A DNA stretch of 64,000 bases, taken from assembly GCF_010730355.1 (NCBI RefSeq), contig NZ_AP022576.1:1426001-1490000 (forward strand). Direction: 5' to 3'. This document shows, one piece after another, positions 1 through 64,000 of the stretch. The DNA comes from Mycobacterium florentinum (lineage in GTDB: Bacteria > Actinomycetota > Actinomycetes > Mycobacteriales > Mycobacteriaceae). The translations under genes were made by a program, and so were the position numbers. The notes under the pieces are model-generated. The model was given only the letters and a program-made list of their open reading frames with translations. It was not told where the DNA came from and searched no databases. How positions within the stretch are numbered: the first letter of the stretch is position 1; each line of letters begins with the position of its first letter.

Positions 1-1588
1 CCTTCATGACGCCATACATGTGCTGCATGACGGCGATCGTTCGGCCCATCTCGTCGGCCTGCTCGAGCATCGACGCCATGCTGTCGTTCATGAATTTCGC
101 CGTCTGCAGGGTGCTCGAACTGTTCATGGCGATCACGAACGGGATCGAACTGTGCTCGATCGGCGCGCCCAGCGGCCGGGTGATGGTTTGCACCCGACCG
201 ATGCCGCGTTCATGGAAGACGCTCTTGGCGATCCTGTCGATGATCAGCATGTCCGCCGGATCGCGCAGATCGTGGTCGGCCTCGACCATCAGCAATTCCG
301 GATTCATGCGCGCCGGGGTGAAGTGCCGCTCGGCCGCTGTCTGCGCGACGTTGGCCGCGATGTCCGGCGGGGTGAACTTCTTGTCGTTGTAGGTCGGGAC
401 ATAGGTCGTCAGACTGACGAAACCGATCACCGCGATAAAGAACGTCACGACAATGATCGGTACCGGCCACCTCGTCACCATGGTGCCGACTTTGCGCCAA
501 CCCCGTTCCGACACTTGACGTTTCGGATCGAAGAAACCGAACTTGGATGCGACCGCGAGTAACGCGGGAGCCAGCGTCAGGCCCGCCAGCATCGTCACCA
601 CCAAGGCGATGGCGCACGGGATGCCCATCGTCTGGAAGTACGGAAGTTTGGTCGCGGTCAGGCACAGGCAGGCGCCGACGATCGTCAGGCCCGACCCCAG
701 GATGACGTGCACCACGCCGTTGTAGGCGCTGTAGTACGCCTGCTCTTTGTCTTCGCCACGGGATCGGGCTTCGTGATAGCGGCCCAACAGGAAGATGAAA
801 TAGTCGGTTCCCGTGGCGATGGTCAGCATCGTGACCATGCTGACGGCGTACGGGGTCAGACCGATGATGTCCAGATTGCCGGCGGTCGCCACGATGCCTT
901 CCGCGGCATACAGCTCGAAGCGGACCAATATCAACGCCAGGATCGCATTCTTCAGCGACCGGTAGATGATCAGCAGCATCACGAAGATGACGCCGATCGT
1001 GACCAGCGTCATCAGGTCCATGCTGTTGTGCGCGGCGATCAGCGTGTCGGTATTGAGCGCGGTGTTACCGGCCACGTAGGCCTTGACGCCCGGCGGAGGC
1101 GGCACGCTTTTGACGATCTTGCGGACCGCGGCGACCGACGCGTGGGCGGGCGTGGTGCCCTGCGCGCCGTCGAGGAAGACCTGCACGTAGGCGGCCTTGC
1201 CGTCCGGGCTCTGGGAGCCGGCGGCGGTCAGCGGGTCACTCCAGAAATCCTGGAGGAACTGAACGTGCTTGCTGGCCCTGAGCTTCTCGACGATCTTGTT
1301 GTAGAAGACGTGCGCGCTGTCCCCGAGCTTGTCGTCGCCTTCCAACACGACCATCGCCGAGGAGTCGGTGTCGAACTCCTGGAACTTGTGGCCGATGTTC
1401 ATCATGTCTTTGAAGGCGGTCGCGTCCCGCGGAGTCATGGGCACCGAGTGCTTGCCCGCGACCTCGCCCAGCGCCGGCGTGAACAGCGTGGTGCCGAGCG
1501 CGACGAGAATCCAGAACAGGATGATCGGCACCGCCATGACGCGGATCAGGCGGGCGATGCGGGAGCGAGAGCCAGGCTCGTTACTCAT
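1..1588 (-). CDS. mmpL: MmpL family RND lipid/siderophore transporter (5' part, runs off window)
   Basis: About 529 N-terminal residues of a Mycobacterial Membrane Protein Large; the gene continues beyond base 1. The ATG is at 1588-1586 (protein begins MSNEPGSRSR). A first membrane segment (about residues 17-35) is followed by a large periplasmic domain and then a run of membrane helices that includes the family signature around TGTDYFIFLLGRYHEAR. The family uses proton motive force to move lipids or siderophores across the inner membrane. The start overlaps the mmpS stop by 4 nt (ATGA), so the two are translationally coupled. The mmpS-mmpL pairing resembles the MmpL4/MmpL5 group, but the substrate cannot be told from sequence, so no paralogue number is given. 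Confidence 0.93.
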   Translation of the reverse strand, partial: MSNEPGSRSRIARLIRVMAVPIILFWILVALGTTLFTPALGEVAGKHSVPMTPRDATAFKDMMNIGHKFQEFDTDSSAMVVLEGDDKLGDSAHVFYNKIVEKLRASKHVQFLQDFWSDPLTAAGSQSPDGKAAYVQVFLDGAQGTTPAHASVAAVRKIVKSVPPPPGVKAYVAGNTALNTDTLIAAHNSMDLMTLVTIGVIFVMLLIIYRSLKNAILALILVRFELYAAEGIVATAGNLDIIGLTPYAVSMVTMLTIATGTDYFIFLLGRYHEARSRGEDKEQAYYSAYNGVVHVILGSGLTIVGACLCLTATKLPYFQTMGIPCAIALVVTMLAGLTLAPALLAVASKFGFFDPKRQVSERGWRKVGTMVTRWPVPIIVVTFFIAVIGFVSLTTYVPTYNDKKFTPPDIAANVAQTAAERHFTPARMNPELLMVEADHDLRDPADMLIIDRIAKSVFHERGIGRVQTITRPLGAPIEHSSIPFVIAMNSSSTLQTAKFMNDSMASMLEQADEMGRTIAVMQHMYGVMK

Positions 1589-2028
1589 ACGGATTTCACC
1601 AAGCAGTAGATGAACGGTTGGTATTCGTCGAGACTGCGGTCGTCGCGGACTTGGCCGTCGACGATGACCCGGCACCGGATGTGGCGCATGCCGGTGTCGC
1701 CCTGGGCGACGATGTTGGCCGACATCGACGGCAGGGTCGTCACGATGGTGTACGACCACGGCAGCGGGGCGTTTTCGACGAGGTGGGGTTGCCCGTTTTC
1801 ATCGAGGTAGTTGACGCTGACGCTGCCACCGCCCGAGGGGGCCGTGATCTCGTAGGTGATGTGCTTTGGATTGAAGGGCTTCGTCTCGGCATTCACGTCG
1901 CCGTGCGCGACAGCCGTGTTGGCACCGAAGCTGGCGCGAACGCGAAGTACCACATATCCGCCGAGCGCGACGACGACGACAAGGAGTAGCGGTATCCACG
2001 CCCTCTTGAACCATCGATACACCCGCAT
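1585..2028 (-). CDS. mmpS: MmpS family transport accessory protein
   Basis: 147 residues, the usual MmpS length. One N-terminal membrane anchor (about residues 11-28) is followed by a periplasmic beta-sandwich domain with the conserved ITYEITAPSGG and VSVNYLDENG stretches. MmpS proteins work with the neighbouring MmpL in lipid or siderophore export. The ATG at 2028-2026 is preceded by a strong purine-rich ribosome site (AGAGGAGGGG directly upstream). The stop overlaps the mmpL start by 4 nt, defining an mmpS-mmpL operon on the minus strand. Confidence 0.93.
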   Translation of the reverse strand: MRVYRWFKRAWIPLLLVVVVALGGYVVLRVRASFGANTAVAHGDVNAETKPFNPKHITYEITAPSGGGSVSVNYLDENGQPHLVENAPLPWSYTIVTTLPSMSANIVAQGDTGMRHIRCRVIVDGQVRDDRSLDEYQPFIYCLVKSV

Positions 2029-2123
2029 CCCCTCCTCTGACGGCCACCGCCGAGAGCCGCAACATCACACATGAGTTGTCGGCACCCGCGTCGAGGTTGA
2101 CGTGCCGGACCGGACCCGCCGAC

Positions 2124-2181
2124 GGAACTTGAGTTCCATAGTTGGGTAGTTCAGAACTGTACAGCATTGGGGAGCGCTCCC
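2124..2181. promoter_or_regulatory. Cluster of small dyads upstream of mmpS (possible operator region)
   Basis: Three inverted repeats lie 96-153 bp upstream of the mmpS start. The first is GGAACT-TG-AGTTCC at 2124-2137. The second is AGTTC-A-GAACT at 2148-2158, using the same GAACT half-site. The third is a perfect 12-bp palindrome GGGAGCGCTCCC at 2170-2181. Several mmpS/mmpL operons are controlled by MarR- or TetR-type repressors binding such dyads, so an operator is plausible. No regulator gene is visible in the window and no -10/-35 is certain. Confidence 0.4.
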
Positions 2182-2327
2182 GCGAGACAGGTCGGACCGG
2201 GACTGGAAGCGGTGGTGCCGATGCCTGAGCGCCGTCTGGGCGCTTGAATCCCTTGGATGCAGGGATGTTTGGGGGTGATGGCTCGGCCGACGGCCGCGCC
2301 TATCGTGTCGATGCAGGTCAGATTGTG

Positions 2328-2399
2328 TGGTCCCGGCTGGGATCGAACCAGCGACCTTCCGCGTGTGAAGCGGACGCTCTTCCACTGAGCCACGGGACC
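2328..2399 (-). tRNA. tRNA-Val(CAC)
   Basis: On the minus strand the sequence folds as a cloverleaf. The acceptor GGTCCCG pairs with CGGGACC, the T-arm carries TTCGATC, and the anticodon loop TTCACAC gives anticodon CAC (valine, GTG codons). Discriminator A; CCA is not encoded. It is transcribed away from the three plus-strand tRNAs that follow. Confidence 0.95.
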
Positions 2400-2580
2400 G
2401 GCGCCGAGAGGCGAACGACGTCAGAGACTAGCACGAACGGCCGGCTACCAGCACATGACTTATCCGCCCCCCGGGGGTGCGTTATAGCCTGGAGCGACAA
2501 CGCGCCGAGAGATTTGTGTGCGCCCGCTCAGGTGGACTATCGTCGTCCTTCGCACCGGGCGACGATCTCGCTCGTTGCGC

Positions 2581-2653
2581 GCGGATGTAGCGCAGTTGGT
2601 AGCGCATCACCTTGCCAAGGTGAGGGTCGCGGGTTCGAATCCCGTCATCCGCT
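2581..2653 (+). tRNA. tRNA-Gly(GCC)
   Basis: Acceptor GCGGATG pairs with CATCCGC, the T-loop is GGGTTCGAATCCC, and the anticodon arm CACC-TTGCCAA-GGTG gives anticodon GCC. First of a three-tRNA plus-strand cluster (Gly, Cys, Val). Confidence 0.97.
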
Positions 2654-2681
2654 CGAAGGTGCAAGAGGCATCAACCCCAGC

Positions 2682-2752
2682 GGTGGAGTGGCCGAGTGGT
2701 GAGGCAACGGCCTGCAAAGCCGTGCACACGGGTTCGATTCCCGTCTCCACCT
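2682..2752 (+). tRNA. tRNA-Cys(GCA)
   Basis: Acceptor GGTGGAG pairs with CTCCACC, the anticodon loop is CTGCAAA (anticodon GCA), and the discriminator is U as is normal for tRNA-Cys. A CCA tail is encoded at 2753-2755. Confidence 0.97.
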
Positions 2753-2770
2753 CCAAAAAATTTCCTCCCA

Positions 2771-2842
2771 GCGCGATTAGCTCAGCGGGAGAGCGCTTCC
2801 CTGACACGGAAGAGGTCACTGGTTCAATCCCAGTATCGCGCA
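2771..2842 (+). tRNA. tRNA-Val(GAC), integration target of the adjacent element
   Basis: Acceptor GCGCGAT pairs with ATCGCGC, the anticodon loop CTGACAC gives anticodon GAC, and CCA is encoded at 2843-2845. The 3' part of the gene from the T-loop onward is duplicated perfectly at 12789-12816, so this gene is the attachment site. The copy here keeps the tRNA intact. From general knowledge, phiRv2 of M. tuberculosis also sits in a tRNA-Val gene upstream of the Rv2668 region. Confidence 0.97.
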
Positions 2843-2850
2843 CCAGAGTT
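2823..2850 (+). repeat. attL: 28-bp direct repeat overlapping tRNA-Val 3' end
   Basis: This 28-bp stretch starts in the T-loop of tRNA-Val(GAC), runs through the CCA and ends 5 bp past it. It is identical to 12789-12816, and the first flanking base differs on each side (G/C on the left, C/T on the right). It is the left boundary of the integrated element and reconstitutes the tRNA 3' end. Confidence 0.95.
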
Positions 2851-3223
2851 CTTCCAGCTTAAACTTGGTATCTAGCCGAGCTATACGAGCTGCATGCCAA
2901 ATATGTGCCAATAGGGCGCCTGACCGCATCAGTTGTCCCGGATAGCGATGCCTGGCCAGGCTCCACCGGCCAGCTCGCGGATGGCAAAACACGTGACCCG
3001 GCAAATTCAGCAGCCAAGCTGTAACACCCATCCAGTCGCCACGACTTGCTGACGAGCGGATTCGCGACGGAAGCCGCGATGGGACGTATAGCCTCGATAC
3101 TCGATTGACCCCGCCTTCGAGGTAGCTAAGAGGACGACAGGGAGGAGCAACGATGCTGCGGTCGAATGCAAGGAGCGAGGCACCGCTCCCGGAGCGGCGC
3201 CCGCCAGACACCAGCGACGCCGA
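2851..3223. other. Noncoding left end of the element
   Basis: 373 bases between attL and the kinase gene. No open frame has a ribosome site or credible composition; the minus-strand frame that crosses it runs into the tRNA. It presumably holds the promoter of the kinase operon and attL-side integrase sites, but no clear repeat or terminator was seen. Confidence 0.5.
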
Positions 3224-4069
3224 ATGAGTGTGGCGGACGCCGCGCTTATCGCAGAAGCTTGCACTGCCTTGAGTGTGGTGGACAATGGCCCGATCGGAGC
3301 TCTAGGTGGTCAGAAGGCCGTCCGCTTGGTTGACCGATCAGGGCAACAATGCGTGCTGAAGGTCGTCGCGCTCACGGCGACTTCGCCTACAACGCTCACG
3401 AGAGCCGAACGCGAAGTCGAGCTCCTAAAGTCACTGACTAGCCCGCACGTCGTGAAGGTCGTATCCGACCTCGTTGCCCTGGGCAGTCCCGCGCGCGGTG
3501 CAACATGGCTGGAGGAGTTTCTCGACGGCGAGGACCTGAGTCCGCTGCTTACCAGCAAGTGGTCATGGTCTGACGTGGCCCGCCTTGGTTACGAAGTGGC
3601 GCTCGGTTTGGCAGCCGCCCACGCCAACGGCGTCATACACCGGGACCTCAGCCCCAACAACGTGCGACGGCTATCGAGCGGCAGCTACAAGGTTATGGAT
3701 TTTGGCTTCGCCCGCCACACGCTCAGGACCGGCATAACAGGTATCGGACAGCCGGGCACGTACGGCTATCACACCCCGGAGCACATGAACGCTTACTCCG
3801 GAGTTCCTATGCCGTCCTCCGACGTCTTCGGCGTCGGCATCCTGATGTACCAAGCACTGACGGGGAATATCCCCATTCCGTATCACGGTGACGATGCAGA
3901 CTACGCTCGCCGCTTGCAGCGAGCAGAGCTTGTCGCCGACCTTGGGACCGAGCGACCAGATCTAGGTGCTGGCGAGCAAGCGATAGTGCTTCAAATGCTC
4001 CACGCTCAGCCTGCCCGGCGATTCCGCAACGGCCGCAAGCTCGCTGATGCATTGGAGCCGTTCGTATGA
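3224..4069 (+). CDS. Soluble Ser/Thr protein kinase (element cargo)
   Basis: 281 residues made up almost entirely of a eukaryotic-type protein kinase domain. Visible features are the ATP-anchoring Lys46 (VLKVV), likely Glu65, catalytic HRD at 139-141 with Asn146, DFG at 159-161, a TPE in place of APE at 184-186 and Asp200. The glycine-rich loop is reduced (GALGGQ). There is no membrane segment and no sensor domain, unlike chromosomal Pkn proteins. All catalytic residues are present, so it should be active. The stop overlaps the next gene by 4 nt (ATGA), implying a two-gene operon. GC content looks lower than in the core genes, in keeping with transfer. Cytoplasmic kinases in phage-borne cargo can act in abortive infection; that role here is inference. 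Confidence 0.88.
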   Translation: MSVADAALIAEACTALSVVDNGPIGALGGQKAVRLVDRSGQQCVLKVVALTATSPTTLTRAEREVELLKSLTSPHVVKVVSDLVALGSPARGATWLEEFLDGEDLSPLLTSKWSWSDVARLGYEVALGLAAAHANGVIHRDLSPNNVRRLSSGSYKVMDFGFARHTLRTGITGIGQPGTYGYHTPEHMNAYSGVPMPSSDVFGVGILMYQALTGNIPIPYHGDDADYARRLQRAELVADLGTERPDLGAGEQAIVLQMLHAQPARRFRNGRKLADALEPFV

Positions 4070-5223
4070 GCATTTGGATCGAGGACAGTCCACGAAACTT
4101 GGCCGGCTGGATTATTGAGTCCGTAAGCAGCGGCTCCGCAAGTGGCGCCGTAATCACGCCCTGGGCAACGCCATTTCAACAACATGCCGGCGCCGGCAGG
4201 AAGCCGAGCGCGGCAAACCGCATCGCCGAGTTACAAGCTGGCGGTGTCAACGTGATGTTCGATCCCATGACGCACGTCCTGCAGATGAGCGGTGTTGGTG
4301 ACCTTCGCTTCTACGATGAGTACGACCTTTGGGCAGGGGCACGCGGAGACCTGTCTGATCAGGCCCTTATAGAGGGTCACGTGGACAAGGTGTTCGGGAT
4401 ACAAGATTCGCTAAACGTATCTCATTGTGCTCCAACGGTACTCCTGCACTCTGGCTTGGAAATGTTCAGCGTTGTGGCTTTGGACGTGGCCCGAGAAGCG
4501 ATTCGCCGCGATCCACGCGCGGTGCTGACAATTGCGGGTACGCCACCCTTCTGGGCCAGTGGGGCGGCACTGGACGCACATATCGGCGCCCTCGCTTCCT
4601 TGGACCCGTCAGCATGGGTGTTAACGGTTGTCAGAACCGAGACTGAGCTTCCCGTCACGGTCCAAGCCGAGGAGGTACATGGACTTTGTCGGACAACGAG
4701 GGCACTGAGCGCGGATGCGCCTGTACACATCTCGCACGGAGATCTCGCAGGCTTGCCCGCCATAGCTGCCGGCGCGTCAACTTTGGGATCCGGGTGGGAT
4801 CAACGTCAGCGAGTTTGCGCGCACGGCCATTACGGCCCTAGGGATCCGGGATCAGACGGCGGAGGCGGCTGGTACAAACGGCCGACGCTCCGAGGATTGC
4901 TCGGAGTGATCAGGTCGAACGAGGGGATAGTCTTGAACTCGCGTGACCCCGGCCTAGTCGCCCGTCTCGGCGGTCTACCAGTTGACGCGGTTCGCGAGGC
5001 TTTTGACCACCACCTCGCAACACTTTCGGCAGTCGTTGATGGGATCAAAGCCGAGCAAGATTGGGCGACAAAATATCGGCACCTCGCAGCGTTGTATGAC
5101 GCTGCGAGGGCCGATTGGCCCACCGTGCAACGACAGGCCACCACCACTACCAATGGTCGCCATTGGATCGACGGCGTAGCAGGTGGTTTGACGCTTTATG
5201 CGCGGACAGAAGGTTGGGCGTAA
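4066..5223 (+). CDS. Unknown protein coupled to the kinase (element cargo)
   Basis: 385 residues, not recognised. It begins at the ATGA overlap with the kinase, so co-production and a functional link are likely. The middle shows alternating hydrophobic strands and helices with a TPPFWASG stretch near residue 170 and a GLPAIAAGASTLGSGWDQ stretch near residue 230. This reminds me of TIM-barrel phosphate-binding turns, but I cannot name a family. The sequence between about 245 and 270 is rich in Gly, His, Asp and Arg. No signal peptide or membrane segment. It could be the kinase substrate, an effector or a sensor. The gene converges with and overlaps the next one by 28 bp. Confidence 0.8.
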   Translation: MSIWIEDSPRNLAGWIIESVSSGSASGAVITPWATPFQQHAGAGRKPSAANRIAELQAGGVNVMFDPMTHVLQMSGVGDLRFYDEYDLWAGARGDLSDQALIEGHVDKVFGIQDSLNVSHCAPTVLLHSGLEMFSVVALDVAREAIRRDPRAVLTIAGTPPFWASGAALDAHIGALASLDPSAWVLTVVRTETELPVTVQAEEVHGLCRTTRALSADAPVHISHGDLAGLPAIAAGASTLGSGWDQRQRVCAHGHYGPRDPGSDGGGGWYKRPTLRGLLGVIRSNEGIVLNSRDPGLVARLGGLPVDAVREAFDHHLATLSAVVDGIKAEQDWATKYRHLAALYDAARADWPTVQRQATTTTNGRHWIDGVAGGLTLYARTEGWA

Positions 5224-5963
5224 GAACGAGTGGCGGCGAAAAAGTGCTCTGATGCTAAGAATTTGAGTGCACTCGAGCGCTTCGAGATACGCGGCCGGAC
5301 TATCCATTTCCCGGCGACTACCAAGCCCCCCCGGTCGGCGTGAACTGCGGCAGTCACTAGCTCAAGCGGCCCACGACCAAGCGGCCCCAAGACGAGCACG
5401 TAGCTGTCAGCCCAAGTCAAGTAAGCGCGGGCTTGATTCGTTGCGGCGACGCGATCGCGAACTTTTGCTTCGATCGCATACACCCGGCCAGCTGGCTGCA
5501 ACGCTTCGGGACGAATGTATCGACTTTCCCTAACCTGGTGCAGGGCACCACGATCCAGAAGTCCTGGCAAGCGACGAATCACGGTGCTGGTTGGCCAACC
5601 CAGTGAGTGTGCAATGCTATCAACCGTTTTCGGGACCTTTGCCGCAGTAACCGAAATTATGGACGCATCCAGGCTGTTAAGGATGGGTGGGACGTCAAGT
5701 TCGGACCGCAGCTGCAGTGCATCAGCACCGCCAACCATCGCGGTGAAATCGGGGATTCCGATCGGGCCCGTCATTTCTCGGACGACAATGACTCCGCGGT
5801 GAGCCCCGGGTAGTGCGCCGCTTGCGGCAACCGCATCGCTGTGAAGCGCCGCCTCGTGAATCGGTTCGAATCGCCGACCAGGACGTGGAGCACTCGTGTG
5901 CCGAACCGCCGTCAACGCCACTCTTATAACTCTTCCATAACATCGCTCCAACCAAGCCGACAT
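5196..5963 (-). CDS. Winged-helix protein with PD-(D/E)XK-like residues (element cargo)
   Basis: 255 residues on the minus strand, converging on the kinase operon with a 28-bp 3' overlap. Two stretches resemble a restriction-endonuclease-type core: IGIPDF at 68-73 (Asp72) and YAIEAK at 162-167 (Glu165, Lys167). Between them, about 95-150, lies a winged helix-turn-helix-like segment (VDSIAHSLGWPTSTVIRRL). A wHTH set between the acidic residue and the ExK of a nuclease fold is unusual. It could be a DNA-cutting effector, a nuclease-derived regulator, or a plain transcription factor with chance motifs. The start at 5963 is the first ATG; shorter starts are possible because the first 40 residues look basic and disordered. 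Confidence 0.7.
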   Translation of the reverse strand: MSAWLERCYGRVIRVALTAVRHTSAPRPGRRFEPIHEAALHSDAVAASGALPGAHRGVIVVREMTGPIGIPDFTAMVGGADALQLRSELDVPPILNSLDASIISVTAAKVPKTVDSIAHSLGWPTSTVIRRLPGLLDRGALHQVRESRYIRPEALQPAGRVYAIEAKVRDRVAATNQARAYLTWADSYVLVLGPLGRGPLELVTAAVHADRGGLVVAGKWIVRPRISKRSSALKFLASEHFFAATRSYAQPSVRA

Positions 5964-6190
5964 GAACGGTATGTCGCCGCCCTCGGCTCCGCAACATGCC
6001 AGCTCAACGCTTAACGTTGCAGTTCAACGCCGTAACGGGACAGCCACTTACCCGGAGGCCCGACAACTTGCAACCAAGCTGCAATTTTCGGCGCCGCCTG
6101 AAAAATACTCGACTACGGCGCCGAAGTCAGGCATGGGGGTGGGCACAATTTTCGCCTCCGACTTGTGGAAAGTCCGCTCTGGTGCAGGCC

Positions 6191-6754
6191 CTATGTGGCG
6201 TCCAGCCCAGATCGGCCAACGCCGAGCTTTCTTCGCTTCAAGGCGCTGGCGAGCCTTTGCGTCCGCGCGTTCACCGCCCAGTACTGTCCTGATGCGTCCC
6301 GAAAGGCCGCGTAGTAGTCGTAAACCGCTGGGTTGTATTCAAGTTTGGGTAAGTGTTCTACCGTTTGGCCATCAGCGAGGTAAAGCTCACTGCCGTCGTG
6401 GTAATTCAGGAATGTGTGCCCGCCCCGGTATGAGAGTTTGTTGTCGGTCGGCCAGCTGAACGGACCGGAGTTGGTCCAGCCCTTTGTCGCAAGCTTCGCG
6501 ATCTGGCGTTGAGTCTTCGAAGCAATGACGCATCGGTGATCGAAGACGGGTTTGCCGGAGAGGTTTTGAATCTTGATCTTGGGGGGTCCGTGCTCATGCG
6601 GGTGGAGCCATACCAGCACCGAACTGGCCTGGGTTCGCTGGTCGCGCTGACGGTCGAACATGTAATAGGTCGCTGCGGCCAGCACGGATAGTCCGGTCAG
6701 GAGCGCTCCAGTCCAGGCGGCGACGGTTCCCCATTCTGCCGGATCGAACGACAT
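6191..6754 (-). CDS. Hypothetical membrane-anchored protein (element cargo)
   Basis: 187 residues from the ATG at 6754-6752 (MSFDPAEWGT); a start at 6805 is also open but adds an unlikely extension. One N-terminal membrane helix (about residues 8-30) is followed by a basic stop-transfer segment and a soluble domain of about 150 residues rich in aromatic and charged residues. No family recognised. It belongs to the cargo block between the nuclease-like gene and the small secreted protein, and could be a membrane-acting partner, but nothing in the sequence proves that. Confidence 0.65.
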   Translation of the reverse strand: MSFDPAEWGTVAAWTGALLTGLSVLAAATYYMFDRQRDQRTQASSVLVWLHPHEHGPPKIKIQNLSGKPVFDHRCVIASKTQRQIAKLATKGWTNSGPFSWPTDNKLSYRGGHTFLNYHDGSELYLADGQTVEHLPKLEYNPAVYDYYAAFRDASGQYWAVNARTQRLASALKRRKLGVGRSGLDAT

Positions 6755-6922
6755 GGCGGCACCATAACGCCACGGCGCGGTCACCGCTTGGATGCCACGC
6801 TGCACCTCAGAACCTCACCGCCACCGGGATCGGCCCTTCGGTTTTCGCCGATTCGCCTTTCGGGTCCGCTAGCACGATCATTTCCGGGACACCGCGTTAA
6901 TGTCGACGACACAATAGGCGGC

Positions 6923-7150
6923 ATGAACGTCCTGGCCGCCGTCGCGCTTTCCGCAGCATTCTTCGCCCCGACGGCTCCTGCGCCGCCGTTCTCGCCGTCA
7001 AACTGCCAGCCGGTGAGCAACGGCGGCAATTGCTATCAGCCGGGCCAATTCTGCCGTAACAGAGACCACGGCATAACCGGCGCGACCGCTGACGGCCAAA
7101 AGATTGTTTGCACCAACAATGATGGTTGGCGTTGGGAACCCGCCTCCTAA
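6923..7150 (+). CDS. Small secreted four-cysteine protein
   Basis: 75 residues from the ATG at 6923. A signal-peptide-like N terminus (MNVLAAVALSAAFFAPTAPA) is followed by a compact domain with Cys28, Cys37, Cys44 and Cys63, probably two disulfides, and the pattern CQPVSNGGNCYQPGQFC. The family looks like small exported mycobacterial proteins of unknown function. The upstream in-frame ATG at 6788 gives a proline- and arginine-rich leader without a signal and was rejected. Its presence inside the element suggests a lysogenic-conversion type cargo gene. Confidence 0.65.
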   Translation: MNVLAAVALSAAFFAPTAPAPPFSPSNCQPVSNGGNCYQPGQFCRNRDHGITGATADGQKIVCTNNDGWRWEPAS

Positions 7151-7797
7151 TTGGCTGGCACCAGCTGGCACCAACAGTTCAGTTAACCACTATTTATCAG
7201 CTTGGTCCGCGTTCGCTTTCCGACGACGCCGTTGCTGCACCCCCAACATCCGACAATGCCCCGTGACCTAGGGAAATGCGCTGCTGCACCTCGACTTCCG
7301 CAACCTGAAAATCTTCGGTTTTTGTTCGGGGGGGGGATATAGCCAGCTGGTGGGGAGTGTCTGCCGGACCCCTGTTCGCGCGGGACACCCACCCCCCACC
7401 CTGGTCGGTTGACGAGCTCGGTCAAGCACCGCTTCGACCCGACGTGTTACCGGCAGTTGGGTTCATCCGCCTTTGGGTGGTAACCCAGTGGCCGGGGAAA
7501 GCCACGGGTTTGTGGCCCCACCCTGCACCCGACCACTGGGGGCCTTTAGGTTCCGCGCGGGCCAGGGAGCTGCCTTCCCCGGCCCGCGCGGGCCCGCACC
7601 CGGAAACCTCTCGCCCGGTCAAAGTACGAGCGGCCCCACCCAGCGCGGGAGCTTGATTCCGTGAGGGGCAGTGTCCTGGTGGCCGTGTCCGCGTCTGGCC
7701 GCTTCCCGCGTCCACAACCTCTGCCCCCCACGGAAGTGGTCCCGTACGGGCCGGCAGAACCGAGGGCAAATCAGCAGGCCGACCCGTACGGAAGTCC
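7151..7797. other. GC-rich noncoding stretch with strong dyads and a 9-G run
   Basis: 647 bases between the secreted protein and the capsid gene. No frame has credible coding character. It contains nine consecutive G at 7328-7336 and arms such as GCGCGGGCC near 7555-7565 that pair with GGCCCGCGC near 7580-7588. CCCGTACGG also occurs twice (about 7741-7749 and 7783-7791). Strong secondary structure beside the only capsid gene could mark a packaging site (cos/pac) or a structured RNA; this is inference. Confidence 0.45.
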
Positions 7798-9225
7798 TTA
7801 TGCCACAAGAAGTCTAAAGGCGGCATCGTTGACGGAATCGCTACCCCAACGCGCATAGCTGTACAACCCGCGCTGGCCGGTGGGCCTCATGTTGGCCCCC
7901 AGCAGATGCGGGATCAACTCCACAGCGCTGCCGATCCGCTGGGACACAACGAAATTCCGGAAATCGCCGTACAGCAAGACCGGGTTGTTACCAGCACCAC
8001 CACCAAGCGCCGCCGACATGTTGGACAACTCGGCGACCGGCTTGCCCAGCAACGTGGGCACCGTGGCACGTAACTCCGGAAACAGCAACGCACCGTTGCT
8101 GGTTTCCATGGCGCGCAACAGATTCAGGACCCCAAGGTTGGCGCACCACCGTGCGTTGGCCTGCCAGCGCGGCCCCAACGTGTTCTGAAGTTTGTACACG
8201 TCGGCGGCGGTAATGGTGTCAGCGGTCGCCGTGGCCACCACCGAGCTGCCACCCGTCAACGCGGTCACGATTCCTGTGGGGGAACCAGTTCCGCTGCCGT
8301 TGGTCAGGGCTTCGTTCAGCAACTGCAGCTGGCTGTCGGCCATCAAGCGGCCCAGTTCCCCCAAAAGCGTTGGCGCGTCCTGGGATACCTCGATGCTGAA
8401 CGGCACGAACGTTGCCGATTTATACGCCGGGATGGACGGCTCGGTGAACGCGGGCGAGTCATCCGACACCTCAGAAGCCTCTGCATCCCAGCTGCTTTGG
8501 ACGCCGAGACTCGTTACACCATGCCAAACGTCCGTCACCGTGGAGACGACCCGTGAGATCTGCAACAGCGAGTTTTCCGATCCCGCACTGGTCAAAATCA
8601 CAGTCGGATCCAACTCGTACGGCACCAAAAATCCGCCGGCCGCGTCGGAAAGGCTTGCGGCGCGCTGCTCTTGGCGCAACCGCGCGACCCGGTCGTAGGC
8701 TGCCCGCTCCTCGGCGGTCCACTCCAAACCCGCGCGAGATTCTCCGTGAAAAACCAGCTTGGCGAACGCTGAACGATAGGCGTCTGAGCCGGTGTCGACC
8801 ACCCACCGGGCGACCCATTCAGCACCGCTCTCGGGGCCGGCCGAAACCAGCCGTTCCACCACCTCGGCGGACCGGGCCGGCAACCCCGCCTTCACCGAGC
8901 GCTCGAGTCGCCGCAGGGCCGCGGTCTGTGACCCGTTGTGCCGCTCGCTGCCGCCGCCCAGCTGAGATTCTGACGGCGAACCGCGTTCGAGCCGCAGCGA
9001 GCCGTCACCTCGTGCTGCCCCGGCGATCGCCCCGGCCAGCACCGCGTCGCGGTCGAGCTTTTCGATGTGGCGGGTCAGTGTGTCGAACTCCTTGCCGAGC
9101 TCGTCGGCCTCGATGCCCGCCACACGCGACAAGGTGGGTGTCGCGGCGAGCTGTTCCAGGCGCGCTGAAATCTCTTCCATGCGCGTGATGGTGGACTCTT
9201 TGTTGAGCCAAATTGTCTTCGTCAT
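7798..9225 (-). CDS. HK97-fold phage major capsid protein
   Basis: 475 residues from the ATG at 9225-9223, which has AAAGGA upstream; the longer frame start at 9426 is rejected. The N-terminal 130 or so residues are helical and charged (ARLEQLAATP...), like the scaffolding delta domain of HK97 capsids. The shell domain follows from about residue 190, with the typical GGFLVPYELDPTVI entry and a C-terminal stretch LLYGDFRNFVVSQRIG. It forms the icosahedral shell in this phage family. No prohead protease, portal or terminase gene adjoins it, so on its own it cannot build a virion. This suggests a satellite that resizes or supplies a capsid using helper functions, or decay. Confidence 0.92.
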   Translation of the reverse strand: MTKTIWLNKESTITRMEEISARLEQLAATPTLSRVAGIEADELGKEFDTLTRHIEKLDRDAVLAGAIAGAARGDGSLRLERGSPSESQLGGGSERHNGSQTAALRRLERSVKAGLPARSAEVVERLVSAGPESGAEWVARWVVDTGSDAYRSAFAKLVFHGESRAGLEWTAEERAAYDRVARLRQEQRAASLSDAAGGFLVPYELDPTVILTSAGSENSLLQISRVVSTVTDVWHGVTSLGVQSSWDAEASEVSDDSPAFTEPSIPAYKSATFVPFSIEVSQDAPTLLGELGRLMADSQLQLLNEALTNGSGTGSPTGIVTALTGGSSVVATATADTITAADVYKLQNTLGPRWQANARWCANLGVLNLLRAMETSNGALLFPELRATVPTLLGKPVAELSNMSAALGGGAGNNPVLLYGDFRNFVVSQRIGSAVELIPHLLGANMRPTGQRGLYSYARWGSDSVNDAAFRLLVA

Positions 9226-9505
9226 TTTTGGGTCCTTTACGGTTGCCCAGGGCTTGTTGTCTGTGGGAAAGCGGTGGCGGGACGGTGTGACCGGCAGGCC
9301 CCACCCGGCTATGTCAGGGGTGGGGCCATACGCGGCACCAAACCAATTCCACTGCTGTGTCCGAGAATCCGGGCAGCGAAGCTGCTCGGGCGGACAAAAT
9401 GCGGGCTGCGGGCTTCTGGCGTGCATCCCCTCCTGGGGTGCCCTGCGAAGTCACGAACTCGCACAGTCAGAATAGCGCCGGTCACCGACAAAGCAACCAG
9501 CACAC

Positions 9506-9697
9506 TCATTCCGGCGCGGCGCGGCCAAGCCGCTTGTCTACCCAGTCGTCATTGTCACCGAAAACCACAGCACCGATTGGGTCGTCGTGGGCCAGGCGCT
9601 CAAGCGCGGCTTGCTGCTCGTCCAGCGCCTCGTCCAGGGCCGCGTACATGGCCCGCTCGCCGGGCGTCAGTCCGCTGTCGTCGGTGTGATCGGTCAT
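9506..9697 (-). CDS. Small acidic protein of the element
   Basis: 63 residues from the ATG at 9697-9695, with AAAGGACG as ribosome site. Mostly one predicted helix (TPGERAMYAALDEALDEQQA) and an acidic tail. No family recognised. It lies between the zinc protein and the capsid gene on the same strand, a usual place for small phage regulators or scaffolding aids. The good ribosome site and fit in the operon support a real gene. Confidence 0.7.
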   Translation of the reverse strand: MTDHTDDSGLTPGERAMYAALDEALDEQQAALERLAHDDPIGAVVFGDNDDWVDKRLGRAAPE

Positions 9698-9753
9698 CGG
9701 TCGTCCTTTCGGATTCTTGGTGAGAATTTTCTCTTGGTGAGAACTTTTTCTGC

Positions 9754-10167
9754 TCACCACGTTTCGATTACCGCCAGCGCGCGGTGGGCGCGATCGAACC
9801 GGCGGTGACATGGCCGGCACATCGGCGAATACTTGGACGAGTCCGTGCTGTACGCCACGGCACGCCCGTTGACGACCGCGACTAGTTCCGTCGGATCGTC
9901 GTGCTGATAAGCCCACTGGGCTGCTGGGCGTCCGCAATCGCCCACGCAGGCGTAGGACGAGGCGTACCCGCGCGCGGCCTGGACGCGAGCATGCGCGCCG
10001 CGATAGCCCACAACCCGCTTGGCCGTTCGAGGTTGTCGCGTAGAACGTCGCACCGCTTTCGGGGTGCGGCGCTGAGATCGGCAAAACCCACAGACGCGAG
10101 AAGGCGTGCAATCGCATGCTTTCGACGCGTAGGCGGCCAGGCCGCTGGTGCTGCGCCTCGTGGTCAT
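9754..10167 (-). CDS. Zinc-binding HNH-like phage protein
   Basis: 137 residues. The start ATG at 10167-10165 overlaps the stop of the upstream initiator-like gene by 4 nt (ATGA). Cysteine pairs are visible near the N terminus (CDC...CGFC, residues 18-29) and further on at Cys74/Cys78 and Cys117/Cys120, the last followed by HRRFD. The spacing resembles phage HNH-type or zinc-ribbon proteins in actinophages, but a full His-Asn-His triad is not clear. It is probably a DNA-binding or nicking accessory in replication of the element. Confidence 0.7.
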   Translation of the reverse strand: MTTRRSTSGLAAYASKACDCTPSRVCGFCRSQRRTPKAVRRSTRQPRTAKRVVGYRGAHARVQAARGYASSYACVGDCGRPAAQWAYQHDDPTELVAVVNGRAVAYSTDSSKYSPMCRPCHRRFDRAHRALAVIETW

Positions 10168-10961
10168 ACAGCCACCCCCTCGGCGCGGAGAACACCCAGC
10201 CAGCGTGTCCGCTGGCCGCGCAGCGCGGTGATTTGCCGGCCCAGTTCCCGGCGCTGGTCGTTGTCCAGGCTCCGGTGTTGACGGCCCTCTAGCTTGTTGA
10301 TCTGGTCCTGCAGGGCCGACAGCTGTTGTGGGCCATGCCGTTTCCAGGCGTCTAAGGCGCGGTTGTCGGAAGCGCACGTGCCACACGGGGCGGAATGCGG
10401 GTATTGCGTACAGGCCCGTTTTGGGGGTTCTATGGAGAATTCGTAGAGGGGCATTGGCTCGGGTGAGTGGCTGCCCGTCTGAGCGGTCGGCTCGCTCGCG
10501 TGCGTATCCCCTTCCGTTTCACGACTTCTAACTACTTCGGGCGAACGGGGGTTCGGGGTTGCTAGCGAATCTGTTCGGGGTTTCGGTGTAATTCTGTTCG
10601 GGGTTTCGTCCTCAAACGGTGAACCGTCGTTCGGGGTTCCTGGTGTCGTAAACCCCGAACCCTCGTTCGGGGTTTTGACCAGAAGCCGCCAACGGTTAGT
10701 GGAACCACGGCCACCCTTGGTTCGGAACACCAGGGCCACAACACCCTTGCCCGCTAGATGCTCCAAGGCTCGCTGAATCCCGCGTTCCGTCATGTCGCAC
10801 GTTTCGGCCAGCTTTGCCACGGACGGCCACACTTCGGGCTTCCCGACGCCGCAGTATTCGGACAGCTCGACGGCCACCCGGAACTCACCGTGGGTCAATC
10901 CCGCGTGCCGCAACCCGTGCCGGAAATCTCGGGGATGGAACTCGTTCTGCCCGCTCATCAT
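10164..10961 (-). CDS. Winged-helix replication-initiator-like protein with internal iterons
   Basis: 265 residues. A winged-helix DNA-binding domain occupies about residues 15-95 (HPRDFRHGLRHAGLTHGEFR..., WPSVAKLAETCDMTERGIQRAL). A low-complexity linker with repeated Thr-Pro-Asn units spans about 95-140, followed by a C-terminal segment with a CxxC pair and helical region. The linker codons are the GTTCGGGGTT iterons listed separately, so protein and origin appear interlocked as in lambda gene O. It is first in a minus-strand unit with the zinc protein. It most likely recognises the iterons and opens the origin after excision. The start is ATG-ATG at 10961; either may be used. Confidence 0.78.
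   Translation of the reverse strand: MMSGQNEFHPRDFRHGLRHAGLTHGEFRVAVELSEYCGVGKPEVWPSVAKLAETCDMTERGIQRALEHLAGKGVVALVFRTKGGRGSTNRWRLLVKTPNEGSGFTTPGTPNDGSPFEDETPNRITPKPRTDSLATPNPRSPEVVRSRETEGDTHASEPTAQTGSHSPEPMPLYEFSIEPPKRACTQYPHSAPCGTCASDNRALDAWKRHGPQQLSALQDQINKLEGRQHRSLDNDQRRELGRQITALRGQRTRWLGVLRAEGVAV
10551..10674. repeat. Iteron array (six copies of GTTCGGGGTT), putative origin
   Basis: Exact 10-bp copies lie at 10551-10560, 10573-10582, 10596-10605, 10629-10638, 10651-10660 (inverted) and 10665-10674. Start-to-start spacings are 22, 23, 33, 22 and 14 bp, close to whole helical turns for the 22/23/33 steps. The array lies inside the initiator-like gene and encodes its Thr-Pro-Asn repeats. 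This layout is typical of theta origins bound by a phage initiator. Confidence 0.8.
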
Positions 10962-11053
10962 CCGACGCCTGATGCGCTACCCCAAGGTCGGCTGTTGCCG
11001 ATAGAATCGGCGTTGCCCGTCGTGTGGTGACGATTGGTGTCGTTGGAGGTCGG

Positions 11054-11075
11054 GGGCCGGCTTCTATGTCGGCCC
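11054..11075. terminator. Weak hairpin between excisionase and initiator genes
   Basis: GGGCCGGC at 11054-11061 pairs with GTCGGCCC at 11068-11075 around a 6-nt loop (one G-T pair). It follows the excisionase stop (11117) on the minus strand and precedes the initiator start. There is no U-tract, so its role as a terminator or attenuator is uncertain. Confidence 0.3.
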
Positions 11076-11116
11076 TCGACTCTTTCCGGAGGATCGTCGA
11101 AATTCATTGGGTGCGA

Positions 11117-11326
11117 TCACCATTCGCTGATCGGGCGCAGGGTGACCTGGTCAACCTCGTTGAGGTCGATGCGGATCAGGCGCGGTCCGGCCTTGTAGGC
11201 CTTGATACGGTGATCGGAAATCATTTGCCTGACCGTTTTATCGCTGACCTGCAGGTAGTCGGCGGTTTCCTGGATTCCGCGCCAGCGGCGTGCTTCAGGC
11301 GCTGGCGCTGGTTTCTTGCGTGTCAC
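11117..11326 (-). CDS. xis: Excisionase / recombination directionality factor
   Basis: 69 residues from the GTG at 11326-11324, with AAAGGGG as ribosome site. It is a small MerR/AlpA-like helix-turn-helix protein: RWRGIQETADYLQVSDKTVRQM is the recognition region, followed by a wing (AYKAGPRLIRIDLNEVDQ). Such proteins bend the att arms and switch the integrase toward excision. It lies directly after the integrase on the minus strand, the phiRv1/phiRv2 arrangement. The longer open frame to 11464 lacks a start signal. Confidence 0.85.
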   Translation of the reverse strand: MTRKKPAPAPEARRWRGIQETADYLQVSDKTVRQMISDHRIKAYKAGPRLIRIDLNEVDQVTLRPISEW

Positions 11327-11439
11327 TGAAAATCCCCTTTGACGTCCGGGAGGGGTTGTTTTCCCCAACCTGGTTAAAGGGGTTGTACTTCGGCCTGGGA
11401 GGACTGATTTGGAGGTAACTAACCCAGCGTGTCTCTGGC

Positions 11440-11497
11440 TAAACGCGCTACACAGTTGCTCCACTGGGGTAGTTGCACAGGGTAAACGCGCTACACA
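11440..11497. repeat. Two 15-bp direct repeats between int and xis
   Basis: TAAACGCGCTACACA occurs exactly at 11440-11454 and 11483-11497, 43 bp apart (about four helical turns), just past the integrase stop and upstream of xis. It may be a regulator operator controlling xis and downstream genes, or an arm-type integrase/excisionase site. No repressor gene is recognisable in the element. Confidence 0.6.
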
Positions 11498-11503
11498 AAT
11501 TAG

Positions 11504-12625
11504 TCAGTTGTTTGCGAGTTTGCTTAGCAGCGCCGCAATCTCGTGGTCGCGCCCCTGGGCGGCGTGCTGGTAACGCATGGCGGCAGCTGGGGTGGAGTGC
11601 CCCAGGCGGGCCATCAGCTCGGCCAGTGACGCGCCCGTCGCGGCTGCCAGCACGGCACCGGAGTGGCGTAGGTCGTGCCAGCGCAGATCGGGCCGTCCGG
11701 CAGCGGCGCGCGCCCGGTACCAGTGGCGCATGAGGGTGGATGGTTGCAGGTGGCCGCCTCGATCGTTCGGGAATAGCAGTGAATCACGCTTGCTGCCAAC
11801 ATATTTGGACAGATGCGCTTCAATGGCCGGGATTAGGTGCGGTGGAATGGCAACGTCGCGCACACCGGCATCGGACTTGGGTGTGGTGACTTGAAACCCG
11901 CCGTGTTTGGTGCGCACCGCGGCCCGCCGGACACGGATCACCTCTGTCGACAGGTCAATGTCGCCGCGTTGCAGCTCGATCGTCTCCCCGAACCGAAGCG
12001 CGCACCAGGAAGCGAGCGCGACCATCAGCTGCAGCCGCTCGGGCATTGCGGCAGTGACCGTGGTCAGCTCCTCCACCGACGCGGGCCGGATCTTATGGAC
12101 GCGCTTGGTGCGACCCGCCCCCACGATCCGCGCGGGATTGCTGTCGATCAACTCGTCGTTGACCGCGCTGGCCATGATCGTGCGCAACAGGCTGTAGGCG
12201 TGGGAGCGCATGGTGGGCCTGTCGGTCAGGGTCGTGGCGTGCCAGTCGCGCACATCTTTGGGCGTGATGCCGGCGATTTGACGGTCCCCGAACGTGGGCA
12301 GCAGGTGGTCGTCCAGGATGGCGGTGTAGTGCTCGCGGGTGCGTGCCTTGATGGGACGGCCAGCGACCTGGCGTGTGGCCAACCAGCCCGAGGCATAGGC
12401 ACCGAAGGTCACGCGCTCCGGCTTGGCCACAGCGGCCGGGTTCCACAGTTTGCTCTCGATCTCCCGGCGCCGGTCAACCAGGTAGGCCTCGGCGTCGATC
12501 TTCGCGGCGAACGTTTGCGGGGCCGTGTTGTAGCTGCCGTCCGGCCCGGTATAGCGCACGTGGTAGCGGCCTGATGGCAGCTTGCGGATGTTGCCGAACG
12601 AGCGGTGTCCTTTTCGGTTGGCCAT
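11504..12625 (-). CDS. int: Tyrosine site-specific integrase
   Basis: 373 residues from the ATG at 12625-12623 (MANRKGHRSFG); a 13-residue upstream extension is open but unlikely. Order: arm-binding N domain, core-binding SAM-like domain (about 75-165), catalytic domain. The catalytic set is complete: Arg211 (CALRFGE), Lys250 (TPKSD), His317 and Arg320 (HDLRHSG), His343 (LGHST) and Tyr352 (MRYQHA). It recombines the tRNA-Val attB with attP. It lies 160 bp from attR and is transcribed away from it, as is usual. Confidence 0.95.
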   Translation of the reverse strand: MANRKGHRSFGNIRKLPSGRYHVRYTGPDGSYNTAPQTFAAKIDAEAYLVDRRREIESKLWNPAAVAKPERVTFGAYASGWLATRQVAGRPIKARTREHYTAILDDHLLPTFGDRQIAGITPKDVRDWHATTLTDRPTMRSHAYSLLRTIMASAVNDELIDSNPARIVGAGRTKRVHKIRPASVEELTTVTAAMPERLQLMVALASWCALRFGETIELQRGDIDLSTEVIRVRRAAVRTKHGGFQVTTPKSDAGVRDVAIPPHLIPAIEAHLSKYVGSKRDSLLFPNDRGGHLQPSTLMRHWYRARAAAGRPDLRWHDLRHSGAVLAAATGASLAELMARLGHSTPAAAMRYQHAAQGRDHEIAALLSKLANN

Positions 12626-12788
12626 GGTGTGCGGTCCCCTGTGGTCGTGCCAATGGCGTACCAATACAGGTTACTTCTAGGTCCGCGAACCTCCGACTAT
12701 TTCCACTAGTGGAGTGTGGTGTCTACCCAGCTTAGAGGCATATTCACGCTGCTCACACACCACACCCGCAACATACCAGCATGACTAC

Positions 12789-12816
12789 TTCAATCCCAGT
12801 ATCGCGCACCAGAGTT
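12789..12816 (+). repeat. attR: 28-bp direct repeat
   Basis: Identical over 28 bp to 2823-2850. It marks the right boundary of the element. The bases that follow (TCACCTGTTCAGGC...) belong to the pre-insertion chromosome and partly match the flank of a degenerate copy at 23706-23745. Confidence 0.95.
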
Positions 12817-12988
12817 TCACCTGTTCAGGCCTGGTTTTTATCGGGCCGTCGCGCCTGATCGAGCACGGTGCGCAAATACATGCCCAACCGGACCTATCGC
12901 GAATCGCGACACGACAGGTCGGGTTTGCCATGACGGCCATCCCGATAACGCCGTAGTTGATGCGGTTGTCGCAGTGGCCTGACCCCGA

Positions 12989-13321
12989 TTGGTTGATCAA
13001 TGTGGACCAGTTCACGGGGTCCGGTCAAGTGCATGGCGGGACTGGCCCGACCGCTATCGTCCGCAGTTCTCCCAGGTAAGTACTGACCTTCGTCAGGGGA
13101 AGGACGCTGTTTGGGTGATCACCCATGCCGACGAGAGAAAAAGGACCTTCGTGTTCTTTTGGGATTGGTCGGGCCCCGAAATCACCATCCGTGGCCGCCG
13201 CGAGTGGGATTCAGAAGACCCCGAGGATGTCGAGCTTGCGCTTAATGTGATCGACGGAGACGTGCCGCTTGAAGGCTGGGTTTCCTTGGCGCGCGACTTT
13301 TTGGCGGCCTTCGACAGCTAG
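12989..13321 (+). CDS. Small hypothetical protein next to attR
   Basis: 110 residues if the TTG at 12989 is used. The part from about residue 17 (DWPDRYRPQFS) on looks genuinely coding, with a strand-rich centre (AVWVITHADE, TFVFFWDWSG) and an acidic C terminus. The first residues do not look convincing and no ribosome site was found, so the 5' end may have been lost near the insertion boundary. Family not recognised; small acidic proteins of this kind can be immunity or antitoxin-like, which is only a guess. Confidence 0.45.
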   Translation: MVDQCGPVHGVRSSAWRDWPDRYRPQFSQVSTDLRQGKDAVWVITHADERKRTFVFFWDWSGPEITIRGRREWDSEDPEDVELALNVIDGDVPLEGWVSLARDFLAAFDS

Positions 13322-13488
13322 CTGTCGGGAGGGGAGTCTGGGGATGGGAGGTCCGCGATGAGCTCCCCGCTGCCACCACCGGACCAGTTGGGTACAGGCT
13401 GTTCGTCACTCTGGCTGATTCTTAGCGAGTCGCGAGTCTCCCTGCCACGCAGACTATTTCGTCCCTACCCTCGCTCACGACAGCAGAC

Positions 13489-13938
13489 ATGATGATGACC
13501 CGCGACGAAACCGTGGGCTACCGTGCACCTATGCGCGAGTACCCCGAACAACCCGTAGACCTGTCATGGTTCTACACACTCAATCTGCACGACCGGGTCA
13601 ACCTGCTCAACAATCCGCGTCAATCACTCATAGCTCAGTTCGTCGAACGCATTCTCGCCCAAGTCAAACAGCACGGGATACAGCAAGAGGTCGTCGACGA
13701 ATCACAATGGAACGGCTCCTCCACCTGGAGACTCGACGAGTCGATGCGGGCAAAGCTCGAGGAGGACAGTCAGAAGCTGGATAGGTGGTTCGATTCGCTC
13801 ACGCCCGAAGAACTCAACCACGTAATTGCGCACCGCCGCGACGAGGGCTCACAAGCCGCGACCAAAGCGTCCGGCGTCGACCCGCGCATGGCCCATCCCT
13901 ATCTCGACATGAAGGCGACGAAGCTCGGTCGGCCTTGA
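13489..13938 (+). CDS. Hypothetical protein
   Basis: 149 residues from 13489; a start at 13531 (MREYPEQPVD) is equally possible. Soluble, mostly helical, with a conserved-looking segment DLSWFYTLNLHDRVNLLNNPRQ and a C-terminal charged region (DRWFDSLTPEELNHVIAHRR). No family recognised and no membrane segment. It converges with the lipoprotein gene, 16 bp apart. Codon use looks ordinary for the genome. Confidence 0.65.
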   Translation: MMMTRDETVGYRAPMREYPEQPVDLSWFYTLNLHDRVNLLNNPRQSLIAQFVERILAQVKQHGIQQEVVDESQWNGSSTWRLDESMRAKLEEDSQKLDRWFDSLTPEELNHVIAHRRDEGSQAATKASGVDPRMAHPYLDMKATKLGRP

Positions 13939-13954
13939 AGCGCCGCGGTGACTG

Positions 13955-14566
13955 TTACCCGGTGAGGATCGTCGGGAAGGGGCTGCGCTCGGCGGGTAGG
14001 TCGGCGGGAAAACACGGCGAAATCGCTTGCAGGGTAGGCGCATACCCGGGCTGATACCGCGCAATGATCTGCAGGATGTAACCGTCGGGGGCATAGCCAA
14101 ACCGGTTGGGCTTGTAGAAGCCGTCTCGCTCGTAAACCTGCCAGCCCCAGCTCTTCCAGATGTCGCCGGCCTTGGCGACGATCGTGTTGGCGTCGACGCC
14201 CGCCGGCAGCGTGAGATCGCCGTTGGTCGCGAATTCCATTGGCGGGGTGCCCGTTTCGACATCCTTACACGGGTGAACGGTGCCGCCACCGCTATAGCGG
14301 CTGGCGTCCAGCGTTATTCCGGCCCCAAGCGCCGCGAGTGTTTTCTTGAGGTAGCCGATCACCGTATCCTGGGCCTGCTGTTGGGTTTTCGGGATGACCG
14401 GCTCGAGCTTCCATCCGGGCGGCGGTGGCGGTGTGGCTTCCATGGATGGTCCTCCCAGTGGAGTGGCGCCGGTCGGTGTGGGCGGGACGAGCGGTCGTTC
14501 GTGGCTACAGGCAACGACGAGCACAACGATCGTCGCAACACCGAAAACCCTCAAACGGCGCATCAC
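13955..14566 (-). CDS. Lipoprotein of the ESX-type operon (LppJ-like)
   Basis: 203 residues starting at GTG 14566 (or the adjacent ATG 14563), with GGGGAGG upstream. A signal peptide with lipobox VVLVVAC gives lipidation near Cys20, then a proline-rich linker (PPTPTGATPLGG, EATPPPPPG) and a compact C-terminal domain. It starts 2 bp after the DUF1023 gene, so it is the last gene of a three-gene operon (WXG-like, hydrolase, lipoprotein). The arrangement resembles Rv2078-Rv2079-lppJ of M. tuberculosis. A lipoprotein paired with a secreted lipase-like protein could be its immunity or delivery partner; this is inference. Confidence 0.85.
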   Translation of the reverse strand: MMRRLRVFGVATIVVLVVACSHERPLVPPTPTGATPLGGPSMEATPPPPPGWKLEPVIPKTQQQAQDTVIGYLKKTLAALGAGITLDASRYSGGGTVHPCKDVETGTPPMEFATNGDLTLPAGVDANTIVAKAGDIWKSWGWQVYERDGFYKPNRFGYAPDGYILQIIARYQPGYAPTLQAISPCFPADLPAERSPFPTILTG

Positions 14567-14568
14567 GT

Positions 14569-16245
14569 TCAGCCTCCCCCACCACTCGGAATGGCCTGGG
14601 GCGGCGGAACACCGGCGATGACGGCACCCAGATTGAGCAGTGCCGGGTTGCCCTCGCTCCAGTAACTGCTGTGGGCCGCAACGCTCGGCGTCAGCCCGAG
14701 CGGGTCGCTGCTCGGTCCGGCAGCGGCGAACAAGCGCGTCGCACCGAAGTCGTTGGCCGTCGGATCGTGGCCCAGCGTCATGTCGGTCACCAGCTCGATG
14801 ATGTCATTGCGGGCCCGCATGGCATAGACATTCGCACCGGGATCCAGGCTCAGGTCGCCGGCGTGCTGCACGAGCATGCCGGGGCTGCCGACCGCGATCA
14901 CGTTGTCGGCGTCGAGGTGATGCCCACCGGATGCGGCCGCGCCGACCAACGTCGACCCGTAACTGTGCCCGATCACCGTGTCGATCGACGGCGCTCCCAC
15001 GTGGGACGCGCGCTGCCCGCTCTCGAAGGCGTCCAGCGCTCCCCCGTCCGACCGGGCCCGGTCGGGCCACGCCGCCTCGAAGAGATCCATCGGACGGTCG
15101 TAGCCCATCCAGGTCGTCACCGCGACATCGCCCGGCCGCAACCCGGGGTCGGCCGCCATCGCGGAGTTGTACATCGCCAGGGATTTCAGGTCGCTGCCCT
15201 CGAAGGCCGCGAGGTCTTGGCCGGTGCCGGGCACCAAGATCGCATTGCGCTTGGCGTGGTCGGGGTTTCCGACGGCCACCGCACCGTGGCCCTGGTTGTC
15301 GATCAGGCCGAGGTAGCGCGGCACGCCGTCCTTGCGGTCCAACGCGGTCTGCACCGCCCGGTAGCCGGCGAGGCTGTGCCGGGCCGCCAGCAGTTGGGGT
15401 GCCACCGCGTTGAATTCGCCGGTCGTCGCTTCGGAGTGATCGCCCATGTATATCTGGGCGGCCAGCTCGTCGACGCGGTGCTGCAGACGGTCGACGTCGG
15501 CCTGGGTCTGTTGCTGCAACTCGGGCAGATGAAGCCGGTTGTAGTGGTCCCGGCCGAGATGGTCCTGGGGGTCCCACGGCATGCCGGGGTGATTGCCGAT
15601 CTTGTGGTCCTGGCTGTAGAGCCAGTCCTTCTCCTCCGGCGTGAGCTTGTTCCAGAGGGCGGCGAACTGCTCGGGATCCTGCGGCAACGGCTGTTCCAAT
15701 GCCCGTTGCACGTCGGGCCGGTTGTCGTGGGGCCCGGACGGAATGGGTGCGTCGCCGTCGGCCATGTTGATCGCCGTCGCCAACTCGGCGTCCACGGCAT
15801 TGGCCTCGGCGACGATCGCGTTCAAACGGGTCTGCAGCTCGGCGCGCTGCGTCTGCATCTTCGCCCATTCGGCTGCGGTGTACCGCAACTGGGGAATCGC
15901 GACCACCTGACTGGTCGCGGCGTCGACCTGTAGCCGGGCGGCGGCCGCGTCCGCGCGCAACGTCGCCAGCTCGGCCTTGACCTTGTCGATACCGCCGGCG
16001 GCCTGCTCCGCGGCGCGCGCGACTGCCAGCGCCTCGTTCCCGTGGGCGTCGAGGTCTTGTCGAAGCGCGGCATTCTGGTGCACGGCGGCCTCGCGGGACG
16101 CACCCTCCCAGCCGGCGAACACCGACAGCGACGCCAACTCACGAGACGTGCCGAAGGCGCTCTGCGAGCGCGCGGAGGCCGCGTGAAACACCTCGCGCAC
16201 CGCTTCGGCGTTCCAGCGGTCAATGTCTGCGACCGATAAGGCCAT
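14569..16245 (-). CDS. DUF1023 alpha/beta hydrolase with WXG-like N-terminal helices
   Basis: 558 residues from ATG 16245. The N-terminal half is alpha-helical with a WEG turn at 46-48 and long Ala-rich helices, as in ESX (type VII) substrates. The C-terminal half is the DUF1023 alpha/beta hydrolase, with ILVPGTGQD at about 336-344 and nucleophile elbow GHSYGS (Ser428). Asp481 (ARNDII) and His525 (AAHSSYW) are likely triad members. It follows the WXG-like gene by 12 bp and precedes the lipoprotein by 2 bp. Probably exported as a heterodimer with the small partner. Substrate unknown; an esterase or lipase role is suggested by the fold. Confidence 0.85.
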   Translation of the reverse strand: MALSVADIDRWNAEAVREVFHAASARSQSAFGTSRELASLSVFAGWEGASREAAVHQNAALRQDLDAHGNEALAVARAAEQAAGGIDKVKAELATLRADAAAARLQVDAATSQVVAIPQLRYTAAEWAKMQTQRAELQTRLNAIVAEANAVDAELATAINMADGDAPIPSGPHDNRPDVQRALEQPLPQDPEQFAALWNKLTPEEKDWLYSQDHKIGNHPGMPWDPQDHLGRDHYNRLHLPELQQQTQADVDRLQHRVDELAAQIYMGDHSEATTGEFNAVAPQLLAARHSLAGYRAVQTALDRKDGVPRYLGLIDNQGHGAVAVGNPDHAKRNAILVPGTGQDLAAFEGSDLKSLAMYNSAMAADPGLRPGDVAVTTWMGYDRPMDLFEAAWPDRARSDGGALDAFESGQRASHVGAPSIDTVIGHSYGSTLVGAAASGGHHLDADNVIAVGSPGMLVQHAGDLSLDPGANVYAMRARNDIIELVTDMTLGHDPTANDFGATRLFAAAGPSSDPLGLTPSVAAHSSYWSEGNPALLNLGAVIAGVPPPQAIPSGGGG

Positions 16246-16257
16246 GCCCCACTGTTC

Positions 16258-16584
16258 TCAGCCGCGACCACGGAGCGCGGCGGCCCTGGCAGCGACGTCG
16301 GCGAGCGCGTGCGCCCGCTGCTCCTCGGCCGCCGCATGCGCGACGGCGGCGTCCTGCAGCGCGAACCCGTGATCCCCGACCCTGCCCACCAACGCCTGCG
16401 ACACCGGCAGCCACCGAGCCGCCCGGGCGCTCAGCGCCGTCGCCGACATACCGGCCCAACCGTATTGAGCCGCCTCCAGCCGGTTGTCGGCCGTCAGGAA
16501 CCCTGCCGCCAGATCCTGGGCCTGACCGCTCACCTGCCGCCCCGAAGCCGTCAACTGTTCCACGTCGATTTTGATGTCAGACAC
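16258..16584 (-). CDS. WXG100/EspC-like small ESX partner
   Basis: 108 residues from GTG 16584 (MSDIKIDVEQ). Two helices flank a WAG turn at 43-45, the WXG100/EspC pattern, with alanine-rich helices after it. It is first in the operon with the DUF1023 protein and lipoprotein. Members of this class form helical pairs with LXG/WXG-type partners for type VII secretion. A classical C-terminal YxxxD/E export signal is not obvious here and may lie in the partner. Confidence 0.8.
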   Translation of the reverse strand: MSDIKIDVEQLTASGRQVSGQAQDLAAGFLTADNRLEAAQYGWAGMSATALSARAARWLPVSQALVGRVGDHGFALQDAAVAHAAAEEQRAHALADVAARAAALRGRG

Positions 16585-17105
16585 CGTCGGGATCCCCTTC
16601 CCCCCAAGTGATCACGTCAGCACTGCGCATCTGCGGAGCCTAGGCACGTCGCGCGACGGATGCACTTCACCCTGTGCAGACGGACGACGGCGGCGACCAA
16701 CATGCCGACAGTTATAGCTCAGCCGCCGAAGAGAGCCCCCGGGTATGAACTTTGCCTCGATTGCAAACTAGAAGATTTGCCCGCACCCCGTTGAACACGT
16801 GAGTAACAGGTAGGGGGTATGGATTTCTGCAAAAAGACAGACCCGAGGATTTGTTATTGAGGAATGGGAATTCCTCGGTACGGATAACGCGGAAATAACA
16901 GACTTCGGGATTTATCAAGTATTTATTGGTCGCCTCAAACGTCACACCAGTCACACGCCATCATTTGAGCGTGAGCCGGTGCCGGCTAGGGTCCAGCGAG
17001 GGAGAGCTGGTCGACGAGAGCGGTGCGGGCGCCGCTGTCGCGGCCGGCGCCGACCCGCGCCGATAGTGGGATAGCACGCACGAAACGTGCTTTGGCCAGC
17101 AGTTT
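16585..17105. other. AT-richer intergenic region with a 7-bp hairpin
   Basis: 521 bases upstream of the ESX-type operon. Composition drops clearly in 16720-16980. A hairpin GAGGAAT-GGGA-ATTCCTC lies at 16859-16876. An 80-codon minus-strand frame crosses it but lacks a ribosome site and family resemblance. It probably holds the operon promoter; no coding gene is supported. Confidence 0.45.
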
Positions 17106-17279
17106 CTATCCGAAGAAGGGAGACATCCGGCTTTCGCCGTCGTGAGGAGAGTCGCAGGAGGTGCACTGCATCCCGGCGCCGCCGCCGACGCATTCGGCGC
17201 TGCAATCGGAGCTTCCGATGCCGATCGTGAGCAGGAACGCCCCCACCGAAGCGAAAAACAAGGCTGCGACAGTTTCCAT
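17106..17279 (-). CDS. Small membrane/cysteine-rich protein
   Basis: 57 residues from the ATG at 17279-17277, preceded by an excellent ribosome site (GGGAGGTCGGAA). It begins with a single hydrophobic helix (VAALFFASVGAFLLTIGIG), followed by a short tail with four cysteines (SSDCSAEC, MQCTSC) arranged as two pairs, possibly metal-binding or disulfide-bonded. No known family. The near-perfect Shine-Dalgarno is the main reason to call this a gene. Confidence 0.6.
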   Translation of the reverse strand: METVAALFFASVGAFLLTIGIGSSDCSAECVGGGAGMQCTSCDSPHDGESRMSPFFG

Positions 17280-17947
17280 TTCCGACCTCCCGCTCAACCC
17301 TGAATTAATTGCGACGTGTGTACCACCAACTCAGAGAATCTAATCCATAAAAATGCTCTAAATTGTCGGCGCCGTCAAGTTCAAATTCGAGGTAATCAAG
17401 ATCGATTGATTGGAAATCAAGATCGGTTGCTGTGGCGGCATCGGCAACATCGGAATTTTCAATGATCTGGCGATTTCGACCGGACGCCGCGCCGAGGTGT
17501 GTGGTATTGCTGTGCGCCGTGGTGCGGCGCCCGTGCCCTCGATACGCGGGCTACAGGGTCGCCGCTGTGTGCCGGCGGCAAGCGTGGCGCAGCGACGGCA
17601 TAAACGCGTCAGTCGGGGCGCCACACGCTGGCGCCGCAGGAACGCCGGGAACCCGCCAAGGGCCACCGCAATGACCTTGGGACACAGGCAGACTCGGTAA
17701 CAGCGCAGCGACGTGCGCCGCGCGGAGTCAAAGGATGTCGGCCGAAAAATTTAGTGAAGCGGCCACCGAGGATCCTCCCGGTGGCCGCCTCGTCGGCCAT
17801 TAAACGATGCTAGCTTTCGGTCTTGATTCGCGTGCCGTTTTCGCAACTTCTTGCCGAGATCCGAAACCCCAAACCGCGGACGTCCACAACCGCGCAGGTC
17901 ACGGGCCGTCGGCGGCGATGCGTGATGCCGTTGTGGCCGCGCTTGTT
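17280..17947. other. Intergenic region without a supported gene
   Basis: 668 bases. Open frames on both strands are short, arginine-rich and lack ribosome sites. The left part (17300-17440) is AT-rich. The only clear structure is the terminator-like hairpin at 17759-17788. Confidence 0.45.
17746..17788 (-). terminator. Rho-independent terminator after the VOC gene
   Basis: On the minus strand a perfect 10-bp stem (17759-17768 with 17779-17788, GCGGCCACCG/CGGTGGCCGC) with a 10-nt loop is followed by the T-rich TTCACTAAATTTTT. It lies about 160 bp downstream of the VOC gene stop and would end the minus-strand transcript. Confidence 0.65.
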
Positions 17948-18301
17948 TCAGCGAGCCAGCGGCTTGTAGAAGACCAAGCCGTTGCCCTTGTTGTCGTAGA
18001 CCACGGCCCGACGTTCGTGCGCGTCGTCGTAGGGACCCTTCACGATGCCGCCACCGCTGGCCTCAACGGCCTTGGCCGCGGCGTCCACATCGGCGGTCTT
18101 GACGCCGACGACGACCTGTCCGGGTATGGGATGGTCCACGTCGGTCGCCAGGGCGAGAGTGACCGGGCCGCCGTCGAGAGCCGCGAAGTGGGCGCCGTCG
18201 CGGAATTTCACTGCCATGCCCAGGGTCTCGCTGTAGAACCGGATCGACTCGTCCAGGTCGTCGGTCGACAAGATGATCATCTTCACTTCGTGCTCGCTCA
18301 C
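17948..18301 (-). CDS. VOC (glyoxalase/dioxygenase fold) family protein
   Basis: 117 residues from GTG 18301, with GAGGAGG as ribosome site. Two beta-alpha-beta-beta-beta units of the vicinal oxygen chelate fold: KMIILSTDDLDESIRFYSET begins the first, and VVVGVKTADVDAAAKAVEA begins the second. Members bind a metal and act as glyoxalases, dioxygenases or resistance proteins; which one is not visible. It is downstream of the gtrA-like gene on the same strand, 55 bp apart. Confidence 0.88.
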   Translation of the reverse strand: MSEHEVKMIILSTDDLDESIRFYSETLGMAVKFRDGAHFAALDGGPVTLALATDVDHPIPGQVVVGVKTADVDAAAKAVEASGGGIVKGPYDDAHERRAVVYDNKGNGLVFYKPLAR

Positions 18302-18356
18302 GGGTGCCTCCTCTGTACTGAGTCGCCTTTCAGACTAGGCAAGGACGTGCCGCGAG

Positions 18357-18863
18357 TCAGCGGCGGAAGACCACCCATCTCATCGCGCTGTACATGTACA
18401 CCGCTTCGCAGAGGCCGGCCACGATTCGCGACAGCTGGTACTGCACCCCGATGGCCGACAACAGCGTGGTCACCCCGAGGATGAAAGCCAGGTAGTTGAT
18501 GACGACCACCACGACGTAGACCGCGACCTGGGACCCAACCGCGCCGTGCGACTGAAAGTTGAAAGTGCGGTTGAGCACGTAGCTGAGCGCGAAGGCGCAC
18601 GCGTAGGCGACCGAGACGGCGATCGGCACCGGAAGATCGAGCCCGTCGCGCAGCGTGGTGAGCAGCGCCAGATCGACGCTGAAGGTGAACCCGTTGATCA
18701 CGCAGAAGCCGAGAAACGTCGGGGCGATGACCGAACCGAGCCCGAACGGCAGCCGACTGACGACGGCCTCGCAGATCTTGTGGAAGCGGTCGACCGCTGG
18801 TGTCCGGCTGACCTGCGATTCGGCAGTCACGCGGCTACCGTCCCATGACCGGGTATCCGCCAT
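18357..18863 (-). CDS. GtrA family membrane protein
   Basis: 168 residues with a charged N terminus and four hydrophobic helices from about residue 46 onward. The GtrA signature FCVINGFTFSVDLALL and SYVLNRTFNFQSHG are visible. GtrA proteins assist transfer of lipid-linked sugars (flippase-like or anchor role) in cell-wall polysaccharide modification. It ends 37 bp after the PknD-like gene in the same orientation. The nearby glycosyltransferase and deacetylase genes fit an envelope glycan role. Confidence 0.9.
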   Translation of the reverse strand: MADTRSWDGSRVTAESQVSRTPAVDRFHKICEAVVSRLPFGLGSVIAPTFLGFCVINGFTFSVDLALLTTLRDGLDLPVPIAVSVAYACAFALSYVLNRTFNFQSHGAVGSQVAVYVVVVVINYLAFILGVTTLLSAIGVQYQLSRIVAGLCEAVYMYSAMRWVVFRR

Positions 18864-18899
18864 GTGATCAGTTGGCCAACTCTTCGCTCGCCCGGCGCA

Positions 18900-20882
18900 T
18901 CACTTCGCGGGCAGCTTCACGACCCGGTCGCCGGTGTAGTCGGTGACGTAGATGTTGATGGCCCTGTCCACCGCGATACCGCTGGGGTGGTTGAGCCCGA
19001 CGAACGGCAGCACGCTCTGCTTCTGGGTACCGGCCTCCATCTTCAGCACCCGATTGTTGGTGTAGTCGGTGACGAAGATGTCGCCCCCACTGTCGACCGC
19101 CACACCGCTGGGGTCCCCGGGGGTGAACAGGCCGCTGAACGGCACCACGGTCTGGCGCCCGGAGTCCGCGGCCAGCTTCACCACCCGGCTGTTGCCCGAG
19201 TCGGCGATGTAGACGTTGCGACCGTTGTCCAGTCCCACCCCCTCGGGCCCGTTGAGGCCGGTGAACGGCAGTTCGGTCGGGGTGTTCGAACCGGGGGCCA
19301 GCTCCAGCACCCGATTGACGTCGGTATCGGCGATATAGAGCGCGCCCGCATCGTCGGTCGCCACCCCCTGGGGCCGGTGCAGCCCGGTGAACGGAAGCAC
19401 GATCGGCGTGCTCGAGCCGGCCGCCAGCTTGAGCACCCGATTGTTGTTCGTGTCGGTGACAAACAGGTTGCCGGCGCCGTCCGCCGCCACGCCCTCGGGC
19501 GAATTGAGACCCGGGAAGGGAAGCTCGACCGCGGTGTTCGAGCCCGCCGCCAGCTTCAACACCCGATTGTTGATGTCGTCGGCGACGTAGACGTTGCCGG
19601 CGGCGTCCACCTCCACATCGGCGGGGTGGCCAAGCCCGTTGAACGGCAACGTGATCTGCGGACCGAATAAGGGGTCGTGATGCTGCGTGGACTGCTTGGC
19701 CTGATCAGTCTCGAGCTTGCCGACGACGACGACGAAGGCGACCACCACAACGGTCGACGTCAACAGCGCAGCGGGAATCATGATGCCCGGCCGGCGCCAC
19801 CACGGGGCCCGGGCCGGGGTGTCGTCCTCGTCGGCCCACGGCTGCTTGAACGGATCGGACGACCCGTCGGGGGGCGGTTCGACCGCGAGATACGAGGTGA
19901 CCGGCGGTGGGGTCGCGGAATACCCGTCCGCGGCCGGGCGAGGCCCCGGCTCGGGTGACATGGGCTGTTCCTGATCATCGGACGCAGCGTGTTTGACCAT
20001 GATGGGAGCCTTTTCGGGTCGCGGTGGTGGCGTCAGCGGGAGCGCGCCCCGACGCGCTCGGGCGGCCGGCGCGGTGATGGCATCGCGGGCGGCGCCGGCC
20101 AACCCGACGGCGGTGGCATACCGGTTGGCGGGGTCTTTGGCCATGCCAGTGGCGATGACGTCGTCGAGGTGCGGGGGCACGCCGGGCTGCGTGACAGACG
20201 GTCGGGGTGGCGGGCTGCTGAGGTGGGCGGCGAACAGCCAGGTGTCCCCGGCGAACGGCGGCTGTCCGGTCAGGCATTCATAGAGCACGCAGGCCAGCGA
20301 GTAGACGTCGGCGCGGGCGTCGGCCTCGCGAGCCCCGGATCGTTCGGGCGCCATGTAGTGCCAGCTGGCAATCTCGTTGTCGGAGTTCGTCAATCGCGTT
20401 TCGTACCAAGGCGCCAACCGAGCGATCCCGAGATCGACCAGGTACGCGAAGTCGTCGCGATCGAGCAGGATGTTGGAGGGTTTGACGTCGCCGTGCACCA
20501 GGCCGACCTCGTGCGCGGCGTGCAGCGCCGCCGCCACCTGCTCGATGATGTACACCGCGCGGGCCGGCTCGACCGGGCCCTCGGCCAACACCTGTTTCAG
20601 GTTGCGGCCTTCGATCAGCTCCATGGCGATGTACAGCTGCTGGTCGATTTCGCCGAAATCGTGGATGGGAATGATGTGCGGGTTGTTCAGCCGGGCCGCC
20701 GCGGCCGCTTCCCGGTGAAACTGCTCCGCGATCGCGGGGTCGGCCGCCAACTCGGGTGGGAGCACCTTGATCGCGGCGGTGCGGTTGGCGGTCGCGGTGT
20801 CATACGCGCGCCACACCTGCCCGAGATCGCCTCGGCCCAACAGCTCTACGAGCCGATAGCGGCCAAACTCCTCTCCCTCCAC
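18900..20882 (-). CDS. PknD-like transmembrane Ser/Thr kinase with NHL beta-propeller
   Basis: 660 residues from GTG 20882. A kinase domain (about 8-272) has Lys39, Glu57, Asp132, Asn137, DLG at 150-152 and APE at 178-180. A Pro-rich juxtamembrane linker (280-360), one membrane helix (about 367-388) and an extracellular six-bladed NHL propeller (about 405-660, repeats of NRVLKLAAGS) follow, the PknD architecture. Oddity: the HRD motif reads HGD (130-132), so the arginine that docks on a phosphorylated activation loop is missing; such non-RD kinases are often constitutively active or weak. A paralogue rather than the pknD orthologue is likely given the unrelated locus. Confidence 0.9.
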   Translation of the reverse strand: MEGEEFGRYRLVELLGRGDLGQVWRAYDTATANRTAAIKVLPPELAADPAIAEQFHREAAAAARLNNPHIIPIHDFGEIDQQLYIAMELIEGRNLKQVLAEGPVEPARAVYIIEQVAAALHAAHEVGLVHGDVKPSNILLDRDDFAYLVDLGIARLAPWYETRLTNSDNEIASWHYMAPERSGAREADARADVYSLACVLYECLTGQPPFAGDTWLFAAHLSSPPPRPSVTQPGVPPHLDDVIATGMAKDPANRYATAVGLAGAARDAITAPAARARRGALPLTPPPRPEKAPIMVKHAASDDQEQPMSPEPGPRPAADGYSATPPPVTSYLAVEPPPDGSSDPFKQPWADEDDTPARAPWWRRPGIMIPAALLTSTVVVVAFVVVVGKLETDQAKQSTQHHDPLFGPQITLPFNGLGHPADVEVDAAGNVYVADDINNRVLKLAAGSNTAVELPFPGLNSPEGVAADGAGNLFVTDTNNNRVLKLAAGSSTPIVLPFTGLHRPQGVATDDAGALYIADTDVNRVLELAPGSNTPTELPFTGLNGPEGVGLDNGRNVYIADSGNSRVVKLAADSGRQTVVPFSGLFTPGDPSGVAVDSGGDIFVTDYTNNRVLKMEAGTQKQSVLPFVGLNHPSGIAVDRAINIYVTDYTGDRVVKLPAK

Positions 20883-21087
20883 CGGCTCACCATACCCACG
20901 CGGGCACCTCAGTGGAGGTCAAGACTTGGCGGTCTTCGGGTGGCTATCGACGGCGGTGGCGGGGGCGCGTGATCGCCCGAGCGCCGGTGCATTCAGCAAA
21001 CTTTGACGGAAATAACATCACGAGTCACCCAAAGCGCGGGTGGCGATCCGAACTGCCGAGAACGGTCTGGGACCGAGTGTGGCCGGT

Positions 21088-21432
21088 CTAGGACTTGGGC
21101 GCTTTTTGGGCGTCGATGTCCATGTCCGGGCAGAACGCCTCGACCGCGGCGAAGGCGATCACCTTGGTCTGCTGCTGGCTGTATCCCATGTTCTGAATGC
21201 GCTGCAGGGCCTGATCCGGCGGCAGGATGTTGTTGCGCAGCTCGTTGCACAGGTTGGTCCCCACATGGACGATCGTCTCGTGGTTGTTGTACTTGATGTT
21301 GTTCTTGTCGAGATACGAGATGTAGTCCGGCGTGTTTTCCGGGTCAGCGTTCGCGACTGCTGGCACTGAACACAGCAGTGCGGACAGGGCGATGGAAGAC
21401 GCCGCTAGTGCTGTTTTCATGGCCCTGAGCAT
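21088..21432 (-). CDS. DUF732 secreted protein
   Basis: 114 residues. The start at 21432 has GGGGGTGAT upstream; Met5 is an alternative. A signal peptide (ALAASSIALSALLCSVPAVANA) is followed by the DUF732 helical domain with two conserved cysteines (TNLCNEL and EAFCPDM). DUF732 proteins are small exported mycobacterial proteins of unknown function. This is one of three such genes in the window (also 28607-28981 and 29683-30009). Confidence 0.88.
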   Translation of the reverse strand: MLRAMKTALAASSIALSALLCSVPAVANADPENTPDYISYLDKNNIKYNNHETIVHVGTNLCNELRNNILPPDQALQRIQNMGYSQQQTKVIAFAAVEAFCPDMDIDAQKAPKS

Positions 21433-21557
21433 AGGATCACCCCCGAACTTTTACGTGAACGAAAAGCAAACGGCTGCCGTCGCAGCCGGCCGCAGCAAAA
21501 ATTCGCGACGCGAGTTACGGCGCCGGATCCGCGACCCTCGCTAGAGTTCCCCAGTTA

Positions 21558-22589
21558 ATGGCACGACTGACCGACCTCGCCCGACCCGCGACCCGGGAGA
21601 CCGTCAAGAACGTCGCGGCCGGCCTGCTCTGCGCGGCCGGCGTCCCCACGCTGGCCCGACGGCGACACCGCGACACGCTCGCGATCGTGATGTTCCACGG
21701 CGTGGAAGACGAACCGCTGTCGCCGGCGTGCTGGCATGTCCTGGACTCGGCAATGTATCGCCGTCAACTCGAATACATCCGCGAGCACTTCACCGTGCTT
21801 CCGCTCGAGGAGGCCTTGGCAGGGCTCGCCGCGGGGACGCTGCCGCCCCGCGCGATGGCTATCACCTTCGACGACGGCACCCGCAACCTGGCCACGCACG
21901 CGGTCCCGGTGTTGCGCGAGTTCGGACTGCCCGCGGCGGTGTTCCTGGCGACCGGCCCGATGGGCAGCGACGAAACCCTTTGGCCCGACCGGCTTTGGCT
22001 CGCCATCGCACACACCGCCGCGACCGAGGCCGATCTGAGCGCGCTGGGACTGGGCACTCGTTCGCTCGACGGAACCGGGCACCGCGGCAACGTCTACGCG
22101 GCCGCGGTCCAGCGGCTCAAGGACTTGCCCGACGCGCAACGAATAGCGGTGCTGGACGGGGTTTTCGGCGCGCTGGGCCACCGCGACGGCGACGGAGGGC
22201 CGTTCCGAATGCTGTCCTGGGACGAAGCGCACGAGATGGCCGGCGACGGTCTGGTGACGCTGTATCCGCATTCGGTGACCCACCCGATCCTGGCGCGCTG
22301 CAGCGACGACAAGCTCGAGCGGGAGATCGCCGATTCCTGCGCGGCGCTCGAACATGAGACCGGCCGAACTCCAACGGTTTTCGCGTATCCCAATGGCCGG
22401 CCGCAGGATTTCGACAGCCGGGCACAGGATGTGCTGCGTGGCCGCGGCGTGCGGTGGGCGCTGTCCACCTCGCCGGGATTCGCCGACAGTGGTTGTGACC
22501 CGATGGCGTTGCCGCGGCTGGCCGTGGGCAGCAACTCGTCCTTCGACTACTTCCGGCTCATGGTGTCGGGTGGACTGCCCCGGCGCTAG
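21558..22589 (+). CDS. Polysaccharide deacetylase (NodB homology domain)
   Basis: 343 residues. The NodB motifs are present: TFDDG at 103-107 (catalytic base and metal Asp) and HSVTH at 238-242 (metal His238 and His242), with a YPNG motif later. It removes acyl groups from amino sugars using a divalent metal. The N terminus has a hydrophobic stretch (VAAGLLCAAGVPTLA) that may anchor it. The 3' end overlaps the convergent glycosyltransferase gene by 32 bp. With that gene it forms an envelope-polysaccharide pair. Confidence 0.92.
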   Translation: MARLTDLARPATRETVKNVAAGLLCAAGVPTLARRRHRDTLAIVMFHGVEDEPLSPACWHVLDSAMYRRQLEYIREHFTVLPLEEALAGLAAGTLPPRAMAITFDDGTRNLATHAVPVLREFGLPAAVFLATGPMGSDETLWPDRLWLAIAHTAATEADLSALGLGTRSLDGTGHRGNVYAAAVQRLKDLPDAQRIAVLDGVFGALGHRDGDGGPFRMLSWDEAHEMAGDGLVTLYPHSVTHPILARCSDDKLEREIADSCAALEHETGRTPTVFAYPNGRPQDFDSRAQDVLRGRGVRWALSTSPGFADSGCDPMALPRLAVGSNSSFDYFRLMVSGGLPRR

Positions 22590-23694
22590 CGCGACGCGAA
22601 CGTCGCCGCGCCGCGGCGGCAAGCCACACGTCGTGCATCCCTTCTCGCCAGCGGTCGAGGTCGAATTCGCGCGCCCGCGCGTAGGCGGCCACGGCGAGCC
22701 GGTTGCGCAGTTCGGTATCGGCGACGAGCGACTGCAGCGCCTCGGCCAGCTGGGCAGCGTCGCCGGGTCGGATGATCAGACCGTTGACCCCGTCGGTGAC
22801 CACCTCCGGTATCGCCCCCACCGCGGTGGTCACCGGGACGACACAGTTGGCCATCGCCTCCAGCACGGCCATCGGAAGGCCCTCGCTGTAGCTGGGCAAC
22901 AAGAAGATCGCCGACTCCGCCAACAGCCGGTCCCTATCGTCGGGCCCGACCCAGCCCACGACGTCGATCGTGTCCTCGAGTGCATTGGCGCGGACGAACT
23001 CACGCACCTTGTCCACTTCCCCGTCGCCGGCCAGCGTGACCCGCACCCTGCTGCGAATCTTGCTGGGCAACATGTTGATCGCCCGGACCAGGTCGTAACT
23101 GCCCTTGTTGGTGCCCAACCTGCCCAGCGACACCACCCGCAACGGCTCTTCGGTGTGGGGCGACGGGACGGTGGCCGGCATGACCACCGGGTTGTAGAGG
23201 ACTCGGATGTTGGCTTCGCTGAACCCGAGGCTGGAACGGAATCCCTCGAAATGGGCGCGACCGAGCACCACCGAATAATCGGCGCGCAGCGCGGCTCGTA
23301 CGGCGCTGCGCTGCAGCCAGGACAGCTCGTCGAGCCACGCGAAGAAGTGGGAGCTGTGGCAATGGACGATCGTCGGGATGCCGCGATGGCGTGCGACGAA
23401 CAAGGGCACGGATTTGCGGATGACGCTGCCGCGCAACGAATAGTGCACGTGTAGCACGTCGACGGAGCCGAACAACAGCAGCACCGACGCCTTGAGCATG
23501 CCCGAGATTCCGGTCCACAGCTGAGCAGCCAGCGAGTCGTCGATGTAGGTGGGCACCACGCGCACCCGAAATCGCGAATCGGCGTCCTCGATCAGCAGTC
23601 GCATCATCGTCGCCATGCCGCCGCGGCTGTTGGGTCCGGCCGGGGCGTTCCCGACCGTCAGCACCCGGATCGGACAGCGCGGCGCGTCCGTCAC
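22558..23694 (-). CDS. Glycosyltransferase family 4 (GT-B fold)
   Basis: 378 residues from GTG 23694. N-terminal acceptor domain with an RGGMATMMRLL glycine-rich loop; C-terminal nucleotide-sugar domain with SLGRLGTNKG and the EX7E motif in SEGLPMAVLE. It transfers a sugar from an activated donor to a glycan or lipid acceptor. It ends inside the convergent deacetylase gene (32-bp overlap). Its start lies 11 bp from a degenerate tRNA-Val-like scar, placing it at the likely edge of an older island. Confidence 0.92.
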   Translation of the reverse strand: MTDAPRCPIRVLTVGNAPAGPNSRGGMATMMRLLIEDADSRFRVRVVPTYIDDSLAAQLWTGISGMLKASVLLLFGSVDVLHVHYSLRGSVIRKSVPLFVARHRGIPTIVHCHSSHFFAWLDELSWLQRSAVRAALRADYSVVLGRAHFEGFRSSLGFSEANIRVLYNPVVMPATVPSPHTEEPLRVVSLGRLGTNKGSYDLVRAINMLPSKIRSRVRVTLAGDGEVDKVREFVRANALEDTIDVVGWVGPDDRDRLLAESAIFLLPSYSEGLPMAVLEAMANCVVPVTTAVGAIPEVVTDGVNGLIIRPGDAAQLAEALQSLVADTELRNRLAVAAYARAREFDLDRWREGMHDVWLAAAARRRSRRASAGAVHPTP

Positions 23695-23705
23695 CTACGT
23701 GCCTT

Positions 23706-23745
23706 ATATCCCAGCACCGTGCACCAGAGTTCTCACCGCTCAGGC
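23706..23745 (+). repeat. Degenerate copy of the tRNA-Val 3' end and flank
   Basis: The 40 bp here align with attR and its flank (12790-12829). ATCCCAG is followed by a diverged acceptor strand, then GCACCAGAGTT exactly, then CTCACCGCTCAGGC against TCACCTGTTCAGGC. It fills most of the 56-bp gap between the glycosyltransferase start and the GAP-family stop. It probably is the remnant right end of an older insertion at the same tRNA gene. Confidence 0.55.
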
Positions 23746-23750
23746 TAGCT

Positions 23751-24434
23751 TCACCACAGGACGCTGCGGAACAGCAGAGCATCCGCCACGAGTCCGACAC
23801 CGACGACCAGAAATAGTATTCGAACCGAGATCGGGCCGTAGCGGGTGAGGCCGCGCACGATGCCACGCTGGATGCGGACGGCCCGGGTGGTCTTTCGGGT
23901 GGCCAGAAACAGGATCAACAGCGACGGCGTGAGCGCCAGCGTCCAGTAGGCGTAAATCAGCAGCGGCCAGCCGGCGGGCCGCGGATGCACAGCGGCGAGC
24001 GTGGCCAATCCGGTGATGTACGGAATCGAGGTCGGCGCCTGCCCGAAGCCGACCGCCGCGCCCAGAATTCCGAGCAGCCAGGGGCGTTGCCGCATGGCCG
24101 CCAACGCCCAGCCCGGAGCCGACGTTTGCGCGGTCAACGGAAAGTAGGCCAGGCACATCAGCACCACACCCAACAGCAGCTGACACCAAAACCGAAGCGC
24201 CGGAGTGATTTTGAAATCGACCGCATGCGTCAAGAAGCCAAGTCCCAGTACCGTGCAGACGCCGAACGTGGTGGTGACCACGAACAACCCCGCGATGAAG
24301 CTCAAGCCGCCCGGGACCGGCGATCGGCGATCGAGTCGGCTGGCATAGACGACGGCTGACACGACGCCCACGTTCAGGACATTCAGCGAGTCGAGGAACG
24401 CCAGTCCGGCAAGCGCCAGTAAAAGAGCTCCCAT
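23751..24434 (-). CDS. GAP family (Sap/LysE-like) membrane protein
   Basis: 227 residues with six hydrophobic helices (for example ALLLALAGLAFLDSLNVLN and LVVGVGLVADALLF). The pattern fits the mycobacterial GAP/Sap family, which is linked to export of glycolipids (GPL or sulfolipid addressing). It is an inner membrane protein. The stop is 6 bp from the tRNA-like scar. Upstream lies a 155-bp gap shared divergently with the next glycosyltransferase. Substrate unknown. Confidence 0.85.
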   Translation of the reverse strand: MGALLLALAGLAFLDSLNVLNVGVVSAVVYASRLDRRSPVPGGLSFIAGLFVVTTTFGVCTVLGLGFLTHAVDFKITPALRFWCQLLLGVVLMCLAYFPLTAQTSAPGWALAAMRQRPWLLGILGAAVGFGQAPTSIPYITGLATLAAVHPRPAGWPLLIYAYWTLALTPSLLILFLATRKTTRAVRIQRGIVRGLTRYGPISVRILFLVVGVGLVADALLFRSVLW

Positions 24435-24589
24435 GATCGCACCGAAGTTACTGCATCGGCCCCCGGACCGCCTTCACCAGCGGGCACAAACGCTCGTTCG
24501 CTCGACAAAAGTGTGAGAATACTAAGACCGCGTCGGGTGCGGGCCGGCTTGCGCCCGACCGGCGCGACCGGCAAGGTCGAACGGTCGAC

Positions 24590-25780
24590 GTGTGGGCATC
24601 TTTGCGAGTGAGGTTCTCCTTGAAGTTTGCGCTCGCCGGCTACGGCAGCCGCGGCGACATCGAACCCTTCGCGGCAGTCGGCAGGGAGCTGCTGCGTCGA
24701 GGCCACGGCGTGGCGATGGCGGTCACGCCCAACATGATCGGCTTCGTGGAATCGGCGGGGCTTGCCGCCGCGGCCTTCGGGCCGGATCCGCCGCAGCACA
24801 AGGATTTCTCGCACACGACGCTGCAGAACCCGATCCTGATGATGTCGGCGTTCACCGATCAGATCCGAGCGGCGTGGGCGCAGTGGGCCGCGTCGCTGCT
24901 GGCGCTCGCCGACGGTGCCGACCTGGTGTTGACGGGCAAGAGCGAGCAGGGACTGGCCGCCAATGTCGCACAGCACCACGGCATCGCGCGCGCGGCGCTG
25001 CACTTCTTCCCGGACGGCGCCGCCGGCCCGAACGACATGCTGGCGCGCCTTGCCGCCGAGGCCGAAGCAGCCCAGCGCGGCGAACTGGGCCTGGCGGAGG
25101 TCGACGGATCCGCGGCGCTGGAGATCCAGGCCTACGACACACTCTGCTTTCCCGGGCTGGCCGCGCAATGGGCCGAACAGGGTCTGCGCCGGCCCTTCGT
25201 CGGCGCGCTGACGCTGGAGTTGCCCGCGAATGCCGACGCCGAGGCCGGGTCGTGGATCGAAGCCGGGACGCCGCCGATCTACTTCGGCTTCGGCAGCGGC
25301 GTGCGGGTCACATCCGCGGACACCGTCGCCGTGATCGCGCAGGCCTGCGCACAGCTGGGCGAACGGGCGCTGATCTGCAGTGGCCCCAACGACTTCACCG
25401 CCGTTCCGCTTTTCGACCACGTCAAAGTGGTCGGCGAGGTGAACCACGCGAGCGTCTTTCCGGCGTGCCGCGCGGTCGTGCACCACGGCGGCGCCGGCAC
25501 CACGGCCGCGGGCCTGCGGGCCGGAATCCCGGCGTTGATCCTCTCGCTCGGGGTCGACGATCAGCAGGTCTGGGCGGCGACCGTGCAACGGCTGAAAGTC
25601 GGTGTAGGTCAAGAGTTTCGGACGACAACGCTGGATTCGTTGGTCGCGGATCTGCGCTGCATCCTGGCCCCGGAATACGCCACCCGGGCCCGGGCGATTG
25701 CCGCGCTGATGGCCACGCCCGCCGAAAGCATCGCCCGTGCCGCCGATCTCCTGGAAGAGGCTGCCCGCGCGGGACGCTAG
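24590..25780 (+). CDS. Glycosyltransferase, GT1/MGT type
   Basis: 396 residues from 24590; the TTG at 24620 (KFALAGYGSRGDIEP) with GTGAGG upstream is a likely true start. GT-B fold: the N-terminal GSRGD loop, typical of sterol and glycopeptidolipid glycosyltransferases, and the C-terminal donor signature HHGGAGTTAAGL. Related mycobacterial enzymes add deoxysugars to glycopeptidolipids or phenolic lipids. The divergent GAP-family gene supports a glycolipid role. The acceptor cannot be read from sequence. Confidence 0.9.
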   Translation: MWASLRVRFSLKFALAGYGSRGDIEPFAAVGRELLRRGHGVAMAVTPNMIGFVESAGLAAAAFGPDPPQHKDFSHTTLQNPILMMSAFTDQIRAAWAQWAASLLALADGADLVLTGKSEQGLAANVAQHHGIARAALHFFPDGAAGPNDMLARLAAEAEAAQRGELGLAEVDGSAALEIQAYDTLCFPGLAAQWAEQGLRRPFVGALTLELPANADAEAGSWIEAGTPPIYFGFGSGVRVTSADTVAVIAQACAQLGERALICSGPNDFTAVPLFDHVKVVGEVNHASVFPACRAVVHHGGAGTTAAGLRAGIPALILSLGVDDQQVWAATVQRLKVGVGQEFRTTTLDSLVADLRCILAPEYATRARAIAALMATPAESIARAADLLEEAARAGR

Positions 25781-25813
25781 CGTCATGTCAGCCACGGCTG
25801 TATTGTTCTGCGC

Positions 25814-26167
25814 ATGCTGACTTGTGAGGCGCGGGAATCGGCGCTGGCCCGATTGGGACGGGCGCTGGCGGATCCGACGCGGTGCCGCATTCTGGTGGCA
25901 TTGCTCGACGGCGTGCGTTATCCGGGTGAGCTGGCGTCGCAACTCGGCCTGACCCGGTCGAACGTCTCCAATCACCTGTCGTGCCTGCGCGGCTGCGGGT
26001 TGGTGGTGGCCACCTACCAGGGACGACAGGTCCGTTACGCATTGGCCGACCCGCACCTTGCCCGCGCGCTGAGCGAGCTGGTCCAGGTGGTGCTCGCCGT
26101 CGATACCGATCAGCCGTGCCTCGACCAGCCCGTATCCGGCAAGCGCAAGACGGGTACAGCGCGATGA
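25814..26167 (+). CDS. cmtR: CmtR, Cd(II)/Pb(II)-sensing ArsR/SmtB repressor
   Basis: 117 residues. A winged helix (LASQLGLTRSNVSNHLSCLRG) contains Cys57 and Cys61, and Cys102 lies in the C-terminal part (TDQPC). These are exactly the three metal ligands described for M. tuberculosis CmtR, at the same positions. Metal binding releases the repressor from DNA. The gene overlaps the next one by 4 nt (ATGA), so it should control the coupled transporter. In M. tuberculosis the partner is the P-type ATPase CtpG; here it is a CDF-type transporter. Confidence 0.93.
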   Translation: MLTCEARESALARLGRALADPTRCRILVALLDGVRYPGELASQLGLTRSNVSNHLSCLRGCGLVVATYQGRQVRYALADPHLARALSELVQVVLAVDTDQPCLDQPVSGKRKTGTAR

Positions 26168-26862
26168 ACGACAAGGACGCCCCGAGCCCGATGCTGCCGC
26201 TCTCGGCACCGGCGTCCGACTGCTGCAACGACGGGTGTTGCAGCGCAGAGACCACGAATCTCGTTGAACCCCAACGCCGTACCGTGCTGCAACGACGGGT
26301 GCGACTGCTCGTTTCGGCGACGATCACCTACAACATCATCGAGGCCATTGTCGCGCTCTCGGCCGGGGCGGTGGCGTCGTCGGCCGCGTTGATCGGGTTC
26401 GGGCTGGATTCGGTGATCGAGGTGTCCTCGGCCGCCGCGGTGTACTGGCAGTTCTCCGGGAGCGACCCCGAGGCCCGCGAACGCGCCGCGCTGCGGGTCA
26501 TCGCCCTGTCGTTCTTCGCCTTGGCGGCCTACGTGACGGTCGAATCCATTCGGTCCCTGGCCGGGGGCGAAACCGCCGGATCCTCCACCGCCGGAATCAT
26601 TCTGGCGGCAGTGTCGCTGGTGGTCATGCCGCTGCTGTCGTACGCACAGCGCCGCGCCGGGCGCGAGCTGGGTTCGGCCAGCGCCGTCGCCGACTCCAAC
26701 CAGACCCTGCTGTGCACCTACCTGTCCGGCGTGCTGCTGGTAGGGCTGCTGCTGAACTACCTGTTCGGCTGGGCGTGGGCAGATCCGGTGGTGGCGTTGG
26801 TGATCGCCGCCGTGGCGGTCCGGGAGGGCCGCACCGCCTGGCGGGGCGAGCACTGCTGCTGA
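26164..26862 (+). CDS. Cation diffusion facilitator-like heavy-metal transporter
   Basis: 232 residues from the ATG at 26164 (4-nt overlap with cmtR). The N terminus has a Cys-rich metal-binding tail (DCCNDGCCSAE) and the C terminus ends GEHCC. Five to six membrane helices lie between, with acidic residues in the membrane (GFGLDSVIEVSS, WADPVVALVI) that match CDF metal sites. It lacks the long cytoplasmic CDF C-terminal domain. It most likely exports Cd, Pb or Zn under CmtR control. The cysteine tails could pass soft metals to the pore. Confidence 0.87.
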   Translation: MNDKDAPSPMLPLSAPASDCCNDGCCSAETTNLVEPQRRTVLQRRVRLLVSATITYNIIEAIVALSAGAVASSAALIGFGLDSVIEVSSAAAVYWQFSGSDPEARERAALRVIALSFFALAAYVTVESIRSLAGGETAGSSTAGIILAAVSLVVMPLLSYAQRRAGRELGSASAVADSNQTLLCTYLSGVLLVGLLLNYLFGWAWADPVVALVIAAVAVREGRTAWRGEHCC

Positions 26863-26893
26863 GTTAAACATGCTGCGCCGCAGCATATTTAAC
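26863..26893. terminator. Bidirectional terminator between convergent genes
   Basis: A 15-bp stem (26863-26877 with 26879-26893, one mismatch) around a single base lies between the transporter stop and the lipoprotein stop. GC-rich core ATGCTGCG/CGCAGCAT flanked by TTAAA and TTTAA gives terminator shape in both directions. Confidence 0.7.
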
Positions 26894-26896
26894 GGA

Positions 26897-27547
26897 TCAG
26901 CCGGGCTGTCCGGCCTTGATGGCGGCGTCCTGCTTGCGCGCCACATCCAGAGCGATCTCCGGCGGCACCGGGTCGCCCGGTGCGCTCTCGAACTCGATGA
27001 GGGCGACGATCTTGCCCTCGCCGAAGATCACCGACGTCTTCGCCTTGCTGCCGTCGGCCGAGGGCCCCGAAATGATCGTGCCGCCAACGCCCACGTCGGC
27101 CGGGGCCGGCGTGGCGCCCTTGATCGCGCCGTTCTGCGGATCGGTGTAGGACTTGGTCAGCGAGTCGCGATCCTTGTCCGCCGCGGCCGGGTCCGGGTAC
27201 ACCAGCAGCGAGTCGATGACGCTGCGCGAGCCGGCCTGGTTGGTGAACACACCCTCGATGCCCGGCGCCGGGTCGGTCAGCGGCCGGGTCTTGGGCGGGT
27301 TGAAGCTATCGTTGGGCACCACGATGTCGGTGGCCTTGATCAGCAGGTTGCTGTAGTCCGTGGGCTGCGCTGCGCTGGTCGACGTCGGTGCGGCCGAGGA
27401 CGAGGACGCCGCGGACGAACTCGACGTCGACGATTTCGATGACGACGCGGGGCTGGACGACTTGTCACCGCCACACCCCGCGACCGCGACGCCGACCACC
27501 AGGGTGGTTGCCGCCAAACCAGCTGCCGCCACCGATACCTTCTTCAC
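26897..27547 (-). CDS. Lipoprotein with Ser-rich linker
   Basis: 216 residues. Signal peptide and lipobox VAVAGCGG (Cys25), then a Ser/Ala/Thr-rich linker (residues about 29-60) that may be O-glycosylated, and a C-terminal globular domain (TDYSNLLIKATDIVVPND...). It is anchored in the outer leaflet of the plasma membrane. The domain is seen in other mycobacterial lipoproteins of unknown role; I cannot name it. Single gene, converging on the CDF gene with a shared terminator. Confidence 0.87.
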   Translation of the reverse strand: MKKVSVAAAGLAATTLVVGVAVAGCGGDKSSSPASSSKSSTSSSSAASSSSAAPTSTSAAQPTDYSNLLIKATDIVVPNDSFNPPKTRPLTDPAPGIEGVFTNQAGSRSVIDSLLVYPDPAAADKDRDSLTKSYTDPQNGAIKGATPAPADVGVGGTIISGPSADGSKAKTSVIFGEGKIVALIEFESAPGDPVPPEIALDVARKQDAAIKAGQPG

Positions 27548-27666
27548 GATTGGCTCCCTTGAGTGTCGTCCCGATTTGCTAGCTTCTCGCGCAACATAGC
27601 GGATGCCGGGTGAACTGGAAATGAATCACCTAATAATTCCCGACTAGCCGACGGCCTGCGGGGCGC

Positions 27667-28593
27667 TCAGCCCCGGCCGAACCGTTCGCGCATTTGCGGG
27701 TCGTTCTCCCACCACAGTCCCGAGGGCGCAGCCTGTTCACTCTCGGCGGCATCCGTGCGGTCCAGCTCGGCATCCACCTGGACGGCGTGCGAACGTTCGT
27801 CTCGTGACAACGCGCGCATCAGCAACAGCACGAACGGCAATCCGACCACATCGCCGAGAATCCACAGCACGCCGGCGCCGATCGTCTGGTCGAGCCGCTG
27901 ATCCGGACCCCAGGAGCGGTGCAACCCCGCGTAATACGCCGCGGCGATCAACGAGCCCTGCCAGATGACCAGGCCCAGCAGTCCGTCGCCCAGGGTCTCG
28001 CCGACGGAGATCAGCAGCGAGATCAGCTGGGGGTATCGGCGGGGCACCGGATCGGATTGCAGCCGGGCGTAGAAGTAACCAAACCCTATGACTACCAAGA
28101 CTATTCGAGTAGGCGCGCCGACCCATTGGTTTTCCAGGGCCGCCGTGTACCAGGGCGTCAGGTAGAGCAGCCACGGCGTGGCCAGCATCGCCAGCGAAGT
28201 GGTCAGCGGGTGCACCAGCACCCGGGCCCAGCGCGACGCCAGCAACCGGTCGATGCGCTCACGGCCGAGGGCGTCACTCAGGACGGTGATCGGCCGGCCC
28301 TGCGCGAGGAAGAACGGCACCACATACAGCAGCAGCAATACCTGCAGCGCGCGCACCCAGAACAGGAAGTAGGCGTAGCTGCCGACCGCGCCGACGGTGG
28401 CCACGGCCCAGAGCGCAATGCCGACACCGAAGCAGCCGGCCTGCGCCCGCCCGACCGCTCGTCCGGCGCGGGCCTTCGGGTAGCACCACATGTACGCGCC
28501 CGCGACCAGCACGATCACCGCCGCCGAGGCGGGATCCAGATACCAGGTCGCAACCAGGGCACCCCATGTCAGCGGGCCCGGATCGATGGGCAT
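27667..28593 (-). CDS. CtaG-family cytochrome c oxidase assembly membrane protein
   Basis: 308 residues with seven or eight membrane helices and the caa3_CtaG-type signatures (YAYFLFWVRALQVLLLLYVVP, MLATPWLLYLTPWY). CtaG proteins deliver copper during assembly of terminal oxidases. The C-terminal 50 residues are cytoplasmic and acidic. The DUF732 gene start upstream on the same strand is not coupled. Its own copper ligands are not obvious. Confidence 0.87.
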   Translation of the reverse strand: MPIDPGPLTWGALVATWYLDPASAAVIVLVAGAYMWCYPKARAGRAVGRAQAGCFGVGIALWAVATVGAVGSYAYFLFWVRALQVLLLLYVVPFFLAQGRPITVLSDALGRERIDRLLASRWARVLVHPLTTSLAMLATPWLLYLTPWYTAALENQWVGAPTRIVLVVIGFGYFYARLQSDPVPRRYPQLISLLISVGETLGDGLLGLVIWQGSLIAAAYYAGLHRSWGPDQRLDQTIGAGVLWILGDVVGLPFVLLLMRALSRDERSHAVQVDAELDRTDAAESEQAAPSGLWWENDPQMRERFGRG

Positions 28594-28606
28594 GGCCCCC
28601 GGCGCT

Positions 28607-28981
28607 TTAGTGGTCGGGAGCGCCGTCGGGCTTGGGTCCCCGACCCTCGCCGGTCAGGTAGTGGGGGCAGTACGAGCCGGCGGCGATGGCCGTGAACTTG
28701 GCCGCGCCGGTATCGGCGAATCCGGGATTGCGCAGCTGAAGGTTGTTGACGATTTCCTGGTCCGAATGTCCCGCGTCGACCAGCTCACACACCGTCTTGC
28801 CGGCCGATATCGCGGCGGCCGGGTCCTGGAAGGTGAGCCCCGCGTCCTTGAGTTCCTTGAGGAACGCGGCGTCGGCCGCCGGGTCGGGCGCGGGGCTGGG
28901 GCTTGGGGTGGGGTCGGCGTGGGCGGGCACGGCCAGGGCAATCATGGTGGCGACGCTGATCAGCGTCATGAGGCGCCTCAT
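28607..28981 (-). CDS. DUF732 secreted protein
   Basis: 124 residues with signal peptide (LISVATMIALAVPAHA), a Pro/Ala-rich spacer and a DUF732 domain (DAAFLKELKDAGLTFQDPAAAI, with Cys in KTVCELV and GSYCPHY). Exported, unknown role. The start may be Met1 (28981) or Met5. It lies 13 bp upstream of the CtaG gene on the same strand. Confidence 0.88.
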   Translation of the reverse strand: MRRLMTLISVATMIALAVPAHADPTPSPSPAPDPAADAAFLKELKDAGLTFQDPAAAISAGKTVCELVDAGHSDQEIVNNLQLRNPGFADTGAAKFTAIAAGSYCPHYLTGEGRGPKPDGAPDH

Positions 28982-29068
28982 GACTCCACAATCCCAGAGA
29001 TGCCGCGACGATGCATCCCACCTGGTCGGCCGGGCGGGCGGAGTTCAGATGGTGTTGGCTAGGACGAC

Positions 29069-29674
29069 GTGGCTGCCATCTTGATTGTTCTCGATGTCTT
29101 TGTCGGCATCATCGCCGTAGTCGGGCTGATTTTTACGTGGAACCGGCTGCGCGCACGCCGCCGGAGGTCGGGCGCCGAAGGCGTCGTCCTGGTCGTCGAT
29201 CGCCTCGCCCCGCGCCGAAGGAATATGGCCCGCCTGCAGGTGAGCCTGCGGATGATCGGACCGACCGTGCGCTACGAGGTGGGACTGGATCTCGAAGCGG
29301 ATGGCAATCCGTTCGAGGCGTCGACGCCCAAGCCCGAGTTACGTCCGTCGATGGGCTGCGGAGACGACGAAATGTCTTGGGGTTTCGAGATTTCCGAAGA
29401 TGAGCTGGACAACGTCTGGGTCATCGCGTCCTGGATCGCCGCCGAGAACACCGACCTCCGGATGGCCGCGATCGCGTCGAACCTGGGCACGGCGGAAACC
29501 TACGAATGGCGATGGGCGGCCGACTGGCGCATCTCGCGCGCCGGCCACTGGCGAAAGCGACGACGCCCGACGACTCCGCCACGCACCGTGGCGGGAATGG
29601 GGCCGCTGGAACTGGGCCGGGCACCCGGGCGGGGACGCGCGGCAAAACCGGCGGCCGACCCGGAACAGGAATAG
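29069..29674 (+). CDS. Hypothetical membrane-anchored protein
   Basis: 201 residues from GTG 29069. One N-terminal helix (AAILIVLDVFVGIIAVVGLIF), a basic cytoplasmic segment, then a soluble domain rich in acidic residues and tryptophan (EISEDELDNVWVIASW, YEWRWAADWR) and a Pro/Arg-rich tail. No family recognised. It sits between two minus-strand DUF732 genes. Confidence 0.65.
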   Translation: MAAILIVLDVFVGIIAVVGLIFTWNRLRARRRRSGAEGVVLVVDRLAPRRRNMARLQVSLRMIGPTVRYEVGLDLEADGNPFEASTPKPELRPSMGCGDDEMSWGFEISEDELDNVWVIASWIAAENTDLRMAAIASNLGTAETYEWRWAADWRISRAGHWRKRRRPTTPPRTVAGMGPLELGRAPGRGRAAKPAADPEQE

Positions 29675-29682
29675 CGCGGCCG

Positions 29683-30009
29683 CTATTGGGGGCCGTTGGT
29701 GGCGGTGGTGTGCGGCAGCGCACCGGGGCAATAGGCGGTGGCCGCGATGGCCGCGAACTTGGCGGCGTTCTCCTCGCGGAGTCCGGGATTGCGGTCTTCC
29801 ACGGTCTTGACGACATCCACCATCTGCGTGCCCTGGCCGACCGCCTGGCACACCCACTTGCCCGCCGCGATCGCACGGCCCGGGTCCGGGAAGGTGACGC
29901 CGGATGCCTGCAGCGCGGCAAGGAATTGGTCATCCATGGGATCGGCGTACGCCGGGGCGGCCGTGCAGATCATGACGACGGCGCTTACCAGCATCAGGAG
30001 GCGTGTCAT
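29683..30009 (-). CDS. DUF732 secreted protein
   Basis: 108 residues from ATG 30009 (MTRLLMLVSAVVM); the longer frame to 30093 lacks a signal at its start and was rejected. Signal peptide cleaved near PAYA, then the DUF732 domain (QFLAALQASGVTFPDPGRAIAAG) with cysteines in KWVCQAV and TAYCPGA. Similar to 28607-28981, so a local duplication is plausible. Confidence 0.88.
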   Translation of the reverse strand: MTRLLMLVSAVVMICTAAPAYADPMDDQFLAALQASGVTFPDPGRAIAAGKWVCQAVGQGTQMVDVVKTVEDRNPGLREENAAKFAAIAATAYCPGALPHTTATNGPQ

Positions 30010-30177
30010 AGCCCACTGATCGTCGCAGACCAGCGGCAAACTTGCATCCCACTCTTGCGTGCCGGCGATCAAAGTGCCGCCGGCACGCACCACGCGCTGG
30101 TCACGGCCGCTGGCACGGGTGCGCGGGGGCGGTCCAACCCCTCCCGTTCACGAGGCCCGGTGTGCAATTATTCGAGG

Positions 30178-30696
30178 ATGCGCCGCTGGCTGATCGTCCT
30201 GTCGACCCTGCTCATCGCCGCCGCGAGCACCGTCGGCGTGGCCGCGCCGCGCGTGTGGGCCCAGGACGCGCCGATCGGACACATCGGCGACACCCTGCGG
30301 GTGGACACCGGCACCTACGTCGCCGACGTCACCGTCAGCAGCGTGACCCCCTGCGACCCGCCACCCGGATTCGGCTACACCCGCAGCGGCGTGCCGATCA
30401 AAAGCTTCCCCGGCAGCACCCCCAACCGCGCCGACGTGACGGTGCACGCGATCCAGGTGCCCAACCCGTACGTCATGGCGGCCGCGTTCAGCTTCGACGG
30501 AGTGACTCCGTTCGCCGACGCCTACAAGCCGCGCGCCACCGACGCACCCGACGCGCTGGACAATGTGCTCGGCAACGCGCCCAACGGCGCGATCGTGCGC
30601 GGCGGGGTCTATTGGGACGCCTACCGCGATCCGGTCTCCAACGTCGTGCTGCTGGACCGCAAGACCGGTCGCCACCTCGCGCAGTGGAACCTCTGA
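30178..30696 (+). CDS. Secreted protein, Rv2668-like
   Basis: 172 residues from ATG 30178 (MRRWLIVLST). Signal peptide (about 1-28, ending VWAQ), then a beta-rich domain (GDTLRVDTGTYVADVTVSSV, AFSFDGVTPFADAYKP). The position next to the GNAT and zapE genes matches Rv2668 of M. tuberculosis, an exported Ala/Val-rich protein. Function unknown. It overlaps the next gene by 13 bp. Confidence 0.87.
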   Translation: MRRWLIVLSTLLIAAASTVGVAAPRVWAQDAPIGHIGDTLRVDTGTYVADVTVSSVTPCDPPPGFGYTRSGVPIKSFPGSTPNRADVTVHAIQVPNPYVMAAAFSFDGVTPFADAYKPRATDAPDALDNVLGNAPNGAIVRGGVYWDAYRDPVSNVVLLDRKTGRHLAQWNL

Positions 30697-31232
30697 CTCT
30701 CGACATCCAGCGCGTCGCGGCGGATTCCGTCGACGTGACAGAGCTGGCTACCGTTGCGGCCCTTACCTTTCCGTTGGCATGCCCGCCCACGGCGACTCCG
30801 GAGAACATCGCGTCGTTCGTCTCCAAGAACCTGACGCCCGCCCGCTTCGGCGACTATCTCAATGATCCGGAACGGGCCATCCTCACCGCGCGGCGCGACG
30901 AGAAGATCGTCGGTTACGCCATGCTGGTTCGCGGCGTCTCCGACGACACCGGCGTGCAGCAGGCGGTCGAAATCCGCCCGGCCGCAGAGCTGTCCAAGTT
31001 GTATCTACTGCCCGACTACCACGGCAGCGGGGCATCGGCCGCGCTGATGGAAAGCGCGTTGGCCGTCGCGGACGACTGGAGCGTGCGCTGCGTGTGGCTG
31101 GGCGTCAGCAAGGCAAACCAACGCGCCCAACGCTTTTACGCCAAGAGCGGATTTAAGATCAACGGCAACAGGACGTTTCGAGTCGGCGATCACTTCGAAA
31201 ACGACTACGTCATGATTCGCGAGGTTGGGTAG
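30684..31232 (+). CDS. GNAT family N-acetyltransferase (Rv2669-like)
   Basis: 182 residues from GTG 30684 (VEPLTLDIQRV). The GNAT core is clear: ELSKLYLLPDYHGSGASAALMESAL holds the acetyl-CoA-binding Q/RxxGxG/A-like loop, and RAQRFYAKSGFKINGN is the C-terminal motif. It transfers an acetyl group from acetyl-CoA to an unknown amine. It overlaps the Rv2668-like gene by 13 bp and the convergent zapE gene by 23 bp. Confidence 0.9.
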   Translation: MEPLTLDIQRVAADSVDVTELATVAALTFPLACPPTATPENIASFVSKNLTPARFGDYLNDPERAILTARRDEKIVGYAMLVRGVSDDTGVQQAVEIRPAAELSKLYLLPDYHGSGASAALMESALAVADDWSVRCVWLGVSKANQRAQRFYAKSGFKINGNRTFRVGDHFENDYVMIREVG

Positions 31233-32298
31233 CCGCGGCGGTCAGCGCCAGCAGCCGCGAGGTGGCCCGCAGGTACTTCTTCCGGTAGCCACCGGCCAGC
31301 ATCTCTTCGCTGAACACGGTGTCCAGTTTCGCGCCGGACGCCACCACCGGAATGCCGGCGTCATAAAGGCGATCGGTCAGCGACACCAGCCGCAGCGCGA
31401 CGTTCTGATCGTCGATGCCGTGCACACCGGTCAAGAACACCACCGTGACGCCCTCGATCAGGCTCAGGTAGCGGGATGGGTGCATGGTGGCCAAATGCGC
31501 ACACAGGGAATCGAAGTCGTCCAGCGTCGCCCCGGCCACGTCGGCGGCACGGGCGACGACCTCGTCGTCCGTCAGGGGCTGCGGCGCGGGCGGCAGACCG
31601 CGGTGCCGGTAGTCCGGCCCCTCGATTCGCACGGTGGTGAAAATGCTTGCCAGCGTGTTGATCTCGCGTAGAAAATCCTGAGCGGCGAAGCGGCCCTCCC
31701 CCAGCTGCTCGGGCAGCGTGTTGGAGGTGGCGGCCACCGACACTCCCCGCTCGACCAACGACGACAGCATCCGCGAGATCAGCGTGGTGTTGCCCGGGTC
31801 GTCGAGTTCGAACTCGTCGATGCAGACCGCCGTGTAGTTGGCCAGCAGGTCGATGCATTCGGCGAAACCGAACACCCCGGCCAGCTGGGTCAGTTCCCCG
31901 AACGTCGCGAACGCCTTGGGATGCGTGGCCGGGTCCGGCGCCGCGCCGGGCCCCGGGCCGGGCAGCCGGTAGTAGGCCGAGGCCAGCAGATGCGTCTTGC
32001 CGACCCCGAATCCGCCATCCAGGTAGAGGCCCACGCCGGGCAGCACCGCCCGCTTGCCCAACAGCTTGCGCCGGCCCGCCCGCCGCTCGGTGGCCTGACG
32101 GCAGAAGTCCTGGCACGCCACCAGCGCGGCGGCCTGCGTCGGTTCCGCGGGATCCGGGCGATAGGTGCCGAAGCCCACGTCGGCGAACGTTGGCGGCGGC
32201 CGCAATTGGGCGATGAGCCGCTCCGGCGAAACGCTCGGATGCCGATCCACCAGATGCTGCACGCGCCCGGAATCATCCGCAGACACCGACCCGTGCAT
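31210..32298 (-). CDS. zapE: ZapE/AFG1-like ATPase
   Basis: 362 residues. P-loop ATPase with Walker A GGFGVGKTHLL, Walker B VCIDEFELDD and a sensor region (VAATSNTLPEQLGEG), the AFG1/ZapE arrangement. ZapE acts with the Z-ring during division in E. coli; in mycobacteria (Rv2670c) the role is less defined. The N terminus holds a motif FADVGFGTYRPDPAEPTQ common in actinobacterial members. It converges on the GNAT gene. Confidence 0.93.
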   Translation of the reverse strand: MHGSVSADDSGRVQHLVDRHPSVSPERLIAQLRPPPTFADVGFGTYRPDPAEPTQAAALVACQDFCRQATERRAGRRKLLGKRAVLPGVGLYLDGGFGVGKTHLLASAYYRLPGPGPGAAPDPATHPKAFATFGELTQLAGVFGFAECIDLLANYTAVCIDEFELDDPGNTTLISRMLSSLVERGVSVAATSNTLPEQLGEGRFAAQDFLREINTLASIFTTVRIEGPDYRHRGLPPAPQPLTDDEVVARAADVAGATLDDFDSLCAHLATMHPSRYLSLIEGVTVVFLTGVHGIDDQNVALRLVSLTDRLYDAGIPVVASGAKLDTVFSEEMLAGGYRKKYLRATSRLLALTAAATQPRES

Positions 32299-32332
32299 GC
32301 GAAAACTCTAGCGGCGTGTTGCAATCGTCCTC

Positions 32333-33112
32333 ATGCCCGAGTCAGGCACCGGCAGAGCCGCCGACACCCCGTTGACCCTGCTCGGGTCCGGGCGCGAACT
32401 CGACGACGGCGAACTCCCCCAGCTCTACGCCTATCCGGACGGCGACAACACCTGGGTGCGGGCCAACTTCATCACCAGCATCGACGGCGGTGCCACCGCC
32501 GGAGGCAAGAGCGGCCCGATGGCGGGGCCCGGTGACCGTCTGATCTTCTTCCTGCTGCGCGAACTCGCTGACGTGATCGTCGTCGGTGCGGGCACCGTTC
32601 GGGTGGAGGGCTATTCCGGCGCGCACGCGGGAATCGCCGAGCGCCAACGGCGGCAGGCCCGCGGGCAAAGCGAAGTGCCGCAATTGGCCATCGTCACCAA
32701 ATCCGGCCTCCTGGACCGCGAGATGGGGGTGTTCACCCGGACCGAGGTGCCACCCCTGGTGCTCACCTGCACGACGGCGGCCGACGAGACCCGCCGCCTG
32801 CTCGGCGACCTCGCCGAGGTCATCGACTGCTCCGGCAACGATCCCGGCAGCGTCGACGAGGCCGCGATGCTGGCGATCCTGCGGGGCCGCGGAATGCGCC
32901 GGGTGCTGACCGAAGGCGGGCCGATGCTGCTCGGCGCGTTGATGCAGCGGGACATGCTCGACGAACTGTGCCTGACGATCGCGCCGTACGTCGTCGGCGG
33001 GCTGGCGCGGCGGATTGCGACCGGCCCGGGCCAAGCGCTGACCCGGATGGGTTGCACCCACATCCTGAGCGACGACGCCGGCTACCTGTACACGCGCTAC
33101 GTGCGGGCATAG
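32333..33112 (+). CDS. ribD: RibD C-terminal domain reductase
   Basis: 259 residues, dihydrofolate-reductase-like fold with ANFITSIDGGATAGGKSG at the start, DVIVVGAGTVRVEGY and RVLTEGGPMLLGALM. It corresponds to Rv2671. The family catalyses NADPH-dependent pyrimidine reduction in riboflavin synthesis; the deaminase half is absent. The M. tuberculosis protein can reduce dihydrofolate analogues and confer PAS resistance when overproduced. Divergent from zapE, 34 bp apart. Confidence 0.92.
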   Translation: MPESGTGRAADTPLTLLGSGRELDDGELPQLYAYPDGDNTWVRANFITSIDGGATAGGKSGPMAGPGDRLIFFLLRELADVIVVGAGTVRVEGYSGAHAGIAERQRRQARGQSEVPQLAIVTKSGLLDREMGVFTRTEVPPLVLTCTTAADETRRLLGDLAEVIDCSGNDPGSVDEAAMLAILRGRGMRRVLTEGGPMLLGALMQRDMLDELCLTIAPYVVGGLARRIATGPGQALTRMGCTHILSDDAGYLYTRYVRA

Positions 33113-33149
33113 CCGGGCGAACCCGCGTGGCATGGCTACTGTGGTCGGC

Positions 33150-34712
33150 ATGAGTCGGCACATCAGGTCCGCGACCACCCTGGTCGCGATCACCGCGTTG
33201 CTGACCGCGTGCGTTCCGGGCCTGCCCGCCGACCCGCGCTTCGCGACCAATGCCGGCGCCCGGCCGCAGGGCGCGGCCACGACGAAGCCCCCGCCCGCCG
33301 GTCCGCCACCGATCGCCGCCCCCAAGAACGACCTGTCGTGGCACGACTGCACGTCGAAGGTGTTCAGCGACGCCGGCGTGCGCAACGCCCCCACCGGCGT
33401 CCGGCTTGATTGCGCGAACTACGACGCCGACCTCGACCCGGTCAACGGCGGGACGGGAACCGTGACCGTCGGCGTGGTGCGCGCTCAGTCGAATCAGACC
33501 CCGAAGGACGCGGGACCGGTCGTCTTCACCACCGGCACCGACCTGCCGTCGTCGGCGCAGCTGCCGGTCTGGCTGTCCCGCTCGGGCAGCGATCTGCTGG
33601 CCGCCCACCCGATCGTCGCGGTGGACCGCCGCGGAATCGGCATGTCCAGCCCGATCGACTGCCGGGATCGCTCCGACCGCCAGTCGATGCGCGATCAGGC
33701 CCAATTCCAGAGCGGCGACGACCCGGTCGCCAATCTGTCCGACATCTCCAACACCGCGACGACCAGCTGCACCGACGCCATCGCGCCGGGCGACAGCGCC
33801 TACGACAACTCGCATGCGGCCTCCGACATCGAGCGGCTGCGCAGCCTGTGGGACGTGCCCTCGGTCGCGTTGCTCGGGGTCGGCAACGGCGCGCAGGTCG
33901 CGCTGGCCTATGCGTCATCGCGGCCCGACAAGGTCGCCCGGCTGATGCTCGACTCCCCGATTGCGTTGGGGGTCAACGCCGAGGCGGCCGCCGAGCAACA
34001 GGTCAAGGGCCAGCAGACCGCACTCGACGCGTTCGCCGCGCAATGCGTCGCGGTGAACTGCGCGCTGGGTCCCGATCCGAAGGGTGCCGTCAGCGCGCTG
34101 CTGGCCGACGCCCGCGCCGGCAAAGGGCCCGGCGGCGCCTCGCTGGCGGAGGTCGTCAACGCCATCACCGTCGCACTGGGCTTCCCGTCCGGCGGCCGCG
34201 TCAACGCCACGACGAGTCTGGCCAACGCGCTGGCCGCGGCCCGCTCCGGCGACCCCAACCAGCTGACCAGCCTGATCAACCACGCCGATGCTACTCAGGA
34301 TTCCGACGGCCAGTTCGTCAACTCCTGCAGCGACGCGATCAACCGTCCGACCCCGGACCGCGTCCGCGAACTCGTGGTCGCCTGGGCCAAGCTCTACCCA
34401 CAGTTCGGCACCGTCGCCGCGCTCAACTTGGTCAAATGCGTGCACTGGCCCACGATCTCGCCGCCGGCACCGCCCAAGGACCTCAAGGTCGACGTCGTCT
34501 TGCTGGGCGTACAGAACGACCCGATCGTCGGCTCCGAGGGCGTTGCCCAGACGGCGGCCACGATCATCAACGCCGGCGCGGCCAGCCGACGGGTGATGTG
34601 GCAGGGCATCGGCCACGGGGCGAGCATTTACACGCCGTGCGCGATCCCACCGCTGGTCGGCTATCTCAACACCGGCAAGCTGCCCGGAACCGACACTTAC
34701 TGTCCCGCCTGA
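33150..34712 (+). CDS. Exported alpha/beta hydrolase (Rv2672-like), nucleophile motif altered
   Basis: 520 residues from ATG 33150 (MSRHIRSATTL); the ATG at 33132 is possible. Lipobox LLTAC (Cys21) makes it a lipoprotein. The S33-type tripeptidyl-peptidase architecture is visible: oxyanion loop (VFTTGTDLPSS), AVDRRGIGMSSP, and a C-terminal domain with a histidine in WQGIGHG. At the expected nucleophile elbow the sequence reads GVGNG rather than GxSxG, so the usual serine is missing. It may be inactive, use another residue, or bind rather than cut. Family annotation in M. tuberculosis is a possible secreted protease. Confidence 0.87.
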   Translation: MSRHIRSATTLVAITALLTACVPGLPADPRFATNAGARPQGAATTKPPPAGPPPIAAPKNDLSWHDCTSKVFSDAGVRNAPTGVRLDCANYDADLDPVNGGTGTVTVGVVRAQSNQTPKDAGPVVFTTGTDLPSSAQLPVWLSRSGSDLLAAHPIVAVDRRGIGMSSPIDCRDRSDRQSMRDQAQFQSGDDPVANLSDISNTATTSCTDAIAPGDSAYDNSHAASDIERLRSLWDVPSVALLGVGNGAQVALAYASSRPDKVARLMLDSPIALGVNAEAAAEQQVKGQQTALDAFAAQCVAVNCALGPDPKGAVSALLADARAGKGPGGASLAEVVNAITVALGFPSGGRVNATTSLANALAAARSGDPNQLTSLINHADATQDSDGQFVNSCSDAINRPTPDRVRELVVAWAKLYPQFGTVAALNLVKCVHWPTISPPAPPKDLKVDVVLLGVQNDPIVGSEGVAQTAATIINAGAASRRVMWQGIGHGASIYTPCAIPPLVGYLNTGKLPGTDTYCPA

Positions 34713-34732
34713 GCTGACGGCCCCGCGCCGCG

Positions 34733-36043
34733 GTGTACGGTGCGCTGGTGACGGCAGCTGATTCGACTCGGACCGGCCTGCGCGATTGGGTGCTGGCCGC
34801 CTTCCGTCCCCGCTCCGGGCCGCCCAGCACGGCGACGATATTGCGGTCCGCGCTGTGGCCGGCGGCGATCCTTTCGGTGCTGCACCGCAGCATCGTGATC
34901 ACCACCAACGGCAACATCACCGACGACTTCAAGCCGGTCTACCGGGCGGTGTTGAACTTCCGGCGCGGCTGGGACATCTACAACGAGCACTTCGACTACG
35001 TCGACCCGCACTACCTGTATCCGCCCGGCGGCACGCTGCTGATGGCGCCCTTCGGCTATCTGCCGTTCGCGCCGTCGCGCTACCTGTTCATCCTGATCAA
35101 CACGATCGCGATCCTGATCGCCTGGTACCTGTTGCTGCGGCTGTTCAAATTCACCCTGGCCTCGGTGGCGGCCCCGGCCCTGCTGCTGGGCATGTTCTGC
35201 ACCGAGACGGTGACGAACACGCTGGTGTTCACCAACATCAACGGCTGCGTGTTGCTCGCCGAGATGCTGTTCCTGTGGTGGCTGCTGGACGGTAAACGCG
35301 GCCATCAGTGGTGGGCCGGCGTCGCGATCGGGTTGACGCTCACGCTGAAACCGGTGCTGCTGCCGCTGCTGTTGCTGCCGGTGCTGAATCGCCAGTGGCG
35401 GGCGCTGGTGCCGGCGTTCGTGATCCCGATCGTCATCAATGTGGCGGCGTGGCCGTTGGTCGCCGACCCGAAGGACTTCGTCACGAAAACGGTGCCGTAC
35501 TTCCTGGGCACCCGCGACTACTTCAACAGCTCCATCGAGGGCAACGGCGTGTACTTCGGCCTGCCCACCTGGTTGATCGTGTTCCTGCGGCTGCTGTTCA
35601 CGCTGCTGGCGATCGGGGCGCTGTGGCTGCTGTACCGCTACTACCGCACCCGCGATCCGCTGTTCTGGTTCACCACCTCGTCAGGCGTGCTGCTGCTGTG
35701 GTCGTGGCTGGCGCTGTCGCTGTCGCAGGGTTACTACTCGATGATGCTGTTCCCGTTCCTGATGACGGTCGTGCTGCCCAATTCCACGATCCGCAACTGG
35801 CCGGCCTGGCTGGGGATCTACGGCTTCCTGACGCTGGACCGGTGGCTGCTGTTCAACTGGATGCGCTGGGGCCGGGCGCTGGAATACCTGAAGATCACCT
35901 ACGGCTGGTCATTGCTGTTGATCGTGGTGTTCACGGTGCTCTACTTCCGCTACTCCGACGCCAAGGCCGAAAACCGGCTGGACGACGGCATCGATCCCAC
36001 GTGGCTGACCGCGGGGCGCGAAAAGGCTAGCGTGGACGCATGA
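34733..36043 (+). CDS. aftC: AftC, alpha-(1->3)-arabinofuranosyltransferase
   Basis: 436 residues, about the length of M. tuberculosis AftC and matching it throughout by recall (MYGALVTAADS..., DDFKPVYRAVLNFRRGWDIYNEHFD). Ten or so membrane helices in GT-C fold; the catalytic Asp lies in the first periplasmic loop (TDDFKPVYRA). It branches arabinan of arabinogalactan and lipoarabinomannan using decaprenyl-phospho-arabinose. The start is GTG 34733. The stop overlaps msrB by 4 nt. Confidence 0.96.
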   Translation: MYGALVTAADSTRTGLRDWVLAAFRPRSGPPSTATILRSALWPAAILSVLHRSIVITTNGNITDDFKPVYRAVLNFRRGWDIYNEHFDYVDPHYLYPPGGTLLMAPFGYLPFAPSRYLFILINTIAILIAWYLLLRLFKFTLASVAAPALLLGMFCTETVTNTLVFTNINGCVLLAEMLFLWWLLDGKRGHQWWAGVAIGLTLTLKPVLLPLLLLPVLNRQWRALVPAFVIPIVINVAAWPLVADPKDFVTKTVPYFLGTRDYFNSSIEGNGVYFGLPTWLIVFLRLLFTLLAIGALWLLYRYYRTRDPLFWFTTSSGVLLLWSWLALSLSQGYYSMMLFPFLMTVVLPNSTIRNWPAWLGIYGFLTLDRWLLFNWMRWGRALEYLKITYGWSLLLIVVFTVLYFRYSDAKAENRLDDGIDPTWLTAGREKASVDA

Positions 36044-36462
36044 CTTCCGACGTGTCGCAGCCCAAATTGCAGCTCACGGACGACGAATGGCGCAAGAAAC
36101 TCACTCCTGAGGAGTTTGCGGTACTGCGTCGGGCCGGCACCGAGCGCCCGTACGTCGGTGAATACACCGACACCAAGACCGAGGGTGTCTACGAATGCCG
36201 GGCCTGCGGGAAGGAGTTGTTCCGCAGCACCGAGAAATTCGACTCGCACTGCGGTTGGCCGTCGTTCTTCGACCCGGCCAACTCCGACGCGGTGATCCTG
36301 CGCCCCGACCATTCGATGGGCACGACGCGCACCGAGGTCATCTGCGCGAACTGCCACAGCCACCTCGGTCACGTCTTCACCGGTGAGGGTTATCCGACGC
36401 CGACGGATCAGCGGTACTGCATCAACTCGATCTCGCTGCGCCTGGTCCCGACCGAAGGCTGA
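36040..36462 (+). CDS. msrB: Peptide-methionine (R)-S-oxide reductase MsrB
   Basis: 140 residues. Zinc CxxC pairs (ECRACGK and CANCHSH), HCGWPSFFDP and the catalytic RYCINSIS motif are all present. It reduces methionine-R-sulfoxide in proteins, using thioredoxin. ATGA overlap with aftC. Just 9 bp after its stop begins the palindromic repeat that flanks the DUF559 gene. Confidence 0.95.
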   Translation: MTSDVSQPKLQLTDDEWRKKLTPEEFAVLRRAGTERPYVGEYTDTKTEGVYECRACGKELFRSTEKFDSHCGWPSFFDPANSDAVILRPDHSMGTTRTEVICANCHSHLGHVFTGEGYPTPTDQRYCINSISLRLVPTEG

Positions 36463-36471
36463 ACCCTTTTC

Positions 36472-36533
36472 CGCGACACTTAAACGGTTGCGAAGACACG
36501 CCGGGAACGGCCGCAGTGCTTTAAGTCTCGACG
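36472..36533 (+). repeat. Left copy of the repeat flanking the DUF559 gene
   Basis: Its first 32 bp (36472-36503) match 37405-37436 at 29 of 32 positions. A diverged second arm (CTTTAAGTCTCGACGG at 36519-36534) mirrors the first, so this is a decayed form of the same long palindrome. It lies right after msrB and 34 bp before the DUF559 start. Confidence 0.85.
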
Positions 36534-36567
36534 GATCTTAGGGAAGCGTCGTGACGTCTGTTCGGTT

Positions 36568-37416
36568 ATGGACGACGTGTTTGTGGGCAGCGAGGCGGTC
36601 CGACGAGGACAGCTGAGCTCGCATCGGCTGCGAACGGACTTCCGCGCGATCCACCCGGATATCTATCTGGGGAATTACGCGCCGCCATCGCTGCGCACGC
36701 GTTCCCTCGCGGCGTGGTTGTGGTCCGGCCGGCGCGGCGTCCTGGCCGGGCTCGCCGCGGCGGCACTGCACGGAGCAAATTGGATCGACGACGACGAACC
36801 GATCGAATTGCTTTGGCGCAACCCGCATCCCCCGGTTGGCGTGATCACGCGCAACCATCGGGTGCAGCCGGACGAGGTCACCCGTGTCGCCGGCCTGCCT
36901 GTCACAACTCCCGCAAGAACCGCGTTCGACCTTGCCAGGCAACTGCCCACCGGCAAGGCAGTGCCGCGCCTCGATGCGTTGATGCGGGCGACACCGTTCT
37001 CGCCCGAGGACGTGCTACTGCTGACCAAGCGATACGCCGGTGCGCGTGGTCTACGGCAGCTGCGCACCACGCTGCCGTTGGTCGATGCTGGCGCCGCGTC
37101 ACCCAAGGAGACATGGCTGCGCTTACTGCTCATCAAAGCGGGCCTACCGATTCCCACCACGCAGATTCCGGTGCGGGAGAACTGGCGGCCGGTGGCGTAC
37201 CTCGACATGGGCTGGGAGAACTACAAGGTGGCAGCCGAGTATGACGGGGACCAGCATCGCGCGAACCGTCATCAGTATGTCCGCGACCAAGACCGGCTAC
37301 GCAGGCTCGAGGAACTGGGCTGGATCGTCGTCCGGGTGATCGCCGAGGACAAGCCCGCCGACGTCGTACGACGGGTGCGAAAGGCGCTCATTCGGCGAGG
37401 GCTTCGCGACACTTAA
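36568..37416 (+). CDS. DUF559 / AbiEi-like endonuclease-fold protein
   Basis: 282 residues. The N-terminal half resembles AbiEi-type antitoxin/transcription-factor proteins (HRLRTDFRAIHPDIYLG, GLPVTTPARTAFDLARQL). The C-terminal part is DUF559, a very-short-patch-repair/PD-(D/E)XK-like domain (AAEYDGDQHRANRHQYVRD, RLEELGWIVVRV). Such orphan genes are common and patchy in mycobacteria. It interrupts the msrB/methyltransferase neighbourhood conserved in M. tuberculosis. The last codons and stop lie inside the perfect hairpin at 37405-37465, and a homologous repeat precedes the gene, suggesting a mobile unit of about 933 bp. No partner toxin gene is adjacent. Confidence 0.85.
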   Translation: MDDVFVGSEAVRRGQLSSHRLRTDFRAIHPDIYLGNYAPPSLRTRSLAAWLWSGRRGVLAGLAAAALHGANWIDDDEPIELLWRNPHPPVGVITRNHRVQPDEVTRVAGLPVTTPARTAFDLARQLPTGKAVPRLDALMRATPFSPEDVLLLTKRYAGARGLRQLRTTLPLVDAGAASPKETWLRLLLIKAGLPIPTTQIPVRENWRPVAYLDMGWENYKVAAEYDGDQHRANRHQYVRDQDRLRRLEELGWIVVRVIAEDKPADVVRRVRKALIRRGLRDT

Positions 37417-37465
37417 ACCATTGCGACGACACGCCGCACATCGTCGCAATGGTTTAAGTGTCGCG
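37405..37465. repeat. Perfect 25-bp hairpin at the DUF559 gene end
   Basis: Arms 37405-37429 and 37441-37465 are perfect inverted complements over 25 bp around an 11-nt loop. The left arm contains the DUF559 stop codon. It is homologous to the repeat at 36472-36533. It may act as a terminator or as a mobility-associated end. Confidence 0.92.
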
Positions 37466-37489
37466 GCAGGAGGGGGCCAGGCCGCGGGC

Positions 37490-38242
37490 CTAGTCCGCTC
37501 GGGTGGCGTGCACTTCCCAGAACGGGGCGTGCACCCGGCCATTGACCAGCCAGGGTTCCATCGCGCGGAACCGTTTCAGCATGTCTTCCGCCTGATCGGC
37601 CATGTCCGGGTTACGCGCGGCCATCATCTCGATGCTCTCGGCGCTGATGTTGACCTGGTAGGTGGTCGTACCAAGATAGGCGATCTCCCAGCCGCCGGCC
37701 GGCAGTACGTCGCGAAAGTCCTTCTCGGACAACGACCGCATCATCGTGAAGCCGTTGACGTCGTGCGCGCCGAACTCGAACATGTACAGCCGCGCACCCG
37801 GCTTGGTGGCCCGCCGCAGCGCCTGGGCGTACGTCTGCGCAAGCCCGGGCTCGCTGCCGAAGGTGTGATAGAAGGCGCAGTCGACGACGGTGTCGAACCG
37901 GTTCTCCAGCCCTTCCAGCTTGGTGGCGTCTGCCAGCTCGAAATTCACTGATACGCCGGCCTTTTGGGCGTTCTCGGCAGCCCGCTCCAGGGCGGCCGCC
38001 GATCCGTCGATGCCGGTCGCCGAGTAACCCTTCGAGGCGTAATAGATCGCATGATGCCCGGGACCGGTGCCCGGGTCGAGCACGTCGCCCTTGATCGCGC
38101 CGAGGGCGACCAGCTGCCGGACCACCGGCTGCGGGCCACCGATGTCCCACGGCGTGGCGGTGGGCAGGCCGTGCGACGTTCGCTCGTCGCGGTACATCTG
38201 TTCGAAACGGGTGGGATCGTTCGGGTCGAAATCGGTTGTCAT
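37490..38242 (-). CDS. SAM-dependent methyltransferase (Rv2675c-like)
   Basis: 250 residues from ATG 38242 ([17 protein letters not shown]); the frame is open further upstream but overlaps hemQ. Class I fold: [18 protein letters not shown] is the SAM-binding loop, followed by [13 protein letters not shown] and DCAFYHTF. Substrate unknown. It is translationally coupled to hemQ by a 4-nt overlap (ATGA), a placement kept in M. tuberculosis, hinting at a link with haem synthesis. Confidence 0.9.
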
Positions 38243-38934
38243 GGCAGCGAATTCACCAGCTGCTCGATCGCCACCCGCGGTCCGGTGAAGAACGGTGTCT
38301 CCTCGCGGGTGTGGCGTCGGGCATCGGTGGCGCGAAGTTCGCGCATCAGGTCGACGATGCGGTGCAGCTCGGGCGCCTCGAAGGCCAGGATCCATTCATA
38401 GTCGCCGAGGGCGAACGCCGGGACGGTGTTGGCCCGGACGTCCTTGTACTCGCGCGCGGCCATGCCGTGCTCGGCCAGCATGCGGCGGCGTTCCTCGTCG
38501 GGCAGCAGGTACCACTCGTAGGACCGCACGAACGGATACACGCAGATGTAGGCGCCGGGCTCCTCGCCGGCCAGGAACGCCGGGATGTGGCTCTTGTTGA
38601 ACTCCGCCGGCCGGTGCAGCGCCACGCTGCTCCACACCGGCGCGCTGACCTGGCCCAGGGTGGTGGTGCGGCGGAAATCGGCGTAGGTGGCTTGCAACGC
38701 CTCGACGCGCTCGGCGTGCGTCCAGATCATGAAATCGGCGTCGGCCCGCAGGCCCGCGACGTCGTAGAGGCCGCGCACCACGACACCGCGCTCTTCCTGC
38801 TGCTTGAAAAACCGGGTGGCGTCCTCGATTACGGCGTCACGCTGCTCGCCGAGTTCGCCGGGTTCCACCGAGTACACCGAGAACATCAGATAGCGAATCG
38901 TCGAGTTCAGGGCGTCATAGTCGATCTTGGCCAT
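38239..38934 (-). CDS. hemQ: Coproheme decarboxylase HemQ
   Basis: 231 residues of the chlorite-dismutase-like fold ([51 protein letters not shown]). In actinobacteria this enzyme makes haem b from coproheme with peroxide, the last step of the coproporphyrin-dependent route. It starts 5 bp after hemY. The three enzymes hemE, hemY and hemQ lie head to tail on the minus strand. Confidence 0.95.
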
Positions 38935-38939
38935 GAGAC

Positions 38940-40316
38940 CTATCGTGCCACTTCCGCGTCATAGGCCTCGGTGGCCCTGATCACACGATCGACGGCCTTG
39001 CCGGCCGCGCCGATACAGGCCGGCACGCCGATCCCGTCCAGGTAACTGCCCGCCACGGCGATGGTCGGCGGCAGGCCGGCGCGCAGCTGCGCGACCACGT
39101 CGGCGTGGCCCGGCCCGTACTGCGGCATCGCCTCGATCCAGCGCTGCACGCGAGCCTCGACCGGGTCGACGGCCAGCCCGAACACGGTGGCCAGGTCGTC
39201 GACCGCCCACGCCAGCAGCTCCTCGTCGGAGGCGGTGGCGGCCAGGTCGTCGCCAAATCGCCCGAAGGACAGCCGCAGGAACTGCAGGTCGCCGCCGATG
39301 CCCCATTTGCGCGACGACAGCGTGATCGCCTTGCCCCGCAATCGCTCACCGCTGGCCGCCAGCACACCGGAGCACTCCGGGAACGCGGTGTCGCCGGGCA
39401 CCGCGAGCGCGACCACCACCGACGACGCGCTCGCGATCCGGCGCGCGGCGGCGGACGTCTGCGGGGCGACACGAGAGACCAGGCGCGCCAGCCGCGGGGC
39501 GGGGATGGCCAGGATCACCGCGTCGGCGTTCCACTGCGCACCGGTGTCGTCGCGCAGCGACCAGCCCCGCCCGGCCCGGTCGAGCCCGTCCACCGCGGCC
39601 CGAACCCGGCGCGCCCGGCCGCGCTCGACGAGCTCGTCGATCAGCACCTGGTAGCCGCCGTCCAGCGCGCCGAACACCGGTGCGCCGGTCGCCGGCGGCA
39701 AGCCCCGGCGGACCGCGTCGGTCAGGCTGGTGGCGCCGCGATCCAGCGCCGCCGCCACGCTGGGAGCCGCCGCGCGCAGCCCGATTGTGGCCGCCGAGCC
39801 CGCGTACACCCCGCTGAGCAGTGGGTCGACGGATCGCGCGACGGTCTGCTCGCCGAACCGATCGGCCACCAATTCCGCTGCGGCAGGGTCGCTTCCGGGT
39901 TGCCAGTCCAGCGGGCGGCCCGGCTCGGCGTCGATGCGCGCGACGGTGGCGTCGTCGACCAGTCCGGCCACCGACGCCGCCGACGACGGAATCCCGACCA
40001 CCGTGGCCGCCGGCAGCGGGTGCAGCCCGGCCTGGCTGTAGATCAGCGGCCGGGCACCCGAGGTGCCCAGCTGACGCCCCGAGAGGCCCAGCTCGGCCAG
40101 CAGCGCCGGCATCTCGGGACGGCGCAACACGAACGCCTCGGCGCCCAGGTCCATCGGCCGCCCGCCGAGCTGCTCGGTGCGCAGGATCCCGCCGAGCCGA
40201 TCGCCCGGCTCGAACAGCGTGATGTCCGCGTCGTCGCCGACCGCCGCACGCAGCCGGTAGGCCGCGGTCAGGCCGGAAATACCGCCGCCCACAACACAAT
40301 ACGACCGCGGGGTCAT
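38940..40316 (-). CDS. hemY: Coproporphyrinogen III oxidase (HemY/CgoX)
   Basis: 458 residues from ATG 40316 ([10 protein letters not shown]). FAD-binding [13 protein letters not shown] at the N terminus, then [24 protein letters not shown], and the C-terminal FAD contact [20 protein letters not shown]. In this actinobacterial pathway it oxidises coproporphyrinogen III to coproporphyrin III. The start overlaps the hemE stop by 4 nt (ATGA). A much longer frame upstream is antisense-like and overlaps hemE. Confidence 0.95.
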
Positions 40317-41362
40317 AGCGAGTGGACCAGCGACACCAGGTCGGTCAGCACGCCGGGGTCGGTCTCGGGCAGCACCCCGTGACCCAGGTTGAAGACGTGG
40401 CCCGCGGCTCCGGCGTCGACCGCACGACGGCCGTCGTCGACGACGGCGCGCGCCGCGCGTTCCACCACCGGCCAGCCCGCCAACAACACCACCGGATCGA
40501 GATTGCCCTGCAGCGCCGCGCCGGGCCGCACTCGGGCCGCGGCATCGGTGAGCGAGGTCCGCCAATCCACCCCGACGACCGTCGGGCCCGCTTCGCCCAT
40601 GGCGCCCAGCAATTCGGCCGTCCCGACCCCGAAATGTGTCATCGGCACGCCGCATTCGGCCAGCGTCGCGAACACCCGGGCGCTGTGGGGCAGCACGTAC
40701 TGGCGGTAGTCGGCCAGCGACAGCGTGCCCGCCCACGAGTCGAACAGCTGGATGGCATCCACCCCGGCGTTGATCTGGCCGCGCAGGAATTCCACGGTGA
40801 GATCGGTCAGCTTCGACATCAGCGCGTGCCAGCTGGCCGGTTCGGCCAGCATCATCGCCTTGGTGCGGGCGTGGTTGCGGCTGGGCCCGCCTTCAACCAG
40901 ATAGGACGCCAACGTGAAGGGTGCGCCGGCGAAACCGATCAGCGGCACCTTGCCCAGCGCGTCGACCAGCAGCGAAACCGCTCGGGCGATCGGCTGAATT
41001 GCTTGCGGCTCAAGGGGTTTCATCGCTTCGATATCGGCGTCGGTGCGGATCGGGTGTGCGATCACCGGTCCGACGTCGGGGACGATGTCCAAGTCGATGC
41101 CCGCGGCGCGCAGCGGAACCACGATGTCGGAGAACAGGATCGCTGCGTCGACGTCGTGGCGCCGGATCGGTTGCAGGGTGATTTCGCAGACCATCTCGGG
41201 CTCGAAGCACGCCGCCAGCATGCTGGTGCGTTCGCGCAGCGCCCGGTATTCGGGCAGCGAGCGCCCGGCCTGCCGCATGAACCACACCGGCACCCGGCCG
41301 GGCTTGCGGCCGGTGACGGCGGCCAGGTAAGGCGACTCGGGAAGTTCGCGACGGGTACTCAT
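40313..41362 (-). CDS. hemE: Uroporphyrinogen decarboxylase HemE
   Basis: 349 residues from ATG 41362 ([15 protein letters not shown]); the ATG at 41380 is also possible. Family motifs: [17 protein letters not shown] (substrate-binding Arg), [15 protein letters not shown] (Asp), [17 protein letters not shown] and [11 protein letters not shown]. It decarboxylates uroporphyrinogen III to coproporphyrinogen III. First gene of the haem unit, divergent from echA15 with an 83-bp gap. Confidence 0.96.
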
Positions 41363-41445
41363 CGAACTCAATGCTGCCATTGTGTCGATTTCCGGGCCCG
41401 GCGGCGCCCCTGGAGCGGCCGGCCGCGCTGCGTAACATCAACCCG

Positions 41446-42255
41446 GTGTCAGTCGCACCGATCTCCGTCAATTACGACGAATTCCCCAGCCTGCGCTTCG
41501 AACACGGCGATAACGGCGTGCTCACGGTGGTTCTCGACTCCCCCGGGCTGAACTCGGTCGGGCCGCAGATGCACCGGGATCTCGCCGACGTCTGGCCGGC
41601 CATCAATCGCGACCCCGATGTCCGGGCCGTCCTGATCCGTGGTGAAGGCAAAGCGTTTTCGTCCGGCGGCAGTTTCGAGCTGATCGACGAGACCATCAAC
41701 GACTACGAAGGCCGGGTCCGCATCATGCGCGAGGCCCGCGACCTGGTGCTCAACATCGTCAACTTCGACAAGCCGATGGTCTCGGCGATCCGGGGGCCCG
41801 CGGTCGGCGCCGGCCTGGTGGTGGCGCTGCTCTCCGACATCTCGGTGGCCGGGCGGACCGCCAGGATCATCGACGGGCACACCAAGCTCGGAGTGGCGGC
41901 CGGCGACCACGCCGCGATCTGCTGGCCGCTGCTGGTCGGGATGGCCAAGGCCAAGTACTACCTGCTCACCTGCGACACCCTGCTGGGCGAGGAGGCCGAG
42001 CGCATCGGCCTGGTATCGGTCTGTGTCGACGACGACGACGTACTCGCGAGGGCGACGCGGATCGCCGACGACCTGGCGCAGGGAGCCCAAAACGCGATCC
42101 GGTGGACCAAACACAGCCTCAACTACTGGTATCGCATGTTCGGCCCCGCCTTCGAGACGTCCCTCGGCCTGGAATTCTTGAGTTTCAGCGGGCCCGACGT
42201 GCAGGAAGGCCTGGCGGCGCATCGCGAGAAGCGACCCGCCCGATTCAACGGCTGA
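41446..42255 (+). CDS. echA15: Enoyl-CoA hydratase/isomerase family EchA15
   Basis: 269 residues from GTG 41446 ([18 protein letters not shown]). Crotonase fold with oxyanion segments [11 protein letters not shown] and [21 protein letters not shown]. The catalytic Glu pair of hydratases is not clearly in place ([14 protein letters not shown]), so an isomerase or other CoA activity is possible. Position matches echA15 (Rv2679). Confidence 0.92.
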
Positions 42256-42440
42256 AAACCGCCTGAGCAGGCTAAACGGTGAATGAAAACGTCTTGACAC
42301 GACCTGGTAACAGCTTGATCGCGACGAGTTTGGGACTCGGCGCGCCTGTCGCGGCGGGTCGGGCGATAGGTCTAGCGTCGAACGCTGTGACCCGCGCATA
42401 CGACGATGCGGAGCGGGAGCGACCAGAAGGAGTGGCGCCA

Positions 42441-43022
42441 GTGACCTCAGTCGAACCGGCCCCATTCCGCGAGGCGGTGGCAGCGATGAACGCCGTCAAC
42501 GCCCGGCCGGAGATCGAGCTGGGCCCGATCCGGCCGCCGCAACGCCTGGCGCCCTTCAGCTACGCGCTGGGGGCCGAGGTGAAGCACCCCGACCTCGAGA
42601 TCGTCCCCGAGCGGTCGGAGGGCGACGCGTTCGGCCGGCTGATCCTGCTCTACGACCCGGACGGCGCCGACGCCTGGGACGGCACCACCCGCCTGGTCGC
42701 CTACATCCAGGCCGACCTGGACTCCAGTGAGGCCGTCGATCCCCTGCTGCCGGAAGTCGCGTGGAGCTGGCTGATCGACGCGCTGGAGGCCCGGACGGAC
42801 CAGGTCACGGCGCTGGGCGGCACCGTCACCGCCACCACCTCGGTGCGCTACGGCGACATCTCCGGGCCGCCGCGTGCCCACCAGCTCGAGTTGCGGGCCT
42901 CGTGGACGGCGACCACACCCGCGGTCGGCGCGCATGTCGAGGCGTTCTGCGAGGTGCTGGAGCACGCCGCGGGCTTACCGCCGGCTGGGGTCACCGACCT
43001 GAGCTCGCGGTCACGCGCCTGA
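42441..43022 (+). CDS. DUF3000 protein (Rv2680-like)
   Basis: 193 residues from GTG 42441, chosen because AAGGAG lies 7 nt upstream; the frame is open to 42279. Soluble DUF3000 domain (RPEIELGPIRPPQRLAPFSYALGAEV, LILLYDPDGADAWDGTTRLVAYIQ). Function unknown; conserved across actinobacteria and next to the RNase D-like gene. Confidence 0.88.
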   Translation: MTSVEPAPFREAVAAMNAVNARPEIELGPIRPPQRLAPFSYALGAEVKHPDLEIVPERSEGDAFGRLILLYDPDGADAWDGTTRLVAYIQADLDSSEAVDPLLPEVAWSWLIDALEARTDQVTALGGTVTATTSVRYGDISGPPRAHQLELRASWTATTPAVGAHVEAFCEVLEHAAGLPPAGVTDLSSRSRA

Positions 43023-43023
43023 C

Positions 43024-44343
43024 ATGGGCGAACCGGCGGACCCTGGGCCCGACGGCACCGCGCCCGACAACAGCGCGCCCGGCGGCACCGAGCCCGAACC
43101 CACGCCGCTCCTGCACCCGGCCGACGGCATCCCCGACCTGTCGGTGACGGTCGGCCAGATCGCGGATGCCGCGCAATTCCTCGCCAGCGGGCACGGGCCG
43201 TTCGCGGTCGACGCCGAGCGGGCGTCGGGTTTCCGCTACTCCAACCGGGCCTACCTGATCCAGATCCGGCGGGCCGGCGCCGGCACCGTGCTCATCGACC
43301 CGGTGAGCCACGGCGCCGATCCGCTGACGGCGCTGCGGCCCGTCGCCGAGGTGCTCGGCACCGACGAATGGATCCTGCACGCGGCCGACCAGGATCTGCC
43401 CTGCCTGGCCGAGGTCGGCATGCGCCCGCCCGCGCTGTACGACACCGAGCTCGCCGGGCGGCTGGCCGGATTCGAGCGGGTGAACCTGGCGGCGATGACC
43501 GAACGCCTGCTGGGGCACGGTCTGGTCAAGGGCCATGGCGCAGCCGACTGGTCCAAGCGGCCGCTGCCCGCGGACTGGCTGAACTACGCGGCCCTGGACG
43601 TGGAACTGCTGGTCGAACTGCGCGCGGCGATCGCCGCGGAGCTGGCCGAGCAAGGCAAAACCGATTGGGCCGCACAGGAATTCGATTACCTGCGCAGCGT
43701 GGGCAGCAGGGAAGCCACGCCGCGGCGCGACCGCTGGCGGCGCACGTCGGGCATCCATAAGGTGCGCGACCGCCGCGGTCTGGCCGCGGTGCGCGAACTG
43801 TGGACCACCCGCGACAACATCGCCGCGCGCCGCGACATCGCGCCCCGGCGCATCCTGCCGGATTCGGCCATCATCGAGGCCGCGATCGCCAATCCGAAGA
43901 CGGTCGAAGACCTGATCGCGCTGCCGGTGTTCGGTGGGCGCAACCAGCGGCGCAGCGCGGCGACGTGGTTGAGCGCGCTGGAAGCGGCCCGCAAGAGCCA
44001 GGACCCGCCGGAGGACGCCGAGCCGCCGAACGGGCCGCCGCCGCCGGCGCGGTGGAGCAGGCGCAAGCCGGAGGCGGCCGCCCGGCTGGAGGCGGCCCGG
44101 GCCGGGCTGTCGGAACTGTCGGAGCGGGTGAACATTCCGAGCGAGAACCTGGTGTCGCCCGACCTGGTGCGGCGACTGTGCTGGGACTGGGCGGGCGCCC
44201 CAAACCCGGTCGAGGCTGTCGAAGAGTTCTTGTGCGCCGGCCACGCGCGGGCCTGGCAACGCGAACTCGTCGATCCCGTCTTGGCGACCGCACTGCAGCC
44301 ACCGCCCGAGGCCGAGGCCGAGGCCGACGGCACCGACAGCTAG
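43024..44343 (+). CDS. RNase D-like 3'-5' exonuclease with HRDC domain
   Basis: 439 residues. DEDD exonuclease motifs: AVDAERAS (Asp63, Glu65), [10 protein letters not shown] (Asp124) and a later YAALDVELL. An HRDC-type helical domain follows (about 240-330), then a Pro-rich segment and a second helical part. It trims structured RNA 3' ends. It starts 1 bp after the DUF3000 stop and converges on dxs with a 4-bp overlap. Confidence 0.92.
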
Positions 44344-46253
44344 TCGAGGTGCTCGCGGATCTCCGATTCGGATTCGTAACTGCCCAGTGCGGCAACCCAA
44401 CCGGTGATCCGGCGGGCCACGTCCTGGTCGGTCAGCCCGAGGTCGGCGAGCACCTCACCCCGTGAGGCGTGCTCGTAGAACTCCTGGTCCAGGCCGACGT
44501 CGCGGCACGGGATGTCGATCTCCGCGCGGCGCAGCGCGGCCGAAACCGCCGACCCCACCCCGCCGTTGACACCGTTGTCCTCACATGTGACGAGCAGCTT
44601 GTGCTGCACCGCCAATTCGAGAACACCCTCGGAGACCGGCAGCACCCACCGCGGGTCGATCACGGTCACACCGATGCCCTGGTTGTGCAGCCGCTTGGCC
44701 ACCGCCAGCGCCATCGAGGCGAACACACCGACCGCCACGAGCAGGACATCGTGGTTCAGCCCGTCGGAGGGCACCGCGAGCACGTCGACTCCCGCTCGTT
44801 GCTCCACGGCCGGAATGTCTTCGCCCACATCGCCTTTGGGGAACCGCAGTGCCGTCGGGCCGTCGTCCACCTCGAGCGCCTCGCCGAGTTCTTCGCGCAG
44901 CCGGGTGGCGTCGCGCGGGGCGGCCACCCGCATGCCGGGCACGATATTCAGCATCGACAGGTCCCACATGCCGTTGTGGCTGGCGCCGTCGGAACCGGTG
45001 ACGCCGGCGCGGTCGAGGACTAGGGTGACGGGCAGCTTGTGCAGCGCCACGTCCATCATGATCTGGTCGAACGCCCGGTTGAGGAACGTCGAGTAGATGG
45101 CCACCACCGGGTGCATCCCACCCATCGCCAGCCCGGCCGCCGACGTCATCGCATGCTGTTCGGCGATGCCGACGTCGAACAGCCGATCCGGGAATCGTTG
45201 CCCGAACGCCGTCAGCCCGGTCGGACCGGGCATCGCCGCCGTGATCGCCACGATGTCGCGGCGCTTGCGGGCGTAGCCGATCAGCGCCTCGGAGAACGTC
45301 GCCGTCCAGCCCGGCCCCGGGATCTTGGTGGCCTGGCCGGTGGCCGGGTCGATCGGCGCGGTGGAGTGCATCTGTTCGGCCTCGTCGGCCTCGGCCGGGG
45401 CGTAGCCCATCCCCTTGCGGGTGGCGACGTGCACGATCACCGGGCCGCCGAAACCGCGGGCGCGGCGCAGCGCGGCCTCCACGGCGCGTTCGTCGTGACC
45501 GTCGACCGGGCCGACATACTTCAGCCCGAGGTCGGTGAACAGCAGCTGCGGGGCCAGCGAGTCCTTGATGCCCGCCTTGACGCTGTGCATGAAGTGGTAG
45601 CAGATCTCACCGATCAGCGGCACCGCACGCACCACGTCGCGGCCCTTTTCCAGCACCTGCTCGTAGCCCGGCTGCAGCCGCAGCATGGCGAGGTGGTCGG
45701 CGACGCCGCCGATCGTGGGGGCGTAGCTGCGGCCGTTGTCGTTGACGACGACGATCACCGGGCGACGGGAGGACGCGATGTTGTTCAGCGCCTCCCAGCA
45801 CATGCCGCCGGTCAGCGCGCCGTCGCCGACGACGGCGACCACGTGCCGGTTGCGGTGCCCGGTCAGCTCGAACGCCTTGGCCAGGCCGTCGGCGTAGGAC
45901 AGCGCCGCGCTGGCGTGGCTGGACTCCACCCAGTCGTGTTCGCTCTCGGCGCGCGACGGATACCCCGACAGGCCGCCCTTTTTGCGCAGCGTCTCGAAGT
46001 CCTGGCAGCGGCCGGTCAGCATCTTGTGGACGTAGGCCTGGTGGCCGGTGTCGAAGATGATCGGATCGTGCGGCGAGTCGAAGACCCGGTGCAGCGCCAG
46101 CGTCAGCTCGACCACGCCCAGGTTCGGTCCCAGGTGGCCCCCGGTAGCAGCCACCTTGTGGATCAGGAACTCGCGAATCTCGGAGGCCAGATCGCGGAGC
46201 TGCTGTTGGGAAAGGTGTTGCAGATCTGCAGGGCCGCGGATCTGTTCCAGCAT
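44340..46253 (-). CDS. dxs: 1-deoxy-D-xylulose-5-phosphate synthase
   Basis: 637 residues from ATG 46253 ([16 protein letters not shown]). Thiamine-diphosphate motifs: [34 protein letters not shown], and the second domain with [19 protein letters not shown]. It condenses pyruvate with glyceraldehyde-3-phosphate in the first step of the MEP isoprenoid pathway. The in-frame extension to 46325 is not needed. Confidence 0.97.
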
Positions 46254-46290
46254 CCCGTCAGTGTACGCAGCGACGGCCGGATCTAGCCTC

Positions 46291-47754
46291 CTACGAGGCG
46301 CCGAACAAGTCGGCGAGGGCGTCATGAAGTTCGGGATCGGCCAGGACGACGACCTCGTCGCCGGCCTGCAGTTCGGTGTCGCCCCGCACCGGCACCAGGC
46401 CGGTGGCGCGGACGACGATGCTCACCCAGATATCTCCCGCACGGTCACCTAGGCCCTCGATGGTGCACCCCTCGGCGGCCGAACCCGGGGCAACATGCAG
46501 CCGGTGGACCCCCTCGGGTTCGTCCTGGAGCCGCACGCCGATCTCCCACGGCTGGGGCTCGACGGTACGCATCGGCAGGTGTAACAGGTTCGCGATACCG
46601 GGCACCGAGCTGCCTTGCACCAGAACCGAGAACACCACGACGACCACGACGATGCCGTAGAGGCGTTCGGCGTCGGCGATGTGGGCGGCCCGCAGGAACT
46701 CGCCCAACAGGATCGGCACCGCCCCCTTGAGCCCGGCGACGAGGATGAAGACACGTTCGTTTCGCTGCAGCCGGACCGGAACCAGGCAGGAGCCCACCGC
46801 CAACGGCCGAATCACCACCGTCAGCGCCACGCCGAGGACCAGGCCGGGAATCCACACGTCGGGATGGACGAGCACGTTGAGGTCGACGGTCAACCCCAGA
46901 ACGGCAAACGCGACGATTTCGGCCAGACCCGCCAGGGCGGCGTGGAATCGCTTGATGTCCGGTTTGTAGGGCGCGCGCGCGTCGCCGATCACGATGCCGG
47001 CCACGAACACCGCCAGAAATCCCGAGCCGTGCGCCAGCGTGGCGATGCCGTACAGCAGCAGGCTGGACGCCAGCGTCCGCAGCGAGTACAGGCCTTCGCT
47101 GGGCAATGCCACCCGGCGCATGAACACGAGCAGGGCGCGACCGCCGAGCACGCCGACGGCCAGGCCGATCACCATCTGCAGCACGAATTGTGTTCCGACG
47201 CTGGCGAAGCCGGCCGCGCTGAGGCCACCCGCGGCGATCAGGCTGGCCATCAAAGAGATGCCGACCGGGTCGTTGGCGCCGGACTCGCCCTCCAGGATGG
47301 TGCTACTGCGGCCGGCAATCTGGCGCTTGCCCAGGACCGAGAAGACCACTGCCGGATCGGTGGGAGCCACCGCGGTGGCCACGAGTACCGCAGGGAACCA
47401 ACTGATTCCGCATACGTAGTGCAGCATCAGCGCCGCGCCGGCCGCGGTGAGGGCGGTGCCCAGGACGCCGACCGACAGGATGGGGACGACCGCGGCGCGG
47501 AAACGCGAAGGCCCGATGTGCATTCCGCCGTCGAACAACACCAACACCAGCGCGATGGTGATCACCCGCTCGACAGTCGGCTCGGACGGTGACTGCACCG
47601 CCGGCACGGTGTGCACCGCCACGGCGGCGCCGACCAACACGAGCAGGGCGACCGGGATCTTGACCCGCTCGGTCAGCCGGTTCGCCAACACCGCAACCAG
47701 CCCGACCGCACTGCAGAACAAGACGATCAGCGCGTAGCGGATTGTCTCGTTCAC
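46291..47754 (-). CDS. Monovalent cation/H+ antiporter (CPA1/NhaP2-like) with TrkA-C domain
   Basis: 487 residues from GTG 47754 (4-nt GTGA overlap with the TrmA-like gene). About 12 membrane helices with [31 protein letters not shown] (the ND motif of CPA1 antiporters) and a C-terminal TrkA-C nucleotide or ligand domain ([20 protein letters not shown]). It exchanges K+ or Na+ for protons. In M. tuberculosis this slot holds arsA/arsB and an ABC transporter, so the locus is variable. It ends 37 bp upstream of the dxs start. Confidence 0.9.
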
Positions 47755-48980
47755 GATGACGGCACCGCGCGGGTCAGCAGCGCCACGCATTCGGTGTGAT
47801 GAGTCAAGGGAAAGGCGTCGAAGACCTTGATCTTCTGGACGACATAGCCATGACCGAGGTACAGGCCGATATCGCGAGCGAAAGACGCTGCCTCGCACCC
47901 GATGTGCACGATCCGCGGTACGCCGGCCGCGGCCAGTAGGCCGATCACGTCGCGCCCAGCACCCGACCGCGGCGGATCCAGCACCGCCACGTCGGCACCG
48001 GTTTTTTGCGTCGCCACCGCCCGGCGCACCGATTCGGTGACGATCTCCACCTGCGGCAGGTCGACCAGGGCGGCCCGCGCGGCCCGCGTCGACACGCGGG
48101 AGGTGTCGACGGTGAGAACGCGCCCGGACTCCCCCACCGCATCGCCGAGGACGGCGGCGAAAACGCCGACACCGCCGTAGAGATCCCACACCCTCATGCC
48201 GGCACCGGGCTGTGCCCAATCGGCAACCAGGGCGCTGTATACCCGCGCCGCATCCCGGTGCGCCTGCCAGAACGCGGTCACCGGCACCTCCCAGCTGCGC
48301 CGCCCGACGCGCTGGGTCGCCTCGTAGTTGCCCTGCACCATAGTGGTCGTCGTTCGACCGCCCCGGCGCACGGTGCACACCACGTGCCGGCGTCCGTCGT
48401 CGTCGACGGCGACGTGCAGCTGTGCGGCCGGCGACAGGTCGGCCGCCGAACACACCTGGGCCAGTCCGTCCAGCATGCCCGGCGGCAATTGGGCGCACCG
48501 CAGGTCGGTCACCAACTCGTCGCTGTGATAGCGGTGAAACCCGGGGCGGGCGTCCGCGCCCACTTGGAGGCGTACCCGGGTGCGCCAGCCGCTGGGGCCG
48601 GAATCCGAAAGCGGTTCCACCTCACCGCTCCAGTGATGTCCGCCGAGGCGCTCCAGCTGATTGGCCACTACTTGCGCCTTGAGCGTCCGAACCGCCTCCG
48701 GCGCAGCGAATGACAGATCGCAACACCCGGCGCCGTCGACCCCCGCGATCGGGCACAGCGCCTCGATTCGATCCGCCGACGCCTCGATGACCTCGATAAC
48801 CTCTGCGTGCCAATAGGATCCGCGGTCCGCGGTGACCCGCACCCGCACCCGTTCGCCGGGTAAGGCGTAGCGCACGAACACCACCCGGCCCTCGTGATGC
48901 GCCACGCAGCTGCCGCCGTTGGCGGGAGCGCCGACGACCAGCGTCAGCTCCCCGGGTGACGACGGCGCCTCGGCACTCAC
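47751..48980 (-). CDS. TrmA/RlmD-family RNA m5U methyltransferase
   Basis: 409 residues from GTG 48980 (VSAEAPSSPGELTLVVG). TRAM-like beta domain (GGSCVAHHEGRVVFVRYALPGE), a C-rich region (LCPIAGVDGAGCCDLSF) that may hold an iron-sulfur cluster as in RlmD, then the SAM domain (VWDLYGGVGVFAAVLG) and catalytic motif DPPRSGAG...HIGCEAASF. It methylates uridine C5 in tRNA or rRNA. Corresponds to Rv2689c. Confidence 0.92.
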   Translation of the reverse strand: MSAEAPSSPGELTLVVGAPANGGSCVAHHEGRVVFVRYALPGERVRVRVTADRGSYWHAEVIEVIEASADRIEALCPIAGVDGAGCCDLSFAAPEAVRTLKAQVVANQLERLGGHHWSGEVEPLSDSGPSGWRTRVRLQVGADARPGFHRYHSDELVTDLRCAQLPPGMLDGLAQVCSAADLSPAAQLHVAVDDDGRRHVVCTVRRGGRTTTTMVQGNYEATQRVGRRSWEVPVTAFWQAHRDAARVYSALVADWAQPGAGMRVWDLYGGVGVFAAVLGDAVGESGRVLTVDTSRVSTRAARAALVDLPQVEIVTESVRRAVATQKTGADVAVLDPPRSGAGRDVIGLLAAAGVPRIVHIGCEAASFARDIGLYLGHGYVVQKIKVFDAFPLTHHTECVALLTRAVPSS

Positions 48981-49002
48981 TTCGTTTCCTCGTCGTGGCG
49001 CT

Positions 49003-50997
49003 CTAGTCGAAGATTCCACGGCGGGTGTCACCGGGGGCCGCATGCGGCTGCAGGGTCTTGAGTCGCTCGGACGAACTCAGTTGCCAGGGAACGGAAGTCA
49101 CCATCACGTTGGGCATGAACAGCAGCCGGCCCTTGAGCCGAAGTGCGCTCTGGTTGTGCAGCACCTGCTCCCACCAATGGCCGACGACATACTCCGGGAT
49201 GAACACGGTCACCACGGTGCGCGGTGAGTCCTTGCTGATTCGCTTGACGTATTCGAGCACCGGGCGGGTGATGTCTCGATAGGGAGAGGCGATGACCTTC
49301 AGCGGCACGCTGATCTCGCTTTCCTCCCAATCATGCACCAGCGCACGGGTTTCCACGTCGTCCACGCTGACCGTCACGGCCTCGAGCACATCGGGGCGGG
49401 TCGCGCGTGCATAGGCCAACGCGCGCAGCGTCGGTAGATGCAGCTTCGACACCAGCACCAAGGCGTGGTTGCGGCTGGGCAGCACGACGTCGTGCTGGGC
49501 GGCGGCCTGCTCCTCCAATTCCCGGGAGACGGTGGCGTAGTGCCTGCGGATCATCTTCATGATGACGAACAACGCGCCCATCGCGACGATGGCGATCCAC
49601 GCCCCGGCAAAGAACTTGGTGACCAGCACCACCAGCAGAACCGCGCCGGTGGACAGCAGACCGATCGTGTTGATCACCCGTGAGCGCTTCATCTTGCCCC
49701 GCACCTTCGGGTCGGTCTCGGTGCGTAACAGGCGAGTCCAGTGCCGGACCATGCCGATTTGGCTCAGCGTGAACGATATGAACACCCCGACGATGTAGAG
49801 CTGGATCAGCGCGGTCACCTCGCCGCGGAACGCGATGACGAACGCGAGCGCCGCCGCGGCCAGGAACAGGATCCCGTTGGAGAACGCCAGGCGATCACCG
49901 CGGGTGTGCAGCTGGCGCGGCAGGTAACTGTGCTGCGCCAGCACCGAGCCGAGCACCGGGAACCCGTTGAACGCGGTGTTCGCCGCCAGCACCAAGATCA
50001 GCGCGGTCACCGTGGCGATGAGCAGAAAACCGATACGGAAGCCGCCGAACACCGTCTCCGCCAGCTGCGTGACGAGTGTCTTCTGGTAGTAGTTCGCCGG
50101 CGCGCCGCCGAGCTGCGTGGCCGGATCGTCGACCAGCTGCACGTGGATCTGCTGGGCCAACACGATGATGCCCATCAACAGCGTCACCGCGATGACGCCC
50201 AACATCAGCAGCGTCGTTGCGGCGTTGCGCGACTTGGGTTTCTGGAACGCCGGCACGCCGTTGCTGATCGCCTCGACACCGGTCAGTGCCGCGCAGCCCG
50301 ACGAGAACGAGCGGGCAAGCAGGAACGCGAACGCGAAGCCGACGATCTGCCCGTGCTCGGCATGCATCTGGAAGCCGGCCGACTCGGCCCGCAGTGGATT
50401 GCCCAGCACGAAAATGCGGATCAGCCCCCAGCCGATCATCACCACCACCCCGACGATGAACGCATAGGTGGGGATGGCGAAGGCCACGCCGGACTCGCGG
50501 ATCCCGCGCAGATTCAACGCCGTCACCAACACGATGGCGACCACACAGAACCACACCTTGTTCTGGGCCACGACCGGCACCGCGGAGCCGATGTTCGCCA
50601 TCGCCGAAGATGTCGAAACAGCAACGGTGAGAACGTAATCCACCATCAGCGCGCTCGCCACGACGAGGCCGGCGGTCTCGCCCAGGTTGGTGGTGACCAC
50701 CTCGTAGTCACCGCCGCCGGACGGATAGGCATGCACGTTCTGCCGGTAGCTGGCCACCACGACCAACATCACCGCGGCCACCGCGAGCCCGATCCACGGC
50801 GTCAGCGCGTAGGCGGCCGCTCCGGCCACCGAGAGCATCAAAAAGACTTCCTCGGGCGCATACGCCACCGAGGACAGCGCGTCGGAGGCGAACACCGGCA
50901 AGGCGATGCGTTTGGGCAGCAGGGTGTGACTCAGCCGGTCGCTGCGTTGCGGTCGCCCGATGAGCAACCGGCGCGCTGCGGTTGAAAGTTTGGACAC
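49003..50997 (-). CDS. APC family amino-acid/K+-type permease (Rv2690c-like)
   Basis: 664 residues from GTG 50997 (VSKLSTAARRLLIGRP). Twelve membrane helices with VFASDALSSVAYAPEE and a large C-terminal cytosolic domain of about 170 residues (LVSKLHLPTLRALAYARATRP) of the universal-stress-like type. Family substrate is amino acids or K+. It is divergent from ceoB with 128 bp between, so a link to K+ uptake is possible. Confidence 0.9.
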   Translation of the reverse strand: MSKLSTAARRLLIGRPQRSDRLSHTLLPKRIALPVFASDALSSVAYAPEEVFLMLSVAGAAAYALTPWIGLAVAAVMLVVVASYRQNVHAYPSGGGDYEVVTTNLGETAGLVVASALMVDYVLTVAVSTSSAMANIGSAVPVVAQNKVWFCVVAIVLVTALNLRGIRESGVAFAIPTYAFIVGVVVMIGWGLIRIFVLGNPLRAESAGFQMHAEHGQIVGFAFAFLLARSFSSGCAALTGVEAISNGVPAFQKPKSRNAATTLLMLGVIAVTLLMGIIVLAQQIHVQLVDDPATQLGGAPANYYQKTLVTQLAETVFGGFRIGFLLIATVTALILVLAANTAFNGFPVLGSVLAQHSYLPRQLHTRGDRLAFSNGILFLAAAALAFVIAFRGEVTALIQLYIVGVFISFTLSQIGMVRHWTRLLRTETDPKVRGKMKRSRVINTIGLLSTGAVLLVVLVTKFFAGAWIAIVAMGALFVIMKMIRRHYATVSRELEEQAAAQHDVVLPSRNHALVLVSKLHLPTLRALAYARATRPDVLEAVTVSVDDVETRALVHDWEESEISVPLKVIASPYRDITRPVLEYVKRISKDSPRTVVTVFIPEYVVGHWWEQVLHNQSALRLKGRLLFMPNVMVTSVPWQLSSSERLKTLQPHAAPGDTRRGIFD

Positions 50998-51125
50998 GAG
51001 AGCCAAGAGTAAGCGCAACAGGCCATGCCGGTAGCGTTCCGTGGGCGAGAATGTTCCCGACGGAAATCGGCTGGCCAACGAAGTTTGCCGATGGAAAGAC
51101 ACATACCCGGCCGAGAGGACCTGAC

Positions 51126-51809
51126 GTGCGGGTGGTTGTGATGGGCTGTGGCCGAGTGGGCTCCTCGTTGGCCGACGGACTGTCCCGAATTGGCCACGAT
51201 GTCGCGGTGATCGACCGCGACAGCTCGGCGTTCAACCGGCTGAGCCCCGAGTTCGCCGGCGAACGGGTGCTGGGCCAGGGCTTCGACCGGGATGTGCTGC
51301 TGCGGGCCCGCATCGAGGACGCCGACGCATTCGCCGCGGTGTCATCCGGCGACAACTCCAACATCATCTCGGCCCGGTTGGCCCGCGAGACGTTCGGCGT
51401 CAACCGGGTGGTGGCCCGCATTTACGACGCCAAGCGCGCCGAGGTCTACGAACGCCTCGGCATCCCAACGATTGCCACCGTGCCGTGGACCACCGATCGG
51501 CTGCTCAACGCGCTGACCCGGGAGAGCGAGACCGCCAAGTGGCGAGACCCCACCGGGACGGTCGCCGTCTCCGAGGTCGTCCTGCACGACGACTGGGCGG
51601 GCCGGCGCGCCACCGACCTCGAGCAGGCCACCGGCGCGCGGGTGGCCTTCCTGATCCGGTTCGGCACCGGCATCCTGCCCGAGCCGAAAACCGTCATCCA
51701 GGCCGGCGATCAGGTCTACATCGCCGCGATCTCCGGTCGCGCAGCCGAGGCGGTGGCCATCGCCGCGCTGCCGCCGAGTGAGGACATCGATTCGGGGGCG
51801 GGGCATTGA
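51126..51809 (+). CDS. ceoB: TrkA-family K+ uptake regulator CeoB
   Basis: 227 residues from GTG 51126 with GAGAGGACC as ribosome site; protein begins MRVVVMGCGRVGSSLADG. RCK-N Rossmann domain with GCGRVGSS and acidic Asp at the end of strand 2 (VIDRDSSAF), then a TrkA-C domain. It binds NAD(H) or ATP and gates a Trk-type K+ transporter. The partner ceoC follows after 37 bp. Confidence 0.95.
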   Translation: MRVVVMGCGRVGSSLADGLSRIGHDVAVIDRDSSAFNRLSPEFAGERVLGQGFDRDVLLRARIEDADAFAAVSSGDNSNIISARLARETFGVNRVVARIYDAKRAEVYERLGIPTIATVPWTTDRLLNALTRESETAKWRDPTGTVAVSEVVLHDDWAGRRATDLEQATGARVAFLIRFGTGILPEPKTVIQAGDQVYIAAISGRAAEAVAIAALPPSEDIDSGAGH

Positions 51810-51846
51810 GCCCGGACCGCCCGACCGCGACTAAGGAGCGCCGCTC

Positions 51847-52524
51847 ATGAAGGTAGCTGTCGCCGGAGCCGGTGCGGTCGGCCGGTCGGTCGCTCGCGAG
51901 CTGATCGAGAACAACCACGACATCACCCTGATCGAACGCAACCCCGACCACGTCGACGTCGACGCGATCCCGGCCGCGCACTGGCGTCTCGGCGATGCCT
52001 GCGAACTGAGCCTGCTGGAATCGGTGCACCTCGAGGGTTTCGACGTGGTGGTCGCCGCGACCGGTGACGACAAAGCCAACGTGGTGCTGTCCCTGCTCGC
52101 CAAGACCGAGTTCGCGGTGCCCCGGGTGGTGGCCCGGGTCAACGACCCGCGCAACGAATGGCTGTTCACCGACGCCTGGGGTGTCGACGTGGCGGTGTCC
52201 ACGCCGCGGATGCTGGCGTCGCTGATCGAAGAAGCCGTCGCCGTGGGCGATTTGGTGCGCCTGATGGAATTCCGCCACGGGCAGGCCAACCTGGTCGAGA
52301 TCACCCTGCCCGACGACACGCCCTGGGGCGGAAAGCCGGTACGTCGGCTCGAGCTGCCCCGCGATGCCTCGCTGGTGACCATCCTGCGCGGGCCGCGCGT
52401 GATCGTGCCGGAGGGCGACGAGCCATTGGAAGGCGGCGACGAGTTGCTCTTCGTCGCGACCACCGAGGTCGAAGAGGATCTGCGCAAGCTGCTGCTGCCG
52501 GCGGTCGCGCCGCCGACCAGCTAG
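51847..52524 (+). CDS. ceoC: TrkA-family K+ uptake regulator CeoC
   Basis: 225 residues, RCK-N domain (MKVAVAGAGAVGRSVARELI, LIERNPDHVDVD) and TrkA-C domain (RLELPRDASLVTILRG, GDELLFVATTE). Acts with CeoB in K+ uptake control. It overlaps the convergent DUF3159 gene by 4 bp. Confidence 0.95.
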   Translation: MKVAVAGAGAVGRSVARELIENNHDITLIERNPDHVDVDAIPAAHWRLGDACELSLLESVHLEGFDVVVAATGDDKANVVLSLLAKTEFAVPRVVARVNDPRNEWLFTDAWGVDVAVSTPRMLASLIEEAVAVGDLVRLMEFRHGQANLVEITLPDDTPWGGKPVRRLELPRDASLVTILRGPRVIVPEGDEPLEGGDELLFVATTEVEEDLRKLLLPAVAPPTS

Positions 52525-53195
52525 TCGCCGACGGTGTCGGCGTCGATCGCCGGCCCGAACTCATCGCCGGCCCCGGCAATGGCGCGCTGCGCGGCCTTGA
52601 TCGCGGCGTAGGTCACCAGCGCGGCCAGCGCGGTCAACGGCCAGCCCATCCCGATGCGCGCCGCGGCCAGCCAGCCGGTCTGGTCGGCCTCGTAGAGCAG
52701 CCGCTGCACCACGAACCGTGCCGCGAAGACCAGCACCCAGCACAACGTGGCGATGTCGAACGCGTAGACCGCCCGGGACACGTCGCGCCAGCCGCGGTCA
52801 CGCCCGGTGGCCCAGCTCCAGGTGTAGCCGACCAGCGGCCGCCGGATCACGACGGATACCGCGAAGACCACAGCCCACAGCAGCGACACCCAAATGCCGA
52901 GCAGGAAGTAACCCTTGGACGCGCCGACGATGTAGGCGATCAGTGCGCAGACGGCCACTCCGACGAACCCCGAGAACGCGGGCTGCGTCGATTCGCGGCG
53001 AACCAGCCGCCACACCAAAACCAGCGCGGCCACACCGAGCGCGGCCCCGATCGCGGGCAGCAGCCCCAGCAGACTGGAAGCCGCCACGAAGACAACGACC
53101 GGCAGCGACGAGTAGATGAGTCCGCTCACCCCGCCTAGCTGGCTCAGCAGGCGTTCCGGGTTGATGCGATTAGACGTGTTATTGGGCAGGGTCAA
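52521..53195 (-). CDS. DUF3159 membrane protein (Rv2693c-like)
   Basis: 224 residues from TTG 53195 (TTGA overlap with the OB-fold gene). Five or six membrane helices in DUF3159 pattern (LIYSSLPVVVFVAASSLLGLLPAIG, IVGASKGYFLLGIWVSLL). Function unknown, conserved next to the OB-fold gene in actinobacteria. Confidence 0.9.
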   Translation of the reverse strand: MTLPNNTSNRINPERLLSQLGGVSGLIYSSLPVVVFVAASSLLGLLPAIGAALGVAALVLVWRLVRRESTQPAFSGFVGVAVCALIAYIVGASKGYFLLGIWVSLLWAVVFAVSVVIRRPLVGYTWSWATGRDRGWRDVSRAVYAFDIATLCWVLVFAARFVVQRLLYEADQTGWLAAARIGMGWPLTALAALVTYAAIKAAQRAIAGAGDEFGPAIDADTVGD

Positions 53196-53560
53196 CGCTG
53201 AATTTCGTAGTGCGGGTTGTAGATGGCCTTGGTTCCGTTCTCCAGCTTGCCCATCCGGCCGCGTACCCGCAAAGTGCGTCCCGAGTCGATACCGGGAATC
53301 CGGCGCTGGCCCAACCACACCAGGGTGACGGTGTCGCTGCCGTCGAACAGTTCGGCCTTCACGCCGCCCACGCAACCCTTGCCGTTACATTCCACGCTGC
53401 GAAGCGTGCCCACCATCGTGACCTCTTGGCCACGTTCGCAATCGATTGCGCGCTGCGCGCCGGTGCTGGCGACCTCGTCGGACAACTCCTCGGAATCGAG
53501 TTGCTCCGGGTCCTCCGTCAGCCGACGGGTAAGGCGGCGCAAATAACCCTGAGCCCCCAT
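53192..53560 (-). CDS. OB-fold nucleic-acid-binding protein (Rv2694c-like)
   Basis: 122 residues from ATG 53560 (MGAQGYLRRLTRRLTED), the same length as Rv2694c. OB-fold of the RecG/tRNA-anticodon type (EVTMVGTLRSVECN, TVTLVWLGQRRIPGIDSGRTLRVRGRM). Probably binds single-stranded nucleic acid. Coupled to the DUF3159 gene by TTGA. Confidence 0.9.
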   Translation of the reverse strand: MGAQGYLRRLTRRLTEDPEQLDSEELSDEVASTGAQRAIDCERGQEVTMVGTLRSVECNGKGCVGGVKAELFDGSDTVTLVWLGQRRIPGIDSGRTLRVRGRMGKLENGTKAIYNPHYEIQR

Positions 53561-53697
53561 GGCCACTCCTGACAATTCCGAAAAAGCTGCGGTGCTTTCA
53601 CCTATGCCAACGGACACCGTAGACCTGTTGGTTCCCCGGCGCCAACCGAATCAAACTGTGATTTTGGAACGCGTGTCGCGCCGGGCAGTATCGGGGC

Positions 53698-54396
53698 GTG
53701 GGTGTCGATCTGCGCGGTGTCACGACCGTGTTGTTGCCCGGAACCGGATCGGACGATGTTTATGTCAATCGGGCGTTTTCCGGGCCCTTGCGCAATGCCG
53801 GCGCGCGGCTGATTGCTCCGGCGCCGCGGCCCGATCGTTTGGTCGATGGCTACCTGTGCGCCTTGGACGACGCCGCGCGCGAAGGCCCGATCGCGGTCGG
53901 CGGAATATCGATCGGTGCTGCGGTAGCGGCCGCCTGGGCACTCGCGCACCCACGCCAGACGGTCGCCGTGCTGGCCGCGCTGCCCGCCTGGGCGGGGCCG
54001 CCGGGCACGGCACCGGCCGCGCTCGCGGCGCGGTATTCGGCGTCGGCGCTGCGCGCCGATGGGCTGGCCGCAACGACCGCACAGATGCGCGCCTCCAGCC
54101 CGGCCTGGCTGGCCGAGGAACTGACCCGATCCTGGCTTGCCCAATGGCCGCAGCTGCCCGACGCGATGGACGAAGCGGCCGCCTACGTCGCGCCCAGCTG
54201 TGACGAACTCAACACCCTGGCGGCCCCCCTCGGCGTGGCCGCCGCGGTGGACGATCCGATCCACCCGCTGCAGGCGGGCCTCGACTGGGTCGCCGCCGCG
54301 CCACGCGCGGCGCTGCGGACGGTGACGCTCGATCAGATCGGTGCGGATGCCGGCGCGCTCGGGGCGGCGTGTTTGGCGGCGCTGGCCGACGCGTAG
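53698..54396 (+). CDS. Alpha/beta hydrolase-like protein (Rv2695-like)
   Basis: 232 residues from GTG 53698. Alpha/beta hydrolase traits: VLLPGTGSDDVY, nucleophile elbow GGISIGAA (Ser in GxSxG) and a late DDPIHPLQAG acid/His region. Alanine-rich. Substrate unknown. Convergent with the DUF3710 gene, 15 bp apart. Confidence 0.85.
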   Translation: MGVDLRGVTTVLLPGTGSDDVYVNRAFSGPLRNAGARLIAPAPRPDRLVDGYLCALDDAAREGPIAVGGISIGAAVAAAWALAHPRQTVAVLAALPAWAGPPGTAPAALAARYSASALRADGLAATTAQMRASSPAWLAEELTRSWLAQWPQLPDAMDEAAAYVAPSCDELNTLAAPLGVAAAVDDPIHPLQAGLDWVAAAPRAALRTVTLDQIGADAGALGAACLAALADA

Positions 54397-54411
54397 CCGA
54401 CGGCGGCGGGG

Positions 54412-55176
54412 CTAGCCGCCGGTGGTGGTGCGCAGCTGCTGCATGGCCGAACCATCCACGCTGCGGCGGGCGGCCGGCTCGTTGGGCGGCTGCTGCCCCG
54501 CGTCCTGTTGCCGCTGCGCCTCGGCCTGCTGCGCGGCGGCCTGACGCAGCTGTTCGGCCATCGGCTCGGGAAGGTTCACGGCCAGCGGCGTGCGCACCGG
54601 CAGCGGGGTGTCGCCGCGGCGAACCACGGTGTCCGCCAACGCCGCACGCGCCTCGTGCTCGAGTGCCTCGATGGTTTCGTGCGGGCCGTTGATCACGCAG
54701 CGGATCATCCAGCGGTAGCCGTCGACCCCGATGAAGCGCACCACGCCCGAGGCGGTGCCGACCACTTCGCGGCCCCACGGGCCGTCCTTGATGCTGACTT
54801 CGGCCGAGTCCTTGCGCAGCGAGTCGGCGAGCTCGCTGGCCACCTCACGCCACAGCCCGCCGGTCTTGGGGGCGGCGTAGGCGGCGATCGTGAACCGGCC
54901 GTTGGGCGTGACGACCCAGACCGCGCTCGGGACGCCGGTCTCGGTCAGCTCGACCTGGAGCTGACCGGCCTCCGGCATCGGGATGAGCACCGAGCCCAGA
55001 TCGAGCCGGGCCAGCTCCGCGACCGACGGGTCGTCGAAGTCGTCGATGTCGAACGGGCCCTCGACCTCGTCGTCGAACTCGTCGTCGACGGGGTCGGCGG
55101 CGGCTTCCGTGTCCGCGGCGAGCGGCTCGTCGCCGGCCGAAGTCTCGTCGTTGCCTGAACGCTTACCGAATGCCAT
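54412..55176 (-). CDS. DUF3710 protein (Rv2696c-like)
   Basis: 254 residues from ATG 55176 (GTG 55179 also possible). Acidic N-terminal 60 residues, then the DUF3710 domain (FDIDDFDDPSVAELARLDLGSV, GPWGREVVGTASGVVRFIGVDG) and a Gln/Ala-rich tail. Function unknown. Overlaps dut by 1 nt (TGATG), so coupled. Confidence 0.9.
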   Translation of the reverse strand: MAFGKRSGNDETSAGDEPLAADTEAAADPVDDEFDDEVEGPFDIDDFDDPSVAELARLDLGSVLIPMPEAGQLQVELTETGVPSAVWVVTPNGRFTIAAYAAPKTGGLWREVASELADSLRKDSAEVSIKDGPWGREVVGTASGVVRFIGVDGYRWMIRCVINGPHETIEALEHEARAALADTVVRRGDTPLPVRTPLAVNLPEPMAEQLRQAAAQQAEAQRQQDAGQQPPNEPAARRSVDGSAMQQLRTTTGG

Positions 55177-55640
55177 CACAAACTCGCATGTCCGCCGGAG
55201 GAACCGTGACCACCATCGCCACGGGATGTTTCGGCCAGCCCGGCCTCGTCGAACGACGCAACCTCGACCAACTCGACCAACTCGACCCGCTGCACCAGCA
55301 GCTGGGCGATGCGGTCGCCGCGGTGCACCACGATCGGCTCGGACGGGTCCAGGTTGATCAGCGAAATCTTGACCTCACCCCGATAGCCGGCATCAATGGT
55401 ACCCGGGCTGTTGACGATCGAAAGTCCAACCCGCGCAGCCAATCCCGAGCGAGGATGGACCAAGCCGACCATCCCGAACGGGATGGCGACCGCGACACCG
55501 GTCCGGACCAGGGCACGTTGCCCCGGGTCCAGCGTGACGTCTTCGGCGCTGAACAGATCAACCCCCGCGTCGCCGTCGTGGGCACGGCTGGGCAGCGGGA
55601 GCTCGGGGTCGAGGCGGACAATGGCCAGACTGGTCGACAC
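55176..55640 (-). CDS. dut: dUTP diphosphatase
   Basis: 154 residues from GTG 55640, equal to the M. tuberculosis enzyme. All five trimeric dUTPase motifs are seen: [40 protein letters not shown] is spread over motifs 2-3 (positions about 65-90), [10 protein letters not shown], and the C-terminal arm [15 protein letters not shown] with the mycobacterial form. It hydrolyses dUTP to dUMP. Confidence 0.97.
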
Positions 55641-55665
55641 GGGGCCACAGACTACCCTTGACCGG

Positions 55666-56145
55666 GTGTCGAGTACGCGCGTCGCGCCGCACAGCGTGCG
55701 ATATCGCGAGCGCCTGTGGGTCCCATGGTGGTGGTGGCCGCCGGCCTTCGCGCTGGCGACGTTGATTGCGGTCGAGGTCAACCTGGGCGTCAGGACGCTC
55801 CCCGACTGGCTGCCGTTCGTGGTGCTGTTCATCGTCGCCATCGGAACGCTGCTGTGGCTGGGCCGCATCCAAATCCGGGTCACCGCCGGCGACGACGGCG
55901 AGGTGCAGCTGTGGGCCGGGGACGCCCACCTGCCGGTCACCGTGATCGCCCGATCCGCGGAGATAGCCCCGACGGCGAAGTCCGCGGCGCTGGGACGTCA
56001 GCTCGACCCCGCGGCCTATGTGCTACATCGCGCATGGGTCGGACCGATGATTTTGCTGGTCCTCGATGACCCAGACGACCCGACGCCGTACTGGTTGGTG
56101 AGCTGCCGTCACCCCGAGCGGGTGCTGTCGGCATTGCGCAGCTGA
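55666..56145 (+). CDS. DUF3093 membrane protein (Rv2698-like)
   Basis: 159 residues from GTG 55666. Two membrane helices ([40 protein letters not shown]) and a soluble C-terminal domain ([21 protein letters not shown]). DUF3093, function unknown. Divergent from dut with 25 bp between starts. Confidence 0.9.
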
Positions 56146-56153
56146 CCGGTCGA

Positions 56154-56456
56154 TCAGGCTGCGCAATCGGTGCAGATCATCACGCCGTTCTTCTCGCTGG
56201 CAAGTCGACTGCGGTGTTGCACCAGAAAGCAGCTCGAGCAGGTGAACTCGTCGGCTTGTTTCGGAATGACCCGAACCGATAGCTCCTCGCCAGACAGGTC
56301 GGCGCCAGGCAGTTCAAAGTTCTCGGCGGACTCGGATTCGTCCACGTCGACGACAGCCGACGCCGCCTCGTTCCGTCGAGCCTTGAGCTCCTCCAGCGAG
56401 TCCTCCGAAACGTCATCCGTTTCGGTACGCCGTGGAGCGTCATAGTCGGTAGGCAT
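56154..56456 (-). CDS. DUF4193 protein (Rv2699c-like)
   Basis: 100 residues; the C-terminal zinc-ribbon-like Cys pairs (FTCSSCFLV and MICTDCAA) are typical of DUF4193, which is strongly conserved in actinobacteria. N-terminal half is acidic. Role unknown, possibly RNA polymerase or ribosome linked; no evidence here. Confidence 0.92.
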   Translation of the reverse strand: MPTDYDAPRRTETDDVSEDSLEELKARRNEAASAVVDVDESESAENFELPGADLSGEELSVRVIPKQADEFTCSSCFLVQHRSRLASEKNGVMICTDCAA

Positions 56457-56638
56457 CGTCCAATCCCCTCACATGCCTGCGTTACCTCAAGCAACGCTTT
56501 GTACCAGCGTCGAACGCATCCACCAAACGATTCGTGCCCGGATCTCGGTGTATTCGGTTGTGATTTACCTCACACCCCCGAATTGACCCTCGCATTTGCC
56601 TTTAAACAGTGGATTTCGTGTGCGGCTAGAGTGCAGCT

Positions 56639-57292
56639 GTGGTCGCACAAATCACCGAGGGTACAGCCTTCGACAAGCACGGTCGGCCGTTTCGGCGGCG
56701 CAATCCCCGACCTGCGATTGTCGTGCTGGTTTTCCTGGTGGTGGTGACGGGCGTCGCGTGGACGGTGGCGCTGACGCGACCCGCGAAAGTTCGCGAAGCC
56801 GAAGTCTGCAACCCGCCCCCACAGCCGGCCACCGGATCGGCACCGGCGCAACTCGGCGAGCAAATGTCGCGCAGTGCGATGGCCGACGTGTCGCCGGCCA
56901 AACTCAGCGACACCAAGGTCCGCGTTCTCAACGCCAGCGGCCGGGGCGGCCAGGCCGCCGACGTCGCCGGCGCGATGAAGGATCTGGGGTTCGCGCAGCC
57001 AACCGCGGCCAACGACCCGATCTACGCCGGCGCCCGGCTGAATTGCCAGAGCCAGATCCGCTTCGGCACGGCCGGACAGGCCACCGCCGCCGCGGTGTGG
57101 CTGGTCGCCCCGTGCAGCGAGCTGTTCAACGACAACCGCGCCGACGATTCCGTCGACCTCGCGATCGGCACCGAATTCACCGCGCTGGCGCACAACGACG
57201 ACATCGACTCGGTGCTCGCCAGCCTGCGTCCGGGCGCCACCGGATCGTCAGATCCCCAACTGCTGTCGAAGATTCACGCCAGCAGCTGCTGA
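56639..57292 (+). CDS. cei: Envelope integrity protein Cei
   Basis: 217 residues from GTG 56639. A short basic cytoplasmic N terminus, one membrane helix (AIVVLVFLVVVTGVAWTVAL) and a LytR_C-type extracytoplasmic domain (KVRVLNASGRGGQAADVAGAMKDLG) with cysteines. It matches Rv2700, needed for envelope integrity and virulence. It ends 1 bp before the suhB stop on the other strand. Confidence 0.93.
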   Translation: MVAQITEGTAFDKHGRPFRRRNPRPAIVVLVFLVVVTGVAWTVALTRPAKVREAEVCNPPPQPATGSAPAQLGEQMSRSAMADVSPAKLSDTKVRVLNASGRGGQAADVAGAMKDLGFAQPTAANDPIYAGARLNCQSQIRFGTAGQATAAAVWLVAPCSELFNDNRADDSVDLAIGTEFTALAHNDDIDSVLASLRPGATGSSDPQLLSKIHASSC

Positions 57293-57293
57293 C

Positions 57294-58178
57294 TCAGTCG
57301 GCGATCGGCGCAAGGCCGTCGAATCGCTCGAGCGCCGCCAACAGTGCGTCGGAGATTCCGGGCGCGGCCGCCACCACCAGTCCGGCTTCCGATCCAGGCG
57401 AGCCGACCGGCCCGTCCGGTGGCGGCACCAACACCCGCGCGCCGGCCTCGGCGGCGATCAGCGCGCCCGCCGCGCGATCCCACACCTGCAGCCCGTGCTC
57501 GTAGTAGGCGTCCAGGCGCCCCGCCGCGACCATGCACAGGTCCAGGGCCGCGGAACCGATGCGGCGCACGTCGCGCACCAACGGCAGCAGCTGCGCCAGC
57601 AGCGCCGCCTGGGTGGTGCGGCGCCCGATCGAATACCCAAAGCCGGTGCCCAACAACGCCATTGACAAATCTTCGACGTCGGCGCACCGCAGCGGGTGGC
57701 TACCCTGCGCGTCGATGACGTGCGCACCGAGACCTTGTGCCGCCGAATAGACGCGGCCCCCGACGACATCGGCGACCGCGCCGGCCACCGACACGCCGTT
57801 GACCTGTGCCCCGACCGACACCGCGTAAGCCGGGATGCCGTAGACGAAATTCACCGTGCCGTCGATCGGATCGAGCACCCAGGTGACCGCGTCGTCGGGG
57901 ACCGCTGCGTGCTCGGCCGGTCCGCCGCCCTCTTCGCCGAGAATCGGGTCGCCGGGCCGTAATTCGGCCAACCGATCGCGCAGCAGCCGCTCGGTCTCGG
58001 TGTCGACCACCGTCACCGGATCGGTCGGCGTGCTCTTGGACCGGACCGCGTCACTGTCGGTCCCGCCAGCCTGGGCGCCGAACACCTCGGCGCGCCGAGA
58101 CCGCACGAACTCGGCGGCTTCGGCGGCCAACGTTTCGGCCACTGCGCGCAACTGCGCGGGCTCTCCGGATCGCGTCAC
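57294..58178 (-). CDS. suhB: Inositol monophosphatase family SuhB
   Basis: 294 residues from GTG 58178 (VTRSGEPAQLRAVAETLA). Metal-binding motifs GEEGGG, WVLDPIDGTVNFVYG and the late WDRAAGALIAAEAGARV. It dephosphorylates inositol-1-phosphate, feeding phosphatidylinositol synthesis. Divergent from ppgK, 127 bp apart. Confidence 0.95.
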   Translation of the reverse strand: MTRSGEPAQLRAVAETLAAEAAEFVRSRRAEVFGAQAGGTDSDAVRSKSTPTDPVTVVDTETERLLRDRLAELRPGDPILGEEGGGPAEHAAVPDDAVTWVLDPIDGTVNFVYGIPAYAVSVGAQVNGVSVAGAVADVVGGRVYSAAQGLGAHVIDAQGSHPLRCADVEDLSMALLGTGFGYSIGRRTTQAALLAQLLPLVRDVRRIGSAALDLCMVAAGRLDAYYEHGLQVWDRAAGALIAAEAGARVLVPPPDGPVGSPGSEAGLVVAAAPGISDALLAALERFDGLAPIAD

Positions 58179-58305
58179 CGGTCCATCGCAACACAGTCGG
58201 CCACCGCGGCGCAGACCGGTGACACCCGATCGGGTTGCCCGACCGCAACGCCCGTCGTCGCCAGCTAAGGTGTGACACAGCCCAAATCTCGCCAAGGAGA
58301 TTTCG

Positions 58306-59115
58306 ATGACCAGCACCGGCTCGGCCACGGACACACCCGGTACCGAAGCGGCCTCCGGCACGCCGCGGCGTCGTGGATTCGGCATCGATGTCGGCGGCAG
58401 CGGAATCAAAGGCGGAATCGTCGACCTGGACACCGGTCTGCTGATCGGCGACCGGGTCAAACTGCTGACGCCGCAGCCCGCCACGCCGGCGGCCGTCGCC
58501 AAGACCATCGCCAAGGTCGTCAACGAATTCGGGTGGACCGGTCCGCTCGGCGTGACCTACCCCGGCGTCGTCACCAACGGCATCGTGCAGACCGCCGCCA
58601 ACGTGGACCGCGCCTGGATCGGGACCAACGCGCGCGACGTGATCGGCGCCAATCTGGACGGCCAGCAGGTCACTGTTCTCAACGACGCCGACGCGGCCGG
58701 GCTCGCGGAGGAACGCTACGGGGCGGGCAAAGGGCACGAGGGTCTGGTGGTGCTGCTGACGTTCGGAACCGGCATCGGATCCGCGTTGATCCACAACGGG
58801 AAGCTGATACCCAACACCGAGTTCGGCCATCTCGAAGTCGGCGGAAAAGAGGCCGAAAAACGCGCGGCGTCGTCGATCAAAGACAAGAACAAATGGAGCT
58901 ACCCGCGCTGGACGAAAGAGGTGACCAGGGTGCTGATCGCGATCGAGAACGCGATCTGGCCCGACCTGATCATCGCGGGCGGTGGCATCAGCCGAAAGGC
59001 CGACCAATGGGTGCCGCTGCTCAAAAACCGGACCCCGGTGGTGGCGGCGGCATTGCTCAATACCGCCGGAATTGTCGGGGCCGCGATGGCGTCGACCGCG
59101 GACGTGACGCACTGA
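58306..59115 (+). CDS. ppgK: Polyphosphate/ATP glucokinase PpgK
   Basis: 269 residues, ROK-type kinase: phosphate loop GIDVGGSGIKGGIVD, NDADAAGLAE (catalytic Asp), LTFGTGIGSALI and GHLEVGGKEAEKRAA. It phosphorylates glucose with polyphosphate or ATP. Precedes sigA on the same strand by 177 bp. Confidence 0.96.
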   Translation: MTSTGSATDTPGTEAASGTPRRRGFGIDVGGSGIKGGIVDLDTGLLIGDRVKLLTPQPATPAAVAKTIAKVVNEFGWTGPLGVTYPGVVTNGIVQTAANVDRAWIGTNARDVIGANLDGQQVTVLNDADAAGLAEERYGAGKGHEGLVVLLTFGTGIGSALIHNGKLIPNTEFGHLEVGGKEAEKRAASSIKDKNKWSYPRWTKEVTRVLIAIENAIWPDLIIAGGGISRKADQWVPLLKNRTPVVAAALLNTAGIVGAAMASTADVTH

Positions 59116-59153
59116 ATTTTCCCCGCTAGGGCGGTACGAGCGCGCACTGTCGT

Positions 59154-59159
59154 TACAAT
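59154..59159 (+). promoter_or_regulatory. Putative -10 element of sigA
   Basis: TACAAT fits the mycobacterial SigA -10 (TAnnnT) and lies 134 bp upstream of the sigA GTG, implying a leader of roughly 125 nt. No convincing -35. Confidence 0.45.
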
Positions 59160-59292
59160 GGTCCACGGCGACCGCCCGAGAGAAAGCGTGCGAGCCTCCA
59201 CGCTCATACCAACGCCGACATTCGACATAGCAGACACTTTCGGTTAACCATGCCCAAACCCACCGAAAGTGAGTCCAACCGAAGGGGTGTAA

Positions 59293-60816
<1,524 letters not shown>

Positions 60817-60944
60817 AACCAGCACACCAAAGCTATTGCCGCACAGGCTAAGTCGGCTCGTGTCCGCCGCGATGCGGCGGAATCCGGTTGGGCACGCCGA
60901 AATTCGGCTGCGCCGGCCGTCGGCGTCGTCGTAATGTGACGCTC

Positions 60945-61334
60945 ATGTCCGCCAACCGCACACTTGTCTCGTCCGGATCCGACTTCGAAGCGACGGTCGG
61001 CTACTCGCGCGCGGTGCGAGTAGGCCCGTACGTGGCGGTCGCCGGCACCACCGGCAGCGGACCCGCGAATGACATCACCGCGCAGGCCCGGGACGCCTTG
61101 CGCCGCATCGAGATTGCGCTGCACGAGGCGGGCGCATCGCTGGACGACGTGGTCCGCACCCGCATCTACGTGACCGACATTTCCCGGTGGCGCGAGGTCG
61201 CGGCGGCGCATGCCCGCGTCTTCGGACAGATCCGGCCGGCGGCAACCATGGTCGAAGTCGCGGCGCTCATCGCCCCCGAGCTGCTGGTGGAGATCGAAGC
61301 CGACGCCTACCTCGAGCCTTCCGCGGGGTCCTGA
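60945..61334 (+). CDS. RidA/YjgF family protein (Rv2704-like)
   Basis: 129 residues from ATG 60945 (MSANRTLVSSGS). YjgF fold with conserved RTRIYVTDISRW (the Arg that binds carboxylates) and MVEVAALIAPELLVEIEADA. Members hydrolyse reactive enamines/imines or are regulators. Overlaps the convergent DUF952 gene by 28 bp. Confidence 0.92.
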   Translation: MSANRTLVSSGSDFEATVGYSRAVRVGPYVAVAGTTGSGPANDITAQARDALRRIEIALHEAGASLDDVVRTRIYVTDISRWREVAAAHARVFGQIRPAATMVEVAALIAPELLVEIEADAYLEPSAGS

Positions 61335-61696
61335 GAACCCGCGATCGGCGCGAAGGTTCCCCCGGGTCCCGGCAAATAAACGGTGACCCTTTTCACAGCG
61401 GCGACCGGAAGCGGTCCGTACAGGTGCGGGAACAGCATCGCCTCCGGGCCCGTCGGCACCCCCGGCTCCCAGCGCACCGGCGAGTCCAGCAAAGCCGGGT
61501 CGATGTGCAGCAGCACCAAATCCCGGCGTCCGCGGAAGAGCCGGTTGGCCGGCAGATGCACCTGATCAGGGCTGGACAGATGGATGAACTCGGCACCGGC
61601 GGCATAGGCGTCGGGACGGATTTCGCCCCGCCGCTGGGCGTCCGACCACTCGTCGGTTCCACACAGATGTACGAGCAGGTCTGGGGGCGTGGTCAC
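61307..61696 (-). CDS. DUF952 protein (Rv2705c-like)
   Basis: 129 residues from GTG 61696 (VTTPPDLLVHLCGTDEW); the longer start at 61756 is rejected. DUF952 with FIHLSSPDQVHLPANRLFRGR and PHLYGPLPVAAVKRV. The fold resembles ADP-ribosyltransferase-like proteins; function unknown. Confidence 0.9.
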   Translation of the reverse strand: MTTPPDLLVHLCGTDEWSDAQRRGEIRPDAYAAGAEFIHLSSPDQVHLPANRLFRGRRDLVLLHIDPALLDSPVRWEPGVPTGPEAMLFPHLYGPLPVAAVKRVTVYLPGPGGTFAPIAGSQDPAEGSR

Positions 61697-61832
61697 GGTC
61701 GTTAACTCTAGAAAACCTGGCGAAACCCAACATTTACAGCCCGTGAGAAACGACACACCTGATAACGATCGGGGAACAACGCTAAAACGCCGAACGTCTG
61801 AGAAAGTGGATCAAAGAGAACGGAGAAGCCAA

Positions 61833-62018
61833 ATGATTGCAACTCTGACAACGCGTGAGCTGACTCGAGCCGACCGCTGCGATCGCTGCGGTGCCGCAGC
61901 TCGCGTACGCGCCAAGCTGCCTTCTGGAGCCGAACTTCTCTTCTGCCAGCACCACGCGAACGAGCACGAGGCGAAGCTGGTTGAGCTCGCCGCCGTGCTG
62001 GAGGTCAGCGAAAGCTAG
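61833..62018 (+). CDS. DUF7455 zinc-ribbon-like small protein
   Basis: 61 residues from ATG 61833, ribosome site GGAGAAG. CDRCGAAARVRAKL and FCQHHANEHEAKL form a Cys/His zinc-ribbon-like motif. Widely conserved small actinobacterial protein next to sigA; role unknown. Confidence 0.87.
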   Translation: MIATLTTRELTRADRCDRCGAAARVRAKLPSGAELLFCQHHANEHEAKLVELAAVLEVSES

Positions 62019-62084
62019 ATCCAGCGAAACTCACCCGGTCACAATGTGAGGTGTGGGCGCACGCGTCGGTAATGCTGGAACGGT

Positions 62085-63089
62085 ATGAGCGAGCAGAGCG
62101 CAAAGCCGTCGCGTCACCACATTTGGCGAATCACGCGCAGGACACTGGTAAAAAGCTGGGACGACTCCATCTTTGCCGAGTCCGCACAGGCGGGCTTCTG
62201 GTCGGCACTCTCGACACCTCCGCTGCTGTTGGGAATGCTGGGCAGCCTGGCCTACGTGGCGCCGCTGTTCGGGCCGGATGCGCTGCCCAGCATCGAGAAG
62301 AGCGCGATCTCGGCGGCCCACAGTCTCTTCTCGTCCAGCGTCGTCAACGAGATCATCGAGCCCACCGTGCGCGACATCACCGCGCACGCCCGCGGCGAGG
62401 TGGTCTCGGTCGGCTTCCTGCTGTCGTTGTGGGCGGGGTCGTCGGCCGTCTCGGCGTTCGTCGACTCGGTGGTGGAGGCGCATGATCAGACGCCGCTGCG
62501 CCACCCGGTGCGGCAGCGGTTCTTCGCCCTGTTCCTCTACGTGGTGGGGCTGATCGCCGCGGTCGTGGCCGCTCCCGTGCTGGTCGTCGGCCCGCGCACG
62601 GTGTCCGAACACATCCCGGACAGCCTGGCCAACGTGCTGCGCTACGGCTACTACCCGGCACTGGTCCTGGGGCTGATCATGGGGGTCGTCATTTTGTACC
62701 GGGTGTCACTGCCGGAACCGCTGCCGACGCATCGACTTCTCTTCGGTGCCGTCCTGGCGACCGCCGTGTTCGTGATCGCGACCCTGGGCCTGCGGGTCTA
62801 TCTGCGCTGGATCACCAGCACCGGCTACACCTACGGCGCACTGTCGACGCCGATCGCGTTTCTGTTGTTCGCCTTCTTCGGCGGATTCGCGATCATGCTC
62901 GGCGCCGAGCTCAATGCCGCGATCCAGGAGGAATTCCCCGCGCCGCGCACGCACGCCCACCGGCTGCGTAAATGGTTGTTCGCGCGTTCGCCCGCCCTGA
63001 AGAAGACGGCGGAGGCGTTGTCGAATCCGGTGACGACGAACCCCGCCACCCAAGACCGCCATGTCGAACCGGCAGAGCCGGCGACCTGA
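62085..63089 (+). CDS. YihY/BrkB family membrane protein (Rv2707-like)
   Basis: 334 residues with about six membrane helices and the YihY/virulence-factor-BrkB patterns (QAGFWSALSTPPLLLGMLGS, LSLWAGSSAVSAFVDSVVEA, AFFGGFAIMLGAELNAA). Basic C terminus. Function not established. Ends 1 bp before the DUF3039 stop on the other strand. Confidence 0.92.
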   Translation: MSEQSAKPSRHHIWRITRRTLVKSWDDSIFAESAQAGFWSALSTPPLLLGMLGSLAYVAPLFGPDALPSIEKSAISAAHSLFSSSVVNEIIEPTVRDITAHARGEVVSVGFLLSLWAGSSAVSAFVDSVVEAHDQTPLRHPVRQRFFALFLYVVGLIAAVVAAPVLVVGPRTVSEHIPDSLANVLRYGYYPALVLGLIMGVVILYRVSLPEPLPTHRLLFGAVLATAVFVIATLGLRVYLRWITSTGYTYGALSTPIAFLLFAFFGGFAIMLGAELNAAIQEEFPAPRTHAHRLRKWLFARSPALKKTAEALSNPVTTNPATQDRHVEPAEPAT

Positions 63090-63329
63090 TCAGCCCTTCT
63101 TGAGCTGCTCGTAGATCTTCTTGCAATCCGGGCAGACCGGTGAGCCCGGCTTGGCCGCCCGCGTCACGGGAAAAACCTCGCCGCACAACGCGACCACGTG
63201 ACTGCCCATGACCGCGCTCTCGGCGATCTTGTCCTTCTTGACGTAGTGGAAGAACTTGGGGGTGTCGCTGCCGGTCCCGTCGTCGACGCGTTCGTCGGTT
63301 TCGGTGCGCTCGATCGTCTGGGTCTGCAT
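63090..63329 (-). CDS. DUF3039 protein (Rv2708c-like)
   Basis: 79 residues. DUF3039 core FHYVKKDKIAESAVMGSHVVALCGEVF with Cys in PVCPDCKKIYEQLKKG, a zinc-ribbon-like pair. Conserved in actinobacteria, unknown role. Confidence 0.92.
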   Translation of the reverse strand: MQTQTIERTETDERVDDGTGSDTPKFFHYVKKDKIAESAVMGSHVVALCGEVFPVTRAAKPGSPVCPDCKKIYEQLKKG

Positions 63330-63392
63330 ACCTCACATTGTGCCTGCCAAGGCGCCCCAACCGGAATCGGCCGGATGTGGGACAGTGGAGTA

Positions 63393-63830
63393 ATGAAGCG
63401 CGGCCCGGAATTAGGGTTCGACGACGACGGCCGGCCAGTGCTGATTACCGCCGCCGAGCCGTCATACGAAGAACAGCATCGCGCCCGGGTCCGTAAGTAC
63501 CTGACGATGATGTCGTTTCGCATCCCGGCACTGATCCTGGCCGCGCTGGCTTACGGCGCCTGGCACAACGGCCTCATCTCGCTGGCGATCATCGCCGTGT
63601 CGCTGCCGCTGCCCTGGATGGCCGTCCTGATCGCCAACGACCGGCCGCCCCGGCGCAAGGACGAGCCCCGGCGGTTCGGCGATGGCGCCCGGCGCACGCC
63701 GTTGTTCCCGACGGCCGAGCGACCGGCGCTCGAGGCGCCGCGGCCCCCGCAGCCGCAACCCGGTTCGCCGGGCCGTGAGTACAACCCGGGTCACGGATAC
63801 GACGCCGGTTCCGGTCAACCGGACCTCTGA
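63393..63830 (+). CDS. DUF3099 membrane protein (Rv2709-like)
   Basis: 145 residues from ATG 63393 (MKRGPELGFDDDGRP). Two short helices (IPALILAALAYGAW, LISLAIIAVSLPLPWMAVL) in the DUF3099 domain, then a proline-rich cytoplasmic tail. Unknown function. Located between DUF3039 and sigB as in M. tuberculosis. Confidence 0.9.
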   Translation: MKRGPELGFDDDGRPVLITAAEPSYEEQHRARVRKYLTMMSFRIPALILAALAYGAWHNGLISLAIIAVSLPLPWMAVLIANDRPPRRKDEPRRFGDGARRTPLFPTAERPALEAPRPPQPQPGSPGREYNPGHGYDAGSGQPDL

Positions 63831-63904
63831 ACGCACTTCTCAGGACATTCTCAGGTCGTCGGCACATTTGTGCACGTCAAAGCGTGTGAGATGACGGCGG
63901 TGCG

Positions 63905-63930
63905 GGAACTCTCAGGGCTGAAATGTCGTT
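63905..63930 (+). promoter_or_regulatory. ECF (SigE/SigH-type) promoter of sigB
   Basis: GGAAC at 63905-63909 and CGTT at 63927-63930 are separated by 17 bp, the consensus for SigE/SigH. The sigB start is 40 bp downstream. SigE/SigH control of sigB is established in M. tuberculosis. Confidence 0.8.
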
Positions 63931-63969
63931 TAACACCATGACAGCTACAAGCCAAATCGGGAGGCCGCC

Positions 63970-64000
63970 ATGGCGAATGCCATCACAGGCAGGATCGACA
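63970..64000 (+). CDS. sigB: Alternative principal sigma factor SigB (5' end only)
   Basis: The first ten codons (MANAITGRID) from ATG 63970, with GGGAGG upstream; the gene runs off the window. Identity rests on position after DUF3099 and the ECF promoter, plus resemblance to the SigB N terminus. SigB is the stress/stationary-phase primary-like sigma factor. Confidence 0.8.
   Translation, partial: MANAITGRID

What the first reader, a model, noticed from the sequence alone, without database searches (positions are those of the whole stretch)
3224..5963. Candidate undescribed cargo/defence module: soluble kinase, coupled unknown protein, wHTH nuclease-like protein
Seen: a catalytically complete stand-alone kinase shares an ATGA overlap with a 385-residue protein of no recognised family. 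A convergent gene, overlapping by 28 bp, encodes a protein with PD...ExK-like residues split by a winged helix. All three sit at the attL end of a satellite-like element, where such elements typically carry anti-phage or conversion genes. Known: cytoplasmic kinases and PD-(D/E)XK nucleases each occur in phage-defence systems. Inference: the trio is one system, with the kinase as switch.
Basis: partly seen in the sequence, partly recalled or inferred. Interest (0 to 1): 0.85.

Follow-up and report, generated by a model that had tools for sequence, protein, structure and literature searches.

The report
Candidate kinase–TGT-fold–nuclease defence module
A small virus-like passenger in a bacterial chromosome (probably a mycobacterium) carries three genes that occur together in diverse actinobacteria: a protein kinase, a protein folded like enzymes that swap bases in tRNA, and a nuclease-like protein; they look like a bacterial immune system not described before, though no function has been tested.

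The parts
2823..2850 (+). attL core (28 bp, identical to attR), 3' end of tRNA-Val(gac) 2771-2845
3224..4069 (+). Ser/Thr-type protein kinase, 281 aa, catalytic residues complete
   Evidence: PF00069 6.2e-26; K46 E64 H139 D141 N146 D159 in 18/18
4066..5223 (+). 385-aa TGT-fold (beta/alpha barrel) protein, gene overlapping the kinase gene by 4 bp
5196..5963 (-). PD-(D/E)XK nuclease-like protein with inserted winged helix (residues ~97-150); likely start GTG near 5921
6191..6805 (-). 204-aa ORF, N-terminal hydrophobic stretch (by eye), no family; element gene, not part of the conserved trio
7798..9426 (-). HK97-type major capsid protein of the satellite
   Evidence: PF05065 1.7e-41; TIGR01554
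10164..10961 (-). replication-initiation-like protein
   Evidence: phrog_270 9.6e-14
11117..11464 (-). excisionase-like HTH protein
   Evidence: TIGR01764 3.3e-11
11504..12664 (-). tyrosine integrase
   Evidence: phrog_1 2.2e-62
12789..12816 (+). attR core

Best explanation
The trio is an undescribed three-gene anti-phage (anti-invader) system, carried as cargo by satellites, phages and plasmids and also found beside other defence genes, in Actinobacteria and one Chloroflexi genome. Shown: the three genes form one conserved, co-inherited module; one encodes a kinase with complete catalytic residues, one a TGT-fold protein with a fully conserved residue set, one a PD-(D/E)XK nuclease-like protein with a winged helix. 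Inferred, in falling order of likelihood: (1) it protects against phages or other elements (~0.8); (2) the basic wHTH nuclease is the effector and cuts DNA (~0.75); (3) kinase and TGT-fold protein form the sensing/licensing unit, the kinase switching its partners by phosphorylation (~0.6); (4) the TGT-fold enzyme breaks or exchanges the glycosidic bond of a guanine-like base in DNA, marking or damaging the DNA that the nuclease then cuts, without the host's preQ0 pathway (~0.45).
For: All three genes in 18 of 19 distinct loci, the 19th (L012) starting about 260 bases before the 385-aa gene. In these 18 the kinase and TGT-fold genes overlap in all, with longest-ORF starts, by exactly 4 bp in 13; the nuclease is convergent in all, overlapping in 15 and within 30 bp in 3. 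Distance matrices: kinase-TGT .954, kinase-nuclease .890, TGT-nuclease .892; 0/2000 permutations each. In draws of 397 genomes of the order, both profiles find the same 3 genomes and 4 loci (own included), the nuclease profile adding one weak partial hit. 27 contig lengths recur in both homologue tables (120 and 118 rows compared). TGT fold; nuclease fold and catalytic residues. Nuclease median pI 10.4 against 5.7 for the TGT-fold family. Context: DISARM DrmMI/A/B/C upstream in L002, PDC-S28 in L003, type III R-M in L011, type II R-M in L057, MTase_II in L013; satellite L010 and phage contigs L014, L061; plasmid L020. Two of nine other elements fetched from the same tRNA-Val site carry a NACHT-like protein (L104) or PDC-M36A plus TIR-TM (L112) at the attL side.
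Against: No functional data. TGT kinship rests on fold alone: hhalign against 30 TGTs of the same phylum plus E. coli found nothing, and the barrel is a common fold. No residue-level superposition was possible; D245, nearest by offset to TGT's nucleophile (recalled), is lost in 3 of 174. For the nuclease model Foldseek's 50 listed rows show mostly winged-helix proteins, no nuclease, and nothing reaches E<=0.001; the nuclease matches come from VIA's second look. Neighbouring defence genes were picked by eye before the PADLOC scans, with no random-locus control. L104's NACHT match is just under Pfam's cut-off and has no PADLOC match. 13 of 18 kinases read DPG instead of DFG. In L061 the kinase and TGT-fold ORFs are 2 bases apart, not overlapping, by my calls. 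The genome searches scored only 4 or 7 candidates in each listed genome. Action on DNA, rather than on RNA or a partner protein, is not shown.
Confidence: 0.55

Rival explanations
1. Restriction-modification-like: the TGT-fold enzyme constantly marks the cell's own DNA by base exchange, and the wHTH nuclease cuts unmarked DNA; the kinase only tunes this. With 7-deazaguanine as the mark it would be a minimal Dpd-like system.
Against: No DpdA match, although E. coli TGT matches the PADLOC DpdA model at 2e-8. Full-length QueC in 1 of 14 trio genomes; four more have matches of 53-72 of 210 positions above the family cut-off, two of them (G376, G568) with TGT; canonical TGT in 3 of 14. A kinase has no usual place in R-M. 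A mark other than deazaguanine, or a scavenged base, is not excluded.
Confidence: 0.2
2. Kinase-toxin system like KKP: the kinase poisons the cell on infection, and the TGT-fold protein and the wHTH protein restrain or regulate it.
For: KKP is a prophage-borne kinase module with antiphage activity (PMC11341870, abstract and outline seen). Kinase and TGT-fold proteins have the most similar distance matrices (.954). The wHTH could act as a repressor; Foldseek's best match for this protein is a regulator.
Against: The nuclease catalytic set is invariant in 138-139 aligned sequences and the TGT-fold protein has a fully conserved polar residue set; neither is expected of a mere antitoxin. No phosphatase is in the trio.
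Confidence: 0.12
3. Type IV CBASS-like protein chemistry: the TGT-fold protein binds or modifies a partner protein (kinase or nuclease) instead of a nucleic acid.
For: Cap10 is a tRNA-transglycosylase-family enzyme remodelled to bind a modified protein N-terminus (PMC11996544, abstract seen). The TGT-fold family is acidic (median pI 5.7).
Against: No CD-NTase or QueC-like match among the ten element ORFs scanned with Pfam, and no QueC in the own genome.
Confidence: 0.1
4. A life-cycle function of the satellite (helper exploitation, packaging or maintenance) or a host regulatory function, not defence.
For: The window copy and L010 lie on capsid-carrying satellites.
Against: The trio also occurs on a plasmid and at sites beside R-M or DISARM genes with no capsid gene noticed in my gene calls. 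0 of 18 other capsid-bearing regions of the genus that I fetched hold the TGT-fold or nuclease gene (some look like fuller prophages).
Confidence: 0.08

Closest known systems
Dpd (7-deazaguanine DNA modification-restriction), DpdA
   Same: A TGT homologue linked to DNA restriction; described in passages of PMC12839542
   Different: No DpdA sequence match; three small genes only; includes a kinase; full-length QueC in 1 of 14 genomes
Type IV CBASS Cap10
   Same: TGT-family fold remodelled for immunity (PMC11996544 abstract)
   Different: No CD-NTase or QueC-like match in the element ORFs scanned, no QueC in the own genome; kinase and nuclease instead
BRC systems with TGT (PMC12839542, passages)
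   Same: TGT homologue in a subset of defence operons
   Different: BRC has seven components (PglZ, DUF6079, STAND-NTPase, DUF4007, HerA/FtsK, GNAT, TGT); apart from the TGT fold none is in the trio
KKP kinase-kinase-phosphatase module (PMC11341870, abstract/outline)
   Same: Mobile-element-borne Ser/Thr kinase module
   Different: No phosphatase; has a TGT-fold protein and a nuclease
PaqCI type IIS endonuclease (residues 3-185) and 3dnx (SPO1766)
   Different: Here a protein of about 241 aa on its own, with a winged helix inserted between the catalytic Asp and the E-x-K strand
Mycobacterial candidate PICIs (PMC10654092, passages)
   Same: Integrase plus capsid element in a tRNA gene
   Different: The passages seen name PEST systems as cargo and do not mention this trio

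Membership tests
tRNA-guanine transglycosylase (PF01702) | matches the family profile | tested here: not met
   no match for the protein nor for any of 50 family members at E<=1; hhalign no similarity
tRNA-guanine transglycosylase (PF01702) | TGT fold | tested here: met
tRNA-guanine transglycosylase (PF01702) | CxCxxC...H zinc site (recalled) | tested here: not met
   CxCxxC in 0 of 174 family sequences
tRNA-guanine transglycosylase (PF01702) | two catalytic Asp at the barrel mouth (recalled as D102/D280 in Z. mobilis) | tested here: inconclusive
   D66 (170/173) follows the strand at 62-65 as D102 follows its strand (recalled); D245 (171/174) or D226 (174/174) could be the second; no superposition was possible
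Dpd system | DpdA | tested here: not met
   no PADLOC match; positive control E. coli TGT matches PDLC02807 DpdA at 2e-8
Dpd system | preQ0 supply (QueC) in the genome | tested here: not met
   0/1 own genome; of 13 others 5 pass the family cut-off, but only 1 (G014) over the full length, 4 over 53-72 of 210 positions
Type IV CBASS | CD-NTase and Cap9 (QueC-like) partners | tested here: not met
   none among the ten element ORFs scanned with Pfam; no QueC in own genome
PD-(D/E)XK nucleases | alpha-beta-beta-beta-alpha-beta core | tested here: met
PD-(D/E)XK nucleases | catalytic D...ExK, with helix Glu and Gln | tested here: met
   E37 138/138; D72, E165, K167, Q177 139/139 aligned sequences, 138 of them distinct
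PD-(D/E)XK nucleases | cuts nucleic acid | not testable with these tools
   needs purified protein
Protein kinase (PF00069) | profile match and catalytic residues | tested here: met
   91.8 bits against 31.7; catalytic residues 18/18
PD-T4-6 defence kinase (PADLOC) | specific model match | tested here: inconclusive
   E 1.9e-35, but another kinase of the same window, outside the element, scores 1.6e-148 against the same set of models: not specific
Anti-phage defence system | restricts phage | not testable with these tools
   needs plaque assays
Anti-phage defence system | lies with mobile elements and other defence genes | tested here: met
   5 of 20 distinct loci on satellite, phage or plasmid, 5 more beside PADLOC-matched defence or methylase genes; picks made by eye, no random control
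PICI-like satellite | integrase plus major capsid, att repeats, no full phage gene set | tested here: met
   ten main ORFs of the element scanned
PICI-like satellite | mobilised by a helper phage | not testable with these tools
   needs phage experiments

The most novel reading that the evidence does not exclude
A new chemistry of bacterial immunity: a kinase-licensed TGT-fold enzyme, cut loose from the 7-deazaguanine pathway, removes or swaps bases in invading DNA (or modifies its nuclease partner), and a wHTH-split PD-(D/E)XK nuclease finishes the job; the whole fits in 2.7 kb and is traded between satellites, phages, plasmids and defence islands of Actinobacteria and Chloroflexi.
Probability: 0.35. 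Interest if true: 0.9.

Novelty: new variant of a known kind. Interest (0 to 1): 0.75.

Why it matters
If it restricts phage, it is a compact immune system of Actinobacteria, a phylum for which a survey names a discovery bias (PMC10482375, section heading and passages). It would be a further recruitment of the TGT fold to immunity besides Dpd and type IV CBASS, here in genomes that mostly lack a full-length QueC, and would join it to protein phosphorylation. It offers three sharp sets of inactivating mutants (D141; D66/D226; E165/K167) for direct tests.

Tried and rejected
Sequence kinship with TGT: Pfam scans of 50 members and hhalign with 50 and with 174 sequences against 31 TGTs gave nothing; only the fold supports it. 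Foldseek E-values alone are uninformative for barrels: glycosidases rank first, with lower TM-scores. BFVD: a viral queuine tRNA-ribosyltransferase only at rank 9, E 0.013. No Cap10 or DpdA entry appears in the 50 rows; that excludes nothing.

PD-T4-6 as a label for the kinase: rejected after the control. CARF/CasR hits of the nuclease in PADLOC cover the winged-helix region and are regulator-type matches. PDB sequence search with the nuclease profile found winged-helix or regulator chains, best E 0.01; with the TGT-fold profile four chains, the best a lectin at 3.9e-4 without a stretch passing on its own, none of them of interest.

A clean empty attachment site: not found. The query matches in 57 of 60 genomes of the genus, mostly by its left flank, but the matches that start in the left flank carry on no more than about 35 bp beyond the repeat. 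The first genome-contig scan with the single protein found no relative; the alignment query gave 12 loci. No match in 50,697 phage records; 1 of 72,556 plasmid records. Promoter scan: none found, 1.0 expected. Rfam: only tRNAs.

PADLOC picks without a clear defence match: L003:35-1657 only pAgo at 4.4e-6; L082:4312-4545 and L082:4545-6005 none, L082:6024-7295 weak mad1/CARF hits; L013:2362-3105 none; L008 proteins helicase- or methylase-type matches (best DrmD 1.1e-12) and PDC-S68/RecD-type matches (best 3.5e-19); L104:360-4091 and L112:17356-17871 none. One of 18 capsid-bearing regions (L091) has a kinase-like gene but neither partner.

Papers: eight answered full-text searches listed no paper that I recognised as describing this trio; several lists were capped, one found no paper at all, and the library is open-access PMC only. 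Seen: passages of PMC12839542, PMC10654092, PMC13092281, PMC10482375; term searches without hits in PMC12458937 and PMC13279940; abstract/outline of PMC11341870 and PMC11996544; the rest by search listing only.
Full report
WHAT IS THERE. The window lies in a 6.2-Mb single-contig genome; its name is not told, and I take it for a mycobacterium from gene content (inference). Between a perfect 28-bp repeat at 2823-2850 (3' end of tRNA-Val gac) and 12789-12816 sits a 10-kb element with a tyrosine integrase, an excisionase-like protein, a replication-initiation-like protein and an HK97 capsid protein, all on the minus strand. This is the anatomy of the mycobacterial candidate PICIs described in PMC10654092 (passages). 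The trio occupies 3224-5963, between attL and the capsid gene. The nuclease probably starts at a GTG near 5921, judging from its homologues and the low-confidence first 15 residues.

IT IS ONE MODULE. At E<=0.01 the 385-aa protein finds 285 proteins and the nuclease 213, its own included; a profile search found 332 of the former. The candidate lists were capped. In one search, 19 of 19 had the nuclease gene and 18 of 19 the kinase gene; the exception, L012, begins about 260 bases before the 385-aa gene. L061, found later, also has all three. In the 18 compared the order is kinase > 385-aa > < nuclease. The first two genes overlap in all, with longest-ORF starts that are plainly too long in two, and by exactly 4 bp in 13. 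The nuclease overlaps tail to tail in 15 and lies within 30 bp in 3. In L061 the first two ORFs are 2 bases apart. Identity to the window's 385-aa protein falls to 31%. Pairwise distance matrices correlate at .954 (kinase-385).890 (kinase-nuclease) and .892 (385-nuclease), 0 of 2000 permutations reaching each. Because the bait was the 385-aa protein, I asked the reverse: the nuclease profile in a draw of 397 genomes of the order (the same number, and the listed genomes agree with those listed for the 385-aa profile) found the same 3 genomes and 4 loci, own included, plus one weak partial match at 9.6e-6. Between the two homologue tables 27 contig lengths recur, which suggests many more linked pairs. 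The kinase was not used as bait, since kinases are too many. One 2.2-Mb genome, G376, holds two divergent copies.

THE KINASE. PF00069, complete catalytic set in 18 of 18; the DFG motif reads DPG in 13 of 18. PADLOC's PD-T4-6 models match (1.9e-35), but the kinase at 18900-20882 of the same window, outside the element, scores 1.6e-148 against the same set, so this label carries no weight.

WHERE IT LIVES. Mobile: the window's satellite; a second satellite, L010 (Mycobacterium europaeum), with a different capsid family (phrog_1650), rep and integrase, and a 34%-identical trio on the capsid side away from the integrase; phage contigs L014 (capsid, portal, terminase) and L061 (terminase, portal); a mobilizable Dietzia plasmid, L020. 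Next to defence genes: L002 after DISARM DrmMI, DrmA, DrmB, DrmC (the kinase gene begins 83 bases after DrmC's stop); L003 with PDC-S28; L011 with type III R-M; L057 with type II R-M; L013 with a type II methyltransferase. That is 10 of 20 distinct loci. These neighbours were chosen by eye from my gene calls before scanning, and no random-locus control was run; picks without a defence match are told under Tried and rejected. L004, L005, L006, L009, L058 and L060 have recombinases, transposase-like genes or integrases by eye; of these only the L060 integrase was confirmed by scan. L059 shows no such mark. The family is sparse: 3 of 397 genomes of the order and 2 of 396 of the phylum, the own genome included in both, with four candidates scored in each listed genome.

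THE CARGO SLOT. I fetched nine of the genomes of the genus in which one search showed a second att-like copy; all nine carry elements of 8.7-19.0 kb in the same tRNA-Val gene, with an integrase homologous to the window's near the attR end. None was seen to hold the TGT-fold or nuclease gene. At the attL end L104 has a protein with NACHT matches just below Pfam's cut-off (no PADLOC match), and L112 has PDC-M36A and TIR-TM proteins; L104 also holds an Mrr-type endonuclease-helicase further in. The other seven were not scanned.

7-DEAZAGUANINE. The obvious reading of a TGT fold beside a nuclease is a small Dpd system. The own genome has neither TGT nor QueC (0 of 1 each; controls ring in 14 and 12 of 14). 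Of 13 further trio genomes, 5 pass QueC's family cut-off, but only G014 over the full length; G376, G568, G953 and G957 (and a second place in G014) match over 53-72 of 210 positions, as expected of other PP-loop enzymes (inference). TGT is present in 3: G376, G568, G950. So no genome of the 14 has a full-length QueC together with TGT, though G376 and G568 have TGT and a partial QueC match. Some of these assemblies are incomplete. For comparison 87 of 149 genomes of the phylum match TGT. Host-made preQ0 is thus unlikely to be the general substrate; scavenged bases are not excluded. Type IV CBASS shows that a TGT-family protein (Cap10) can be remodelled to bind a protein (abstract of PMC11996544), so action on a partner protein remains a rival.

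HOW IT MOST LIKELY WORKS. Shown: a conserved three-gene unit, its predicted folds, invariant residues, mobile and defence contexts. Inferred: on infection the kinase, whose gene overlaps that of the TGT-fold protein and whose distances follow it most closely, licenses its partners; the TGT-fold enzyme attacks a base; the basic nuclease cuts DNA. Rivals and refuting results are listed in their sections.

NOVELTY. PADLOC 2.0 has no matching model for the TGT-fold protein, Pfam none, and eight answered open-access full-text searches, several with capped lists, showed no paper that I recognised as describing the trio. Later DefenseFinder releases and subscription journals were not available. I file it as a new variant of a known kind (a mobile multi-gene defence system), with a fair chance of new chemistry.

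Noticed in passing
L104-L112 (same tRNA-Val gac site as window 2771-2845): The tRNA-Val(gac) gene is a hot spot: nine other genomes of the genus carry 8.7-19.0 kb elements there with homologous integrases; two scanned ones have a NACHT-like protein (L104) or PDC-M36A plus TIR-TM (L112) at the attL side.
   Followed up: partly
kinase residue 160 (window 3224-4069) and homologues: 13 of 18 kinases of the module read DPG where kinases usually have DFG, while the other catalytic residues are kept.
   Followed up: no
G376 (L016/L057 and L018/L058): One 2.2-Mb genome carries two divergent copies of the trio (42% and 32% identical to the window's 385-aa protein), one beside a type II R-M system.
   Followed up: partly
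L057 and L059: In two different genera the trio lies near a gene whose start reads like the YchF GTPase (by eye); possibly a shared integration spot.
   Followed up: no
6788-7150 (+) and L082 7220-7642: A small secreted-looking ORF beyond the capsid gene seems conserved in another satellite, judged by eye from the reverse-frame ORF.
   Followed up: no
6191-6805 (-): 204-aa ORF with a hydrophobic N-terminal segment between nuclease and capsid; no family matches above cut-off.
   Followed up: no
L082 4312-7298: The element with the best-scoring other capsid (55% identity, one stop inside) carries, in the corresponding tRNA-side slot, a ParE-like toxin gene, a TPR protein and a 424-aa protein with weak MAD1/CARF-type hits.
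   Followed up: partly
L060 3688-6570: A 960-aa protein with a DnaG-type zinc ribbon, matching PADLOC RTasDnaG-like at 4.1e-19, lies between an integrase gene and the trio.
   Followed up: no
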